Shown here in pieces: positions 1 through 64,000 of a DNA stretch of 64,000 nt. Position numbers and translations under genes: made by a program. The notes beneath the pieces were generated by a model that made no database searches, was not told where the DNA came from, and saw nothing but the letters and a program-made list of their open reading frames with translations. The stretch's first letter is position 1; each line of letters starts with the position of its first letter. The stretch comes from Anaeromyxobacter sp. Fw109-5 (GTDB lineage: Bacteria > Myxococcota > Myxococcia > Myxococcales > Anaeromyxobacteraceae), in NCBI RefSeq assembly GCF_000017505.1, contig NC_009675.1, positions 4,158,501 to 4,222,500 of the forward strand. Direction: 5' to 3'.

Positions 1-1
1 G

Positions 2-1339
2 GCGGACGCCCGGATCACCGAGTACACGACCGCGCTCAGCGGCGGCGCATCGGCCTCCACGTCCCTGTCGCTGACCATCCCGTACGGCCTGCCGCCGGGG
101 ACCTACCGACTCGGGGCGATCGCGGACGCGTGGGAGGGCATCGCCGAGCCGGACGAGCTCGACAACGTCCTCCTCGGGAACCTCGTGACGGTCGTCGCCG
201 GCGCTGATCTCGCGGTGAGCGCGGTCTCGAGCCCGCCGAGCGCCGCGGTCGGCGGGACGCTCGCGGTGACGAACACGGTGGCGGCGGCGCCGAGCGGCTA
301 CGCGTCGGGCGCGACCTCGGTCAGCCTCTACCTGTCCACGGATCCGATCATCACCCCGTCGGACGTCCCGCTCTCGAGCCGCACCGTCCCGAGCCTCGCC
401 TCGGGCGCGTCCAGCACCGCACTGACCGTGGTGACGATCCCGGCCGTCGCCAGCGGGACGTATTACGTCGGGGCCATCGTGGACGTCAGCGGCCAGGTCG
501 TCGAGACGGACGAGGCCAACAACGCCCTCGCCGGCAACGCCGTCACCATCGGCGGCCTGAACCTCGCCATGTCCTCGGTGAACGGGCCGACCGCCGGGAT
601 CGTCGGAGGGGCGATCGTGATCGACGAGTCCGTCACCGCGACCGGCGCGGGGGCCGCGACGACGGGGTTCAACGTCGGGATCTTCCTCTCCACGGACGCC
701 GTCATCACCCCGTCGGACACCCTGCTCGCCTACCGCTGGGTGCCCGGGCTCGCGCCCGGCCAGTCGAGCCCCTCCTCGACCACGACGACGATCCCCCTGG
801 GCCTGCCACCCGGCACGTACTTCGTGGGCGCCATCGCGGACGACTTCCCCGTGGCCGCTTACGAGGAGGCGACCGACAGCTACTACACCGTCCAGGATCT
901 CGTGCCGGAGGCGGACGCGAGCGACAACGCGCTCGCCGGGAACACGATCGTCGTGACCGGGCCCGATCTCAGCATCACGGCGCTGACCGTCCCCTCGACG
1001 GCCATCGCCGGCTCCTCCGTCACCGTCCAGAACACGGTGGCGGCCACCGGCGCTCACGCGGGAGGGTTCTCGGTGTCGTTCTACCTCTCGACGGACCCCG
1101 TCATCACCACCGCCGACACGTACGTGGGGGGCCGATGGGTGGCCAGCCTCGCGCCGGGCGCCGCCACCGCTGCGAGCACGGTCGCCTACCTCCCGCTGGA
1201 GCTCCCCGCGGGACCCTACTACTTCGGCGCGCTGGTCGATCCCGCCGGCCAGGTGCCGGAGAGCGACGAGACGAACAACGCGCGCGGAGCGGGCGTCGTG
1301 ACCGTGTCCGCGCCTCGCCGCCCACCGCCGGGTGAATAG
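2..1339 (+). CDS. CARDB-repeat surface/secreted protein (3' part, 5' end outside window)
   Basis: The reading frame is open from the window edge, so the start and any signal peptide lie upstream. The visible ~445 residues are tandem Ig-like repeats of about 120-130 aa. Each carries a 'LYLSTDPxIT' strand, a 'GTYYVGAIVD' strand and a 'E(T/S)DEANNAxAG' turn, which is the CARDB (cell-adhesion related domain in bacteria) pattern. At least three copies are complete and one is cut by the edge. CARDB proteins are usually exported and act in adhesion or as spacers; that role is inferred here. The C-terminus ends shortly after the last repeat in a Pro-rich tail, with no visible membrane anchor or sorting motif. 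Confidence 0.8.
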   Translation, partial: ADARITEYTTALSGGASASTSLSLTIPYGLPPGTYRLGAIADAWEGIAEPDELDNVLLGNLVTVVAGADLAVSAVSSPPSAAVGGTLAVTNTVAAAPSGYASGATSVSLYLSTDPIITPSDVPLSSRTVPSLASGASSTALTVVTIPAVASGTYYVGAIVDVSGQVVETDEANNALAGNAVTIGGLNLAMSSVNGPTAGIVGGAIVIDESVTATGAGAATTGFNVGIFLSTDAVITPSDTLLAYRWVPGLAPGQSSPSSTTTTIPLGLPPGTYFVGAIADDFPVAAYEEATDSYYTVQDLVPEADASDNALAGNTIVVTGPDLSITALTVPSTAIAGSSVTVQNTVAATGAHAGGFSVSFYLSTDPVITTADTYVGGRWVASLAPGAATAASTVAYLPLELPAGPYYFGALVDPAGQVPESDETNNARGAGVVTVSAPRRPPPGE

Positions 1340-1429
1340 CGCGTCGCCGGATCGACACCTGCCGCGTCGGGGATCGAGCAGCACCGGTCCCCGGCGCGGC
1401 GGTCCGCCCGAGCAGGAGCGGCCGGGCGA

Positions 1430-1930
1430 TCACCGCTCCGTGCCAGGTCCCCGCCGCACCGCCCGCTCGTGGGCCAGCAGCCACCGCTTGCGCTCCATGC
1501 CGCCGGCGTACCCGGTGAGCGTCCCGTCCGCGCCGATGACGCGGTGGCAAGGGACCACGATGCCGATGGGATTCCGCCCGTTCGCGGCGCCCACGGCCCG
1601 CGACGCGGAGGGGCGGCCCAGCCGTGCCGCGATCTCGCCGTACGTCCGCGTCTCGCCGAAAGGGATCTCGCAGAGCGCTCTCCACACCTCGAGCTGGAAG
1701 GGCGTTCCGCGCGGGCGCAGCGGCAGCGAGAACGTGGTGCGCTCGCCCGCGAACCACTCCGCGAGCTCGCACCGAACCCGCTCCAGCAGCGGGTCGCCGC
1801 GCCCGCCGGGGGGATCGAGCCGCGGCTCTCCGGCGCGGTCCTCCATGGTGACTCCGACCAGCGCCTCCCCGTCCGACAGCAGGCGCAGCGCGCCGACGGG
1901 GCTCTCCATCCACGCTTCACGCAACGTCAT
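1430..1930 (-). CDS. ogt: Methylated-DNA--protein-cysteine methyltransferase (Ogt/MGMT)
   Basis: A 166-aa protein that moves methyl groups from O6-methylguanine (and O4-methylthymine) in DNA to its own cysteine. The active-site motif PCHRV is present with the acceptor at C128. The preceding '[16 protein letters not shown]' block and the downstream 'LTGYAGG' helix are typical of the family, and the length is normal. The ATG at 1930 overlaps the end of the Ada-AlkA gene by 4 nt (ATGA), so the two are translationally coupled. Together they rebuild the adaptive response to alkylation damage. Function is confident from the motifs. Confidence 0.95.
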
Positions 1931-3384
1931 GCTCCTCCTCCTCTCGCCGCCCGGGACCACAGGTGCATCACCGCGTACGAGCGCCACGGGCGCCACGCCT
2001 CGGCGCGCGCCTCGGCCTCGAGCGCCGACGACGCGCCCAGCGCGCGCAGCACGCCGAGGTCCGAGGCCGGAAACGCGTCCGGCTCGCCGAGCGCGCGCAT
2101 GGCGACGACCTCCGCGGTCCACGGGCCCACGCCCGACAGCTCGAGGAGGCCGGCCCGCACGGCCTCGCCGTCGCCGCCCCGGTGGAGCGCGAGCCCGCCC
2201 CCGGCCACGGCGCGCGCCAGCTCCAGGATCGTCCGGGCGCGCGCGCCCGGCATGCCGACGCGCGCGATCGCATCGACGCCGGCCGCCGCGATCGCCTCCG
2301 CGGATGGAGCCAGCCGGTCCAGCCCGGGGAACGGCGTCGCCACGGGCTCCCCCAGCGCCGCGGCCAGCCGGCCGCTCACGGTGGTCGCCGCCGCGACGCT
2401 GACCTGCTGGCCGACGATCACGCGCACCGCCGCGTCGAGGCCGTCGAACGCCCCGGGGACCCGCAGCCCCGGGTGGCGCCGGAGCGCGCGCGCGAGCAGC
2501 GGATCGCGCCGCAGCCGGGACGCCACCGCGTCGGGGCGCGCGTCGAGGTCGAGCTGGGCGCGCAGGCGCGCCGCGAGCGGCATGAGCGCTCCCGCGAGCG
2601 AGAGCGACGCCTCGGCGCGCAGCGCGGTCGGCCGGGCCGGATCGCGCGTGACCGACACCCAGCCGGTCCGGCCGCCGAGGCGCACCGTGCGGCGATACGC
2701 GCCGCCTTCGACCTGCTCCACGCCCGCCGTGCACCGCGCGGCGAGGAAGGCGAGCAGCGCCTCCCAGTCGAGCGGGGGGCGGAAGTCCAGGCGGAGGACG
2801 AGCGAGGCCGGCGCGGCGCCGTCGCCGTGGGCGCGCCGGAGCGCCGAGGGCGGACGGCCGAAGCGCTGCTGGAAGAGCGCGTTGAACCGGCGCAGGCTCG
2901 AGAAGCCGGCCGCGAACGCCACCTCCGCCATCGGGAGCGCGGTGTCGTGGAGCAGCTGCTTCGCGAGCGCCATGCGGCGCGACTGCGCGAGCTCGACCGG
3001 CGTGACGCCCAGCTCGGCGGCCATCGCGCGGCGCAGGTGCCGCGGCGTGACGCCCAGCCCCGCCGCCAGCGCGTCCACCGAGCCCTCGTTGAGGAACCCC
3101 TCCTGGATCCGCGCCGCGGCCGCGGACACGAGGCGCGGGATCGCGTCCACCGGTCCGCCGCCGGGCGCGAGCTCGGGACGGCAGCGGAAGCAGGCGCGAA
3201 ACCCCTCCCGCTCCGCCTCCGCCGCCCGCGCGAAGAACACGCAGCGCTCGCGGCGCGGCGTGCGGGCCGGGCAGATGGGCCGGCAGTAGATGCCGGTGGT
3301 CCGCACGCCCACGAAGAAGCGGCCGTCGAAGCGGGGATCGCGCGCCGCCAGCGCGCCGAAGCAGGTGTCTGCGTCGAGGGTCAC
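1927..3384 (-). CDS. alkA: Ada-type regulator fused to AlkA 3-methyladenine DNA glycosylase
   Basis: A 485-aa fusion. Residues ~1-75 form the Ada zinc domain with ligands C34, C38, C65 and C68 ('[10 protein letters not shown]' and 'FRACFRC'); one of these Cys accepts methyl from phosphotriesters in the E. coli homologue. Residues ~85-185 are an AraC-type HTH ('[20 protein letters not shown]' region). Residues ~195-485 are AlkA N-terminal and HhH-GPD glycosylase domains, with '[18 protein letters not shown]' as the hairpin and the following 'FPASDLG' holding the catalytic Asp. The protein probably senses methylation and activates transcription as well as excising 3-methyladenine. The C-terminal methyltransferase of classical Ada is missing and is supplied by the overlapping ogt gene. 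Confidence 0.93.
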
Positions 3385-3622
3385 GGCCCCTGTCTATCGC
3401 CTGCCGGGGACGGCGTCTGGCCGTTTTCGGACCCGGCCGCAAGGAAGGCTCAGGCTTCAGGGTTTCAGGCCACGGGAGAGGCTCCCGGGCCCGCCGTCGA
3501 GGAACCCGAAGCCTGGAGCCAGTAGCCGCTCTCGAGGTGCTGCTTCCGGGCCTGGGCTCGCGCGGACGACCCAAGCCGGCCGCTCGTCTCCACGGGACGG
3601 CGGTCGAGAATGCGAGAACGCC
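3385..3622. other. Intergenic region with partial dispersed-repeat sequence
   Basis: This 238-bp divergent spacer holds no convincing gene. Around 3496-3520 lies CGAAGCCTGGAGCC followed by AGTAGCCG. The complement of the first string recurs at about 45980-45998, next to further TAGCCGG strings. The promoters of the alkylation operon (leftward) and the Cys-cluster gene (rightward) must lie here, but I could not identify hexamers with confidence. Confidence 0.4.
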
Positions 3623-4303
3623 ATGCACGAAGACCCCATCACCCGCTGTCAGGAGCGCCTCGGCGCCCTCGCCTCCGGGGCGCTCGCCCGCGCGCGCGGG
3701 GAGGACGACCTCGCGGAGCTGCTCGCCGCCGCGTGGGCGATCGTCGAGGAGGAGCTCGCCGCGGGTCGCCCGGCCGGAAGCCCCGCGCCCGCGTGCGGCC
3801 CGGGGTGCGCGACGTGCTGCACCCTCAACGTCGGGACGCTCGCGCTCGAGGGGGCCGTCGCGGCGCGCCACCTTCGCCGGAGCGTCCCGGCGGCCGAGCT
3901 CCCCGCGCTCGTCGCGAACCTCCAGGCGTTCCACGATCGCGTGCGGTGGCTCGAGGACCGGGAGCGGATCGCCGCGCGGCTCGCGTGCCCGTTCACGGAC
4001 GCGTCCGGCCGCTGCGTCATCCACCCGGTGAGGCCGCTCGCGTGCCGGAGCGTCAGCTCGCTCGATCCGGCCGAGTGCCGCCGCGCGCTCGACGAGCGCG
4101 AGGACGACGACGCGGGCCTGGTGCGGATGGACTGGCTGCAGCGAGCGCTGCACGACGTCGCGCGCGCGACGCTCGCCGAGGCGCTCGCCGCGCGAGGCCT
4201 GGACGCCCGCTGCCGCGACGTGTCGGGGATGACGGCGGCGTTCCTCGCGGACCCGGCCTCCGTCGAAGGATTCCTCGGCGGGGCGCGGACGATCGTCGAC
4301 TGA
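3623..4303 (+). CDS. YkgJ-family zinc/iron-chelating cysteine-cluster protein
   Basis: A 226-aa protein whose Cys pattern (CGPGCATCC near residues 56-64, then [20 protein letters not shown] near 122-141) matches the YkgJ/CxxCxxCC family, predicted to bind a metal or Fe-S cluster. The ATG at 3623 is chosen because it begins directly before the conserved region; the frame is open upstream to 3290 but that part is low-complexity. It runs toward the small gene at 4321-4518 with only 17 bp between. The biochemical function of the family is not established, so only the domain call is firm. Confidence 0.8.
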
Positions 4304-4320
4304 CGGCGCCCGCCTCGCCG

Positions 4321-4518
4321 TCACCGCCCGCGCTGCGACGCCTTGCGGCCCTGCTGGGCGACGAACGGGTTCCTCGGCTTGCCGACGTGGAGCTCGGCCC
4401 TCGGCGGCTGAGCCGCTCCCTCGGAGTCCGCGGACGAGCCGGTCGTGTCGGGCGAGCCGGAGGGCTGCGCCCGCCGCACCGGCTTTCCGTGCTTCTTGCG
4501 CTTCGGGCTGACGGGCAT
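4321..4518 (-). CDS. Small basic hypothetical protein
   Basis: A 65-aa Lys/Arg/Pro/Ser-rich protein starting '[18 protein letters not shown]'. A good Shine-Dalgarno (AGGAG, ending 6 nt before ATG) supports the start at 4518 over an upstream in-frame extension. There is no signal peptide or membrane segment; the composition suggests a disordered nucleic-acid-binding or ribosome-associated protein, but that is only a guess. It ends 17 bp from the convergent Cys-cluster gene. Confidence 0.6.
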
Positions 4519-4654
4519 GGTGTTCTCCTGGGGCGCAGTTCTACACTCGAAGCCGCGGCGACGCACCTCCTCCCTGCGCGGCGCGCGCGATCGCCGAACC
4601 CGCTTGCCCCTCACTGGGTTGGCCGTCAGGCCCTCCTGCTAAGAACCCCCCGCG

Positions 4655-8308
<3,654 letters not shown>

Positions 8309-8336
8309 CCTCGCCCCGCGGCGGTCGACCTCTCAC

Positions 8337-8356
8337 AGGGTTGTTCAGACAGCCCT
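8337..8356. terminator. Hairpin between convergent dnaE and 8358 gene
   Basis: AGGGTTGT and ACAGCCCT pair over 8 bp (one G-U on one strand) with loop TCAG. It lies in the 49-bp space between two convergent genes. There is no clear U-tract, so this is a plausible but unproven bidirectional terminator. Confidence 0.4.
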
Positions 8357-8357
8357 C

Positions 8358-8813
8358 TCAGGGCTCCGGCACGGCCTCGCGCCGCTCGACGGGGATGACG
8401 CGCGCGGCGCTCCATCCGCCGGCGCTCGCCGCCGGCCGTGCGTCCGCGCGCGCTCGGCGCAGCGCCATCCCCCAACCCGCGACGGTGAGCGCCTCGAGCG
8501 CCGCGTCGGCGAGGTAGATGCGCCGGATCCGGCCGCGCGCCGCGTACCAGCCCCCGGCGCCGCCGAGCGCCGCGGCGCTGGCGGCCCCGAGCAGCGCGAT
8601 CTCCCCGGTCACGCGCCGCCGCGCTCCGGCGACGGCGAGCGTCGTCCCCACGGCGGCGATGAGCGCGCCGACGGTCTTCACGAGCCACCCCGCCTGCTTC
8701 GGCCCCGTCACCGCCTCGAAGCTCGTCAGGTGGACGATCGGCCAGATCCCCGACGCCACCCAGTACGTCCCCTGGACGACCGCCAGCCTGCTCGCGAGCG
8801 CGCTCCGTTCCAT
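8358..8813 (-). CDS. Hypothetical four-helix membrane protein
   Basis: A 151-aa protein with hydrophobic stretches near residues ~10-30, 40-62, 67-88 and 100-118 and a hydrophilic Arg/Ala-rich tail. The conserved-looking block 'VQGTYWVASGIWPIVHLTSFEAVTGPK' resembles uncharacterised integral membrane proteins found in many bacteria. I do not know a function. The ATG at 8813 directly precedes this block. The acetyltransferase gene lies 20 bp upstream on the same strand, so the two may share a transcript. Confidence 0.7.
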   Translation of the reverse strand: MERSALASRLAVVQGTYWVASGIWPIVHLTSFEAVTGPKQAGWLVKTVGALIAAVGTTLAVAGARRRVTGEIALLGAASAAALGGAGGWYAARGRIRRIYLADAALEALTVAGWGMALRRARADARPAASAGGWSAARVIPVERREAVPEP

Positions 8814-8833
8814 GCCGGAACCATGAGCAGGGT

Positions 8834-9616
8834 TCACCGCTCGCGCACCATCACCGCGCGCGGATAGGCGCAGCGGAAGCCCGCCTTCTCCAGCGTCCGC
8901 TGCGAGGCGGTCCCGGGCTCGGTCGCCGAGGAGGCCAGATCGCACCCCGCCGCCTCCGCCCAGGCGAGCCGCGCGCGCACGAGCGCGAGCTGGATGCGGC
9001 GGCCGCGCCGCTCCGGCACCACGCCCGCGCCGGAGAGCGTCGCGACGCCCCGGTGCCCGGAGGCGAGCGCGACGCCGGCGAGCTCGCCCTCGGCGAAGGC
9101 GCCGAACGCGACGTTCCCGTCGGCGCGGGGCATCGCGAGGAGCCCCTCGAGCATCGAGGCGTACTGCGGCATCCGGCCGAAGTAGGCTACCGCGAACGCC
9201 TCCGCCCAGGCGCGCTCCTCCTCGGGCCGGATCCTGCGGACCTCCACGCTCGCGACGACGTCCGGCAAGGGCGAGGGCGCGCGCCACCAGATCTGGTGAA
9301 ACCGCTCGATCCGGTAGCCGCGGCGGGCGAGCTCCGCGCGCAAGGAGGCGTCGGCCGGCGCGGCGACCTCGACGCGGATCGCGCCGCCCCCGCTCCCCAG
9401 GTGCGCCTCGACGCGATCCAGCTCCGCGGCGCTCACCGCGCCCTGGAGGCCCAGGCCCAGCGCCGCCGAGAACGGCGAGCCGGGCCCCTTCGACACCGCG
9501 AGCCCTCCCGCGACCTCGAGCGCGCCGCGCATCCCCGGCTCCCCCGTGCGCGCGAGCTGCTCGGCCTCGGCGCGCTCGATGCGCCTGGCCACCTCGCGCA
9601 GATCGGGGAAGGACAT
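8834..9616 (-). CDS. GNAT-family N-acetyltransferase
   Basis: A 260-aa protein. The C-terminal half has the GNAT fold signature, with 'GVALASGHRGVATLSGAGVVPERRGRRIQLALVRARL' containing the acetyl-CoA-binding R-R-G-R-R/I segment, followed by 'SQRTLEKAGFRCAYPRAVMVRE'. The N-terminal half (~1-125) looks like a degenerate second GNAT-like domain, as in two-domain members. The substrate cannot be read from sequence. It probably forms an operon with the downstream membrane protein. Confidence 0.8.
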   Translation of the reverse strand: MSFPDLREVARRIERAEAEQLARTGEPGMRGALEVAGGLAVSKGPGSPFSAALGLGLQGAVSAAELDRVEAHLGSGGGAIRVEVAAPADASLRAELARRGYRIERFHQIWWRAPSPLPDVVASVEVRRIRPEEERAWAEAFAVAYFGRMPQYASMLEGLLAMPRADGNVAFGAFAEGELAGVALASGHRGVATLSGAGVVPERRGRRIQLALVRARLAWAEAAGCDLASSATEPGTASQRTLEKAGFRCAYPRAVMVRER

Positions 9617-9917
9617 GGTCCGAGTCTCGGCGCGGATCCTGCGCGTGTCCAGCGCGTTCGGGGCCGCTCGCCCGCCCGATCTCCGCGCGCGGGGACCCGC
9701 GCACGCGCCGCGGTGACGCGCACCACCTCATGCGCGGGTCGCGCGCGACCTCTCGCCGCGCTTGCGGGACGGCTTCGTCGGGCCCGCGCGCCGGCTCGGC
9801 TCGGCCGTACGCATGGTTGGTCCGCCCGCACCCGCCCTGAGTCACCGGGACACCGGACACGAAGCCCCTGTAAAGTCTTTGAAAACCCAAATTAGCTTGC
9901 CCGTCGGCCCGCTGCGG
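9617..9917. other. Divergent intergenic region
   Basis: About 300 bp without a supported gene. Most is GC-rich with no recognisable structure. From about 9868 it becomes AT-richer and holds the left arm (TTGAAAAC, 9879-9886) of an inverted repeat whose right arm, GTTTTCAA, lies at 9928-9935 over the predicted promoter of the LuxR-type gene. Confidence 0.5.
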
Positions 9918-9946
9918 GTGACCAGTTGTTTTCAAGCCTGTAGTAT
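9918..9946 (+). promoter_or_regulatory. Putative sigma-70-type promoter for the LuxR-type regulator
   Basis: GTGACC (-35, 9918-9923) and TAGTAT (-10, 9941-9946) are separated by 17 nt, giving a start near 9953 and a ~45-nt leader. The right arm of an 8-bp inverted repeat (GTTTTCAA, 9928-9935) lies in the spacer, where a bound protein would block polymerase. Confidence 0.5.
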
Positions 9947-9997
9947 GTGGGACCTGTCTCCACACGGAGACGAAGAGACGACAGGGGGTGCAGTGTC

Positions 9998-10528
9998 ATG
10001 ATGCGCGCGAACGTCCGCGTCCCCGCCCCTCGGGGCGCAGCGGCCCACTGCGAAGGCGAAGCCATGCTCCGCTGCGATCGTCAGGCCGAGGACATGCTCC
10101 GGGTGTTCTTCCCTGACGCCACCGACGGCGCAACGATCCCTTCGGAGCTCCGCAGCCTCACGGACGGTGCACAGCTGGGACCTCCCGGCATTCGCCGCAC
10201 CCTCGTGATGGAAGGTCACGGCGAGCGGCTCCGCATCGAGGTGACGGCGGTCGGCAAGGGCAAGACGCAGCTGCACCTGTGGCGCGAGCCGCTCGCGGAG
10301 CCGGTGCAGATCGGGCCGGAGCCGGTGCAGGCCGCCTCCCCCGCCGATGGGCTCACCCAGCGTGAGCGCGAGGTCGCCCTGCTCGTCGCCGACGGCCTCC
10401 GGTCTCGCGAGGTCGCCGAGCGGCTCGGGATCGCCTCGCAGACGGTCAAGAGCCACCTCAAGACGATCTTCGACAAGCTGGGCGTGCGGAACCGCGTCGA
10501 GCTCGCCCGCCGGCTCGTCCAGCACTAG
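9998..10528 (+). CDS. LuxR-family HTH transcriptional regulator
   Basis: A 176-aa protein. The C-terminal ~60 residues form a LuxR/GerE HTH ('LTQREREVALLVADGLRSRE', then 'ASQTVKSHLKTIFDKLGVRNRVELARRL'). The N-terminal ~110 residues match no receiver or PAS pattern I recognise and contain two Cys (near 19 and 27). The start at ATG 9998 is preferred over a GTG at 9947 because it follows a G-rich ribosome site and the GTG would lie at the predicted -10. The signal and targets are unknown; an inverted repeat in its own promoter suggests autoregulation. Confidence 0.8.
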   Translation: MMRANVRVPAPRGAAAHCEGEAMLRCDRQAEDMLRVFFPDATDGATIPSELRSLTDGAQLGPPGIRRTLVMEGHGERLRIEVTAVGKGKTQLHLWREPLAEPVQIGPEPVQAASPADGLTQREREVALLVADGLRSREVAERLGIASQTVKSHLKTIFDKLGVRNRVELARRLVQH

Positions 10529-10657
10529 CCCGCGCGGCGAACGCGCGCGCCTGCCCCCGCGCGGGGGCGTCGGCCGCGCCGCCCGGGACCTGTCCACCCG
10601 ACCCGGGCCTCCGGCCTTGCGATCCACCGCCCCCGGGGGTTAGCGTCCCCGTCCCAC

Positions 10658-11869
10658 ATGGTCTCGCTCCAGGACGTCCAGGCCGCGCTCGGTCGGATCC
10701 GGGATCGCATCTACGTCTCGCCCTGCGCCCGCACCGAGACGCTCTCCCGGCTCACCGGCACGAGCGCCCATCTCAAGCTCGAGAACCTCCAGATGACCGG
10801 CGCCTACAAGGAGCGCGGGGCGCTGAACAAGCTCCTGCTGCTCTCGCCGGCGGAGCGCGACCTCGGCCTCATCGCGGCGAGCGCGGGGAACCACGCGCAG
10901 GCGGTCGCCTACCACGCCGGGCGGCTCGGCGTGAAGGCGACCATCGTGATGCCGGAGACCACGCCCATCACGAAGGTGGCGAACACCCGCGCCCACGGCG
11001 CGCGCATCGTGCTGCACGGCGCCAGCTACGACGAGGCGTACGCGGAGGCGCGGCGGCTGGAGCAGGCCGAGGGGCTCACCTTCGTCCACCCGTTCGACGA
11101 CCCCGCCATCATCGCGGGCCAGGGCACCGTCGGGCTCGAGATCCTGGAGCAGGACCCGGCGGTCGAGACGATCGTCGTGCCCATCGGAGGCGGCGGTCTC
11201 GTCTCCGGCGTCGCGGTGGCGGCCAAGGAGACGCGGCCCGGCGTACGCGTCGTGGGCGTCGAGACGGAGGTGCTGCCCTGCATGGTCGCGGCGCTCGAGG
11301 CCGGCAAGCCGGTGACGCTCGAGGCGGCGAACACCGTCGCCGACGGCATCGCGGTGAAGCGCGCGGGCGAGCTCACGCTCGATCACGTGAAGCGCTACGT
11401 GGACGACATCGTCACGGTCTCGGAGGAGGAGATCGCGAGCGCGATCCTGTACCTGCTCGAGAAGGAGAAGACGGTCGCGGAGGGCGCCGGCGCGGTCGCG
11501 GTGGCGGCGCTCATGCAGCGCAAGATCCGCGGCGTCGAGGGGCGGAACGTCGTCGCCGTCGTCTCCGGTGGCAACATCGACGTGAACCTCGTCGCGCGCG
11601 TGATCGAGCGCGGCCTCGTCAAGGACGGGCGGCTCGTCCGGATCAGCGTGGCGCTCCAGGACAAGCCGGGGCAGCTCGCCAAGGTGTCCGCCATCGTGGC
11701 CCACCACCGCGCGAACGTGATCGAGGTTCACCACACGCGCGCGTTCGCCTACCGCTTCGGCGACACGACGCTGCAGCTGACCCTCGAGACGCGCGGGCCA
11801 GAGCACGTCGAGGAGCTCCTCACGGCCCTGCGCGAGCGGGGATACCAGGTGCAGCGGATGGGGATGTAG
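10658..11869 (+). CDS. ilvA: Threonine ammonia-lyase (threonine dehydratase)
   Basis: A 403-aa PLP enzyme that deaminates threonine to 2-oxobutyrate, the first step toward isoleucine. The PLP lysine sits in 'TGAYKERGALNK' (about residue 50), the cofactor-phosphate loop is 'GGGGLVSG', and 'SAGNHAQAVAYHAG' is the substrate loop. Residues ~325-403 form one ACT domain ('VALQDKPGQLAKVSAIVAHHRANVIEVHHTR'), so allosteric control by an amino acid is likely. One ACT domain and this length fit the short IlvA/TdcB-like class. A small membrane-protein gene starts 2 bp after the stop. Confidence 0.93.
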   Translation: MVSLQDVQAALGRIRDRIYVSPCARTETLSRLTGTSAHLKLENLQMTGAYKERGALNKLLLLSPAERDLGLIAASAGNHAQAVAYHAGRLGVKATIVMPETTPITKVANTRAHGARIVLHGASYDEAYAEARRLEQAEGLTFVHPFDDPAIIAGQGTVGLEILEQDPAVETIVVPIGGGGLVSGVAVAAKETRPGVRVVGVETEVLPCMVAALEAGKPVTLEAANTVADGIAVKRAGELTLDHVKRYVDDIVTVSEEEIASAILYLLEKEKTVAEGAGAVAVAALMQRKIRGVEGRNVVAVVSGGNIDVNLVARVIERGLVKDGRLVRISVALQDKPGQLAKVSAIVAHHRANVIEVHHTRAFAYRFGDTTLQLTLETRGPEHVEELLTALRERGYQVQRMGM

Positions 11870-11871
11870 AC

Positions 11872-12093
11872 GTGGCGAGCCGCAGGGAGCGGAAGGCGGC
11901 CCGGGCGCGCTCGGCGGACCCGGCTCGGCGGCGGATGCGCCGGCGGGCGCTCGTCGCCGGCGTGATCGTCGCCGCGATCCTGGGGTTCGGCGCGGGCTGG
12001 CTCGTGCGGGCCTTCAGCGACCGCTCGCCCGAGCAGCGCGCCCGGCAGACGGTGGACGACCTGCGCGAGCGGGCGCGCAAGGCCGCGCACTGA
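11872..12093 (+). CDS. Small single-span membrane protein
   Basis: A 73-aa protein with a strongly basic N-terminus (~25 residues), one transmembrane helix (~27-45, 'ALVAGVIVAAILGFGAGWLV') and a charged C-terminal helix. It starts at GTG 11872, 2 bp after ilvA, so it is probably co-translated. I do not recognise a family; the hydrophobic profile and the coupling to ilvA are the only support. Confidence 0.55.
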   Translation: MASRRERKAARARSADPARRRMRRRALVAGVIVAAILGFGAGWLVRAFSDRSPEQRARQTVDDLRERARKAAH

Positions 12094-12123
12094 CCGTCTC
12101 GAACGAGAAGTCACATCGGCCGT

Positions 12124-12166
12124 CCCGGTGTCTCGCTAGCGGGAGGGAGTCCCGCGCGACACGGGG
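12124..12166 (+). terminator. Nested hairpin downstream of ilvA unit
   Basis: The inner stem GCGGGA/TCCCGC (12139-12155) is enclosed by an imperfect outer stem (GTGTC with GACAC, flanked by C/G runs). No U-run follows. It may end the ilvA transcript or sit in the leader of the sigma-factor gene. Confidence 0.35.
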
Positions 12167-12287
12167 GACCCCGAGGAGGGCGAAATTGCTGGGCGCCGCC
12201 TGCGTTGAACCCTTGGGGACCATCGGCCATGATCTCGCGCCGGTGGCCGAGCCCCGAGGGGGGCGGCCCGCGAGGAGACGCGCGCCA

Positions 12288-12857
12288 ATGAACGACGATC
12301 GTGCCGGCGCGCTCATCGACGCGGGGCAGCTGGGGGCGGGGGCCGAGGCGATCGTCCGCGACTACGGCGCGCAGATCCTCGGGTACCTCACCTCGATCCT
12401 GCGCAACGACGCGGACGCGGCGGAGGTGTTCTCCCAGTTCACCGAGGACCTGTGGCGGGGGCTGCCCGGCTTCCGCGGCGAGTGCCCGGTGCGCGTGTGG
12501 GCGTACCGCCTCGCGTGGCACGCCGCGGCGCGCTACCTGCGCGACCCGTACCGGCAGCGCGGCCGCCGGCTCGAGACGACCGAGCTGTCCCGCATCGCGG
12601 AGGAGGTCCGCTCGAGCGTGCTCCTCGGGCGCCGCGAGGCGCGCCAGCGCGGCATCGACCGGCTGCGCGCGCGCCTCTCGCCCGACGAGCAGACGCTGCT
12701 CGTGCTGCGGCTCGACCGCGGGCTGTCCTGGCGCGAGGTCGCCACGGTGCTCGCCGACGACGGCGCCGCGGTCGACGAGGCCGCCCTCCGGAAGAGATTC
12801 GAGCGGCTGAAGGACCGCCTCGCGCAGATGGCGCGCGAGGAGGGACTCCTCGAATAG
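12288..12857 (+). CDS. ECF-family RNA polymerase sigma factor
   Basis: A 189-aa protein with region 2 (~15-85, 'YLTSILRNDADAAEVFSQFTEDLWRGLPGF' and 'RVWAYRLAWHAAARYLRD') and region 4 (~125-180, 'LSPDEQTLLVLRLDRGLSWREVATVL'). ATG 12288 follows GAGGAG and starts immediately before region 2; the frame is open farther upstream but without motif content. It lies 12 bp before a Ser/Thr kinase gene. ECF factors paired with kinases occur in myxobacteria and planctomycetes, where the kinase may replace a classical anti-sigma factor; no anti-sigma gene is visible here. Confidence 0.85.
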   Translation: MNDDRAGALIDAGQLGAGAEAIVRDYGAQILGYLTSILRNDADAAEVFSQFTEDLWRGLPGFRGECPVRVWAYRLAWHAAARYLRDPYRQRGRRLETTELSRIAEEVRSSVLLGRREARQRGIDRLRARLSPDEQTLLVLRLDRGLSWREVATVLADDGAAVDEAALRKRFERLKDRLAQMAREEGLLE

Positions 12858-12869
12858 GAACGGCGGCGC

Positions 12870-16168
<3,299 letters not shown>

Positions 16169-16172
<4 letters not shown>

Positions 16173-16663
16173 TCGTGCGCGCCCGCCTGCTCTCCCTCGC
16201 CCTCGCCGCCGCCCTCGCGGGCGCCGCCGCGCGCGCCGACGCGCCGGCCGGGCCGCGCGTACCGCCCCCGCCGCCGTCGCCGCCGCCACCGGGCGCCACG
16301 CGCGTGGAGGTCCACGTCACGTTCCCGCCCTGGCAATACGTCGGCAAGTTCCTGATCCAGTCCACCTCGGGCGAGCGGCTGGACGCGGGCACGGTGCGGG
16401 ACGACGGCGGGTTCGCGCCGCAGGAGACGAGCGTCGAGCGGGTGCTCGAGGGCGCCCGCGGGACGCTCGTCCTGCGCGTGCAGGGCGGCGCGAGGGTGCC
16501 GCGCTTCCCCGCGCTGTTCGGGCGCTGGACCATCGTGCGCGGCACGGGCGCTTACGTCGGCGCCGCCGGCGGCGGCACGTTCACGAGCTGCTCGTCGGGC
16601 GAGACCGGCAAGGGGAGCCCCTTCGAGCGGCAGACGCTCGTGGGCCACGCCCGGCTCCGGTGA
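16169..16663 (+). CDS. Exported hypothetical protein
   Basis: A 164-aa protein with a signal peptide (~1-24, 'LLSLALAAALAGAAARADA') and a Pro-rich linker (~27-43), then a globular region with no recognised family. The 'GRWTIVRGTGAYVGAAGGG' segment resembles the allene-oxide-cyclase-like or dirigent barrel motif (a weak resemblance only). ATG 16169 follows GAGGAGG-like sequence and overlaps the kinase stop, implying translational coupling. It may be a periplasmic partner of the kinase-WD40 protein; this is inferred from coupling alone. Confidence 0.65.
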
Positions 16664-16797
16664 TCTCCCTGGCCCTCCGGCGGGCCCCCCACGGAGCCCG
16701 TCACGAGAGCGTGTCGCATCGCTCTTGATCCATGGGCGGCGCGAGCGTCGGGGAAGACGAACCGGCGGGCGCGAGGGGCCTCTGGAGGATGTGAGCC

Positions 16798-17136
16798 ATG
16801 ACGACCGGGAATCAGAAGATCCTCTTCGCCGGGCTGCCGCGCCGGCGGCGCCTCGCGGGGCTCGTCACCGTCGGCCTCTGGCTCGGCATCTGCGTGGCGT
16901 TCGTCAGCGACGCGATCCCCACCAGCTCCAGCGAGGACTGGCTCTACGGAGTGGAGGCGCGCCGCGATGCGCACGCACGCGTCCTCGCCCAGCGCGCGGC
17001 AGCGCAGCAGCCCGCCCCTCGGCGCGCGGCGCGGGCGACGCCACCCGCCGAGCGCGAGCGCCGCGCGCTCTCGATCGTCGACGCCAGCGTCGTTCCGCTG
17101 CCGTCGCACGTCCAGGCCGCGGTGTGCAGGCCGTGA
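16798..17136 (+). CDS. Small single-span membrane protein, unknown function
   Basis: A 112-aa protein starting 9 nt after a GGAGG ribosome site. Residues ~20-40 ('GLVTVGLWLGICVAFVSDAI') form one membrane segment; the remainder is Ala/Arg/Pro-rich and probably periplasmic. No family recognised. It converges on the DUF2905 gene with 19 bp between. Confidence 0.55.
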   Translation: MTTGNQKILFAGLPRRRRLAGLVTVGLWLGICVAFVSDAIPTSSSEDWLYGVEARRDAHARVLAQRAAAQQPAPRRAARATPPAERERRALSIVDASVVPLPSHVQAAVCRP

Positions 17137-17155
17137 AGGGGGCTCGCGGCGGCCC

Positions 17156-17395
17156 CTACCCGCGGCGCCCGAGCAGCCAGAAGAGGAGCGACAGGACGAT
17201 CGAGAGGACGATCGACGTGCCGAGCGGGAAGTAGAACCTGAACCCGTCTCGCTCGACCGACAGGTCGCCGGGCAGGCGCCCGATGCGCAGCCCGGGGAAG
17301 CGCTCGGCGACGAGGAGGAGCGCGCCGACCAGCGCGACGAGCGCGCCCGTCACCAGGAGCATGCGGCCGAGGCCGCCGAGTCCACCCGCGGGCAT
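17156..17395 (-). CDS. DUF2905 small membrane protein
   Basis: A 79-aa protein with two membrane helices (~10-30 and ~58-76) joined by 'RLPGDLSVERDGFRFYFPLGTSIVLS'. The LPGD and FRFYFPL(A/G)TSI strings are the DUF2905 signature. Function is unknown. It starts 7 bp after bioF and is probably the last gene of the biotin unit. Confidence 0.85.
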   Translation of the reverse strand: MPAGGLGGLGRMLLVTGALVALVGALLLVAERFPGLRIGRLPGDLSVERDGFRFYFPLGTSIVLSIVLSLLFWLLGRRG

Positions 17396-17402
17396 GCGCG
17401 GA

Positions 17403-18596
17403 TCATAGCACCCGGGGGGCTCCGCCCCCCGGCACGCGCAGCACCTCCTCCAGCGCGCCGAGGAACGCGTCCACCTGCGCCTCGCCGTGCGCCGCGGTGA
17501 GCGTCACGCGAAGCCGGCTCGTGCCGCGCGGCACCGTCGGCGGCCGGATGGCGCGCACGAAGAAGCCGCGCTCGCGGAGGGCGCGCGAGGCGGCGACCGC
17601 GCGCGCCTCGTCGCCCAGGATCACCGGGAAGATCGGCGCGGCCACCCGCGAGACGTCGAAGCCGAGCCGCTCGAGGCCGACCCTCATCCGGGCGGCGAGC
17701 GCGAGCACGCGGGCGCGCCGCTCGGGCTCGGCCTCCACGATCGCGAGCGCGGCGAGCGCCGCGGCCGAGGCGGCCGGCGCGGGCGCGGTGGTGAACACGA
17801 AGGTGCGCGCGCGGGAGACGAGGAGGTCCACCAGGCGGCGCTCTCCGGCCACGAACGCCCCGGCCGCGCCGAGCGCCTTCCCCAGGGTGCCCATGTGCAC
17901 GTCCACGCGGTCCGCCACGCCGAGCGCCTCGGCGAGCCCCCCGCCCCGCGGCCCGAGCACGCCGGTCGCGTGAGCCTCGTCCACGTAGAGCATGGCGCCG
18001 TGCCGATCGCACAGCCCGGCGATCTCGCGGAGCGGGGCCGCGTCGCCGTCCATCGAGAAGATCGCGTCGGTGACCACCAGCTTGCGTCGCGCGGGGGTGC
18101 CCGCGAGGAGGTCCGCGAGCTCCTGCACGTCCGCGTGGCGGTACCGCACGAGCTTCGCGCGAGAGAGCAGGCAGCCGTCCACGATCGAGGCGTGGTTCAG
18201 CACGTCCGAGAAGACGGCGTCGTCGCGCCCGACCAGCGCCGGCGGGACGCCCGCGTTCGCGTGGTAGCCGGACCCGAAGAGCAGCGCCGCCTCCGTCCCG
18301 GCGTGGCCCGCGATGGCGCGCTCCAGCGCCCCGTGGACCGGGAGATCGCCCGCGACGAGCCGAGAGGCGCCGCTCCCCGCTCCCTCGCGCTCCGCCGCCT
18401 CGGCCGCCGCGCTGCGGAGGCGCGGATCGGCGGCCAGCCCGAGGTAGTCGTTGGAGCAGAGGTTCACCAGGCGGCGACCCCCGACCTCCACCACCGGCCC
18501 CTGCGGCGAGGCGAGGGGCTCGAGCGCGCGGCGGAGCCCCTTCGCCTCGAGCGCCTCGAGCTCGCGGTCGATCCAGTCGAGGGGAGCGCGCGCCAT
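17403..18596 (-). CDS. bioF: 8-amino-7-oxononanoate synthase
   Basis: A 397-aa PLP enzyme of the alpha-oxoamine synthase family that condenses pimeloyl-ACP/CoA with alanine in biotin synthesis. 'NDYLGLAADPRL', 'HASIVDGCLLSRA', 'DAIFSMDGD', 'VDEAHATGVLGPRG' and the PLP-lysine motif 'TLGKALG' are all present, and the length is normal. It starts 3 bp after the bioB stop. The 'NDYLGL' block near residue 50 confirms a full N-terminus. bioA, bioD and bioC are not in the window. Confidence 0.95.
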   Translation of the reverse strand: MARAPLDWIDRELEALEAKGLRRALEPLASPQGPVVEVGGRRLVNLCSNDYLGLAADPRLRSAAAEAAEREGAGSGASRLVAGDLPVHGALERAIAGHAGTEAALLFGSGYHANAGVPPALVGRDDAVFSDVLNHASIVDGCLLSRAKLVRYRHADVQELADLLAGTPARRKLVVTDAIFSMDGDAAPLREIAGLCDRHGAMLYVDEAHATGVLGPRGGGLAEALGVADRVDVHMGTLGKALGAAGAFVAGERRLVDLLVSRARTFVFTTAPAPAASAAALAALAIVEAEPERRARVLALAARMRVGLERLGFDVSRVAAPIFPVILGDEARAVAASRALRERGFFVRAIRPPTVPRGTSRLRVTLTAAHGEAQVDAFLGALEEVLRVPGGGAPRVL

Positions 18597-18599
18597 CGG

Positions 18600-19706
18600 C
18601 TAGGCGCAGCCGCCGCGCGGCGGGCCCACCACCGGCAGCCCGCGCTTGCCGCCCGGCTCGGCGGCGCGGCGGTTCCACTCCGCCTCGGCGGGGGCGCTCC
18701 CGTCGAAGGCCCACTCGCGCCCGGTGTCCGGCGCCCTGAGCCGCAGGCCCTGCTCCTCCACCATCCGCACCGTCTCGCCCGGTCCCCGTCCTGCGCTCGT
18801 CAGGTAGTTGCCGACCATGGTGCCGTTCGCGCCGGCGCGGAAGATGAGGTGCTGCCGCCCGCCCAGGTTCACCTCGCGCCCGCCCATCACGAAGATGTGC
18901 GCCGCGGGCATCATGAGCCGGAACACCGCCACGGCGGCGAGGCACTCCTCCGCCGTGATCGCCTGCACGTGCTCCATCGGCGTGCCGGGACGAGGGTTCA
19001 GGAAGTTCATGGGCACGCAGTCGATCCCGAGCTCGCGGATCGTGGCGGCGAGCTCGACCCGCTGCTCCGGGGTCTCGCCCATGCCGAGGATCCCGCCCGA
19101 GCAGAGCTTCAGGCCCTGCCGCTTCGCGGCGCGGATGGTCTCGAGCTGCTCGTCGTACGTGTGCGTGGTGCAGACGTTCTCGAAGAAGCTGCGGGCCGTC
19201 TCGAGGTTGTGGTGGTAGTGCATGAGCCCGGCAGCCTTGAGCCGGACGAGCTCCGGCTCGCGGACGAGGCCGAGCGACGCGCACGGCTCGACGGCCGTCT
19301 CCGCCCGGAGCTTGCGCACCGCCTCCTCGATCGTGGCGAGCTCGCTCTCCTTCGCGACGCGCGTGCCCGAGGTGACGATGGAGAACTCGCGCGCTCCGGC
19401 GCGCTCGGCCACCTTCGCCTGGGCCACCATCTCCTCGGCCGGCACGAGCGGGTACACCGGGGCGTCCGCGCCCGGGAAGTGCGCGGACTGGGAGCAGAAG
19501 CCGCAGTTCTCCGGGCAGCGCCCGCTCTTCGCGTTGGTGATGCCGCACAGCGCGACCTCGTCTCCGTGGACGGCGCGCCGCACGGCGTCGGCGCGGTCGA
19601 GCAGGGCGTCGAGCGCCGGGCCGCCGGTGTGGCGGATGAGCGTCCTCGCCTCCTCGACGGTGATCGGGACGATGTCCGGCGGAAGGGTCCTGGCGGTCTC
19701 ACACAT
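18600..19706 (-). CDS. bioB: Biotin synthase
   Basis: A 368-aa radical-SAM enzyme that inserts sulfur into dethiobiotin. The [4Fe-4S] motif is C64-x3-C68-x2-C71 ('CPENCGFC'), followed by '[12 protein letters not shown]'-like '[12 protein letters not shown]' and '[12 protein letters not shown]'. The N-terminus, C-terminus and length fit BioB. It is the first gene of bioB-bioF-DUF2905, and a BirA-type operator sits 32-64 nt before the start codon, so repression by biotinyl-AMP-bound BirA is likely. Confidence 0.96.
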
Positions 19707-19737
19707 GGGACCCGCACGATAGAAGCGAGGGATCCCG

Positions 19738-19770
19738 TCGTCAACCAGGCGAGCAGGCCCCGGTTTACGA
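19738..19770. promoter_or_regulatory. BirA (biotin repressor) operator upstream of bioB
   Basis: The half-sites TCGTCAACC (19738-19746) and GGTTTACGA (19762-19770) are separated by exactly 15 nt. This matches the BirA operator form TTGTAAACC-N14/15-GGTTTACAA in both arms with few mismatches. It lies immediately upstream of bioB, where a BirA operator would be expected. Confidence 0.8.
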
Positions 19771-19861
19771 CGCGCCGCGCCGCGAGAGCCCTCGCCCGGC
19801 GGTGGCCACGCAGCGTGCGTGCGCGCGGGCCGGATGCGTACTTTTCATCCGGGAGGGAACG

Positions 19862-20014
19862 ATGCTCTGGACAATCACGATCCTGCTCGTGGTGCTGTGG
19901 GCGCTCGGGATGGTCTCCGGCGCGACGCTCGGCTGGTGGGTGCACCTGCTGCTCGTCCTCGCGGTCATCTCGCTCATCTTCGCCGTGATGCGCCGCGGCA
20001 GCGCTGCGGTTTGA
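19862..20014 (+). CDS. lmo0937-family small membrane protein
   Basis: A 50-aa protein made almost entirely of two short membrane segments ('LWTITILLVVLWALGMVSG' and 'HLLLVLAVISLIFAVMRR'). This matches the widespread lmo0937-type family with the 'MLWTI...LWxLG' start. The ATG at 19862 follows GGGAGG with good spacing. It is often stress-related in other bacteria, but its function is not established. A strong hairpin follows the stop. Confidence 0.8.
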   Translation: MLWTITILLVVLWALGMVSGATLGWWVHLLLVLAVISLIFAVMRRGSAAV

Positions 20015-20019
20015 CGAGG

Positions 20020-20053
20020 GCGGCGGCGTCCGGTCGGCTCCGGGCGCCGCCGC
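20020..20053 (+). terminator. Hairpin after lmo0937-like gene
   Basis: GCGGCGGCG (20020-20028) pairs perfectly with CGCCGCCGC (20045-20053) over 9 bp, and GTTTCAC follows. It lies between convergent genes. Confidence 0.6.
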
Positions 20054-20105
20054 GTTTCACCTGGCCCGGCTTCGCGGCTCTTTCGCGCCGCCGGGGCACG
20101 CACGC

Positions 20106-20360
20106 TCACGCGCGCGGCGCGGCCCGCACCGCTGGGGCCTCGGCCCCGGCGCCCTTCCCGTCGGGCAGGCCGGCCTTCCTCAGGATCATCTCCGCCGGGC
20201 AGAACCCGGTGAAGGCGCTCTGCAGCAGGTTCACGCCGACGAAGGCGGTGAGCCAGAGGAAGCGCGACGACACGAACAGCGGGCTCGCCGCGACGCCGAG
20301 CGCGAGCGAGGTGAGCACGACGGTTCCGGCGACCACGCGAACGCCGTTGTCCACGGTCAT
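20106..20360 (-). CDS. DUF2892 (YgaP-like) membrane protein
   Basis: An 84-aa protein with two membrane helices (~8-28, 34-52), the 'N.GVRVxAG' start and the 'GFCPAEMILRKAGL' motif of DUF2892, the membrane part of YgaP-type proteins without the rhodanese domain. Function is unknown, with suspected links to sulfur handling. The C-terminal ~20 residues are Ala/Pro-rich. Confidence 0.85.
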   Translation of the reverse strand: MTVDNGVRVVAGTVVLTSLALGVAASPLFVSSRFLWLTAFVGVNLLQSAFTGFCPAEMILRKAGLPDGKGAGAEAPAVRAAPRA

Positions 20361-20487
20361 ATGAGCGAGCTCCTCGGGCGACGCGCCCGTCGTGCGTTTT
20401 GAGGCGCCCGGCGCCGAAACGGTTCGCCGAGCCCCACGGGGTCCGCCGCCGCGCCGGATGGGTCAGACCGGCGTGCTACGGGAGCGC

Positions 20488-21873
20488 ATGGCCCGCCCCG
20501 CTCCCAAGACGAAGACCGTCTATGCTTGCGCCGAGTGCGGGCAGACGAGCCCCAAGTGGCTCGGCCAGTGCCCGGCCTGCCGGCAGTGGAACACCATGCA
20601 GGAGGAGGTCGCCGCCCCGGAGCCCAGGGGCGCGGCGCCTCGTGGCTGGGGGCTCGCCACCACCGCGAAGCCCATCCCGTTGCACGAGGTCGAGGCCCGC
20701 GAGGAGGAGCGGCAGCGGACGGGCATCGGGGAGCTCGATCGTGTCCTCGGCGGTGGGGTGGTGCCGGGCGCGCTCGTGCTGCTCGGCGGAGATCCGGGCA
20801 TCGGCAAGTCCACGCTGCTGCTCGCCGCGCTCGACCGGCTCGCGCGCGCCACGCCCGACAAGCCCGTCCTGTACGTCTCGGGCGAGGAGTCCGCGCGGCA
20901 GGTGAAGCTCCGCGCCGACCGGCTCGGCGTCGGGGCCGAGAACCTCCGGGTGCTCTCCGAGACCGACGCCCAGAAGGTGCTGCAGGCGGCCGAGGCGCTC
21001 GCGCCGGCGGCGGTCGCGGTGGACTCGATCCAGACGCAGTACCTGCCCGAGCTGCAGAGCGCGCCGGGCACCGTGACGCAGATCCGCGAGGTCGCCGCCC
21101 GGCTCATGGCCTACGCGAAGACGAGCGAGACGCCGGTCTTCCTCGTGGGCCACGTGACGAAGGACGGCGCGATCGCCGGGCCGCGCGTGCTCGAGCACAT
21201 GGTGGACACCGTCCTCTACTTCGAGGGCGGCGGCGCGCACCCGTACCGCATCCTGCGGGCGCACAAGAACCGCTTCGGCTCGGCGAGCGAGATCGGCGTC
21301 TTCGAGATGAAGGCGGGCGGCCTCGCCGAGGTCACCAACCCCTCTGCGCTGTTCCTGGCCGAGCGGCCCGAGGGGGCGCCCGGCAGCGCCGTGACCGCGG
21401 TGCTGAACGGGACCCGCACGCTGCTCGTGGAGATCCAGGCGCTCGTGGCGCCGACCGGCTTCGGCACCCCGCGCCGCACCGCGCTCGGCATCGACTCGAA
21501 CCGCGTGGCCCTGCTCGCCGCCGTGCTCGAGAAGAAGGTGGGGATGGAGATCCTCGGGTGCGATCTGTTCGTGAACGTCGCCGGGGGCCTCTCCGTGGAC
21601 GACCCCGCGGCCGATCTCGCCGCCGTCGCCGCGCTCGCGTCGAGCTTCCGCGACAGGCCCCTGCCGCCGCGCACGCTCGTCCTCGGCGAGGTGGGGCTCG
21701 CCGGCGAGGTGCGCGCGGTCTCGCAGCCCGAGATCCGGCTCGCCGAGGCGGCGCGGCTCGGGTTCGAGCGCGCCATCGTCCCGTCCGCGAACGCGCGGCA
21801 CGCCGAGCTCCCCGCCGGGATCGAGCTGGTCGGCGTCGAGACGGTGGCGGACGCGCTCGATCGCCTGGCCTGA
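20488..21873 (+). CDS. radA: DNA repair protein RadA (Sms)
   Basis: A 461-aa RecA-like helicase that drives branch migration in recombination repair. It has an N-terminal C4 zinc finger (CAECG...CPACRQWNT, ~11-30), Walker A 'GGDPGIGKSTLL', the RadA-specific 'KNRFG' motif, and a C-terminal Lon-like domain ('LGEVGLAGEVRAVSQPEIRLAEAARLGFERAIVP'). The ATG at 20488 begins just before the zinc finger and follows GGGAG. It is followed by the repeat array that separates it from convergent glpK. Confidence 0.96.
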   Translation: MARPAPKTKTVYACAECGQTSPKWLGQCPACRQWNTMQEEVAAPEPRGAAPRGWGLATTAKPIPLHEVEAREEERQRTGIGELDRVLGGGVVPGALVLLGGDPGIGKSTLLLAALDRLARATPDKPVLYVSGEESARQVKLRADRLGVGAENLRVLSETDAQKVLQAAEALAPAAVAVDSIQTQYLPELQSAPGTVTQIREVAARLMAYAKTSETPVFLVGHVTKDGAIAGPRVLEHMVDTVLYFEGGGAHPYRILRAHKNRFGSASEIGVFEMKAGGLAEVTNPSALFLAERPEGAPGSAVTAVLNGTRTLLVEIQALVAPTGFGTPRRTALGIDSNRVALLAAVLEKKVGMEILGCDLFVNVAGGLSVDDPAADLAAVAALASSFRDRPLPPRTLVLGEVGLAGEVRAVSQPEIRLAEAARLGFERAIVPSANARHAELPAGIELVGVETVADALDRLA

Positions 21874-21885
21874 GCGCGCCCTCGT

Positions 21886-22098
21886 CTCGCCCTTCGACAG
21901 GCTCAGGGCGAGCGGTCCCTCCGAACGCGCTGCTCGTCCGCTCCTCGCGAGCCTTCCGTCCGCTCCTCGCGACCGTCCGCTCGTGGTGAGCCTGTCGTCC
22001 GCTCGTGGTGAGCCCGTCGCCCGCTCGTGGTGAGCCTGTCGCCCGCTCGTGGTGAAGCCTGTCGCCCGCTCGTGGTGAGCCTGTCGAACCACGAGCGG
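21886..22098. repeat. Array of palindromic repeat units between radA and glpK
   Basis: The array starts with one palindrome (21886-21915, arms CTCGCCCT/AGGGCGAG). Four tandem 22/23-bp left-half units follow (21977-21998, 21999-22020, 22021-22042, 22043-22065), each CCGCTCGTGGTGA(A)GC.. ..GTCG. The array ends with one complete 33-bp palindrome (22066-22098; arms CCGCTCGTGGT/ACCACGAGCGG, 11-nt loop). The arm sequences differ from the dnaE copy but stay self-complementary. The array occupies nearly all of the convergent spacer and may also terminate transcription. Confidence 0.85.
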
Positions 22099-22126
22099 AA
22101 CGGCTCCCCCATCGAGCTCGCGTGCT

Positions 22127-23605
22127 CTAGGCGCTCTGCACCGCCCGGCGCCACTTCGCCAGGTGCGCCTCGCGCTCGACGGCCTTCATCTTCGGCTCGA
22201 AGCGCTTGCCCACCTTCCAGGCCCGGCGGATCTCCTCGCGATCCTTCCAGAAGCCGATGGCGAGGCCGGCGAGGAAGGCGGCGCCCAGCGCGGTGGTGTC
22301 GATCATGCGCGGCCGCTCGACCGGGACGTCGAGCAGGTCCGCCTGGAACTGCATGAGCAGGTCGTTCTGCGAGGCGCCGCCGTCCACCTTGAACACGGGG
22401 TAAGCCTTGCCCGCCTCGGCCCTCATCGCCTCCGCGAGGTCGTAGATGAGGAACGCGATGCCCTCGAGGGTGGCGCGGGCGAGGTGCGCGGCGGAGACGC
22501 CGCGGTCGATGCCGCGGATCACCCCGCGCGCCTCGGGCCGCCAGTGCGGGGCGCCCAGCCCGGCGAGCGCGGGGACGAACACGAGGTCGCCCGTGTCCTT
22601 CACCTGCTTCGCGAGGGCCTCCACCTCCGGCGTCTTCTTGAACAGCCGGAGCCCGTCGCGCAGCCACTGCACCGCCGCCCCGGCGATGAACGAGGAGCCC
22701 TCGAGCGCGTAGGTCACCTCGCCTCCGACGTCCCAGGCGACGGTGGTGAGCAGGCCGCGCGAGGACTGCACCGGCTCGCCCCCCACGTTCTGGAGCAGGA
22801 ACGCCCCGGTGCCGTAGGTGCACTTCGCCTCGCCGGGCGTGAAGCACGCCTGGCCGAACAGCGCCGCCTGCTGGTCGCCCGCCATCCCCGCGATGGGGAT
22901 CCCGTCCGGCAGGTCCTTCACGTTCCGGGTGGTGCCATAGACGTGCGAGGAGGGGACGATCTCGGGCAGCACGCTGCGCGGCACGCCGAAGAGGTCGAGC
23001 AGCTCGCGGTCCCACGCCCGCGCGCGGATGTCCATGAGGAGCGTGCGGCTCGCGTTGGAGACGTCGGTCACGTGCGTCCCGCCGTTCGTGAGCCTCCAGA
23101 CGAGGTAGCTGTCGATGGTGCCGAACGCGGCGGCGCCGGACTCGGCCCGCTCGCGCAGGCCGCGGACGTTGTCGAGCAGCCAGCGCATCTTGGTGGCGGA
23201 GAAGTAGGGGTCGATGACGAGCCCGGTCTTCTCCCGCACGCGCTGCTCGTGCCCCTCCGCCTTGAGCGACGCGCACGCGTCGGTGGTGCGGCGGTCCTGC
23301 CAGACGATGGCGTGGTGGAGCGCGCGCCCCGAGAGCCGGTCCCACGCCGCGGTGGTCTCGCGCTGGTTCGTGATCCCGATGGCCGCGATCTCGCGCCCGC
23401 GCAGGCCCGCCTCGCGCAGCGCGCGCTGCACCGTCGCGACCGTCGAGCCCCAGAGGTCGTCGAGATCGTGCTCCACCCACCCGGGCTTCGGGAAGATCTG
23501 CCGGAACTCCTGGTTCACGCGGGCGCGGGGCGCGAGCCGCTTGTCGAGGATGAGGACGGTGGTGCCCGTCGTCCCCTGGTCGATCGCCATGACGTAGGAA
23601 GCCAT
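22127..23605 (-). CDS. glpK: Glycerol kinase
   Basis: A 492-aa FGGY-family kinase that phosphorylates glycerol to sn-glycerol 3-phosphate. 'AIDQGTTGTTVLILD' (phosphate 1), 'NQRETTAAWDRLSGRALHHAIVWQDRRT', 'GDQQAALFGQACFTPGEAKCTYGTG' and 'DGGASQNDLLMQFQADLL' are all typical, and the length is standard. The start at 23605 gives the conserved 'YVMAIDQGTTG' at residue 4. It begins 2 bp after the hydrolase gene, so the two are in one transcript. No glpF or glpD is nearby. Confidence 0.96.
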   Translation of the reverse strand: MASYVMAIDQGTTGTTVLILDKRLAPRARVNQEFRQIFPKPGWVEHDLDDLWGSTVATVQRALREAGLRGREIAAIGITNQRETTAAWDRLSGRALHHAIVWQDRRTTDACASLKAEGHEQRVREKTGLVIDPYFSATKMRWLLDNVRGLRERAESGAAAFGTIDSYLVWRLTNGGTHVTDVSNASRTLLMDIRARAWDRELLDLFGVPRSVLPEIVPSSHVYGTTRNVKDLPDGIPIAGMAGDQQAALFGQACFTPGEAKCTYGTGAFLLQNVGGEPVQSSRGLLTTVAWDVGGEVTYALEGSSFIAGAAVQWLRDGLRLFKKTPEVEALAKQVKDTGDLVFVPALAGLGAPHWRPEARGVIRGIDRGVSAAHLARATLEGIAFLIYDLAEAMRAEAGKAYPVFKVDGGASQNDLLMQFQADLLDVPVERPRMIDTTALGAAFLAGLAIGFWKDREEIRRAWKVGKRFEPKMKAVEREAHLAKWRRAVQSA

Positions 23606-23607
23606 GC

Positions 23608-24486
23608 TCACCTCGCGCGCGGACGCCGCCCCTGCCCGCGCCCGCTCGTGCCGCCGGTGCGATCCTTGCGCGCCCTCCCCTTCGGCCGCGGCTTCCCCGC
23701 CGCGCGCGCGCCCGGCACCGGAAGACCTTCGAGGAAGCGCGCCGCCTCGTCCGCGCAGAGGTCGCGCTCCACGTCGATGCCCACGAGGTGAAAGCTGTCC
23801 GGCAGGACGACGAGGTGGGCGGGGCCGCTCCCGATGCGGCGCGCGAGCCGCCGCGCGCCCGCGACGGTCACGGTGTGATCGTGCGCGCCCGCCACGACCA
23901 GAGCCGGCGCGGCGATCCCGGGGAGCTGCCGGTCCACGTGATCGGCGAGGGCGCGCAGCTGCGCCACCGCCGCGAGCGGCACGCCCTCGAGCGTGGCGAC
24001 GCGGTTGCGCTCGCGCTGCTCGGGGTCGCTGACGTCCGAGCCCGCCGTCTTCGGGACCACCAGGCGCGAGAGCGGGGCGTGTCGCCCGAGCAGCGCGGCC
24101 AGCCTCCCGTGGAGCTGGAGCTCGAGCGCGGGGGCGAGCAGGACGAGGCCGTCCACGCGCTCGGGGTGATCGTGGGCCAGCGCGCAGGCGACGAGCGCGC
24201 CCATGGAGCAGCCGACCACGAACGTTCGCCGCGCCCCCTCGAGCCGCGCGAGATCCCGGCGCGCCTTCGCGACCCACTCAGGCCAGGGCACGCCGAGCAG
24301 GTCCCGCGCCTCGCCGCCGTGGCCCGCCATCACCGGCGCGAGGCAGCGCATCCCCTGCTCGGCGAGGCGGCGCGCGACGACGTGCATCTCGAACGTGGAG
24401 CCGGTCAGGCCGTGCAGCAGCAGCACGGCGTCCGGGCCGCCGCGCAGCTCGAACTCCCTCCCGTGCTCGATGCCGGTGCGTGCCAA
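23608..24486 (-). CDS. Alpha/beta-fold hydrolase (carboxylesterase/lipase-like)
   Basis: A 292-aa protein with 'VLLLHGLTGSTFEM' (oxyanion loop), nucleophile elbow GCSMG (S94), a likely Asp in 'GAHDHTV' and His in 'DSFHLVGID'. This resembles the monoacylglycerol lipase/carboxylesterase group. Its coupling to glpK suggests that it may release glycerol from acylglycerols for phosphorylation; that is inferred from the neighbour. The start used is TTG 24486, which has only a weak upstream ribosome site, so the first residues are uncertain. The C-terminal ~30 residues are Arg/Lys/Gly-rich. Confidence 0.82.
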   Translation of the reverse strand: MARTGIEHGREFELRGGPDAVLLLHGLTGSTFEMHVVARRLAEQGMRCLAPVMAGHGGEARDLLGVPWPEWVAKARRDLARLEGARRTFVVGCSMGALVACALAHDHPERVDGLVLLAPALELQLHGRLAALLGRHAPLSRLVVPKTAGSDVSDPEQRERNRVATLEGVPLAAVAQLRALADHVDRQLPGIAAPALVVAGAHDHTVTVAGARRLARRIGSGPAHLVVLPDSFHLVGIDVERDLCADEAARFLEGLPVPGARAAGKPRPKGRARKDRTGGTSGRGQGRRPRAR

Positions 24487-24587
24487 CCGAACGATCGCTT
24501 ACCCCTGGATGGGCGGCCTTTCAACGTTCCCGGTGCGGCGGCCCCGTCCAGGCAGCGTCGCCGGAGCCGGCATGGTAACACCGCCTC

Positions 24588-24899
24588 ATGTCAGACAAGC
24601 CCGGCGTCCCGCCCCACGCGATCCAGCTCCAGATCGAGATCGACCCCGTCACCGCGAACGGCGCGTTCGTGAACATGGCGATGGTCAACCACACGGAGAC
24701 GGAGTTCACGCTCGACCTCGTCTACGTCCAGCCCCAGGCGCCCAAGGCGACCGTCCGCGCGCGGGTCATCACGACGCCCAAGCACATGAAGCGGTTGATG
24801 CACGCCATCCAGGACAACGTCGAGAAGTACGAGGCGCGCTTCGGGACGCTCGACCTCGGCGACACGCCCCACTTCCCGCACGGGGGCGCGGTGGCGTAG
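24588..24899 (+). CDS. DUF3467 protein
   Basis: A 103-aa protein with the DUF3467 pattern: 'GxFVNMAMVNHTETEFTLDLVYVQPQAPKATVRARVITTPKHMKRLMHAIQDNVEKYEARFG' read as a continuous domain (residues ~25-86). Small cytoplasmic protein of unknown function, common in many phyla. It runs divergently from the hydrolase-glpK pair and is 41 bp upstream of the cobalamin-binding-like gene. Confidence 0.85.
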   Translation: MSDKPGVPPHAIQLQIEIDPVTANGAFVNMAMVNHTETEFTLDLVYVQPQAPKATVRARVITTPKHMKRLMHAIQDNVEKYEARFGTLDLGDTPHFPHGGAVA

Positions 24900-24940
24900 G
24901 CCGCCCGCCGCACCGCACCGCCCTGGAGATCGGTCGTTCC

Positions 24941-25750
24941 GTGAAGATCACCTCCCCGCTCCTCGGCACCGCGCTCGAGCTCCCCGCGCGCCCGGCACGG
25001 ATCGTCTCGCTCGTCTCGTCCGCCACCGAGACGCTCTTCGCGCTCGGGGCTGGCGACGCCGTGGCGGGCGTGACGCCCTACTGCGCGCGGTACGTGCCCG
25101 GCCTCGCCGCGCCGGTCGTGGCCGACTACGTCTCCGCCGAGATCGAGGCGGTGCGCGCGGTGGCCCCCGAGCTCGTCATCGCCACCGACGGGGTGCAGCT
25201 CCCGCTCGCGCGCCGGCTCGCCGCGGCCGGGCTGCCGGTGGCGCTGCTGCCCGTCCCGCAGAGCCGGTTCGGGATCCTCGAGAACACGGTCGCGCTCGGG
25301 GCGCTCTGCGGACGGCTCGCCGAGGCGCGGTCGCTCTGCGACGCGCTGGAGCGCGCCTGCGCGGACCTCGTCGCCTCCGCGCCGGCGCCGCGACCCCGGG
25401 CGTACGCGGAGCTCTGGTTCGGGCGCCACCTGCGGCGTCCGGGTGGGCGCGCGTTCGTGCACGACCTGCTCTGGCTCGCCGGGCTCGATCCGGTCCACGG
25501 AGCTCGGCCCGACGCCTACGCCCCGCCGGAGCTCGACGAGGTGCCTCGGCTCGCCCCGGAGTGGGTGATCGTGTTCTCCGAGCCGGAGCACCCCATCGAC
25601 GCGCGGGCGCTCGTGCGCGAGCGCGGCTGGGACCGGGCGTTCGCCCCGCGCGTGCTCGCGTCGAGCACCGACCGCGGGCGGAACCTCATCCACGACGGCC
25701 CGTCCTTCGTCGAGACGGCGCGCTGGCTGCGCGGGGCGATCTCTCCCTGA
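24941..25750 (+). CDS. Helical-backbone metal/cobalamin receptor without signal peptide
   Basis: A 269-aa BtuF/TroA-like protein: 'RIVSLVSSATETLFALGAGDAVAGVTPYC', 'VVADYVSAEIEAVRAVAPELVIA' and 'LAPEWVIVFSEPEHPID' follow the class III solute-binding fold. GTG 24941 starts directly before the domain (GGAG lies ~15 nt upstream). No signal peptide or lipobox precedes it and none can be gained upstream. It may be a cytosolic corrinoid-binding protein rather than a transporter component. A separate exported BtuF lies at 30356-31279, so this copy is distinct. Confidence 0.75.
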   Translation: MKITSPLLGTALELPARPARIVSLVSSATETLFALGAGDAVAGVTPYCARYVPGLAAPVVADYVSAEIEAVRAVAPELVIATDGVQLPLARRLAAAGLPVALLPVPQSRFGILENTVALGALCGRLAEARSLCDALERACADLVASAPAPRPRAYAELWFGRHLRRPGGRAFVHDLLWLAGLDPVHGARPDAYAPPELDEVPRLAPEWVIVFSEPEHPIDARALVRERGWDRAFAPRVLASSTDRGRNLIHDGPSFVETARWLRGAISP

Positions 25751-25911
25751 CGCACGCCGCGGCGCAGGGCCGCCGCTCGTCCGCCAGGGAGCGCCCCTGA
25801 ACCTCCGTTCCGTGCCCGCCTCCAGCGATCTCGCGGAGTTCGGACGGGCACGGGGGCTGCTCCCCCACCGCCCGGCGCGCAGGGAGCGCGCCCGAACGGA
25901 ACGGAGAGACG

Positions 25912-26175
25912 ATGAGCGATTCGAACGACAAGGGCGGCGGCGCCCGCAAGCTCGCGGTGTACGCCATCCCGGAGAGCACGAACGGGGAGCGGGCCTGGTG
26001 GACCAAGATCGGCGTCGCGTTCACGAACCGCGACGGGAGCATCTCGATCCTGCTCGACGCCCTGCCCCTCGGGACGAACAAGCTGCAGGTCCGCGAGCAG
26101 CGCGAGGACGGCCGGCCGTCGGCGAACGGAGGGCCGCGCCGCACCGCGCTCGAGACGGTGGAGGTGAGGCCGTGA
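25912..26175 (+). CDS. Hypothetical protein upstream of comEA
   Basis: An 87-aa soluble protein. The central stretch ('KLAVYAIPESTNGERAWWTKIGVAFTNRDGSISILLDALP') resembles small conserved proteins of proteobacteria described only as hypothetical. The ATG follows GGAGAG. It overlaps the ComEA gene by 4 nt (GTGA), so they are co-translated. I cannot assign a function. Confidence 0.7.
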   Translation: MSDSNDKGGGARKLAVYAIPESTNGERAWWTKIGVAFTNRDGSISILLDALPLGTNKLQVREQREDGRPSANGGPRRTALETVEVRP

Positions 26176-26501
26176 GCCGCGCCGTCCTCGCCTCCACGAT
26201 GGCCGCGCTCCTCCTCGCGGCGGCCCCCGCGCTGGCGGCGAAGAAGGCGCTCGGGAGCGCCGAGCGGATCGACCTGAACCGCGCGAGCGTGGGGGAGCTC
26301 ATGCGGCTGCCCGGGATCGGGGAGAAGCGCGCGCAGGCGATCGTGGCGCATCGCACCCGCCAGGCCTTCCGCCGCCCGGAGGACGTGCTCGCGGTGAAGG
26401 GGATCGGCCCCGCGTGGCTCGCGAAGGTGAAGGGCAACGTGACGGTGGGCGCGGCCCCCTCGACCGCGCCGGCGCGAGGCGCGACCACCGCGCGGCGCTG
26501 A
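26172..26501 (+). CDS. ComEA-like exported helix-hairpin-helix protein
   Basis: A 109-aa protein with a signal peptide (~1-22, 'AVLASTMAALLLAAAPALAA') and a tandem HhH domain ('DLNRASVGELMRLPGIGEKRAQAIVAHRTRQAFRRPEDVLAVKGIGPAWLAKVKGNV'). It matches the DNA-binding domain of ComEA, which binds incoming DNA in the periplasm during competence. The GTG at 26172 overlaps the previous stop. No other competence genes are visible here; HhH proteins of this small size also occur in bacteria not known to be competent. Confidence 0.85.
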   Translation: MSRAVLASTMAALLLAAAPALAAKKALGSAERIDLNRASVGELMRLPGIGEKRAQAIVAHRTRQAFRRPEDVLAVKGIGPAWLAKVKGNVTVGAAPSTAPARGATTARR

Positions 26502-26581
26502 AGCCCGCGGATCTGCTGGGCGACCCGGCCGGTGCCGCGCAACTCCGGCCGGGCTCGCTCGCACCGCCGGGCACCGGCCGC

Positions 26582-26610
26582 TTGACAGCGGTTGCGCGCG
26601 GGAGCTACTC
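26582..26610 (+). promoter_or_regulatory. Putative promoter of the cobalamin uptake operon
   Basis: TTGACA (26582-26587) has a -10-like CTACTC or TACTCG 17-18 nt downstream. The predicted start (~26617) lies just before the cobalamin riboswitch. Confidence 0.45.
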
Positions 26611-26624
26611 GTCTGCTCGTTTTC

Positions 26625-26800
26625 GTTTCAGCGGCTCGGAGGAACAGGGAAGCCGGTCGAAGTCCGGCGCGGTCCCGCCACTGTAGCCGGGTGAAGGTGC
26701 CTCGGAAGTCACCACTGCCGTGGACGTCTCGCGGTGGGAAGGTGGAGGCACCGCGCGGGGGCAACCCTCCGCGGCCCGGGAGCCAGGAGACCTCCCTTCG
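26625..26800 (+). promoter_or_regulatory. Cobalamin riboswitch
   Basis: The conserved segments occur in order: 'GGAACAGGGAAGCCGGT', 'GTCCCGCCACTGTAGCCGG' (the GCCACTG B12-box region), then 'GGGAAGG' and the 3' part 'CCCGGGAGCCAGGAGACC' (26776-26793). This is the adenosylcobalamin-sensing aptamer architecture. It precedes btuB and the whole btu operon, and would reduce expression when B12 is plentiful. The exact ends are approximate. Confidence 0.95.
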
Positions 26801-26877
26801 AGCACGTCGCGCATGGTGCGCGGCCTCGCCGTTCGCGGCGAGCAAGGATGCATCGGGTCCGGAGGAGACCCGAGGAC

Positions 26878-28839
26878 TTGAGCTCGATCTCCCGATCGCC
26901 GGGGCGCGTGCGCGCCCTCTCCGTCGCGCTGTCGCTCGCGCTCGCGCCGCTCGCGCGCGCGGCGCCCGCGGCCGCCGTCGCCCCGCAGGAGAGCGAGCCG
27001 CCCGTCGTGCTCCCCGAGGTCGAGGTCCGCGTACCGCGCGCGGAGGTCGAGAAGGATCCGACCGCCTCGGCGACGGTGGTCACCGCCGAGCGCTTCGAGG
27101 GCGAGGCGAAGGACGTCGCGCAGCTCCTCGCGACCGCCCCGGGCGTGTCGGTGACCCGCTACGGGACGCTCGGCCAGCTCGCCACGGTCTCGATCCGCGG
27201 GGTCGCCGCGGACGGCGTGAAGGTCCTGCTCGACGGGCTGCCGCTCGGCACCGCGGGAGGCGGCGTCGATCTCGCGACCATCCCGCGCCAGTGGATCTCC
27301 CGCATCGAGGTCGTGCGCGGCGCCGCGGGGGCGCAGTTCGGCGCGGGCGCGCTGGGCGGCGCGGTGAACGTGGTGACGCGGGGCGGCCAGGTGGGCGACG
27401 TGTCCGGAGAGGCGACCGCCGGGGCGTTCGGCACCTACGCGGCCTCCGTCGACACGGTCGCGCCGGTCGGCCCCTTCGCGCTCTTCGCCGCCGCGAGCGG
27501 CGAGATCACCGAGGGCGACTTCAGCTACGAGCTCGACCGCACCCCGGATCGACCCGGCGGTCCCGTCGAGGAGAAGACGCGGGTGAACAACGGGGCGCGC
27601 CGCGCCGGGGCCATCGCGAAGCTCGGCGGCTTGGCGGGGGGCTTCCGCGTCGACGGCCTCGCCCAGCTGACCGCGGGGCGGCGCGAGCTGCCCGGCTCCC
27701 CCTACCAGCCGACGCCGGGCGACTGGCAGGAGGACGGCCGCGTGCTCGCCATGCTGCGCGTCGCCCGCGAGGTGCGGCCGCGGCTCACGCTCGCCGGGCG
27801 CGTCCACGGCAGGCGTGACCTGCTGGACACAGAGCTCGCGACGCTCGGGACCGAGCCGACGCGACAGCGCGGCGGAGCCATCGGCGTCGAGGTCGAGGGT
27901 GGGCTCACCCACGGTGTAGGCGTGCTGACCGCCGTCCTGTCGGCGGAGAACGAGGGCTACGAGAGCGAGGCGCTGGGCGGCACGCGCGATCGCGCGGGCT
28001 TCGCCGGGGCCCTCGCCGAGGACCTGCTCCTGGCCGGGGGCCGGCTGCGGATCGGCGCCTCGGTGCGCGCCGAGCGGACCGGTGACTTCGCGGGGGTCTC
28101 CGCCAAGCTCGGGGCGGCATTCGAGCTCGCGCGCGGGCTCGCGCTCCGCGCCAGCGGCGGCCGGACCTACCGCGTCCCGAGCTTCGCCGAGCTCCACCTG
28201 GAGCAGGGCCTCCTCTCGCCGAACCCCGACCTGCGCCCCGAGACCGGCGCGGGCGCGGACGCCGCGCTGGTGTACGACGGCGCGCTCGGGCTCCTGTCGG
28301 TCGGCGGCCACGCCGCCGTCTACGAGGACATCATCACCTACGAGCCGGCGAGCCTCGGCCACTTCCGCCCGTTCAACACGGGCCGCGCGGTCGTCTCCGG
28401 CGTGGAGGCCGAGGCCGCGACCACGCCGTGGCGCCGCGCCCTCGGGCTGGCCCTCTCCGGCGCGTACACGTTCCTCCCGACGGAGGTGCTGCGCGGCAGC
28501 CCCGGGGTGCTGGGGAACGCGCTTCCGAGGCGGCCGCTGCACCGCCTCTACGCGCGGGCCGCCGTCTCGCCCGGGCGCTTCGGCGCGCACGTCCAGGTGG
28601 AGCACGCGCGCGACCAGTACCTCGGCGTGCTGAACCAGGAGACCCCGCTGCCCGACGTCACCCTGGTCGGCGCGGGCGCATCGATCCGGTTCCTGCGCCG
28701 ACCGGCGCTCGCGCTCCACGTCGAGGTCGACAACGTCGCAGACGACCGAACGCTCGTCGACGGCTACGGCAACCCCCTCCCCGGCCGGACGTGGATGGTC
28801 ACGCTCCGCGCCGCTTCCTCCCAGGAAAGGACCCGATGA
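26878..28839 (+). CDS. btuB: TonB-dependent cobalamin receptor
   Basis: An outer-membrane receptor of ~650 aa: signal peptide (~8-25), plug domain ('VAQLLATAPGVSVTRYG', 'VSIRGVAADGVKVLLDGLPL', 'ISRIEVVRGAAGAQFGAGALGGAVNVVTR'), then a ~500-residue beta-barrel. A cobalamin riboswitch upstream and btuFCD downstream identify the ligand. I prefer TTG 26878 as the start, because GGAGGAG lies 10 nt upstream and the signal peptide follows directly. An in-frame ATG at 26848 with a poor ribosome site is the alternative. Its stop overlaps the next gene's ATG (ATGA). Confidence 0.92.
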   Translation: MSSISRSPGRVRALSVALSLALAPLARAAPAAAVAPQESEPPVVLPEVEVRVPRAEVEKDPTASATVVTAERFEGEAKDVAQLLATAPGVSVTRYGTLGQLATVSIRGVAADGVKVLLDGLPLGTAGGGVDLATIPRQWISRIEVVRGAAGAQFGAGALGGAVNVVTRGGQVGDVSGEATAGAFGTYAASVDTVAPVGPFALFAAASGEITEGDFSYELDRTPDRPGGPVEEKTRVNNGARRAGAIAKLGGLAGGFRVDGLAQLTAGRRELPGSPYQPTPGDWQEDGRVLAMLRVAREVRPRLTLAGRVHGRRDLLDTELATLGTEPTRQRGGAIGVEVEGGLTHGVGVLTAVLSAENEGYESEALGGTRDRAGFAGALAEDLLLAGGRLRIGASVRAERTGDFAGVSAKLGAAFELARGLALRASGGRTYRVPSFAELHLEQGLLSPNPDLRPETGAGADAALVYDGALGLLSVGGHAAVYEDIITYEPASLGHFRPFNTGRAVVSGVEAEAATTPWRRALGLALSGAYTFLPTEVLRGSPGVLGNALPRRPLHRLYARAAVSPGRFGAHVQVEHARDQYLGVLNQETPLPDVTLVGAGASIRFLRRPALALHVEVDNVADDRTLVDGYGNPLPGRTWMVTLRAASSQERTR

Positions 28840-30368
28840 GAACGCTTGGAACCCCCACCCTCTTCGCGCTCGCCCTCACCCTGACGCTCGTCACCGGCTG
28901 CAAGGACGAGCTCGTCTGCCCCCAGGGCGAGACCGACTGCGGCGGCCGCTGCGTGTCGCTCCTCTCCGACGAGGCCCACTGCGGCGCCTGCGGCGCCGCG
29001 TGCGGGGCCCTCGAGACGTGCAGCGGCGGAGCGTGCGCGTGCGCCGACGCCGTCGCGGAGTGCGGCGGCGCGTGCACCGACCTCGCCCGCGACGCGGAGA
29101 ACTGCGGCGCCTGCGGCCTGGCCTGCGAGGCCGCCGCCTACTGCACCACCACGGGCGGCGCGACCTCCTGCACCGCCGGGTGCGAGGCCGGGCTCGTCCC
29201 CTGCGACCGCGCCTGCGTGGATGTGGCCTCCGACCGGTATCACTGCGGCGCCTGCGGAGCCCGCTGCGCGGACGGCGAGGTGTGCCGCGACGGCGCCTGC
29301 CGCCCCGAGATCTACGTCGCCTGCTACGCCTCGGCGGACGTCCGGCCGGTGAACGCGGAGCTCCGCGACGCCGGCGCGCCGCTCGCCGCGAACGGCAGCC
29401 CCACCGCCCTGGCGCTCGGCGATCTCGCCATCTACACCGCGAACGGCGGCGTCCCTGCGAGCGTCGGCGTCCTTCCCCTGGGCTCGCAGCTCGCCGCGGC
29501 GACGACGGTGCTCACGGGCACCGACGTGCAGGACGTCACCGTGCACGGGGGGGCGATCTTCGCCGCGAACGCGTTCGTCGGCACCATCGTGGTCCTGGAC
29601 CCGGCGGGCGACATCCTCGACGAGGTGGTCATGCCCGGCGAGAGCGCGAACCCGCACGGCCTCGCCGCCGTCGGCGACCGGGCCTACGTGCCCCTCTTCG
29701 GCAAGGCGGTCGCGCCGGGCGCGCCGCCCTCCGGGCAGGCCATCGCCAAGCTCGACCTCTCCGGCCTCCCCGCCTGCCTCGCCGCGGGTCCGGGCGCGGG
29801 CGGGTGCGCGGCGACCGACGGCGCGATCGACCTTCGCGCGATCGACGGGACCGCGACGGCGGGCGCCTACCCGTTCCCGGCCAGCGCGCTCGCGGTGGGG
29901 CAGCGGGTGTTCGTCACCCTCTCGAACCTCGAGTACGCCGACTGCGGCGGCGGGTTCTTCGAGTACTGCAAGCCGGCCGGGTCCGGTCGCCTCGCCGTCA
30001 TCGAGGCGGCCAGCGGCGGCGTGTCGATCGTCGACCTCGGCGAGGGGTGCAAGAACCCCGGCGGCCTCGCCGTGAGCGACTCCACGCTCTGGGTCTCCTG
30101 CGGCTCGTTCGGCTTCCCGGACCTCGCGCCCGGCGGCCTCCTCCCCGTCGAGATCTCCGGCGCACCCACGCCCCGCGCGCCGGTCGCGACGCCGCCCGGG
30201 TTCGTCCCCGGCAACCTCGCGTTCTGCGGGGATCGGGGCTATGTGACCGATCAGGCCTCGGGCGCGGTGCTCCCCTTCGATCCCGCAGCGCGCACCGTCG
30301 GCACGGCGGTCCCGGTGTGCCCGACCGTCTACTTCGCCTGGGCCTCCGACGTCGCATGCAGCGAGTGA
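28836..30368 (+). CDS. Cys-rich beta-propeller-like lipoprotein in B12 uptake operon (BtuG-like candidate)
   Basis: A 510-aa lipoprotein. The lipobox is V-T-G-C22. Residues ~28-150 hold three Cys repeats ('C.GxCVxxxSDxxHCGACGxxC', 'CGGACTDLARDAENCGACG', 'CDRACVDVASDRYHCGACG') like those in myxobacterial Cys-rich surface proteins. Residues ~155-510 have repeating strands ('NPHGLAAVGDRAYVPLFG', 'NPGGLAVSDSTLWVSCG', 'VPGNLAFCGDRGYVTDQ') that suggest a YncE/NHL-like propeller. It overlaps btuB and btuF by 3-4 nt. Bacteroides BtuG is a propeller lipoprotein that caps BtuB and captures B12; a similar role here is inferred, not shown. A copper-type electron carrier or unrelated surface protein is possible. 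Confidence 0.8.
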   Translation: MRTLGTPTLFALALTLTLVTGCKDELVCPQGETDCGGRCVSLLSDEAHCGACGAACGALETCSGGACACADAVAECGGACTDLARDAENCGACGLACEAAAYCTTTGGATSCTAGCEAGLVPCDRACVDVASDRYHCGACGARCADGEVCRDGACRPEIYVACYASADVRPVNAELRDAGAPLAANGSPTALALGDLAIYTANGGVPASVGVLPLGSQLAAATTVLTGTDVQDVTVHGGAIFAANAFVGTIVVLDPAGDILDEVVMPGESANPHGLAAVGDRAYVPLFGKAVAPGAPPSGQAIAKLDLSGLPACLAAGPGAGGCAATDGAIDLRAIDGTATAGAYPFPASALAVGQRVFVTLSNLEYADCGGGFFEYCKPAGSGRLAVIEAASGGVSIVDLGEGCKNPGGLAVSDSTLWVSCGSFGFPDLAPGGLLPVEISGAPTPRAPVATPPGFVPGNLAFCGDRGYVTDQASGAVLPFDPAARTVGTAVPVCPTVYFAWASDVACSE

Positions 30369-31279
30369 CCCGCACCGCCGCCGCCGTCCTCCTCGCCGTC
30401 GCCGCCGCCGCGCTCGCCCCGTCGCGCGCGGCGGCGGACGACCCGCTGCGCCCGAGCGGCAAGGGCGCGGCGGAGGGCGGCGCGATCTGGGTGGGCCCGA
30501 GGCCGAAGGCCCCCCCGCGCCGGATCGTGGTGCTCGCCCCGAGCCTCACGGACGTCGTGGTCGCCATGGGCCACGCCGATCGGCTCGTGGGGGTGACCCG
30601 GCTCGACGACGCGCCCGAGGTCCGGCACCTCCCGCGGGTGGGCGGGTTCCTGGACCCCAGCCCGGAGGCGGTGCTGGGGCTCTCGCCCGATCTCCTGCTG
30701 TGGGTGACCGACGGCGGCGCGGTCGCCGCGGTGCGGCGCATCGCGGAGCTGTCCGTCGCCTCGGGCCGTCCGTTCCCCATCCTCGCCATCCCGATCGTCA
30801 GCGTCGCCGACGTGCTCGCCACCCCGCGCATCATCGGCGAGGCGCTCCTCGACGCTCGGGGCGGCGAGAGGCTCTCGCGCGCGCTGGAGGCGGCGGTGGA
30901 GGAGGTGCGCCACCGCGCGCGCTCGGTGAAGCGCAAGCGCGTGCTCTTCGTCGTCGGCCGGGAACCGCTCGTCGTCGCGGGACCGAGGAGCTTCCCCGAC
31001 GAGCTCCTCTCCATCGTGGGGGCCGAGAACGTGGTGCGGGGCGAGCGGCCCTGGCCGGTCTACCCGCTCGAGAAGGCGGTCGCGGACGATCCGGAGCTCG
31101 TCGTGGACGCCGCCGCGCGCGAGCCCGCGGAGGGGATCGCGCGGCTCGCCGCGATCCCCGCCGTGCGGCGCGGGCGCGTGTTCCGGCTCCCGAACGACGA
31201 CCTCCTGCGCGCCGGGCCGCGCATGGTCCGCGGCCTCGACGCGCTCTTCCGCGGCGTCCACCCGGAGGCCGCGCGGTGA
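30356..31279 (+). CDS. btuF: Periplasmic cobalamin-binding protein of the ABC importer
   Basis: A 307-aa protein with a signal peptide (~7-27, 'AAAVLLAVAAAALAPSRAAA') and a class III substrate-binding fold: 'RIVVLAPSLTDVVVAMGHADRLVGVTRLDD', 'LGLSPDLLLWVTDGG', 'VLFVVGREPLVVAGPRSFPDELL'. The gene overlaps the preceding lipoprotein; ATG 30356 is used, but GTG 30365 (GTGA overlap) is equally possible. It precedes btuC and btuD with overlaps, so the operon is compact. It should deliver B12 from the outer-membrane receptor to the permease. Confidence 0.9.
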   Translation: MQRVTRTAAAVLLAVAAAALAPSRAAADDPLRPSGKGAAEGGAIWVGPRPKAPPRRIVVLAPSLTDVVVAMGHADRLVGVTRLDDAPEVRHLPRVGGFLDPSPEAVLGLSPDLLLWVTDGGAVAAVRRIAELSVASGRPFPILAIPIVSVADVLATPRIIGEALLDARGGERLSRALEAAVEEVRHRARSVKRKRVLFVVGREPLVVAGPRSFPDELLSIVGAENVVRGERPWPVYPLEKAVADDPELVVDAAAREPAEGIARLAAIPAVRRGRVFRLPNDDLLRAGPRMVRGLDALFRGVHPEAAR

Positions 31280-32316
31280 GGCTCTCGCCCGCCGTTCGGC
31301 TCGGCCTCGCCCTCACCGCCGGAGCGCTGGCGGTGGCGGTGGCCATCGCCGTCTCCTGCGCGCTCGGCGCCCAGCCCATCTCCGTGGGCGCGGCCCTCGC
31401 CGGCCGCGAGCCGGACGCGTCGATCCTGCTCGGGCTGCGGCTCCCGCGCGCGATCCTCGCGGCGCTCGTCGGCTGCGCGCTCGCCGCCGCGGGCACCGCG
31501 CTCCAGGCGCTGCTGCGGAACCCGCTCGCCGAGCCCTTCGTGCTCGGCGTCTCCGGCGGCGCGGCGCTGGGCGGCTCGATCGTCCTCGTCGCGGCGACGT
31601 GGCTCGCCCGCGTCGCGGGGGGCGCGGGCGAGGCCCTGGGCTCCGCGCCGCCCGTGGCCGCGGGCGCGGTGCTCGGGGCCATCGCCTCGACCGCCCTCGT
31701 GTTCGGGCTCGGCCGCGTCGCCGGCCGGCTGGTGCCCGAGGCCGCCCTCCTCGTCGGCATCGTCTTCAACGCCTTCGTGGCGGGCGTCATCACCCTCATC
31801 AAGATGCTCGTGCCGCCGGAGCAGGCGAGCCGGCTCCTGTACTGGCTGCTCGGCGCGGTGGGCTACGAGTCGCCGGGGACCATCGCGGTGGGCGCGGTGC
31901 TCGTCGCCCTCTCCGTGAGCGCGCTCGTCGCGCTCTCGGCGCGCCTCAACCTGCTCACCCTGGGCGACGAGGAGGCCGCCTCGCTCGGCGTCGACGTCCG
32001 GCGCGCCCGCGCCGCGGTGTTCTTCGCGGCGAGCGCGGCGACCGGCGCGGCGGTCGCCCTGGCGGGGATGGTCGGCTTCGTGGGGCTCATCGTCCCGCAC
32101 CTCGTGCGGCGCGTGGTCGGCCCCGACCACCGCCTGCTCGTGCCGGCCTCGACGCTGTTCGGCGCGGCGTTCCTCGTCCTCGCCGACGCGCTCGCGCGGC
32201 TCGCGTTCCTGCCGCTCGGCACCGAGCCGCCGGTGGGCGCCGTCACCGCGTTCCTCGGCGGCCCCTTCTTCCTGTGGCTGCTCCGGCGCACCGAGCGCCC
32301 GTCGGAGGCCTCGTGA
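31276..32316 (+). CDS. btuC: Cobalamin ABC transporter permease
   Basis: A 346-aa FecCD-family permease with about ten membrane segments. 'LRLPRAILAALVGCALAAAGTALQALLRNPLAEPFVLGVSGGAALGG' and 'GFVGLIVPHLVRRVVGPDHR' (the EAA-like loop contacting the ATPase) are characteristic. GTG 31276 overlaps the btuF stop (GTGA). Length and position identify it as the BtuC homodimer subunit rather than a siderophore permease; the B12 assignment rests on the riboswitch and neighbours. Confidence 0.92.
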   Translation: MRLSPAVRLGLALTAGALAVAVAIAVSCALGAQPISVGAALAGREPDASILLGLRLPRAILAALVGCALAAAGTALQALLRNPLAEPFVLGVSGGAALGGSIVLVAATWLARVAGGAGEALGSAPPVAAGAVLGAIASTALVFGLGRVAGRLVPEAALLVGIVFNAFVAGVITLIKMLVPPEQASRLLYWLLGAVGYESPGTIAVGAVLVALSVSALVALSARLNLLTLGDEEAASLGVDVRRARAAVFFAASAATGAAVALAGMVGFVGLIVPHLVRRVVGPDHRLLVPASTLFGAAFLVLADALARLAFLPLGTEPPVGAVTAFLGGPFFLWLLRRTERPSEAS

Positions 32317-33107
32317 GCGCGCCGGCGGCGAGCGACCCCATCGTGGAGGTGCGCGGCGCCTCGTTCGCCTACGGCCCGCGCCCGGCGCTGTCGGAGGTGT
32401 CGTTCACGGCGAGGGCGGGCGAGTTCGTCGGACTGCTCGGCCCGAACGGCGCGGGCAAGTCCAGCCTGGTCCGGCTCATCGCCGGGCTCGCCGCGCCGTC
32501 CTCCGGCACGGTCCGGCTCGCCGGCCTCGATCCGCACGCCGCGCCGCGCCGCGAGGTCGCGCGCGTGTGCGCGCTCGTCCCGCAGGAGCCGCGCGTCGGC
32601 TGGCCCTTCACCGTGCGGGAGGCCGTGATGATGGGGCGCACGCCGCGCCAGGGGCTGCTCGCCGTGGCGACGCGGCTGGATCACGGCGCGGTGCAGGGCG
32701 CGCTCGAGGCCTGCGATCTCGTCCACCTCGCCGGCCGCCGCCTCGACGCCCTCTCCGGCGGCGAGCGCCGACGCGTGTTCTTCGCGCGCGCGCTCGCGCA
32801 GGAGCCGCGCGTGCTGCTCCTCGACGAACCGACCGCCTTCCTCGACCTCGCCCACCAGGTCGCGGCGATGCGCATGGCGCAGGTCGCCGCCCGCGGCGGG
32901 CTGTGCGTGGTGGCGGTCCTGCACGACCTCAACCTCGCCGCCGCCGCGTGCGACCGGCTCGTGGTGCTCTCCGGCGGCCAGGTCGTCGCCGAAGGGAGAC
33001 CGGGGGACGTGCTCACGGACGCGCGGGTGAGCGAGGTGTGGGGCGTGAGGGTCTGGCGCGGAGAGAACGGGGACACGGGGAAGCCGGTCGTGTTGCCGGA
33101 CGTGTGA
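32313..33107 (+). CDS. btuD: Cobalamin ABC transporter ATPase
   Basis: A 264-aa ATPase: Walker A 'GPNGAGKSSL', Q-loop 'VPQEP', signature 'LSGGERRRVFFARAL', Walker B 'VLLLDEPTAFLDL' and H-loop 'AVLHDLNLA' are all present. It belongs to the FepC/BtuD type of importer ATPases. GTG 32313 overlaps btuC by 4 nt. It is the last gene of the riboswitch-controlled operon. Confidence 0.94.
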   Translation: MSAPAASDPIVEVRGASFAYGPRPALSEVSFTARAGEFVGLLGPNGAGKSSLVRLIAGLAAPSSGTVRLAGLDPHAAPRREVARVCALVPQEPRVGWPFTVREAVMMGRTPRQGLLAVATRLDHGAVQGALEACDLVHLAGRRLDALSGGERRRVFFARALAQEPRVLLLDEPTAFLDLAHQVAAMRMAQVAARGGLCVVAVLHDLNLAAAACDRLVVLSGGQVVAEGRPGDVLTDARVSEVWGVRVWRGENGDTGKPVVLPDV

Positions 33108-33431
33108 CGGCCTGCCCGCAATCCAACTACGCCCGCCGCGCGCCGCCCCATGTGCGGGGGCTCGCGCCCGCAAGGCGGACACTGGACGCGGTCGGCACCG
33201 AGTCGATCCACGGACCGCATGCAATGCGGTTGGCCGCCAAGGCGCCCTCGCCCTCTCTCGCTGACGCCCGTGCGGCCCCGCATTGCCAGCGGCGCCTGCG
33301 GACGGAACCGGTCCCCGTACCTTGTCCCCGTCCATCGTGTCCGCCGAGGACGCGAGCCCCCGCGCCCGCGGCGCGCCACGGCCCCTTTCCCCTGGGTTCG
33401 TGCTTCGACAGTCTCAGCGCGGGCGGCCGCT
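33108..33431. other. Intergenic region downstream of btu operon
   Basis: About 320 bp between convergent genes with no supported gene. The last part, around 33390-33425 (GCTTCGACAGTCTCAGCGCG followed by GGCGG), looks like a degenerate copy of the 33-bp palindrome family. I see no clear terminator. Confidence 0.4.
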
Positions 33432-34292
33432 CTAATCGAACAGGAACAGCTTGAGGGACGCGGCGATCGTGCGAGCCGACGTCGAGTCGAGGCTCTGGCG
33501 GTAGCCGACGTCGAGCGCGACGCCGCCGCGGGTGACGATGCCGGCGCCGAGGGACCACCAGGACGTGTCGATCACCTCGTCGCGCGCCCAGCCGGCGCGC
33601 AGCGGGACGAGGCCGCCGAGGAGCACCTCGGCGCCGACGCCGTAGCGGTTCTTCGTCTCCTCGCCGCGGTCGAGGTCGGCGCGCCAGTCTCCGGTGATCT
33701 GGAAGGCGCGATCGTTGCCGAGCGTGAGGCCCGCGCCGACGCCCATCGGCGCGACCTCCTCGTTCGCGATGTCCACGAGGTTGTAGCCGGCGGCGCCGAT
33801 CGACAGCCACTCGCCGACCTGCCAGAAGAGGCCGGCGTCCACGGTCGCGGCGCTCACCTTCTCGGTCGCGTCGAGCGAGAGCCACTTGCCCGCGACGCCG
33901 AGGAACAGCTTCTCGGCGATCGGGCCGGCGAGGGCGAGGTGGACGATGTTCCCCTCGTAGTCGCCGTCGATCGCGCGCAGGTAGGAGAGGCCCGCCGCGA
34001 CCGGAGAGGAGAGCGAGTCGACCACCGACCCGCCCACGATCTCGGCGACGCTGTCGGAGCCGCGGCGATCCACGAAGCCGGCCGCCTCGATCGAGTAGCG
34101 GCGGCGCGCCGCGGTGCTGGCGGGGTTGAGGAGGATGCCGTCGTTGCCCGCCGCGAGCCCCACCCCGGCGGAGAGCGCGAGGCTCCGCGGCCCGGCGATG
34201 TCCGGCACGCCGCCCGGGGGCGGCGGCGCGGCGGCGAGCGCGGGCGCAGCGACGAGGACGATCGCGAGGACGCTCAGGAGCCGGGCGCGCAC
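33432..34292 (-). CDS. Outer-membrane beta-barrel protein (PorV/FadL-like)
   Basis: A 286-aa protein with signal peptide (~1-21), followed by 'GPRSLALSAGVGLAAGNDGILLNPAS' and alternating-hydrophobic strands ending in 'KLFLFD'. The '..G..ALG.G.A.A.A.d...l.NPA.' start is seen in PorV/PorQ/UPF0164-type barrels. The start is a GTG. The function is not known; the gene is separated from its neighbours and converges with btuD. Confidence 0.7.
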   Translation of the reverse strand: MRARLLSVLAIVLVAAPALAAAPPPPGGVPDIAGPRSLALSAGVGLAAGNDGILLNPASTAARRRYSIEAAGFVDRRGSDSVAEIVGGSVVDSLSSPVAAGLSYLRAIDGDYEGNIVHLALAGPIAEKLFLGVAGKWLSLDATEKVSAATVDAGLFWQVGEWLSIGAAGYNLVDIANEEVAPMGVGAGLTLGNDRAFQITGDWRADLDRGEETKNRYGVGAEVLLGGLVPLRAGWARDEVIDTSWWSLGAGIVTRGGVALDVGYRQSLDSTSARTIAASLKLFLFD

Positions 34293-34333
34293 CGCGCGAG
34301 GATACGGTCAGGTCTCGCCCCCGGCAAGGACGC

Positions 34334-34362
34334 TTGTGACCGTTTTCCCGATCGCGCTACCG
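34334..34362 (+). promoter_or_regulatory. Putative promoter of the DksA/TraR-like gene
   Basis: TTGTGA (34334-34339) is followed 17-18 nt later by CTACCG/TACCGT. It lies 31 nt before the ATG and fits the GC-rich sigma-70-like pattern seen elsewhere in the window. Confidence 0.35.
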
Positions 34363-34392
34363 TCGTGGTGGACCCGTCGAGGAGGGCCGCCC

Positions 34393-34743
34393 ATGCGCAA
34401 GCGCGACACCGATCGCTACCGCGCGCTGCTCGAGGAACAGCTCGGCGCGCTGCTCGGGCAGGGCGAACGGGCGGTGCACGAGATGGCCGACGGCGCCCAC
34501 GAGGTGCCGGATCCGAACGACCGCGCGACGCTCGAGGAGGGCCGCAACTGGGCGCTCCGCCTGCGCGACCGGGATCGCCGGCTCATCTCGAAGATCCAGG
34601 AGGCGCTCGCGCGGCTCGAGGCGGGCACCTTCGGCCGCTGCACGTCGTGCGGACGCCCCATCGCGGCCGCGCGGCTCCGTGCACGGCCGGTGACGGATCT
34701 CTGCATCGACTGCAAGACCGAGGCGGAGCGGCTCGAGCGCTGA
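34393..34743 (+). CDS. TraR/DksA-family zinc-finger protein
   Basis: A 116-aa protein. An N-terminal coiled coil (~1-75, 'RDRDRRLISKIQEALARLEAGTFG') is followed by a C4 zinc finger, CTSCG-x17-CIDC, as in DksA. DksA-like proteins enter the RNA polymerase secondary channel and modulate promoters with ppGpp. It is shorter than E. coli DksA (151 aa), and the acidic tip 'DxxDxA' is represented by 'PDPNDRAT'. ATG 34393 is chosen because it begins the coiled coil. Confidence 0.88.
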   Translation: MRKRDTDRYRALLEEQLGALLGQGERAVHEMADGAHEVPDPNDRATLEEGRNWALRLRDRDRRLISKIQEALARLEAGTFGRCTSCGRPIAAARLRARPVTDLCIDCKTEAERLER

Positions 34744-34819
34744 ACGACCGTGCGCGCACCCCGAAAGCCGCGCCGCGGGCTTCTGCAACGACCGTCCCGG
34801 AGCTAGATTGCCGGGCACC

Positions 34820-35689
34820 ATGGCGAACCGGACCATCCGCAAGGCCGTCATCCCTGCAGCCGGCCTCGGCACGCGCTTCCTCCCCGCGACGAAGGCCGTC
34901 CCGAAGGAGCTGCTCCCCATCGTGGACACGCCCACGATCCAGTACATCGTCGCCGAGGCGGTGGCGGCGGGCGTGCGCGACGTCGTGCTCGTGGTCGCCC
35001 GCGGCAAGGAGTCGATCGTCGATCACTTCGACATCGCCGCAGAGCTCGAGGCGCACCTCGAGCGGACCGGCAAGCACGAGCTGAAGCGCCAGATGCGCTC
35101 CATCGCGCAGATGGCGAACGTCATCACCGTCCGGCAGCAGGAGCCCCTCGGCCTCGGGCACGCCGTGCTGTGCGCGCGCGACGTCATCGGCGACGAGCCG
35201 TTCGTCGTGATGCTCGGGGACGACATCATCGACGCCAAGGTCCCCGGCGCGAAGCAGCTCGCCGACTGCTACGCGAAGCACGGGCTCGCCACGGTGGCCC
35301 TCATGGAGGTCCCGCCCGAGGAGACCTCGATGTACGGCATCGCGGCGGGCACCGAGCTCGAGCCGCGCACGATCGAGGTGGAGCGCATCGTCGAGAAGCC
35401 GAAGCAGGATCCACCCTCGAACCTGGCGGTGATCGGCCGGTACGTGCTCCCTCCGCGCATCTTCGAGGTGCTGGATCAGGTCGAGCCCGGGGTGGGCGGC
35501 GAGATCCAGCTCACCGACGCCCTCGCGGTGCTCGCGCGCGAGGAGAGCCTGCTCGGGTACCGCTTCGAGGGCGACCGATATGACGCCGGCGACCGGTTGG
35601 GGTATCTCAAGGCGAACCTCGCCTTCGCGCTGAAGCGCCCGGAGCTGGCGGGCCCGCTGCGCGAGCTCATGAAGGAGATGTCCCGTTGA
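34820..35689 (+). CDS. galU: UTP-glucose-1-phosphate uridylyltransferase
   Basis: A 289-aa nucleotidyltransferase producing UDP-glucose for cell-surface polysaccharides. The nucleotide-binding motif is 'PAAGLGTRFLPATKAVPKELLPI' (split here as PAAGLGTRFLP and KAVPKE), with 'GLGHAVLCA', 'VMLGDDI' and 'IVEKP' downstream. The length is normal. ATG 34820 is used; an upstream TTG adds only four residues. It overlaps the following gene by 4 nt (TTGA). Confidence 0.95.
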   Translation: MANRTIRKAVIPAAGLGTRFLPATKAVPKELLPIVDTPTIQYIVAEAVAAGVRDVVLVVARGKESIVDHFDIAAELEAHLERTGKHELKRQMRSIAQMANVITVRQQEPLGLGHAVLCARDVIGDEPFVVMLGDDIIDAKVPGAKQLADCYAKHGLATVALMEVPPEETSMYGIAAGTELEPRTIEVERIVEKPKQDPPSNLAVIGRYVLPPRIFEVLDQVEPGVGGEIQLTDALAVLAREESLLGYRFEGDRYDAGDRLGYLKANLAFALKRPELAGPLRELMKEMSR

Positions 35690-36450
35690 CGAAGCGCCTC
35701 GTCCTCGCCGCCGCCTTCCTCGCCGCCGCCCTCCCCGCCCTCGCCTACGTCCTCCCCGTCTCGGGGATCCTGTCCCGCCTCGCCTCGAGGCGCGCGGAGC
35801 TCTCTCTCGTCTCGCTCGAGGTCCAGGGGACGTTCCAGGCCGAGGGCCCGGACGCCGGGAGGCTCGCGCAGGCCGCCGCGATCGAGCTGCGCGGCGGGCA
35901 GCTCACCGTGCCGGCGCGCTTCCTCATGAAGGTGCCTGGCCGCTGCCGCCTCGAGCTCGCGCCGCTCGACGTCCCCGAGGCGAGCCGCCCGTACGTCGCG
36001 ATCCGTGAAGGGCGCGTCGCCGGCTCGCGCGGCCTGGCCGAGCTCCCCTCCGCGCTCGCGCTCGTGCGCTCCACCTGCGCGCTCCTCGCGCCGTCGCTGT
36101 CCGGCGGCGGCGCCGCCGCGTACGCGAACGTGCTCGGGCGCCGCGGCGTCTCGACCTCGCAGGCGTCGCTCGGCCGGTTCGACGGCCGCCTCGCCTACGT
36201 GGTGGGCGCGCGGGCGAAGGAAGCGAAGCCCGTTGCGTACGTGGACAAGGAGACGTTCCAGCCGATGCGGCTCGTCTCCGCCGAGGGCGGCGCGCTCTTC
36301 GACGTCCGCCTGCTCGGGTGGGGTTCGCCGACCGGCGGCGACTGGTTCCCGCGGGCCGTCGAGGCCTGGAAGGACGAGGCGGTCCAGCTCCGCTTCACCA
36401 CCGAGCGCGCGGCCGCGAACCCGCGGCTCGCGGATCCGCTGTTCCCTTGA
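35686..36450 (+). CDS. Exported hypothetical protein coupled to galU
   Basis: A 254-aa protein starting at TTG 35686, which overlaps the galU stop (TTGA). It has a signal peptide (~4-24, 'LVLAAAFLAAALPALAYVLP'), so it is periplasmic or outer-membrane-associated. The repeated beta-strand pattern, with 'PGRCRLEL' and 'YVDKETFQPMRLVSAEGG..FDVRLLGW', resembles LolA-like or outer-membrane lipoprotein-sorting folds, but I do not recognise it firmly. The coupling to galU may be only economical packing. Confidence 0.65.
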   Translation: MTKRLVLAAAFLAAALPALAYVLPVSGILSRLASRRAELSLVSLEVQGTFQAEGPDAGRLAQAAAIELRGGQLTVPARFLMKVPGRCRLELAPLDVPEASRPYVAIREGRVAGSRGLAELPSALALVRSTCALLAPSLSGGGAAAYANVLGRRGVSTSQASLGRFDGRLAYVVGARAKEAKPVAYVDKETFQPMRLVSAEGGALFDVRLLGWGSPTGGDWFPRAVEAWKDEAVQLRFTTERAAANPRLADPLFP

Positions 36451-36462
36451 GGTGAGGCGAGA

Positions 36463-36488
36463 GGCCGGCGCGGCCGACTGCGCCGGCC
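36463..36488. terminator. Bidirectional hairpin between convergent genes
   Basis: GGCCGGCGC (36463-36471) pairs perfectly with GCGCCGGCC (36480-36488), 9 bp with an 8-nt loop. It lies in the 53-bp gap between two convergent genes. Confidence 0.6.
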
Positions 36489-36503
36489 CCGTCTCCCGCC
36501 CTG

Positions 36504-37976
<1,473 letters not shown>

Positions 37977-37994
37977 GGTGATGGTCCCCTCGGT

Positions 37995-39548
37995 TCAGTG
38001 CTTCGGCTGCGACGCCGGCAGGTCGACCACGAAACAGGCGCCCCCCTCAGGGCCCGGCTCGACGCGTATCGAGCCGCCGTGGTCCTCGGCGATCTGGTAG
38101 CAGATGGAGAGGCCGAGCCCGGTGCCCTTCCCCTCCGGCTTGGTCGTGAAGAACGGCTCGAAGATCCGCTTCGCGATCTCCGGGCGGACGCCCGGGCCGG
38201 TGTCGGCGACGGAGGCGCGCACGCGCCCGGCCGCGGCCGGGCCCACCGCGACGGTGAGCCGCCCCGCGCCCGCCATCGCCTGGATGGCGTTCACGACGAG
38301 GTTCACGAAGATCTGCTGGAGCTGGTTGGCGTTCCCGAGCGCGGTCGCCGCGCGGTAGTCGCGCACCACCTCGATGCGCCCGTCCTTCATCTGCGGGCGC
38401 AGCAGGAACAGCGCGTCCTCCGCGACCTGCGCGACGTCGACCGGGCCCTTCTCCTCGTTGCGGGGCCGCCGCGAGAAGCGGAGCAGGCTCTCGACGATCC
38501 GCTTCGCGCGCATCGCCGCGTCCTGGATGAGCTTCAGGCTCTCGAGGTCCGCGGGCGTGCGCTCCTCGCGGCTCATGAGCTGCGCGAAGGCCAGGATCCC
38601 GCCGAGCGGGTTGTTGATCTCGTGCGCGACGCCGCCGGCGAGCTGGCCGATGGCCGACATCTTCTCCGCTTGGAACAGGCGCTGCGTCACCTCCCGCTCC
38701 TCGGTGACGTCCTTCATCACGACCACGAAGGCGCCGTCCTCGCCGGTGAAGGGGAACGAGCGGACGAGCCAGGTGCGGTCGGCGTAGGCGGTCTCGGCCT
38801 CGACCCCCCCTGCGGCGACGCGGCAGCGTGAGGGGCACGGCAGCGCGCCGAAGGCGTGATCGCCGCAGCGCAGGCCGGGCAGCGCGTTCAGCGCGACCCC
38901 CGCCGCGCGCGCGAAGGCGGCGTTGGCGCGGACGACCTCGCACCCGCCGCCCTTCACGATGGCCACCGGGTCGCCCAGCGCGTCGAAGCAGGCCCGCCAC
39001 TCCTCCGCCGCGCGCACGAGCGCCGCCTGACGCGCGACCAGGCGCGCGTCGAGGTCGCGGTTCAACCGCTCCAGCTCGCCGTTGCGCGCCGCCAGCTCAC
39101 CCGTGAGCCGGTCGTTCTCCTCGACCGTCCAGAACTGGTCGATCGCGCTCTGGATGGTGATGAGCAGGTGCGCGTCGTCCCAGGGCTTCCAGATGAAGCG
39201 GAACACCTCGGAGCGGTTCACCGCCTCCTCCACGGCGGCGGAGTCGGCCTGTCCGGTGAGCAGCACGCGCTGGACGCGAGGCCAGCGCTCCTTGACCACG
39301 CGCAGCAGCTCGATGCCCGTCATGCCCGGCATGCGGTGATCCGAGACGATGGCCTGCACCGGCTCGCGCTCGAGGACCCGCAGCGCCCCGTGCGCCTCGC
39401 ACGCCTCGAGCACGCGGCAGCGGGAGCGGCGCAGGACGCGCAGCAGCGCCCGCCGGACGTGCTCGTCGTCCTCGACCACGAGCAGCGTGGACTCGGGGCG
39501 GGCGCCGGGGTGCACGGACCCAGTCGAGATGACCTGCGCTTGCATCAC
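37995..39548 (-). CDS. Sensor histidine kinase with N-terminal receiver and Cys-rich PAS-like domain
   Basis: A 517-aa soluble protein. An N-terminal receiver (~20-135, 'IVSDHRMPGMTG') is followed by a coiled coil (~145-180), a PAS-like domain (~185-290) containing 'CGDHAFGALPCPSRC', a HisKA domain with 'GGVAHEINNPLGGILAFAQ' (H-box) and a HATPase domain ('NAIQAM', 'DTGPGV', 'GKGTGLGLSI'). The four clustered Cys suggest metal, Fe-S or redox sensing, unproven. It has no membrane segment. It is transcribed with the NtrC-type regulator that follows. Confidence 0.9.
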   Translation of the reverse strand: MMQAQVISTGSVHPGARPESTLLVVEDDEHVRRALLRVLRRSRCRVLEACEAHGALRVLEREPVQAIVSDHRMPGMTGIELLRVVKERWPRVQRVLLTGQADSAAVEEAVNRSEVFRFIWKPWDDAHLLITIQSAIDQFWTVEENDRLTGELAARNGELERLNRDLDARLVARQAALVRAAEEWRACFDALGDPVAIVKGGGCEVVRANAAFARAAGVALNALPGLRCGDHAFGALPCPSRCRVAAGGVEAETAYADRTWLVRSFPFTGEDGAFVVVMKDVTEEREVTQRLFQAEKMSAIGQLAGGVAHEINNPLGGILAFAQLMSREERTPADLESLKLIQDAAMRAKRIVESLLRFSRRPRNEEKGPVDVAQVAEDALFLLRPQMKDGRIEVVRDYRAATALGNANQLQQIFVNLVVNAIQAMAGAGRLTVAVGPAAAGRVRASVADTGPGVRPEIAKRIFEPFFTTKPEGKGTGLGLSICYQIAEDHGGSIRVEPGPEGGACFVVDLPASQPKH

Positions 39549-39680
39549 GGGGCGCCCCCTGGGTGCATCGTCCGGTCCACGAAGGACGGACCCGGGGAGC
39601 AGTGTTTTCCAGCAGTTGAGCGCGATCGAACCCGGGTAACGATACGCTCCGGGTCAACGTATACCCCTACCCTGACAGTC

Positions 39681-39695
39681 ACGCCAATTTGGCGT
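39681..39695. promoter_or_regulatory. 15-bp palindrome upstream of sensor kinase
   Basis: ACGCCAATTTGGCGT is a perfect palindrome in an AT-richer patch 133-147 nt before the kinase start codon and 19 nt after the diguanylate cyclase gene ends. It looks like an operator; the regulator is unknown. A partial copy of one arm (TTTGGCGGC) follows at 39701-39709. Confidence 0.45.
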
Positions 39696-39713
39696 CAATC
39701 TTTGGCGGCAGTC

Positions 39714-40682
39714 TCAGGCAGCAGGGACGGGCGGCGCCGAGGTGGGCGCCTGGTACAGGCAGATGGTGTTCCGGCCGGCGCGCTTCGCCTGGTAGAGCGC
39801 CTCGTCCGCGAAGCGCAGCAGGTGCTCGTGCGCGGTGATGTCCTTCGACGGAAAGAAGGCCACGCCGATGGAGGCGGTCACCTTCAGCTCCGCCGGGCCG
39901 CCCGGCGCGCCGGCGGGGATCGCGTAGACCCGCTTCCCGAGCGCGCGCCAGATGCGCTCCGCGACCGCGAGCGCTCCGGGCAGGTGCGTCTTCGGCAGGA
40001 TGACCGCGAACTCCTCGCCCCCGTACCGGCAGCAGATGTCCGGATCGCGGATCGACTTGCGCACGACGGCCCCCGCCTCCCGGAGCACCGCGTCGCCCGC
40101 CGGGTGCCCGTGGCGATCGTTCACGCTCTTGAAGTGGTCGAGGTCGATCATGATGAGCGACACCGGGTCGGCGTAGCGGTGCGCGCGGCAGAACTCCTCG
40201 TTCAGGCGCTCGTCGAAGAACCGGCGGTTCTTGAGCCCGGTGAGCGCGTCGGTGACGGAGCGCTCCTCCAGGTCCCGCTGCGCGCGGCGGAGCTGGTCCT
40301 GGAGCGACTTGATGCGCAGCATCGCGGCGCAGCGGGCGAGGACCTCCGCCTCGGCGAACGGCTTCGCGAGGAAGTCGTCGGCGCCGAGCCGCAGGCCGGC
40401 CACCTTCGTGTCCACGTCGCACTGGGCGGACAGGATCATCACGGGGACGAACGGATCCTCCGGCCGCGCCTTCATGGCGCGCAGCACCTCGAGCCCGCTC
40501 ACGTCCGGCAGGACGAGGTCGAGCAGCACGAGATCCGGGGGCGACTCGCCGACCGCGCGGAGCGCCTCGCCGCCGTCGCGCGCGCTCCGGACCCGGTACC
40601 CCTCCCGCGAGAGCACTGCGACGAGCCACTCCACCTGGCTCGGCGCGTCGTCCACGACGAGGATCTCCGCCTTCTCGATCAC
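39714..40682 (-). CDS. Response regulator with GGDEF diguanylate cyclase domain
   Basis: A 322-aa protein with receiver domain (~5-125, 'DLVLLDLVLPDVSGLEVL') and GGDEF domain (~150-310). The active-site loop is GGEEF ('CRYGGEEFAVILPKT') and 'DALTGLKNRRFFDERL' is the substrate-side motif, so it should make c-di-GMP. No R-x-x-D inhibitory site is clear. A PleD/WspR-like single-receiver layout is likely. It lies upstream of the kinase-regulator pair on the same strand but with a 165-bp gap. Confidence 0.93.
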   Translation of the reverse strand: MIEKAEILVVDDAPSQVEWLVAVLSREGYRVRSARDGGEALRAVGESPPDLVLLDLVLPDVSGLEVLRAMKARPEDPFVPVMILSAQCDVDTKVAGLRLGADDFLAKPFAEAEVLARCAAMLRIKSLQDQLRRAQRDLEERSVTDALTGLKNRRFFDERLNEEFCRAHRYADPVSLIMIDLDHFKSVNDRHGHPAGDAVLREAGAVVRKSIRDPDICCRYGGEEFAVILPKTHLPGALAVAERIWRALGKRVYAIPAGAPGGPAELKVTASIGVAFFPSKDITAHEHLLRFADEALYQAKRAGRNTICLYQAPTSAPPVPAA

Positions 40683-40854
40683 GCCTCGACTCTAGCCGAG
40701 ATCGGGGCGGCGGGAGCGGCGGCGCTCCCCCCACGGCCGAACGACACGCAATTCGCGCAGCCCACCCTGGCCGCGGCGCTCCCACCTTGCGCTCCCGCGC
40801 CGGCGGCTCCCACCCGGGCGTTTCGCCGTGGCCCCGCCGCGCTAGGTCTCAGGC

Positions 40855-41613
40855 ATGAGCCGCCGCGACGCGCAGGAGGCGATCCTTTCGGCCGCGCTGC
40901 GCCGCGCGGCGGCCGCCGCGCCGGCCGGCGTCGTGGTGCTGGATCTCGACTCCACGCTGCTCGACAACCGCCCGCGCCAGGCGCGTATCCTCCAGGACTA
41001 CGGCCGCGTGGCCGGCGTCCCCGCGCTGCTCGACGCGCGGCCGGAGCACTGGGAGGGCTGGGACCTGCGGGTGGCGCTGCGCAACGCCGGGCTCTCGCCC
41101 TCGGAGGTGGCGGCGCACGCCGGGCCCGCGCGGCGCTTCTGGGCGGACTGGTTCTTCACGAACGCCTACTGCCGGCTCGACGCGGCGATCGCCGGCGCGG
41201 GGGACTTCGTCCGCGCGCTCGCCCGCTCCGGCGCCGTGATCGCGTACGTCACCGGGCGCCCGTCGAGCATGCGCGAGGGCACCCTGCACGTGTTCCGCAG
41301 GGAGGGCTTCCCCGCGCCCGACGGCGCGGGCGCCCACCTCGTCATGAAGGACGACCTCTCCCTCGGCGACGACGCCTGGAAGGAGCTCGCGGCGACCCGC
41401 GTCGAGCGGCTCGGCCCGGTGGTCGCCGCCTTCGACAACGAGCCGGCGCACGTCAACCTCTACGCGCGGCGCTGGCCGCGCGCGCTCGTGGTCCACCTCG
41501 CGACGGACCACTCCGGCAGGCCGATCGCGCCGCTCCCCGGCATCCCCGCCATCGCCGACTTCCGCGGCGAGCTCAGCGACGCCGCGGCGTCCGCCACAGC
41601 GGGAGCCCCGTGA
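40855..41613 (+). CDS. HAD-superfamily hydrolase/phosphatase
   Basis: A 252-aa protein with HAD motif I 'VVLDLDSTLLDN' (nucleophile Asp, DxDST), motif II 'VIAYVTGRPS', a Lys ('MKDD') and motif III 'VVAAFDNEPAHVNL'. This is the phosphatase-like HAD arrangement, resembling acid-phosphatase-type members. The substrate is unknown. Its 3' end overlaps the convergent PPC-domain gene by 41 bp. Confidence 0.8.
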   Translation: MSRRDAQEAILSAALRRAAAAAPAGVVVLDLDSTLLDNRPRQARILQDYGRVAGVPALLDARPEHWEGWDLRVALRNAGLSPSEVAAHAGPARRFWADWFFTNAYCRLDAAIAGAGDFVRALARSGAVIAYVTGRPSSMREGTLHVFRREGFPAPDGAGAHLVMKDDLSLGDDAWKELAATRVERLGPVVAAFDNEPAHVNLYARRWPRALVVHLATDHSGRPIAPLPGIPAIADFRGELSDAAASATAGAP

Positions 41614-42031
41614 CGGGATCGTCCACGCTGCGGTCGAGGTCCCCGTCGTCGTAGACGTCGAGGGCCAGCTCCACCGACACGGCGCGGGCCCGGGCGAGCA
41701 GCCCGCCGGCGCAGGCGGGCGGACCGGGCTCGAGCTGCGGCCACGCCACCACCGCGTGCAGCCTGACGTCCGGGGCGCCGCCGCGCAGGCTGATCGTGCC
41801 GGACAGGCTCGCCAGCTCGAGCGCGCCCTCCAGCCGCAGCGGCCCGCCGTAGCTCCGGCGCGCGGGGTCCCACAGGTCGAGCTCGACGAGCTCCACGATC
41901 CCCTGCCCGCGCACGAACGCCGCGTCCACCCGCTCCAGGCGCGCGAGCTCGAGGAGCGCCTCGTGCAGCCACTCGCCCGGCTCGAGCCGCCCGACGAGGA
42001 CGCGCGTGCAGGTCGTCTCGCCGACGATCAT
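41573..42031 (-). CDS. PPC/DUF296 domain protein
   Basis: A 152-aa protein. 'TRVLVGRLEPGEWLHEALLELARLERVDAAFVRGQGIVELVELDLWD' followed by 'LEGALELASLSGTISLRGGAPDVRLHAVVAWP' fits the PPC (plants and prokaryotes conserved)/DUF296 fold. In bacteria these proteins are of unclear function; plant AHL proteins use the domain for protein contacts. It overlaps the ATP-grasp-like gene by 4 nt (ATGA), so they likely act together. Its end overlaps the HAD gene on the other strand. Confidence 0.8.
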   Translation of the reverse strand: MIVGETTCTRVLVGRLEPGEWLHEALLELARLERVDAAFVRGQGIVELVELDLWDPARRSYGGPLRLEGALELASLSGTISLRGGAPDVRLHAVVAWPQLEPGPPACAGGLLARARAVSVELALDVYDDGDLDRSVDDPVTGLPLWRTPRRR

Positions 42032-43368
42032 CGCAGGGCCTCGTGCACGGCCTCGGGCACGACCGGCGCGAGGCCGCCGCCCCCGAGGATGTTGACGATC
42101 GGCGAGGCGGCGGCGCGCACGACCGAGCCGTCCGCCCGCGCCGGGCCGAGCCCACAGTAGGTGGAGAGGTCGCGGTACAGCTCGCCGCGCTCCACGCCCT
42201 CGGGCGTCAGCCGCGTCGCCGCGCGGCGCATCGCGAAGATCCGCTCCTGCGCGACGAAGCCGCCGCCGCGCCCGTCCGCGAGCGCGGCCTCCACGATCCG
42301 CGGCCACTCCTCGCGCGGCGCCTCCGCGCCGAGGTGCACGCTCTTGCCGCCGTAGTCCCAGCTCCGCTTCAGCACCCAGCGCGCGGGCTCCGCGAGGAGC
42401 CGCGGGACGAGCTCCTCGGTGAGACGCCGCGTCACCGGCAGCCGGCCGGCCGCCGCCCGCTCGCCGGCGTCGAGCCCGGCGCGCTCCGCCAGCGGCGCGT
42501 CCTCGGCGCACTCGGAGAGCCGGGCGAAGAGCGCCTTCGCCTCGAGCAGCCCGTTCACCGGGTTCACGAGCACGTGCCGCCCGGGGGCGAGGAGCGCGCG
42601 AGCGAACGGGGCCGCCGCGTCCACGCGGTGCGCCCACACGTGGCGGTACAGGACGTCCCACCCCTCCGGCTCGCACTCCGCGGGCACGAGGTTCTCCGCG
42701 CGGTGACCCATCTGCCTGAGGTGGGCCGCGAGGCGGCGCAGCTCGCCGAGCTGCGCGTCTCCCGGCCGCGCGACGAGCGCGACGGACGGGCGCTCGCGCG
42801 TCCCGCCGCGGCTCCGGTAGTACGCGACGAGCACCTCGCGCAGCCGCTCCATGTGGCTGCCGCAGCGCGCGACGAGCGCCTCGACCTCGCGCGGCGGCTT
42901 GCCGCGCGCGGCGGCGGCCGCCCGGATCCAGGCGTGCGCGGCGAGGTCCGCGTAGCCGGACATGGCGGGGATCGTCGCGTTGAGCTCGAGCGCGCGGGGC
43001 GCTCCCCCTCCCTCCGGCACGAGGAAGTCGACGCGCGCGTGCAGCACCGGGAGCGGGGCCTCGTCGAAGAGCCGGGCCATCGCCTCGCCCTCGAGGCCGG
43101 AGAACGGGCCCAGGAGGGCGTCGCGGTCGCGCGCGTCGCCGTGGACCAGCAGGTGGCGCGCGAGCTTCACCGCGCCCGAGAGGATCGCCTGCGCCTCGCC
43201 CGCGGCGGCTGCGAGCGCCTCGCGCGACAGCACCTCCGGCTCCGCCAGGAGCGGGATCGGCACGACGCTCCCGTCGGACCTGAGCACGGTGAGCCCACCC
43301 GCCCAGGCGCGCTCCGCCGCGGCCCGACCGACCGCCACGAGCGCATCTCCCTCGAAGATCGGCTCCAT
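42028..43368 (-). CDS. ATP-grasp-like ligase (glutathionylspermidine-synthase-like), unassigned
   Basis: A 446-aa protein. 'LELNATIPAMSGYADLAAHAWI' and 'WVLKRSWDYGGKSVHLG' (a Lys-Gly-Gly-Lys nucleotide loop) resemble the circularly permuted ATP-grasp fold of the glutathionylspermidine-synthase type, and 'VVRAAASPIVNILGGGG' near the end fits the metal/ATP region. This suggests ATP-dependent amide-bond formation, but the substrate and the family are not certain. The ATG at 43368 is divergent from the adenosyltransferase gene at 43423 (54 bp apart). It is translationally coupled with the PPC-domain gene. Confidence 0.6.
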   Translation of the reverse strand: MEPIFEGDALVAVGRAAAERAWAGGLTVLRSDGSVVPIPLLAEPEVLSREALAAAAGEAQAILSGAVKLARHLLVHGDARDRDALLGPFSGLEGEAMARLFDEAPLPVLHARVDFLVPEGGGAPRALELNATIPAMSGYADLAAHAWIRAAAAARGKPPREVEALVARCGSHMERLREVLVAYYRSRGGTRERPSVALVARPGDAQLGELRRLAAHLRQMGHRAENLVPAECEPEGWDVLYRHVWAHRVDAAAPFARALLAPGRHVLVNPVNGLLEAKALFARLSECAEDAPLAERAGLDAGERAAAGRLPVTRRLTEELVPRLLAEPARWVLKRSWDYGGKSVHLGAEAPREEWPRIVEAALADGRGGGFVAQERIFAMRRAATRLTPEGVERGELYRDLSTYCGLGPARADGSVVRAAASPIVNILGGGGLAPVVPEAVHEALR

Positions 43369-43422
43369 CCGCTCCTCGGCGGGCGTTGCGGCCCGCGTCG
43401 CGCCTCTGATAGGCAAGCCCGC

Positions 43423-43986
43423 GTGAAGATCTACACGAAGAGCGGCGATCGCGGAGAGACGGGCCTGTTCGGGGGGCCGCGGGTGCGGAAGAGCGACGCG
43501 CGGGTCGACGCCTACGGCGAGGTCGACGAGCTCAACGCCGCGCTCGGCGCGGCGCGGGCGATCGTCGAGGACCCGGAGCTCGACGGTCACCTCGCGCGCG
43601 CGCAGCACGAGCTCTTCTGCGTCGGCGCCGAGCTCGCGACGCCGCACGACGCGAAGGCCCGCTCCGCCATCCCCCCCATCGACGCCGGGTGGACGGCGCG
43701 GCTCGAGGCCGCCATCGACGCGTGGGACGCGGAGCTCCCGCCGCTGCGCCAGTTCGTCCTGCCCGGCGGCACGCGCACCGCCGCGGCGCTCCACCTCGCC
43801 CGCTGCGTGTGCCGCCGCGCCGAGCGGCGGGTGGTCGCGCTCGCCGCCGAGGTCGAGGTGGCGCCCGAGACGCTCGCCTACCTGAACCGCCTCTCCGACT
43901 TCCTCTTCGTCGCCGCGCGCCTCGCCAACCACCGCGCGCGCCGCGAGGAGATCGCCTGGGAGCCGCCGCGCGGGGACGCGCCGTGA
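43423..43986 (+). CDS. pduO: PduO-type corrinoid adenosyltransferase
   Basis: A 187-aa enzyme that transfers adenosyl from ATP to cob(I)alamin. 'KIYTKSGDRGETGLFGGPRVRKSDARVDAYGEVDELNAALG' spans the ATP-binding start, with 'FVLPGGTRTAAALHLARCVCRRAERRV' and 'YLNRLSDFLFVAAR' near the C-terminus. Start is GTG 43423, which gives the family's usual N-terminus. It links to the B12 uptake operon at 26.6-33.1 kb by function, though not by position. It overlaps the following SDR gene (GTGA). Confidence 0.93.
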   Translation: MKIYTKSGDRGETGLFGGPRVRKSDARVDAYGEVDELNAALGAARAIVEDPELDGHLARAQHELFCVGAELATPHDAKARSAIPPIDAGWTARLEAAIDAWDAELPPLRQFVLPGGTRTAAALHLARCVCRRAERRVVALAAEVEVAPETLAYLNRLSDFLFVAARLANHRARREEIAWEPPRGDAP

Positions 43987-44690
43987 GCGCCGCGCGAGGG
44001 CGCGTCGCGCTCGTCACCGGCGCCGGCGTGCGGGTGGGCCTCGCGATCGCCCGCGACCTCTCCCGCCACGGCTGGACCGTCGTCCCCCACTACCGCTCGC
44101 ACCCTCCGCGTGGCCTCCCCGGCGCGCTGCAGGCGGATCTGGCCGCGCCGGACGGGCCCGCCGCGCTCGCCGCCGCCTTCGCCCGGGACCACCGCCGCCT
44201 GGACCTGCTGGTGAACAGCGCCGCCGCGTTCGAGGCCCTGCCGCTCGAGGAGACCGACGCGGCCGCGTTCGACTCGCAGATGGACCTCAACGCGCGCGCG
44301 CCGCTCCTCCTGTCGCGCGCGCTCCTCCCCCTGCTCTCCCGCTCGCGGGGCGTCATCGTGAACGTCGCCGACGTGGGCGGCGGCCTGGTCCCGTGGCGGG
44401 GCTTCGCGGCCTACGCGGCGTCCAAGGCTGCGCTCGTCCGCCTGACCGAGTGCCTCGCGCTCGAGCTCGCCCCTCGCATCCGGGTGAACGCGGTGGCTCC
44501 CGGGACGGTCCTGTGGCCGGAGAGCTATCCGGCGAAGCGGCGCCGGGAGCTCGTCGCTCGCATCCCGCTCGGGCGGGCCGGGACGCCGGACGACGTCGCG
44601 GCGGCCGTTCGCTTCCTGGCGGATGCTCCTTTCGTGACGGGCGCGGTCATCCCCGTCGATGGCGGCCGGCACCTCTCCGGCCGCGCTTGA
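43983..44690 (+). CDS. SDR-family oxidoreductase (pteridine-reductase-like)
   Basis: A 235-aa short-chain dehydrogenase: cofactor motif 'TGAGVRVGLAIA' (TGxxxRxG, as in pteridine reductases, rather than TGxxxGIG), 'NSAA', catalytic 'YAASK' (YxxxK) and 'VAPGTVLWPE'. The TGxxxRxG form favours NADPH and pterin-type substrates (FolM/PTR1), but the substrate is inferred. GTG 43983 overlaps the adenosyltransferase stop. Confidence 0.85.
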   Translation: MSAARGRVALVTGAGVRVGLAIARDLSRHGWTVVPHYRSHPPRGLPGALQADLAAPDGPAALAAAFARDHRRLDLLVNSAAAFEALPLEETDAAAFDSQMDLNARAPLLLSRALLPLLSRSRGVIVNVADVGGGLVPWRGFAAYAASKAALVRLTECLALELAPRIRVNAVAPGTVLWPESYPAKRRRELVARIPLGRAGTPDDVAAAVRFLADAPFVTGAVIPVDGGRHLSGRA

Positions 44691-44733
44691 GCCGGCCTGC
44701 CCGGGTGGCTCCGTGAAGCGGCGGCACGTCGGA

Positions 44734-44762
44734 TTGAAGCCGCCCAACCCCGCTGTTACACT
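44734..44762 (+). promoter_or_regulatory. Sigma-70-type promoter for the ErpA/IscA gene
   Basis: TTGAAG (44734-44739), a 17-nt spacer and TACACT (44757-44762) give a strong promoter, with a start near 44769 and a ~50-nt leader. Confidence 0.6.
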
Positions 44763-44819
44763 TCCTTGCGTCACATCAAGCGGCCGGGCGACCAGCCCCG
44801 CCACGGAGATTTCGAACAC

Positions 44820-45203
44820 ATGGATGCCACGACCTTGAGCCCCGTAGCCCCCTCCCCGACGGACCTGGGCGTCGACGCCCCCGTCCGCCTCACCGCGAAG
44901 GCGGTCGAGATGGTGAAGGACGCGATGGAACGTGAGGGTCTCAGCGAGTACGGCATCCGCGTCGGCGTCATGGGCGGCGGCTGCGCGGGTTTCCAGTACT
45001 CCATGGACTTCGAGAAGGATCCCCGCGAGGGCGACGTCTCGTTCGAGCAGGAGGGCGTCAAGCTGTTCATCGACCCGATGAGCTCGATGTACCTCCAGGG
45101 CGTGACGATCGACTACGTGGTCGGCCTGCAGGGCGCCGGGTTCAAGTTCAACAACCCGAACGCGCGCACGACCTGCGGCTGCGGGTCGTCCTTCTCCTAC
45201 TGA
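44820..45203 (+). CDS. erpA: ErpA/IscA-type iron-sulfur cluster carrier
   Basis: A 127-aa A-type carrier with the three cluster Cys: one in 'GGCAGFQY' and two in 'CGCGSSFSY' at the C-terminus. 'VRLTAKAVEMVKDAM' opens the domain. An N-terminal extension of ~20 residues precedes the fold. ATG 44820 is chosen because GGAG sits 11 nt upstream; an in-frame start at 44766 would lie at the promoter's start point. ErpA, IscA and HesB cannot be separated on sequence alone. It would supply Fe-S enzymes such as BioB and NarGH. Confidence 0.88.
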   Translation: MDATTLSPVAPSPTDLGVDAPVRLTAKAVEMVKDAMEREGLSEYGIRVGVMGGGCAGFQYSMDFEKDPREGDVSFEQEGVKLFIDPMSSMYLQGVTIDYVVGLQGAGFKFNNPNARTTCGCGSSFSY

Positions 45204-45243
45204 CCCGCTCGGCGCCGGCGACGGCGCGCCTGCCGGACAGCCC

Positions 45244-45272
45244 AGGGCCGAGGGATCGCGTCCCTCGGCCCT
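45244..45272 (+). terminator. Strong hairpin after the ErpA/IscA gene
   Basis: AGGGCCGAGGGA (45244-45255) pairs with TCCCTCGGCCCT (45261-45272), 12 bp perfect with loop TCGCG, followed by TCGCTTCG. The stem is strong but the U-tract is poor. Confidence 0.7.
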
Positions 45273-45315
45273 TCGCTTCGGCGGACCGCCACGCGCGGTG
45301 GCGGGAGGTCCAGCC

Positions 45316-45969
45316 ATGCTGGTAGTCCGCAACGCCGTCGTCGGCCCCTTCGCCGCGAACGCCTACGTCGCCGCCTGCGATCGCACGGGCGAGGCGCTGC
45401 TCGTGGACCCTGGCGGCGAGACGGCGCGCGTCCTGGCCCTCGTCGAGCCCGGCTGGCGCGTCGTGCGGATCGTCTGCACGCACGGACACATCGATCACGT
45501 CGCCGGTGCCGCCGAGGCGAAGGAGGCCACCGGCGCGCCGGTGTCGCTGCACGCAGGCGACGCCGGCTGGCTGGAGGCGCTCCCGCGCCAGGCCGAGATG
45601 TTCGGCTTCGAGCCGGTGGTCGCGCCCGCCGTCGATCACCACCCGGGCGACGGCGAGAGCTTCCGCGTGGGCGCCTCCGAGGGGCGCGTGATCCACACGC
45701 CGGGCCACAGCCCGGGCTCCATCTGCCTGTTCTTCCCCCAGGAGCGGCTGCTCTTCAGCGGCGACACGCTGTTCGCCGGCTCGGTGGGGCGGACCGATCT
45801 TCCGGGCGGCGACTTCGACGCGCTGCACGCGTCGATCACCGGCAAGCTGTTCCCGCTCGGCGACGACGTGCGCTTCCTCCCCGGGCACGGTCCGGCGGGC
45901 GTGGTCGGCGAGGAGCGGCTCTCGAACCCGTTCGTGGGCGAGAAGCCGCGGCGAGGGCGGTTTCTCTAG
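45316..45969 (+). CDS. MBL-fold metallo-hydrolase (glyoxalase II-like)
   Basis: A 217-aa protein with the zinc motif 'THGHIDHVAGA' (HxHxDH), 'HTPGHSPGSI', 'LFSGDTLF' and 'FLPGHGP', typical of hydroxyacylglutathione hydrolase-like and related MBL proteins. ATG 45316 follows GGGAGG with 7-nt spacing. It could be a thioester hydrolase or glyoxalase II; no ETHE1-like persulfide motif was recognised. Confidence 0.85.
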   Translation: MLVVRNAVVGPFAANAYVAACDRTGEALLVDPGGETARVLALVEPGWRVVRIVCTHGHIDHVAGAAEAKEATGAPVSLHAGDAGWLEALPRQAEMFGFEPVVAPAVDHHPGDGESFRVGASEGRVIHTPGHSPGSICLFFPQERLLFSGDTLFAGSVGRTDLPGGDFDALHASITGKLFPLGDDVRFLPGHGPAGVVGEERLSNPFVGEKPRRGRFL

Positions 45970-46080
45970 GCCGAGGCGGAGGCTTCGGGCTCCAGGCTTC
46001 GACTTCGGGAGAAGCAAGTGCGAGCGATGCCCGGAGCGCTCCCCGTAGCCCCGTAGCCGGTCGCCCGTAGCCGGCCTCTC
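45970..46080. other. Convergent spacer with dispersed-repeat fragments
   Basis: This holds GGCTCCAGGCTTCG and repeated CCCGTAGCC/GTAGCCGG strings. Their complements occur at 3496-3525. No gene is supported. Confidence 0.4.
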
Positions 46081-46929
46081 CTACTCCATCGAGACGACGC
46101 CCAGGATGTTCTGGCCGGCGTCGACGTGCAGCACCTCGCCCGTCACGTTCCGCCCGAGCGGCGAGCAGAGGTAGAGCGCGGCGCTCGCGCAGTCCTCCTG
46201 ATCCACGTTCCGGCGGAGCGGCGTCTTCGCCGCGTTCTCGCCGAGCATGGTGCGCATCCCCTTGATGCCCGCGGCGGCCAGCGTCTTGATGGGCCCGGCG
46301 CTGATGGCGTTCACGCGGATCCCGTCCTGGCCCAGATCCTCGGCGAGGTAGCGCATGGAGGCCTCGAGCGCGGCCTTCGCGACCCCCATCACGTTGTAGT
46401 TCCGGACGACCTTCTCGGCGCCGTAGTAGGTGAGCGTCACGATGCTCGACCCGGCGGGCATCATCGGCCGGAACGCGCGCGCGAGGCCGATGAGGGAGTA
46501 GGCGGAGACGTCCATGGTGATGCGCCACGCGTCGCGCGTGGTCACCTCGGTGAAGCGGCCGTCGAGCGCGCCGCGCGGCGCGTAGCCGATCGAGTGGACG
46601 AGCACGTCCACGCGGTCCCAGACCTTGCGCAGCTCGGCCACCGAGCGGTCGATGTCCTCGTCCTTCGACACGTCGCAGTCGATGATCGCCTTCGCCCCGA
46701 TCCCCTCGGCGAGCGGGCGGACGCGCTTCTCCATCGCCTCGCCGGGGTAGGTGAAGGCGAGCTCGGCGCCCTCGCGCTGGAACGCCTGCGCGATGGCCCA
46801 CGCGATGGAGCGGTCGTTCGCGACGCCGGTCATGAGCACGCGCTTGCCGCGCATGAGCCCGCCGAGCGAGCTCGGGAGCTCCTCCGGCGCGGGGACGACG
46901 TCGAGATCCTTGGGGTCCATCTGGCTCAT
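46081..46929 (-). CDS. fabI: Enoyl-[acyl-carrier-protein] reductase (FabI type)
   Basis: A 282-aa SDR-fold enzyme finishing each fatty-acid elongation round. It has 'LMTGVANDRSIAWAIAQAF' (FabI cofactor motif), 'IDCDVSKDED', 'HSIGYAPRGALDG' and the catalytic 'YNVMGVAKAALEASMRYLA' (Y-x6-K). The N-terminus is ~20 residues longer than E. coli FabI; a start at MDPK is possible. The TPR gene ends 4 nt upstream on the same strand. Confidence 0.94.
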   Translation of the reverse strand: MSQMDPKDLDVVPAPEELPSSLGGLMRGKRVLMTGVANDRSIAWAIAQAFQREGAELAFTYPGEAMEKRVRPLAEGIGAKAIIDCDVSKDEDIDRSVAELRKVWDRVDVLVHSIGYAPRGALDGRFTEVTTRDAWRITMDVSAYSLIGLARAFRPMMPAGSSIVTLTYYGAEKVVRNYNVMGVAKAALEASMRYLAEDLGQDGIRVNAISAGPIKTLAAAGIKGMRTMLGENAAKTPLRRNVDQEDCASAALYLCSPLGRNVTGEVLHVDAGQNILGVVSME

Positions 46930-46933
46930 CTCT

Positions 46934-47263
46934 TCACGCTCCTCGCGCGCGGACGGCGTCGAGCGCCTGCGAGAGCTCGCTCCGCGCGTGCATGTCGTTC
47001 GTGCGGGTCGCCGCCGCGATCCCGTCCTCGTACGCCCGGGCCGCCTCGCCGTCGCGGCCGGCCGTCTCGAGCGCCTGGCCCAGCATGAGGTAGCTCGGGA
47101 CGTAGTCCGGCTTGCGCCGGACCGTCTCGCGGAACTCGGCGATCGCCTCGTCCGCGCGGCCGGCGGTGCGCAGCGCCATCGCGAGCGAGTAGCGCGCGAA
47201 GGCGTCGTCCGGGCTCTTCGCCACGAACGCGCGGAAGGCCTCGATGCGCTGCTCCGGCTTCAT
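46934..47263 (-). CDS. Small tetratricopeptide-repeat protein
   Basis: A 109-aa protein with about three TPR units ('DDAFARYSLAMALRTAGRADEAIAEFRETV', 'PDYVPSYLMLGQALETAGRDGEAARAYEDGI'). There is no signal peptide or membrane segment. It lies upstream of fabI with 4 bp between and diverges from mobA. Probably a protein-interaction module; the partner is unknown. Confidence 0.78.
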   Translation of the reverse strand: MKPEQRIEAFRAFVAKSPDDAFARYSLAMALRTAGRADEAIAEFRETVRRKPDYVPSYLMLGQALETAGRDGEAARAYEDGIAAATRTNDMHARSELSQALDAVRARGA

Positions 47264-47350
47264 AGGGGCGTAGGGTTGTACCCGAATCGACCGCTCGACT
47301 CCAGCCTCGCCGCCGCCCGGGCCGGCGCTCCGCTGTTATGCTCCCCCGCC

Positions 47351-47962
47351 GTGACGGCGGCACGCATCTCCGACTGCACGGGAGCGCTCGTCGCGGGGGG
47401 GCGAGCGACGCGCCTGGGAGGCCGGCCGAAGGGGCTCCTGCTCGTCGGCGGCGAACCCATCGCGGCGCGCTCCCTCCGGCTGTTCGGCGACCTCTTCGAG
47501 GGCGGGGCCCTCGTCGTCGCGAACGACCCCGCGCCCTACGCGCCGCTCGGCGCGCCCGTGGTGCCGGACCTCGTCGCCGGAAAGGGCGCGCCCGGCGGCG
47601 TCCACGCGGCGCTCTCGGCGGCGCGCACGCAGTGGGTGTTCACCGCCGGCTGCGACATGCCCTTCGTGTCCGCGCCTGGCATCGCGCTCCTCGCCGCGCG
47701 GCGCGCCGGCGTGGAGGCGGTGCTCGTGCGCTGGCGCGGGCGGCTCGAGCCGCTGCACGCGCTCTGGTCGCGCGCGTGCCTGCCGCTCCTGTCGCGCCTC
47801 CTCGCCGAGGGCGATCCGTCGCTCCAGCACCTCGCGCGCTCCGTCCACTCCGCCGTCGTCGAGGAGCCGGAGTGGCGCACGATCGATCCCGACGGCCGGG
47901 CGTTCGCGAACGCGAACACGCCCGAGGATCTCGTGCGCCTCGGGCTCGTCCTGCCCTCCTGA
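47351..47962 (+). CDS. mobA: Molybdenum cofactor guanylyltransferase
   Basis: A 203-aa enzyme adding GMP to molybdopterin to give the bis-MGD cofactor used by NarG. 'ALVAGGRATRLGGRPKGLLLVGGEP' is the nucleotide-binding start (LAGGxSxRxGxxK variant), 'TAGCDMPFVS' the metal site, and 'FANANTPEDL' the C-terminal motif. Start is GTG 47351. It lies directly upstream of the nitrate reductase locus, matching its cofactor need. Confidence 0.92.
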   Translation: MTAARISDCTGALVAGGRATRLGGRPKGLLLVGGEPIAARSLRLFGDLFEGGALVVANDPAPYAPLGAPVVPDLVAGKGAPGGVHAALSAARTQWVFTAGCDMPFVSAPGIALLAARRAGVEAVLVRWRGRLEPLHALWSRACLPLLSRLLAEGDPSLQHLARSVHSAVVEEPEWRTIDPDGRAFANANTPEDLVRLGLVLPS

Positions 47963-48108
47963 GGCGAGCGCGCCGAGCGGAGCGCGAGGACCGCGGCCAT
48001 CGCCGTGGCGGGACGGCGGCGTGGCCGAGCGACCCGCGCAAAGCATGCGGATGCAGGGATCCGAATCACCGTCATCACGGTGCAGCCGCTTCGGTTGCGC
48101 AATTTGAC

Positions 48109-48122
48109 TTGACGGCGATCAA
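48109..48122. promoter_or_regulatory. FNR/CRP-type operator upstream of nitrate reductase operon
   Basis: TTGACGGCGATCAA matches the FNR/Dnr consensus TTGAT-N4-ATCAA at 9 of 10 defined positions. It sits in an AT-rich patch 102-115 nt before the cytochrome c start. This fits anaerobic activation, but no FNR gene is in the window. Confidence 0.7.
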
Positions 48123-48223
48123 ATTAGGCCCCGAATGGCCACCGATCCAAGCACTTTCGGCGATCGCAATTTCTGCGTTAACGAGCAGTGAGCAGGACCC
48201 ACCTGCACCGGAGGATTCACCCG

Positions 48224-48742
48224 ATGCGCCACTTCGTCAGCCTTTGCGGCGCGCTCGCCCTCGCCGCCGCGCTCGTGCCTCCTCCGGCCGGCGCCGCCGC
48301 GGACGCACGAGAGGGCGAGGCGCTGTACGTCGGCGCGAGGCCCCTGCAGAACGGCGGGGCCCCGTGCCTCGGCTGCCACGGGCTCGCGGGCCACGGCCTC
48401 GCCTGGAGCGCCAGCTTCGGCCCCGACCTCTCGGCCGCCGCGCAGACCTACGACGCGGACACGCTCGCGACCGTGCTCGAGGACGTCCCCTTCCCGAGCA
48501 TGGAGCCCATCTACCGCGGCCACGCCATCACCGCCGGCGAGCGGGCCGACCTGGCCGCGTTCCTCCTGGAGTCGCACGCGGCGCCTCCGGCGCAGTCGGC
48601 GACGCTCGGGCGGCTCCTGCTCGAGGCCGGCCTCGGCGTCGCGGCGATCCTCGCCCTCCTCGTCCTCTCGTTCCGCCGCCGCATGCCGCCCGTCTCCGCC
48701 GCGCTCGCGCGCGCGCGCCGGTCGGCGGGAGGTGCCCGATGA
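48224..48742 (+). CDS. Membrane-anchored c-type cytochrome of the nitrate reductase operon
   Basis: A 172-aa protein with signal peptide (~1-25), one heme site C48-x2-C51-H52 (CLGCH), a probable axial Met in 'PFPSMEP' and a C-terminal membrane helix (~133-152). ATG 48224 follows GGAGG with 9-nt spacing, better than a GTG at 48188. It overlaps narG (ATGA). A dedicated cytochrome c beside narGHJI is unusual in E. coli-type systems and may connect to quinol oxidation or to another donor. Confidence 0.88.
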   Translation: MRHFVSLCGALALAAALVPPPAGAAADAREGEALYVGARPLQNGGAPCLGCHGLAGHGLAWSASFGPDLSAAAQTYDADTLATVLEDVPFPSMEPIYRGHAITAGERADLAAFLLESHAAPPAQSATLGRLLLEAGLGVAAILALLVLSFRRRMPPVSAALARARRSAGGAR

Positions 48743-51700
48743 GCTTCCTGCGCGACGTCCTCGATCCCGCCTCGCGGCGCTGGGAGCGCCTCTGGCGCGA
48801 CCGGCACCAGCACGACCGCAGCGTGCGCTCCACCCACGGCGTGAACTGCACGGGGAGCTGCTCCTGGAACGTCCACGTGAAGGAGGGCATCGTCGCCTGG
48901 GAGACGCAGGCGACCGACTACCCCGCGCTGGAGGGCGTGCCGCCCTACGAGCCGCGCGGCTGCCAGCGCGGCGCCTGCTACTCGACGTACCTCTACTCTC
49001 CGCTCCGCGTGAAGACGCCGTACGTGCGCGGCGCGCTCCTCGACGCGTGGCGCGCCGCGCGGGCCGCGGAGCGGGACCCGGTGCTGGCCTGGGGCGCGCT
49101 CATGGGCGATCCCGCCCGCCGCGCCGCGCTCCAGGCCGCCCGCGGCAAGGGCGGGTTCCGCCGCGCCACGTGGCAGGAGGCGCTCGACATCGTCGCGGCG
49201 TCCATCGTCCACACCGTGAAGCGCTGGGGGCCCGACCGCGTGACCGGCTTCTCGCCCATCCCGGCGATGTCGATGCTCTCGTTCGCGGGCGGCTCGCGCT
49301 TCCTCCAGCTCCTCGGCGGGGTGAACCTCTCCTTCTACGACTGGTACTGCGATCTGCCGAACGCCTCGCCGGAGGTGTTCGGCGAGCAGACCGACGTGGC
49401 GGAGAGCGCGGACTGGTTCAACAGCCGCTACGTGCTGGTGCTGGGCTCGAACCTCGCCGTGACGCGCACGCCCGACGCGCACTTCCTCGCCGAGGCGCGC
49501 CACGACGGCGCGAAGGTCGTCGTCCTCTCCCCCGACTTCAACCCCACCTGCCGCCAGTCGGACTGGTGGATCCCCGCCCACGCGGGGCAGGACGGCGCGC
49601 TGCTCTGCGCGGTGAACCACGTCCTCCTCTCCGAGGTCCACGCGCAGCGGGAGGTGCCCGCCTTCCGGGAGTTCCTGACCCGCTACACCGACGCGCCGTT
49701 CCTCGTCGCGCTCGACGTGAAGGACGGGGTCGCCGCGCCCGGGCGGATGCTGCGCGCGGGCGCGCTCGAGCGCTACCGCGGCGAGGAGCACGGCGACTTC
49801 AAGTTCCTCGTCTGGGATCGCGCCGCCGACGCGCCGCGCATGCCGCAGGGGAGCCTCGGCTTCCGCTGGCAGGCGAGGAAGGGGCAGTGGAACCTGAAGC
49901 TCGAGGACGGGCTGGACGGCGCGCCGATCGACCCGGCCCTCTCCTTCCTCGAGCGGCACGACGCGGTCGTCCAGCTCGAGGTCGCCGACTTCGGCTCGGA
50001 CCGGGTGTGGCGCCGCGGGGTGCCGGTGCGGTTCGTCGAGACCGACGCGGGCCGCGTGGCCGTCGCGACCGTGCAGGACCTCCTCTTCGCCCAGCACGGC
50101 GTCGGCCGCGGCCTCGCGGGCGAGTACCCGGCGAGCTACGACGATCCCGCCGCGCCGTTCACGCCCGCCTGGCAGGAGCAGTACACCGGCGTGGACCGCG
50201 CCCAGGTCGTCCGGCTCGCGCGGGAGTGGGCCGACACCGCGGAGCGCACCGGCGGGCGCTGCTCCGTCATCATCGGCGCCGGCGTGAACCACTGGTACCA
50301 CGCCGACCTCGCCTACCGCGCCGCCCTCACCACCCTCATGCTGTGCGGCTGCGTCGGCAAGAACGGCGCGGGGCTCAACCACTACGTGGGCCAGGAGAAG
50401 CTCGCCCCGGTGGCGCCGTGGGCCAGCCTGGCGGGCGCGCTCGACTGGGCGAAGCCGCCGCGCTTCCAGAACGCGCCGTCGTTCCACTACGTCCACTCCG
50501 ACCAGTGGCGCTACGAGCGCGCCGAGCGCGAGGGCCGCCTCGACCCCGCCTCGCGCGGCGATCGCGCGCACGCGATGGACCACCAGATCCGGGCGGTGCG
50601 CAGGGGCTGGCTGCCCTTCTACCCGCAGTTCGACCGGAGCTCCCTCGAGGTCGCCCGCGAGGCGGCCGAGGCGGGCGCCTCCGAGCCGAAGGCCATGGTC
50701 GCGCACGTCGCGCGCGCGCTGGAGCAGCGGCGGCTGCGGCTCGCGGTGGAGGACCCGGACGCGCCCGAGGCCTGGCCGCGAGTGCTCATCGCGTGGCGGG
50801 GCAACGCGCTCTCCTCGAGCGCGAAGGGGCACGAGTACTTCCTGCGCCACTACCTCGGCGTGAAGGATCTCTCCATCGCCGGCGAGTCGCCGCAGGGCGC
50901 GCTGGACGCGGTGCAGCGGCCGGCGCCGGAGGGCAAGCTCGACCTCGTCGTGGCGCTCGACTTCCGCATGACCACCACCGGGCTCCTCGCCGACGTGGTC
51001 CTCCCGGCCGCGACCTCCTACGAGAAGGACGACCTCTCCTCCACCGACCTCCACTCCTTCGTCCACCCCATGCAGGCCGCCGTCCCCCCCTGCTGGGAGG
51101 CGAAGAGCGACTTCGACGCCTTCGCCGCGCTCGCCGACGCGGTGACCGCGCTCGCGAAGGTCCACCTCCCCTCCCCGCTGCTCGACGTGGTGGCGACGGC
51201 GATCGCGCACGACACGCCGGGCGAGATGGGCGATCCGCAGGCGCCCGACTGGGCCGACGGCGCTGCGCCGCTCGTGCCCGGGAAGAACGCCCCCAACCTG
51301 TCGGTGGTCGCGCGGGACTACGCGCACCTGGCGGATCGCTTCCGCGCCCTCGGGCCGCTCGTCCGCGAGCAGGGCGTCGCCGCGCACGGCCTCTCCGTCC
51401 CGGTCGCGGACCTGTACGACGAGCTCCTGCGCGAGCGTCCCACCGTCTCCTTCGGCGGCCGGACCTATCCGTCGGTCGCGACCGCGCGCGACGCGGCGAA
51501 CGTCGTGCTGCACCTCGCGCCGGAGACGAACGGCGAGGTGGCCTGGCGCGCGTTCCACGAGGAGGAGAAGAAGGTCGGCGTCCCCCTCGCGGACCTCGCC
51601 GAGGGGACGCGCGGGGTGCGCACCACGTTCGAGGACCTCGCCGCCCAGCCGCGCCGCGTGCTCACCACCCCGTTCTGGACCGGGATCGTGAACGACGGCC

Positions 51701-52344
51701 GGCCGTACACCGCCTACGCGCTGAACGTGGAGCGGCTCGTCCCGTGGCGCACGCTCACCGGCCGCGCGCACCTCTACCTCGATCACCCCGGCTTCCTCGC
51801 CGCGGGGGAGGGGCTCCCCACCTACAAGCCCAAGCTCGACCCCGCCCTGCTGCAGGACCTCGACGCGACGCAGGCGGAGGGACCGGTGCTGAAGGTGAAC
51901 TTCATCACCCCGCACGGCAAGTGGAGCATCCACTCGACCTACGGCGACACGGTCCGGATGCTCACCCTCTCGCGCGGCCTCCACCCGCTCTGGCTGAACG
52001 ACCGCGACGCCGCCGAGACCGGCATCCGCGACGGCGACTGGGTGGAGGTGGTGAACGACCACGGCGCGGTGGTCACGAAGGCGGTGGTGAGCGCCCGCGT
52101 GCCGCGCGGCATCGCCATGCAGTACCACGCGCCGGAGCGCACCGTGGGGACCCCGCGGACGCCCTCGCGCGGCGGGCGCCGCGCCGGCGTGCACAACTCG
52201 CTCATGCGCATCCGGCTGAAGCCGACGCTCATGCTCGGCGCCTACGGCCAGATCTCGTACGGCTTCAACTACTGGGGTCCCACCGGGACGAACCGCGACG
52301 CGTACGCGCTCGTGCGCAGGCTCGAGCGCGCGCCGGAGTACTAG
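48739..52344 (+). CDS. narG: Respiratory nitrate reductase alpha subunit
   Basis: A 1201-aa Mo-bisMGD catalytic subunit of the membrane-bound, cytoplasm-facing NarGHI. The FS0 [4Fe-4S] ligands H33, C37, C41 and C75 are present ('HGVNCTGSC', 'GCQRG'), and the Mo ligand Asp is D205 in 'YCDLP'. 'GEQTDVAESADWFNSRYVLVLGSNLAVTRTPDAHF' and 'LMLCGCVGKNGAGLNHYVGQEK' match NarG. Length is close to the E. coli protein (1247). It overlaps the cytochrome gene by 4 nt, and narH follows after 9 bp. Confidence 0.97.
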   Translation: MSFLRDVLDPASRRWERLWRDRHQHDRSVRSTHGVNCTGSCSWNVHVKEGIVAWETQATDYPALEGVPPYEPRGCQRGACYSTYLYSPLRVKTPYVRGALLDAWRAARAAERDPVLAWGALMGDPARRAALQAARGKGGFRRATWQEALDIVAASIVHTVKRWGPDRVTGFSPIPAMSMLSFAGGSRFLQLLGGVNLSFYDWYCDLPNASPEVFGEQTDVAESADWFNSRYVLVLGSNLAVTRTPDAHFLAEARHDGAKVVVLSPDFNPTCRQSDWWIPAHAGQDGALLCAVNHVLLSEVHAQREVPAFREFLTRYTDAPFLVALDVKDGVAAPGRMLRAGALERYRGEEHGDFKFLVWDRAADAPRMPQGSLGFRWQARKGQWNLKLEDGLDGAPIDPALSFLERHDAVVQLEVADFGSDRVWRRGVPVRFVETDAGRVAVATVQDLLFAQHGVGRGLAGEYPASYDDPAAPFTPAWQEQYTGVDRAQVVRLAREWADTAERTGGRCSVIIGAGVNHWYHADLAYRAALTTLMLCGCVGKNGAGLNHYVGQEKLAPVAPWASLAGALDWAKPPRFQNAPSFHYVHSDQWRYERAEREGRLDPASRGDRAHAMDHQIRAVRRGWLPFYPQFDRSSLEVAREAAEAGASEPKAMVAHVARALEQRRLRLAVEDPDAPEAWPRVLIAWRGNALSSSAKGHEYFLRHYLGVKDLSIAGESPQGALDAVQRPAPEGKLDLVVALDFRMTTTGLLADVVLPAATSYEKDDLSSTDLHSFVHPMQAAVPPCWEAKSDFDAFAALADAVTALAKVHLPSPLLDVVATAIAHDTPGEMGDPQAPDWADGAAPLVPGKNAPNLSVVARDYAHLADRFRALGPLVREQGVAAHGLSVPVADLYDELLRERPTVSFGGRTYPSVATARDAANVVLHLAPETNGEVAWRAFHEEEKKVGVPLADLAEGTRGVRTTFEDLAAQPRRVLTTPFWTGIVNDGRPYTAYALNVERLVPWRTLTGRAHLYLDHPGFLAAGEGLPTYKPKLDPALLQDLDATQAEGPVLKVNFITPHGKWSIHSTYGDTVRMLTLSRGLHPLWLNDRDAAETGIRDGDWVEVVNDHGAVVTKAVVSARVPRGIAMQYHAPERTVGTPRTPSRGGRRAGVHNSLMRIRLKPTLMLGAYGQISYGFNYWGPTGTNRDAYALVRRLERAPEY

Positions 52345-52353
52345 GAGACCACC

Positions 52354-53811
52354 ATGAACCTGGAAGTGCGCGCGCAGCTCGCCTCGGTGTTCCACCTCGA
52401 CAAGTGCATCGGCTGTCACACCTGCTCGGTGGTCTGCAAGAACCTGTGGACCGACCGGCGCGGCTCCGAGCACATGTGGTGGAACAACGTCGAGACGCGG
52501 CCGGGGACCGGCTACCCCGCGCTGTGGGAGGACCAGGAGCGCCACCACGGCGGCTTCGTGGTCGAGGACGGGGAGCTCCGGCTCCGGCTCGGCGGGCGCG
52601 GGAGCATCCTCGAGCGCCTGTTCCAGGCGCCGCGGCTCCCCACGCTCGACGATCAGTACGAGCCCTGGACCTACCGCTACGAGGACCTGTTCCGGGCGAA
52701 GCCCTCGGACGAGCTCCCCACGGCGCGGCCGGTGTCGGCGATCACCGGCCGGCCCGTCGACCCGAGCGCGGGGCCGAACTGGGACGACGACCTGGCCGGC
52801 TCCGACGTCCACGCCGCGGCCGACCCGAACCTCGCCGCGCTCGCGCCGTCGGAGCGCGAGGCGCTGCGCGCGCTCGAGGGGCTGGTGTTCTTCCACCTGC
52901 CGCGCACCTGCAACCACTGCCTCAACCCGGCCTGCGCGGCGGCCTGCCCCTCCGGCGCGATCTACAAGCGCGGCGAGGACGGGGTGGTGCTCATCGACCG
53001 CGAGGCCTGCCGCGGCTGGCGGATGTGCGTGCCGGCGTGCCCCTACAAGAAGACCTTCCACTCGTGGTCGGAGGGGAAGTCGGAGAAGTGCATCGGCTGC
53101 TACCCGCGCATCGAGAGCGGCGAGCCGCCGGCCTGCTTCCAGGCCTGCGTCGGGAGGATCCGCTATCAGGGCGTCCTGCTCTACGACCCGCACGCCGCCC
53201 TGCGGGCCGCGCGCGCCCCGGACGCCGAGCTCGTCGCCGAGCAGCGCGCCGCGTTCCTCGACCCGGCCGACCCCGAGGTGATCGCGGCGGCGCGCCGGAG
53301 CGGCATCCCGGACGCCATGCTCGACGCCGCGCTCCGCTCCCCGGTCGATCGGTTCGTGCGGCAGTGGCAGGTGGCGCTGCCGCTCCACCCGGAGTTCCGC
53401 ACGCTCCCGATGGTGTTCTACGTGCCGCCGCTCTCGCCGGTGCGCGCGGGCGCGACCGCGTCCACCGGAGCGGCCCTCGCCGGCGCCGGCGAGCAGCGCA
53501 TCCCGGTGCGCTACCTCGCGGCGATGTTCGCGGCGGGCAACGAGGAGGTCGTCACCTCCGCGCTCCGCCGGCTCGTGGCGGTCCGCACCCGGCGCCGCGC
53601 CGCGACCGTGGGCGACGTGACCGAGGCGGACGTGGCCGAGGCGCTCCGCGAGGCCGGGCTCACGCCCGAGGTGGCCGACGCCATCCACCGGCTCACGGTG
53701 TTCCCGACCCTCCGCGAGCGCGTGGTGCGGCCGCCGGGCGGACGCGAGACCGAGACCGAGCAGCTCGTCGGGCTCCAGGGCCTCGCCGGCGTGCGCGCGA
53801 GGGTGCCGTGA
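52354..53811 (+). CDS. narH: Respiratory nitrate reductase beta subunit
   Basis: A 485-aa four-cluster ferredoxin-type subunit. The first cluster Cys are C18, C21, C24 and C28. Further groups are 'CNHCLNPACAAACPSG', 'CRGWRMCVPACPYKK' (Trp replaces a Cys, giving the 3Fe-4S cluster) and 'CIGCYPRIESGEPPACFQACVGR'. It passes electrons from the heme subunit to NarG. It is preceded by AGGAG and overlaps narJ (GTGA). Confidence 0.97.
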   Translation: MNLEVRAQLASVFHLDKCIGCHTCSVVCKNLWTDRRGSEHMWWNNVETRPGTGYPALWEDQERHHGGFVVEDGELRLRLGGRGSILERLFQAPRLPTLDDQYEPWTYRYEDLFRAKPSDELPTARPVSAITGRPVDPSAGPNWDDDLAGSDVHAAADPNLAALAPSEREALRALEGLVFFHLPRTCNHCLNPACAAACPSGAIYKRGEDGVVLIDREACRGWRMCVPACPYKKTFHSWSEGKSEKCIGCYPRIESGEPPACFQACVGRIRYQGVLLYDPHAALRAARAPDAELVAEQRAAFLDPADPEVIAAARRSGIPDAMLDAALRSPVDRFVRQWQVALPLHPEFRTLPMVFYVPPLSPVRAGATASTGAALAGAGEQRIPVRYLAAMFAAGNEEVVTSALRRLVAVRTRRRAATVGDVTEADVAEALREAGLTPEVADAIHRLTVFPTLRERVVRPPGGRETETEQLVGLQGLAGVRARVP

Positions 53812-54362
53812 GTCCTGCGATCGGGCCCGTGCTCCAGCGCGAGGCGCTGCTCGCGTTCGCCGAGCTCCTCTCCTATCCCGACGACGCGCTCCCCGGCCGC
53901 CTGCGCGCCCAGGCCGCTCGGCTCCCGAGCGCGACCGGCGGCGCGCTCGACGCCCTCGCCGACCGGCTCGCCCTCCTCGGCGCGGGCGGCGCCGAGGAGC
54001 TCTACACCGCGACCTTCGATCTCCGCCCGGCGGTGAGCCCCTACGCCGGCATGCACCTCTGCGGCGAGGGCCCGCGGCGGAACGCGCTGCTCGCGCACCT
54101 CGCCGCCCTCCGCGCCCAGGCCGGCCTCCCGCCGGCGGACGAGGTCCCCGACCACTTCGCCGAGCTCCTGCGCTACCTCGCCGCCGCGCCCGCGGACGAG
54201 GAGTCGGAGGACGTCGCCGCGCTCGTGCTCGCCCCGGCCGCGCGCCTCGCCGCCGCCGCGCTGCCGCACGACAACCCGTACCGCGCCGCGCTCGAGGCGC
54301 TCGCGCGCGCGCTCCCCGCGCGGGCCGAGCTGCCCGTGCGGACGAAGGAGGCCGGACCATGA
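53808..54362 (+). CDS. narJ: Nitrate reductase assembly chaperone
   Basis: A 184-aa TorD/NarJ-type chaperone needed for Mo cofactor insertion and Fe-S assembly in NarG. 'FAELLSYPDDALPGRLRAQAARLPSA', 'YTATFDLRPAVSPYAGMHLCGEG' and 'PDEVPDHFAELLRYLA'-like segments are diagnostic. It starts at GTG 53808 overlapping narH and ends overlapping the narI-narK fusion (ATGA). Confidence 0.92.
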   Translation: MSPAIGPVLQREALLAFAELLSYPDDALPGRLRAQAARLPSATGGALDALADRLALLGAGGAEELYTATFDLRPAVSPYAGMHLCGEGPRRNALLAHLAALRAQAGLPPADEVPDHFAELLRYLAAAPADEESEDVAALVLAPAARLAAAALPHDNPYRAALEALARALPARAELPVRTKEAGP

Positions 54363-56458
54363 CGGACCTCGTCCTGTTCGCCGTCGTCCCCTACGTCGCC
54401 GTCGCGCTCGCCGCGGCCGGGCTCGTCCTGCGGCACGCCGGCGCCGGGGCCCCCATCACCGCCCGCTCGTCACAGGTACTCGAGGCGCGGCTGCTCCACT
54501 TCGGGGCGATCCCCTGGCACCTCGCGATCCTGGCCATCCTGGGCGCGCACGTGTTCGCGGCGGTCGCCCCCGGCGTGATGGGGCGCGTCCTCGGTGACCC
54601 GCTGCGGCTGCACGTCATGGAGGTCACCGGCCTCGCGCTGGCCGGCTGGGCGCTCGTCGCCGGCGGGATCCTCCTGTGGCGCCGGCTCGCGGTGCCGCGC
54701 GTGCGCGCCGTCACGACGGTGATGGACGTGGTGGTGCTCGCGCTGCTCGTCGCGCAGGTGGGGCTCGGCGTGTACGTGACGCTCTCGCTGCGCTGGGGGT
54801 CCGTCTGGTACCTGCACACGGCCGTCCCCTGGCTGCGCTCCCTCGCGAGCTTCTCCCCGGAGCCGCAGTACGCCTCCGTGCTCCCGCTCGCGGTGAAGGC
54901 CCACGTCGTGCTCGCCTTCGTGCTCGTCGCGCTGATCCCGTTCTCGCGGCTCGCGCACGTGGTCTCGTTCCCGCTGCGGTTCGCCGGCGGCGTCCGGGGC
55001 CGGACGGTCTGGTCGAGCGCGCCGGCCGGCGTGACCCTGCCCAGGCCTGCCGGCGCCGTGCTGCGCTCGCGGGCGCTCGAGCCGCAGGTGCTCTCGGTGT
55101 GGGATCCCGAGAACGCGGAGGCCTGGGCGAGGAGCGGCGAGGCGACCGCGCGCCGCAACCTGTGGATCTCGATCTTCGCGCTCTTCCTCGCCTTCTGCGT
55201 GTGGATGGTCTGGAGCGTGGTGGTGGTGCGGCTGCCGGACGTGGGCTTCCGGCTCGACACGGGCCAGCTCTTCTGGCTCGCCGCGCTGCCAGGCCTGTCC
55301 GGCGCGACGCTGCGGATCTTCTACTCCTTCGCGGTCCAGATCTTCGGCGGCCGGCTGTGGACGACCGTCACCACCGCCTCGCTGCTCGTCCCGGCGATCG
55401 GGATCGGGATCGCGGTGCAGGATCCGACCACGCCCTACCCGGTGCTGCTCGGCCTCGCGCTCCTCGCGGGCCTCGGCGGCGCGAACTTCGCGTCCAGCAT
55501 GGCCAACATCGGCTTCTTCTTCCCCGGCGCGAGGAAGGGGACCGCCCTCGGCCTGAACGGCGGCCTCGGCAACCTCGGCGTGTCGGGCATGCAGCTCGTC
55601 GTCCCGCTCGCCATCACCGCCGGCGTCTTCGGCGCCTGGGGCGGCGCGCCCCAGGTCGTGGTGAAGGGCGGGGTGGAGCAGAACCTCTGGCTGCAGAACG
55701 CCGGGTTCGTGTGGGTGCCCTTCATCGTGGTCGCCGCCGCCCTCGCCTGGCTCGGCATGGACGACGTGGCGAGCGCGCGGGCCTCCTTCCGCGAGCAGGC
55801 GCGCATCTTCCGGAGGCGCCACACCTGGCTCGTCTCCGCCCTCTACCTCGGGACCTTCGGCTCGTTCATCGGCTTCTCCGCCGCCCTTCCCCTGCTGGTG
55901 AAGGGTTCGTTCCCCGGCGTGGACCCGGTGCGCTACGCGTTCCTGGGTCCGCTCGTCGGCGCGCTCTTCCGCCCCGTCGGCGGCTGGCTCGCCGACCGCG
56001 TCGGCGGCGCGCGCGTGACGCTCTGGAACTTCGTGGCGATGGCCGGGCTCGCCCTCCTCGCGCTGGCGTTCCTGCCGCAGGGCGGCGAGCCCGGGCGGTT
56101 CGCCCCGTTCCTCGGGACGTTCGTGCTGCTCTTCGCCGCCACCGGGATCGGGAACGGCTCCACGTACCGGATGATCCCCGCCATCTTCGGGACGATCCAC
56201 CGGGCGCCCGCGGGCGCGGGTCCCGCCGCCACGGCCGCCGCGAAGCGGTCGGCCGCGACCGAGGCGGCCGCGGTGGCCGGGTTCGCCTCCGCCGTCGCCG
56301 CCTACGGCGCCTTCTTCGTGCCGAAGGCCTTCGGCACCTCGCTCGCGGTGACCGGCGGCCCGGCGGCGGCGATCGTGGGCTTCGTCGCGTACTACGCGCT
56401 CGCCATCGCGGTCACGGCGTGGGCGTACGCGCGGAAGGGATCGGGGTTCTCCTGCTGA
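54359..56458 (+). CDS. narI-narK: Fused nitrate reductase gamma subunit (NarI) and nitrate/nitrite transporter (NarK)
   Basis: A 699-aa polytopic protein. Residues ~1-205 are NarI: five membrane helices with the four heme-ligand histidines H54, H64, H182 and H200 at E. coli spacing (10 and 18 apart). A linker of ~30-60 residues runs through 'LSVWDPENAEAWARSGEATARRN'. Residues ~260-695 are a full NarK-type MFS transporter: 'GGANFASSMANIGFFFPGARKGT', 'GLNGGLGNLGVSGMQLVVPL' (nitrate signature) and 'FRPVGGWLADRVGG'. No stop lies between the halves. NarI's cytoplasmic C-terminus suits NarK's cytoplasmic N-terminus. Overlap with narJ is ATGA. Confidence 0.95.
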   Translation: MTDLVLFAVVPYVAVALAAAGLVLRHAGAGAPITARSSQVLEARLLHFGAIPWHLAILAILGAHVFAAVAPGVMGRVLGDPLRLHVMEVTGLALAGWALVAGGILLWRRLAVPRVRAVTTVMDVVVLALLVAQVGLGVYVTLSLRWGSVWYLHTAVPWLRSLASFSPEPQYASVLPLAVKAHVVLAFVLVALIPFSRLAHVVSFPLRFAGGVRGRTVWSSAPAGVTLPRPAGAVLRSRALEPQVLSVWDPENAEAWARSGEATARRNLWISIFALFLAFCVWMVWSVVVVRLPDVGFRLDTGQLFWLAALPGLSGATLRIFYSFAVQIFGGRLWTTVTTASLLVPAIGIGIAVQDPTTPYPVLLGLALLAGLGGANFASSMANIGFFFPGARKGTALGLNGGLGNLGVSGMQLVVPLAITAGVFGAWGGAPQVVVKGGVEQNLWLQNAGFVWVPFIVVAAALAWLGMDDVASARASFREQARIFRRRHTWLVSALYLGTFGSFIGFSAALPLLVKGSFPGVDPVRYAFLGPLVGALFRPVGGWLADRVGGARVTLWNFVAMAGLALLALAFLPQGGEPGRFAPFLGTFVLLFAATGIGNGSTYRMIPAIFGTIHRAPAGAGPAATAAAKRSAATEAAAVAGFASAVAAYGAFFVPKAFGTSLAVTGGPAAAIVGFVAYYALAIAVTAWAYARKGSGFSC

Positions 56459-56594
56459 TCACGAGTCGGCAACGGTTCAGCCGGGAACGGCCGTGTCCGC
56501 CGGGCGGGCGGTTCCGAGGCTGCGTGCACGTCACCGTCTCCCGCCGGTTTCTCGAGAAGCTGGCAGGCCGTCGAAGAACGCGCTTTCACGACCC

Positions 56595-56644
56595 CGCTCG
56601 CCCCGAGCGTAGCCCGCCGCAGGCGGGCGGAGTCGAGGGGCGGC
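56595..56644. repeat. Compound palindromic element
   Basis: CGCTCGCCCC at 56596-56605 is matched by GAGGGGCGG at 56636-56644. The inner hairpin is GCCCGCC/GGCGGGC. It is related to the 33-bp palindrome family but enlarged by the inner hairpin. Confidence 0.55.
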
Positions 56645-56660
56645 CGTGTGAACGAGTTGG

Positions 56661-56695
56661 CCGCTCGCCCTGAGCCTGTGTCGAAGGGCGAGCGG
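56661..56695. repeat. 35-nt palindromic repeat copy
   Basis: Arms CCGCTCGCCCT (56661-56671) and AGGGCGAGCGG (56685-56695) are perfectly complementary. The loop GAGCCTGTGTCGA is 2 nt longer than in the other copies. Confidence 0.85.
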
Positions 56696-56699
56696 CGTC

Positions 56700-56729
56700 C
56701 CGCTGGTTCGACAAGCTCACCACGAGCGG
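56700..56729. repeat. Degenerate palindromic repeat copy
   Basis: The right arm ACCACGAGCGG and loop TCGACAAGCTC are intact, but the left arm is CCGCTGGT, having lost TCG. It is adjacent to the transposase remnant. Confidence 0.7.
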
Positions 56730-56732
56730 TCG

Positions 56733-56816
56733 TCAGGCGGGCAGCAGCTTCGAGATCCTCAGCAGGTTGTAAGCGGCGACGACGAAGTGGGCGGCGAGCT
56801 GAGTGCCGATTTCCGG
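56733..56816 (-). pseudogene. C-terminal remnant of an IS transposase
   Basis: The leftward frame ends 'QLAAHFVVAAYNLLRISKLL', which resembles the last residues of IS5/IS1182-type DDE transposases (a Phe-x3-AAYNLxR helix). Upstream, the frame continues only into unrelated sequence, so the rest of the gene is gone. No terminal inverted repeats were found. Confidence 0.6.
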
Positions 56817-56983
56817 GCCCGCCCTTCGCCGTCCGCGCGGTGCGCCGGACGCGCACGGCGCGATCTGCCTGCGCTCGCGAGGAGCGTGCTCTCTACGCGC
56901 GGAAGACCTCGGAGCGCGTTTCGCCTGGAACCTCGTCAAGAGGGCGCCTGCCGAGGGACGCCGGCACGCATCCTGCGCCGAGG

Positions 56984-57811
56984 TCACCAGCTGTAGCCGA
57001 GGCCGAGCTTCAAGTACGGACCGTCCTCGCCCCCGGTGTAGCTCGTGAAGTTCTCGTCCTGCTCGTCGCCGGCGAGCCTCGCGCCGTAGCCGCCCATCAC
57101 CGCCGCGCTGATCCCGTTCGACGCGATGAAGTTGTAGCCGAGCTCCGCGGCCACCCCGAGCCGGGCGAAGTCCGTGGACGTGTCGAACTCCTCGCGCCCG
57201 AACGAGAAGTCCAGCCGCGGGCCGAGGCGGATCCCTTCGTTGTTGCGCCCATAGAGGAACAGGTCGGCGCCGGTCCCGAGCCCGAACGAGGTCACGTGGC
57301 CGTTCGTGGCGTTCGTGCGCGAGTAGCGCGCCGAGGCGATCCACGACGCGTGCTCCCAGGGGAATGGCCGTATGTAGGAGGCGTTCACGCCGATGCCGCT
57401 GAACCAGCCGAGCGGGTCCGTGACGACGGTGTTCCTCACCCGTCCGCGTACGGTCGTCCCGAGGCCGCCGCGCCCGCGCTCCGTGAGCTCGGCGGGCGGC
57501 TGGGTGAACGCCGTCGGCGCGCTCGGCCCGGGCGCCGGCGCGGCGGTCGCGACTCCCGCCTGGACGCCCTCAGCGCCGGGCGCGGGCCCCGATCGGCGCA
57601 GGAGCCCCTCGCACTGCGCGCGGAGGGCGGCCGCGTCCTCACCCGGCGGCAGGCGCCCATCCATCAGGTCCACGCAACGGTCCGCCACGGTGCGCGCCGC
57701 CGGCGAAGCAGGCGGCTGCGGTGGCTGAGTCGCTCCCGGGTCCTGTGCCGTTGCCTGCCCGACGACCGCGGCGATCGCCACGAGCGCTCTCCCCCAGACG
57801 TGCGGCTGCAT
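56984..57811 (-). CDS. Outer-membrane beta-barrel protein
   Basis: A 275-aa protein with signal peptide (~1-22, cleaved near 'ATAQD'), a Pro/Ala-rich and helical periplasmic part (~23-115) and a C-terminal barrel (~120-275) with alternating strands ending in the aromatic 'KLGLGYSW'. The ending is typical of BAM-recognised barrels. No specific family recognised. It stands alone between repeats and the crcB region. Confidence 0.75.
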   Translation of the reverse strand: MQPHVWGRALVAIAAVVGQATAQDPGATQPPQPPASPAARTVADRCVDLMDGRLPPGEDAAALRAQCEGLLRRSGPAPGAEGVQAGVATAAPAPGPSAPTAFTQPPAELTERGRGGLGTTVRGRVRNTVVTDPLGWFSGIGVNASYIRPFPWEHASWIASARYSRTNATNGHVTSFGLGTGADLFLYGRNNEGIRLGPRLDFSFGREEFDTSTDFARLGVAAELGYNFIASNGISAAVMGGYGARLAGDEQDENFTSYTGGEDGPYLKLGLGYSW

Positions 57812-58001
57812 GACGCCCCCCTCGACGGCGCGAGGAACCGGGTCGCGTGAGCGGCGCCGGACGTGCCGCCTCTCCTACAGCTTGTGCACGACCGCACGGA
57901 CCACGAAGGAGGCGCGCTCCCGAGGAGCGCGCAGACGCGAGAGAGGCGGCCGATCGAGCGGTCGCCCCGTCACGACCGCGCGCGGAGACGCGCTCCCGCG
58001 G

Positions 58002-58379
58002 TCAACCCGCGAGCGCCCGCGCCGCCACGATGCCGGCGAAGCCGGCGGCGAGGCAGCCGAGCACCGTGAGGGCCACGTTCACGGCCGCGGGCCAGACGCC
58101 GCGCTCCAGCAGCGCGAGGGTCTCGTAGTTGAACGAGGAGTAGGTGGTGAAGCCGCCCAGCACTCCGGCCCCGAGGAAGAGCCTCGCCTCGGGGGTGATG
58201 GCCTCGCGGGTCCCGGCGAGGCCGAGGAGCAGGGCGAGCAGGAAGGAGCCGAGCACGTTCACGATGAGAGTGCCGCGCGGGAAGTCCGCCCCGAGCGCGC
58301 GCGCCGCCCAGGTCGAGACGAGGTAGCGCGCGCCGCTGCCGAGCGCGCCGCCCGCGCAGACGAGGAGGAGCCGGATCAC
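58002..58379 (-). CDS. crcB: Fluoride exporter (Fluc/CrcB)
   Basis: A 125-aa four-helix protein forming a dimeric fluoride channel. '[15 protein letters not shown]', '[18 protein letters not shown]' (the conserved Asn) and '[21 protein letters not shown]' (the Phe-box region) are typical. The GTG at 58379 begins the conserved region; an upstream start would add 12 polar residues. No fluoride riboswitch is recognisable upstream. Confidence 0.93.
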
Positions 58380-58492
58380 CGCCGCCGGTCTATCGCGGCT
58401 GGGGTGCGACCGCAATCCCGTCCCCGTGCTACCGTCGCGCGCGCCACCCCTCTCGCGCGGCTCCGCCGCGTCCCCGGCACCGGAGGTGCTCC

Positions 58493-59239
58493 ATGATGAA
58501 GAAGCGCGTGGTCCTCGTCACCGGCGCGAGCCGCGGCATCGGCGCCGCGACCGCGAAGCTCCTCGCTCGCCACGGGGCCGCCGTGGCGGTGAACTACCTC
58601 CGCAGCGAGGCCGAGGCCCGGGCCGTGGTCGAGGCGATCCGCGCGGCGGACGGGCGCGCGGTGGCGGTGAGGGCGGACGTGCGGGATCCCTCCCAGGTGC
58701 GGGCGATGGTGGTCGAGGCGGAGGGCGCGCTCGGCCCGATCGACACCCTCGTCGTCAACGCGTCCATCTCCTTCCCGATCCGGCCGTTCGTCGACTACGA
58801 GTGGGAGGACTTCCACGCGAAGCTCGCCGGCGAGCTCGGCGCGGCGTTCCACTGCTGCAAGGCGGTGGTGCCGGGGATGATCTCGCGCCGATCGGGCTGC
58901 ATCGTCGCCATCTCGAGCGGCCTGTCGCGGCACGCCGGCGGCGGGTTCTGCGCGCACAGCACGGCGAAGGCCGGGCTCGACGCGTTCTCGCGCGCGCTCG
59001 CGCTCGAGCTCGGCCCGCACGGCATCCGCGTCAACGTCGTCGCGCCCGGGCTCACCGACACCGACGCCACCGCAGGTCAGCCGGCGGCGCAGCGGGAGGC
59101 GGTCGCGCGGATGACGCCGCTGCGACGCATCGGCGTGCCGGAGGACGTGGCGGGCGCGGTCCTGATGGCCGCCTCCGACCACGCGCGCTTCATGACCGGC
59201 GTCTACGTTCCGGTGAGCGGCGGAGCGTTGATGCCGTAG
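58493..59239 (+). CDS. SDR-family oxidoreductase with His at the catalytic Tyr position
   Basis: A 248-aa FabG-like protein: cofactor motif '[11 protein letters not shown]', 'VNASIS' in place of NAG, catalytic Ser in 'VAISSGLS', then '[11 protein letters not shown]' where YxxxK is expected (H155 and K159), and 'RVNVVAPGL'. The Tyr-to-His change would be expected to weaken normal dehydrogenase chemistry, so the protein may be a divergent reductase or have a non-catalytic role. It is divergent from crcB and followed by a convergent gene. Confidence 0.85.
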
Positions 59240-59268
59240 GCGGGGTGCGCGGACGCCCGCCCCGGCGG

Positions 59269-59634
59269 CTAGGACCGAGGTCCCGGACGAAGCGCCTCGA
59301 GGGCCCGGGCGTAGGCCTCGCGGTCGAAGCGCCCGCCGGCGAGCGCCGCGTCGAGCGCGTCCGCGGCGACGCGTCCGACTGCGTGCAGCGCCTCGTGGCG
59401 CGTGAGGCCTCCCGCCACGAGCCGCTCCAGCGCGCGGCGCGCCTCGGGCGGCTCGCCGGTCGCGAGCTGGTCCTCCACGACCAGGTGGAGCGCCGCGTGG
59501 ACGCGCGGCTTCGGCATCGGCGGGTGAGGCCGGCCGAGGGCGCGATGGTGCTCCTCCACCGCGCGGAGCCGCTCGTCCTGCGGGGCATCCTTCCAGGCGT
59601 TCAGGTCGGGGGCGCGGTCGGCGTCGTAGTCCAT
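59269..59634 (-). CDS. DUF1841-like protein
   Basis: A 121-aa soluble protein. The C-terminal half 'PRVHAALHLVVEDQLATGEPPEARRALERLVAGGLTRHEALHAVGRVAAD' matches the pattern of DUF1841 proteins (H-x3-H-x3-E-x-Q, then GLxRHExxHxxGxV). The paired His residues suggest a metal site. Function is unknown. ATG 59634 is the closest start before the domain. Confidence 0.7.
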   Translation of the reverse strand: MDYDADRAPDLNAWKDAPQDERLRAVEEHHRALGRPHPPMPKPRVHAALHLVVEDQLATGEPPEARRALERLVAGGLTRHEALHAVGRVAADALDAALAGGRFDREAYARALEALRPGPRS

Positions 59635-59799
59635 GCTCGCGGCGGACCTTAGCGCCGCCCTCCGCGTCGGCGCAACGCGGCGATCCGAAGGGTGGCCGCG
59701 TGGCCTGCCGGTCCGCGTCGGAGCCGCTCGCCCTTCCCTGACACGACCGCCCGCTGCCCGCCCGGACGCCGTATCCGCTGTACCGGACGCCCATCCGTT
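59635..59799. other. Divergent spacer upstream of the sulfur unit
   Basis: No gene seen. CCGCTGT (59774-59780) and CCGTTGT (59795-59801) form a direct repeat 21 bp apart just before the promoter motif and could be regulator contacts. Confidence 0.35.
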
Positions 59800-59836
59800 G
59801 TCCGCTTGACAGGATTCTCGTCCGTCAAATAGGATG
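59800..59836 (+). promoter_or_regulatory. Promoter motif copy 1 (shared with thrC)
   Basis: GTCCGCTTGACAGGA (59800-59814), a 12-nt spacer and AAATAGGATG (59827-59836). It contains -35 TTGACA and -10 TAGGAT with 18 nt between. The same two blocks at the same spacing occur at 63375-63411. Transcription would begin near 59842, right before the small upstream ORF. Confidence 0.7.
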
Positions 59837-59844
59837 ACCCCACG

Positions 59845-59943
59845 ATGCGCTCCTCTTCCTGTCAGCCTCCCCCCGACGCGCATCGGGCTCGTGGGGCGCG
59901 CTGCTGTCGCCGGCCGGCGCCGGCCGCCCGAATGCGCGGCTGA
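59845..59943 (+). CDS. Putative 32-aa Cys-containing leader peptide
   Basis: ATG 59845 opens a 32-codon frame beginning 'MRSSSC' with further adjacent Cys codons at positions 20-21 (59902-59907). It would start within a few nucleotides of the predicted transcript start, hence nearly leaderless. Immediately after the Cys-Cys codons is CGGCCGGCGCCGGCCG (59911-59926), a perfect palindrome. An alternative stem pairs 59919-59927 with 59944-59952. This resembles a cysteine attenuator before sulfur-assimilation genes. Expression is not proven, and such palindromes are easier to meet by chance in very GC-rich DNA. Confidence 0.4.
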   Translation: MRSSSCQPPPDAHRARGARCCRRPAPAARMRG

Positions 59944-60037
59944 GCGGCCGGCCCGCCATCCTCCACCCGCTGCACCACGCGCGGGCCGCACCCGGCCCTG
60001 CCCGCGCGCACGCGACACCCCGCTCTCGAGGAGCTCC

Positions 60038-60142
60038 ATGTCCTCCGCGCCCCTCTCCCCTCTTCCCCGGCGCCGCCGCGCCGACACCCGGGCGACCTCC
60101 CTCGCCCTCGCGCCGGTGGGCCTCGAGCGGGGGAGCCCGTGA
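60038..60142 (+). CDS. Small ORF translationally coupled to cysG
   Basis: A 34-codon frame (ATG 60038, GAGGAG just upstream) rich in Ser, Pro and Arg, whose stop overlaps the cysG GTG (GTGA). It may be a coupling ORF rather than a functional peptide. No homologue recognised. Confidence 0.35.
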   Translation: MSSAPLSPLPRRRRADTRATSLALAPVGLERGSP

Positions 60143-61506
60143 CCGCGCCGCTCGTCCCGCTCTTCGTGAAGCTGGCCGGCCGCCGCGTGGTCGTGGTGGG
60201 CGGCGGCGCGATGGCCGCGGTGCGCGTGCGCCAGCTGGCCGAGGCGGAGGCGCGCGTCGCCGTCGTGGCGCCGGAGGTGCGCGACGACGTCGCGGCGCTC
60301 GCGGTCGAGGTCCACCGGCGCCCGTTCCGGGACGGCGACCTCGACGGCGCCTGGTTCGTGGTCGCGGCGGCGACGCAGGCGGTGAACCGGGACGTGGCCT
60401 CCGCCGCGGAGGCCCGGCGGATCCTGGTCAACGCGGTGGACGATCCGGACAGCGCGACGGCTTACACGGCCGGCGTGGTCCGGCGCGGCGACGCGACCGT
60501 CGCGATCTCCACCGGCGGCCGCGCGCCGGCGCTCGCGGGCCTCCTGCGCGAGGCGCTCGACGCGCTCCTCCCGCGCGACGTCGCCTCCTGGGTGGACACC
60601 GCCGAGGCCGAGCGGGACGGCTGGAAGCGCGCCCGCGTGCCCCTCGCGACGCGCCGCCCGCTCCTGCTCGAGAAGCTGAACGCCCTCTACGCGCGGGCGC
60701 CGTCGCCGGGAACCGCCGGGCCGCTGCCGCCGGGCTTCGTGTCGCTCGTGGGGGCGGGCCCCGGCGATCCGGGGCTGCTCACCCGCCGCGCGGCGGAGCG
60801 GCTCGCCCAGGCGGACGTGGTCCTCTACGACGCGCTCGTGGACGGGGACGTGCTGCGCCTCGCGCCGCAGGCCCACTGCTTCCACGTCGGGAAGCGCGCC
60901 GGGCGTCCCAGCGTCTCGCAGCGCGCCATCGAGCGGCTCCTCGTCGGCGCCGCCCGGCAGGGCAAGCGCGTCGTCCGGCTGAAGTGCGGCGACCCGTTCG
61001 TCTTCGGGCGCGGCGGCGAGGAGGCGCAGGCGCTCGCCGCGGCCGGGGTCCCGTTCGAGGTCGTGCCGGGGGTCTCCTCCGCCATCTCCGCGCCCGCGCT
61101 CGCCGGCATCCCGGTGACCCACCGCGGGCTCGCCGCCGGCTTCTCGGTGATCGCCGGCCACGACGAGGCCAGCTACGGCCCCGTCCTGGATCGGCTCGGC
61201 GCGGGGACGACCCTCACCCTCGTCGTCCTCATGGGAGTCGGGGAGCGGGCCCGGATCGCGGCGCGGCTCCTCGCTCGCGGGTGGGATCGCGAGACGCCCG
61301 CGGCGATCGTGCTCGGCGCCTCGACGCCCGCCGCCTTCGCCTGGAGCGGCACGCTCGCGGAGCTCCGCGACGCCGCGCTGCCGCCGGAGCGCGCGAGCCT
61401 CCCCGGCACGCTCGTCATCGGCGCCGTGGCCGCCCTGCAGCTCACCTCCCGGCACGCCCGCGGGCGTGCCGGCGCCCCGCTCGCGGCGCGCACCGAGATC
61501 GCCTGA
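60139..61506 (+). CDS. cysG: Siroheme synthase (fused dehydrogenase/ferrochelatase and uroporphyrinogen methyltransferase)
   Basis: A 455-aa bifunctional protein. Residues ~1-200 are the Met8/precorrin-2 dehydrogenase part ('VVVVGGGAMAAVRVRQL', 'NAVDDPDSATAYTAGVVRRGDATVAISTGGRAPALA'). Residues ~212-450 are SUMT ('VSLVGAGPGDPGLLTRRAAERLAQADVVLYDALV', 'RLKCGDPFVFGRGGEEA', 'PGVSSAISAPALAGIPVTHRG'). It makes siroheme for the reductase encoded next. GTG 60139 follows GGGAG. The leader contains a shared promoter motif and a Cys-containing ORF. Confidence 0.95.
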   Translation: MTAPLVPLFVKLAGRRVVVVGGGAMAAVRVRQLAEAEARVAVVAPEVRDDVAALAVEVHRRPFRDGDLDGAWFVVAAATQAVNRDVASAAEARRILVNAVDDPDSATAYTAGVVRRGDATVAISTGGRAPALAGLLREALDALLPRDVASWVDTAEAERDGWKRARVPLATRRPLLLEKLNALYARAPSPGTAGPLPPGFVSLVGAGPGDPGLLTRRAAERLAQADVVLYDALVDGDVLRLAPQAHCFHVGKRAGRPSVSQRAIERLLVGAARQGKRVVRLKCGDPFVFGRGGEEAQALAAAGVPFEVVPGVSSAISAPALAGIPVTHRGLAAGFSVIAGHDEASYGPVLDRLGAGTTLTLVVLMGVGERARIAARLLARGWDRETPAAIVLGASTPAAFAWSGTLAELRDAALPPERASLPGTLVIGAVAALQLTSRHARGRAGAPLAARTEIA

Positions 61507-61517
61507 AAGGACCCGCC

Positions 61518-63362
61518 ATGACCGCCCCGACCGACCCCAGCCGGGCCGCGCCCCCCCGCGCCACCTTCGCGGACGAGCGCGAGATCGACGCCTTCGTGGA
61601 GACGCTGGGCCGCTTCGAGCGCCGGGAGATCGACGCCGAGGCGTGGCGCGCCTACCGCGTGGTCCGCGGCGCCTACTCGCAGCGCCAGGACGGGTGTCAC
61701 ATGCTGCGCATCAAGCTGCCGCAGGGAGCGACCGGCGCCGCCCAGCTCCGGGCGCTGGCCGACGTCGCCGGCCGCTTCTCTCGCCGGTACGGCCACGTCA
61801 CGACGCGGCAGAACTTCCAGCTCCACTTCGTGCGCCCCTCCGACCTGGAGCCGGCGCTCCGCCGCCTCGCCGAGGCCGGCATCACGACGTCGGGCGCCGG
61901 CGGCAACGCGGTCCGCAACGTGGTGGCCTGCCCGCTCGCCGGCGTCTCGCCCGACGAGGCGTTCGACGTGACCCCCTACGCCGAGGCGGTGACGCGCCAC
62001 TTCCTGCGCCACCCGCTCGCGAACGCCCTGCCGCGCAAGTTCAAGATCGCCTTCGAGGGCTGCGCGCGCGACCACGTCGCCACCGCCATCCACGACCTCG
62101 GCTTCCGCGCGCGGCTGCGCTCGGCCGGCGGCAGGACGGTGCGCGGGTTCGCGGTGACGGTGGCGGGCGGCACCGCCTCGCTCTGCACGTCCGGCACGCC
62201 GCTCGCCGAGTTCCTCCCCGCCGCCGACCTCCTCGCCCTCGCCGAGGCGGTGATCCGCGTGTTCCACGCCCGCGGCGACCGCGTGAACAAGCAGCGCAAC
62301 CGGCTCAAGTTCCTCGTGCGCGAGCTCGGCTTCGACGCGTTCCGGGCGCTCGTCGAGGAGCAGCTCGCGAAGGTGCTCGCGGAGGGCCCTCCGCGCCTCC
62401 CGTTCGATCCGGACGCGGCGCCGGTGGAGGTGCCCCCCGCGCCGCAAGGGCGCCCCGAGCCCCCCACCGTGGCGGAGATCGTCGCGCGCCTCGCGGCCGC
62501 CCCTCCGCGCGGGCCGGGCGAGCCTCCCGCGGTCGTCCCCGTCCGCCATCCGCCGCCCGAGGCGCTCGCCGCCTTCGTCGCGACGAACGTCCGCGCCCAG
62601 CGCCAGGCGGGGTTCTCGGCCGTGACCGTGTCGCTCCCGCAGGGCGACGTCACCGCCGTGCAGCTCGAGCTCCTCGCCGAGCTCTCGCTCGCTCACGGGG
62701 ACGGCGCGGTGCGCTTCGCGAGCGACGGGCACGTCGTGCTGCGCTGGGTGCCCGCCGGCGAGGTGCCGGCGCTGTTCGAGCGGCTCGCCGCGGCGGGGCT
62801 GGGGCGCGACGGGGCGGGCAGCGCCGCCGACGTCGTCGCCTGCCCGGGCGCGGACGTGTGCCGGCTCGCCGTCACGCGCACCCGCGGCCTCGCGCGCCTC
62901 GTGGACGAGCGGGTGCGCGAGCGGCTCGGCGCGGCCGCGCTGGGCGCGGCGCTGCCGGTGCACGTGTCGGGCTGCCCGAACGGCTGCAGCCAGCACCACC
63001 TCGGCGCCATCGGCCTCCAGGGGAGCGCGCGCAAACTCGGCGGGCGGGCCGTGCCCCAGTACTTCGTGCTCGTGGGCGGCGGGGCCGGTGAGGGTGGCGC
63101 CGCGTTCGGGAAGCTCGCCGGCAAGGTGCCCGCGCGGCGGATCCCGGAGGCGGTGGAGCGCCTCGCCGCGCTGTACCTCGCCGAGCGGCGCGAGGGCGAG
63201 GCCGCCGGCCCGTTCTTCGCGCGCGCGCTCGAGCGCGTGAAGGCCGCGCTCCATCCGCTCGAGCAGCTGCGGCTCGAGGACGCCTCGCCGGAGGACTTCG
63301 TGGAGCCCGGCGCGAGCGAGGACTTCAGCCCGGAGACCCAGGCCGGCGAGTGCGCGGCGTGA
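61518..63362 (+). CDS. Siroheme-dependent sulfite/nitrite reductase
   Basis: A 614-aa reductase with two ferredoxin-like halves. The siroheme/[4Fe-4S] site is C442-x5-C448 and C486-x3-C490. The substrate-binding N-terminal half has 'HMLRIKLPQG' and 'GHVTTRQNFQLHFV'. It performs a six-electron reduction of sulfite to sulfide or nitrite to ammonia. The shared promoter with thrC and the Cys leader favour assimilatory sulfite reduction; the nar operon 5 kb away leaves assimilatory nitrite reduction possible. A short C-terminal tail ends in 'GECAA'. Confidence 0.9.
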   Translation: MTAPTDPSRAAPPRATFADEREIDAFVETLGRFERREIDAEAWRAYRVVRGAYSQRQDGCHMLRIKLPQGATGAAQLRALADVAGRFSRRYGHVTTRQNFQLHFVRPSDLEPALRRLAEAGITTSGAGGNAVRNVVACPLAGVSPDEAFDVTPYAEAVTRHFLRHPLANALPRKFKIAFEGCARDHVATAIHDLGFRARLRSAGGRTVRGFAVTVAGGTASLCTSGTPLAEFLPAADLLALAEAVIRVFHARGDRVNKQRNRLKFLVRELGFDAFRALVEEQLAKVLAEGPPRLPFDPDAAPVEVPPAPQGRPEPPTVAEIVARLAAAPPRGPGEPPAVVPVRHPPPEALAAFVATNVRAQRQAGFSAVTVSLPQGDVTAVQLELLAELSLAHGDGAVRFASDGHVVLRWVPAGEVPALFERLAAAGLGRDGAGSAADVVACPGADVCRLAVTRTRGLARLVDERVRERLGAAALGAALPVHVSGCPNGCSQHHLGAIGLQGSARKLGGRAVPQYFVLVGGGAGEGGAAFGKLAGKVPARRIPEAVERLAALYLAERREGEAAGPFFARALERVKAALHPLEQLRLEDASPEDFVEPGASEDFSPETQAGECAA

Positions 63363-63374
63363 CGAGAGGGGGCC

Positions 63375-63411
63375 GTCCGCTTGACAGGAATATCCTCCGC
63401 TAAATAGGATG
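63375..63411 (+). promoter_or_regulatory. Promoter motif copy 2 before thrC
   Basis: GTCCGCTTGACAGGA (63375-63389), 12 nt, AAATAGGATG (63402-63411). The two blocks are identical to copy 1, whereas only part of the 12 spacer bases is. Transcription would start near 63417 and include the SAM-II aptamer. Confidence 0.7.
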
Positions 63412-63444
63412 CAGGAAGGATCGCGCCGGTGGCGACGATCGCAG

Positions 63445-63497
63445 TCCGTGGCGATTTGCGGCGTATTGCGGCCACGTAAAACCAACCGCTAAAAAGC
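63445..63497 (+). promoter_or_regulatory. SAM-II riboswitch
   Basis: Stem P1 CGTGGC (63447-63452)/GCCACG (63471-63476) encloses GATTTGCGG then CGTATTGCG, the same layout as the known SAM-II loop (GAUUU..CGUAUUGC). It is followed by TAAAACCAAC and CGCTAAAAAG (63487-63496), the conserved 3' string GCUAAAAAG. GCGG (63458-63461) can pair with CCGC (63486-63489) to form the pseudoknot. It lies 50 nt before thrC and probably lowers expression when S-adenosylmethionine is abundant. Confidence 0.85.
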
Positions 63498-63530
63498 CCC
63501 TCGCCGGCCGAACCCCGGCGCCTGCGAGGG
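63498..63530 (+). promoter_or_regulatory. Hairpin between SAM-II aptamer and thrC ribosome site
   Basis: CCCTCGC (63498-63504) pairs with GCGAGGG (63524-63530). It may act as the expression platform with the GGAGAAGGAAG ribosome site just after it. Confidence 0.45.
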
Positions 63531-63546
63531 AGAAGGAAGTCTCCCC

Positions 63547-64000
63547 ATGTCCTCGTCCCTCGCGGCCGCGCCCCGCGCGGCGCCTGCCGTCGCCGATCGC
63601 TCCCCGGCGCTGTCTCCCCTCGTGTGCCGCCGCTGCGGCGCCCGGTTCGATCCCCTCCCCGTGGCGGTGTGCGAGGAGTGCGTCGGGCCGCTCGAGCCCG
63701 CGTACGCGCCCGATCGCCGCCTGCCCACGCGCGCGGAGATCGAGGCGCGCCCCCGGTCGATCTGGCGCTACCGCGAGTGGCTCCCGATCCTGGGCGAGCC
63801 GGTGCTCTCGCTCGACACCGGCTTCACGCCCCTGCTCGACTCCCCGCCCCTCGCCCGCGCGCTGGGCGTCCGCCGCGCGCTCGTGAAGAACGACGCCGTC
63901 TCTCACCCCACCCAGTCGTTCAAGGACCGGGTGGTGGCGGTGGCGCTCAACGCGGCGATCGGCCTCGGGCTCGACACCGTCGGCTGCGCCTCCACCGGCA
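63547..64000 (+). CDS. thrC: Threonine synthase (5' part, continues past window)
   Basis: The visible 151 residues include an N-terminal zinc ribbon (C27, C30, C42, C45), 'LDTGFTPLLDSPPLARALGV' and the PLP-lysine motif 'NDAVSHPTQSFKDR' (K126). It converts O-phosphohomoserine to threonine. The SAM-II aptamer upstream indicates control by methionine/SAM supply, reasonable because threonine and methionine share homoserine. The 3' end is outside the window, so the full length and any downstream genes are unknown. Confidence 0.9.
   Translation, partial: MSSSLAAAPRAAPAVADRSPALSPLVCRRCGARFDPLPVAVCEECVGPLEPAYAPDRRLPTRAEIEARPRSIWRYREWLPILGEPVLSLDTGFTPLLDSPPLARALGVRRALVKNDAVSHPTQSFKDRVVAVALNAAIGLGLDTVGCASTG

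Follow-up and report, generated by a model that had tools for sequence, protein, structure and literature searches.

The narIK fusion gene and its operon

The window analysed here, a 64,000-nucleotide stretch of the Anaeromyxobacter sp. Fw109-5 genome, contains a compact cytC-narG-narH-narJ-narIK operon, the last gene of which is an uninterrupted reading frame of 699 codons (699 residues) that joins NarI in frame to a NarK2-type transporter (Table 1). The stop codon of narJ and the start of the fusion gene overlap (ATGA). The preliminary description had presented NarI and NarK as one stop-free frame, and our analysis bore this out, with both domains present at full length. We assign NarG to the cytoplasmic type because its N-terminus, on inspection, carries no Tat-type leader.

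The first gene of the operon encodes a cytochrome, and counterparts of this gene precede narG in most operons examined from Geobacteraceae, Nitrospirota and Anaeromyxobacter. This arrangement suggests a putative electron-transfer partner of NarGHI, for which NarC of Thermus is a comparable case. Downstream of the operon, a CysG-like siroheme synthase gene is followed by one for a NirA/CysI-type nitrite or sulfite reductase; through this pair, nitrite or sulfite could be processed in the cytoplasm.

Table 1. Features of the nar locus, in window positions.
Feature	Position	Strand	Description
cytC	48188..48742	+	Small c-type cytochrome with CxxCH; weak PF13442
narG	48739..52344	+	Molybdenum-containing catalytic subunit (1201 aa); TIGR01580 match of 1370 bits, above cut-off
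narH	52354..53811	+	Beta subunit, four [Fe-S] clusters; PF14711 and Fer4 domains
narJ	53808..54362	+	Nar assembly chaperone; PF02613, E 1e-13; TIGR00684, E 2e-13, under cut-off
narIK fusion gene	54359..56458	+	Complete reading frame
NarI domain	54359..54985	+	Residues 1-209; 5-TM di-heme cytochrome b; PF02665; phmmer to 1q16_C
Heme ligand codon H54	54518-54520	+	
Heme ligand codon H64	54548-54550	+	
Heme ligand codon H182	54902-54904	+	
Heme ligand codon H200	54956-54958	+	
Linker	54986..55084	+	Residues 210-242; predicted flexible, one short helix (231-238)
NarK domain and stop	55085..56458	+	Residues 243-699; 12-TM MFS nitrate/nitrite transporter, NarK2 type
CrcB-type gene	58002-58415	-	Fluoride efflux protein
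Siroheme synthase and NirA/CysI-type genes	60139-63362		CysG-like synthase, then nitrite or sulfite reductase

Domain assignment and conserved residues

The Pfam model Nitrate_red_gam (PF02665) matched residues 5-209 of the fusion protein (E 4e-49; 167.6 bits against a cut-off of 22.9), and the narI model TIGR00351 fell about 1 bit short of its cut-off (104.3 versus 105.55 bits). In a phmmer search (E 7e-20), residues 4-208 aligned with nearly the full length of E. coli NarI (1q16_C); mapped residue by residue, H54, H64, H182 and H200 of the fusion stand opposite the E. coli heme ligands H56, H66, H187 and H205. The four histidines had been described as keeping the E. coli spacing; this holds for the two close pairs, but the middle interval is three residues shorter (10/118/18 in the fusion versus 10/121/18 in E. 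coli).

For the transporter half, the NCBIfam NarK model TIGR00886 matched residues 266-651 with 316.7 bits, above its curated cut-off of 311.7, and a NarU/NarK subfamily model aligned to residues 243-693 (E 2e-139), under its own cut-off. Residues 243-692 aligned with residues 13-459 of E. coli NarK (phmmer). The substrate site of E. coli NarK comprises F49, R89, F147, N175, Y263, F267 and R305 (PMC4432589), and all seven residues are identical in the fusion (F279, R319, F377, N405, Y496, F500 and R538), in line with the earlier remark that the NarK part keeps its nitrate signature and its Arg-containing motifs. Since the heme ligands and the complete nitrate site have both been retained, neither half is a remnant. 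The protein holds a single MFS domain, with NarI as its N-terminal half, and so differs from the two-MFS-domain NarK1-NarK2 type.

Predicted structure and topology

An AlphaFold2 model of the fusion, built from a 29-row alignment, reached a mean pLDDT of 77.5 and a pTM of 0.67; the structural alignment (A3) reads through the stop codons of unfused relatives, solely for the purpose of aligning. The modelled NarK half showed the 12-TM MFS fold (Foldseek TM-score of 0.94 to 4u4v, at 49% identity). The NarI half was modelled with moderate confidence (pLDDT 52-86) and did not appear among the PDB matches listed. Between the two halves, residues 205-242 had a pLDDT below 50 and formed a single short helix at residues 231-238, so that in the model the joint looks like a flexible cytoplasmic tether. 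Its sidedness is taken from family knowledge and not from the model: the C-terminus of NarI and the N-terminus of MFS transporters such as NarK both lie on the inside, and a cytoplasmic-to-cytoplasmic joint fits both, in line with the compatible topology previously suggested.

The junction as coding sequence

A sequencing error at the junction had been named beforehand as a finding that would overturn the fusion. Such an artefact, in which a sequencing or assembly fault masks a stop codon or a frameshift, was rejected and is extremely improbable: the same fusion occurs in five independently assembled genomes, and the Fw109-5 genome is itself one complete contig of 5,277,990 bases. We also tested the junction as coding sequence, because a stop-free run of about 35 codons means little at 75% GC. 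In three close contrasts across residues 209-248, 29 of the 41 nucleotide differences lay at third codon positions, against an expected share of one third (p 1.1e-6), and this third-position pattern runs across the junction. The codon changes comprised 25 synonymous and 9 non-synonymous ones, the linker dN/dS was below 1 in every pair compared, and a motif common to all five fused proteins (LPRPxxAxLRxRALEPQVL) extends from the linker into residue 245. These comparisons indicate that the junction is evolving as translated coding sequence under protein-level constraint.

A translated junction might still yield two ordinary proteins, with their equal synthesis enforced, if the linker were cleaved or if NarK were started internally. 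Support for such a separation comes from the predicted lack of structure in residues 205-242, where a membrane protease could cut, and from a GTG codon at residue 243/244 that is kept in all five fused species. However, the narK start codon and Shine-Dalgarno sequence of the unfused relatives are absent from the fused genes, and no in-frame ATG occurs in the linker of any of the five. Pairing with the anti-Shine-Dalgarno sequence ranged from -7.2 to -12.5 kcal/mol at true starts and from -7.2 to -10.8 kcal/mol at the narK ATG of unfused relatives, with a background of -2.1 (sd 2.4) kcal/mol. The in-frame GTG codons of the linker were mostly near background, the best of them (-6.5 kcal/mol) in one species only, and the conserved GTG gave -2.2 kcal/mol in each species, as compared with roughly -7 to -12.5 kcal/mol at true starts. 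It is an ordinary valine codon in a window of 75% GC. An internal narK start was therefore rejected, the pairing energies revealing no good conserved site, and separate initiation of NarK inside the fusion gene is unlikely from its sequence. With the linker also conserved at the protein level, we consider production of two separate proteins by either route improbable.

Distribution and origin of the fusion

A NarI-NarK pair is present in eight Anaeromyxobacter genomes, five with the fusion and three without. The fused proteins, with no stop between the halves, are those of Fw109-5, A. terrae SG22, A. soli SG29 and two further genomes (G003 and G004), and share 71-89% identity. In the unfused, A. 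dehalogenans-like genomes (G001, G002 and G006; about 61% identity), narI is followed by TGA, one codon and the ATG of narK, all in the same frame. This gap lies at L009 2190-2205 and at the same site in L007 and L008 (G001 and G006); stop-codon readthrough in these species would, hypothetically, likewise yield a NarI-NarK fusion. In two sister-genus genomes narI and narK overlap at ATGA in different frames, and in another, G009 (locus L012), NarI is 53% identical to the fusion and the search found no adjoining NarK. Geobacter, Geomonas, Geomesophilobacter and a Nitrospirota MAG have narGHJI and then narK with stops between, mostly with the cytochrome gene first.

A search across Myxococcota, proposed earlier as a check, recovered the fusion in the five Anaeromyxobacter species but did not show it spread across the phylum, since no fusion was found outside the Anaeromyxobacter clade in 195 Myxococcota genomes. 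Nor was one found outside Anaeromyxobacter in a mixed sample of 384 genomes of relatives, other phyla included, or among the best 80 loci from a scan of 84,980 named GTDB species for fused reading frames. No plasmid fusion was present among the matches listed; three further plasmid records had one place covering at least 80% of the query. As far as this screening reached, with distant phyla thinly covered, the fusion appears confined to one clade within Anaeromyxobacter. A search of open-access full text, with subscription papers outside its scope, found no description of a NarI-NarK fusion. The parts are ordinary, and what is new is the arrangement of two well-known proteins.

In maximum-likelihood trees the five fused proteins form one clade, both for the NarK halves (support 99/98) and for the NarI halves (100/100), and a single fusion event therefore suffices. 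The trees indicate that the fusion arose once, in an Anaeromyxobacter ancestor, where adjacent narI and narK, the last two genes of a cytC-narGHJI-K operon already in place, would have lost the intervening stop codon, start codon and ribosome-binding site. Fusion is not a requirement, because the A. dehalogenans-like species carry this operon with narI and narK unfused.

The fusion could be neutral, with the protein translated whole, the deletion of stop and start between two co-translated membrane genes harmless and useless, the domains acting as they do in the relatives and the tether functionless. Only a stop and a start had to be lost from genes that adjoin, unfused, in the same operon of the relatives, the linker is predicted to be disordered, and the variable linker of Paracoccus NarK1-NarK2 was concluded to serve as a tether only (PMC5217062). 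However, the open frame has been retained in five species despite divergence to 71% identity, ALEPQVL, the distal motif of the linker, does not vary, and a start has been regained in none of the five, so that we regard neutrality as a serious but, on balance, doubtful explanation.

A predicted transporter-reductase unit

Nitrate respiration is already known in Anaeromyxobacter. In Fw109-5, the fusion contains the sole NarI in the genome and the sole NarK above cut-off, and narG of this operon is the sole NarG above cut-off; with no further NarI, NarK or cytoplasmic NarG, nitrate respiration must use the fusion polypeptide, so long as this is not cut. At other sites the genome encodes two cytochrome c nitrite reductases of the NrfA type, so that nitrite exported by NarK would have a user in the periplasm.

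A second Nar system is present in two of the fused species (L121, at G003:C1:1505000-1519000, and L017 in G004); each system has a narG of its own, above cut-off, and a NarI that is not fused (about 40% identical). In G003 it is a cytC-narGHJI cluster without an adjoining narK. No second NarK above cut-off was found in either genome, and the second reductase may share the fused transporter; these species are a natural control.

We favour the reading, with a probability of about 0.72, that the gene encodes one 17-TM membrane protein, NarI-linker-NarK, in which nitrate/nitrite exchange is tethered 1:1 to NarGHI and feeds nitrite to periplasmic NrfA. From what is known of the families, NarI would pass quinol electrons through NarH to NarG on the cytoplasmic side, and the NarK2-type domain would exchange periplasmic nitrate for the nitrite made by NarG, an antiport mode predicted from its NarK2-type similarity (to E. 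coli NarK and plasmid-borne narK2). Being fused, and if uncut, the two would be held at a fixed stoichiometry and co-localised within the length of the flexible tether, so that nitrate would be delivered beside the reductase complex, and toxic nitrite cleared to the periplasm, where the NrfA enzymes could use it.

The benefit of this proximity may be slight, because both nitrate and nitrite are small ions with rapid diffusion. The further proposal of a covalent transporter-enzyme unit, in which the sole NarK-type route for nitrate entry and nitrite exit is built into the sole cytoplasmic nitrate reductase and local nitrate delivery to NarG and immediate hand-off of nitrite to NrfA give a measurable edge over unfused relatives in kinetics or nitrite toxicity, is tentative, and we think it rather unlikely.

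Direct channelling does not follow from the fusion, given a flexible tether and the rapid diffusion of both ions. A true metabolon, with the linker helix docking NarK on NarGHI and nitrate channelled towards the NarG active site, would agree with the conserved linker motif and with the occurrence of both NarGH and NarK2 in the P. aeruginosa denitrification complex (PMC5658584). Against it, the linker is flexible, NarI and NarK were not confidently co-folded at the pTM obtained, and P. aeruginosa NarI was not found interacting with NorCB (PMC5658584), which leaves docking and channelling a distinctly improbable account. The favoured reading of a tethered 17-TM protein bears on whether nitrate transporters physically cooperate with nitrate reductase; for Paracoccus NarK, protein-protein interaction with reductases has been suggested as one way in which the mode of transport might be controlled (PMC5217062). 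The natural fusion and the unfused pairs of the same genus offer a ready comparison of growth, nitrite leakage and complex formation, and for structural studies the fusion itself supplies NarI and NarK as a covalently joined pair.

Comparison with known systems

E. coli NarI (1q16_C) resembles the fusion in its four aligned heme ligands, its 5-TM domain and its position after narGHJ, but it stops about 12 residues past the aligned region, where the fusion continues for 490 residues. Similarly, the nitrate/nitrite antiporter NarK of E. coli (4u4t/4u4v) shares the fold and all substrate-site residues described above, yet it is free-standing, whereas in the fusion NarK makes up the C-terminal part of a protein that begins with NarI. 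In E. coli, narK is encoded upstream of narGHJI. The cytC-narGHJI-narK operons of Geobacter, Geomonas, the Nitrospirota MAG and the A. dehalogenans-like species have the same gene order and close homologues, but at least one stop separates narI from narK.

The denitrification complex of P. aeruginosa is a counterpart in that it brings NarGH and NarK2 into one membrane assembly; that association is non-covalent and runs via NorCB, with NarI not seen there, whereas the link in Anaeromyxobacter is covalent (PMC5658584). Paracoccus denitrificans NarK, a NarK1-NarK2 fusion (Goddard et al.; PMC5217062), is also a fusion in which a respiratory nitrate/nitrite transporter takes part, and it too serves the respiratory nitrate reductase. 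The Paracoccus fusion, however, joins two transporters to each other, whereas that of Anaeromyxobacter joins a transporter to an integral subunit of the enzyme.
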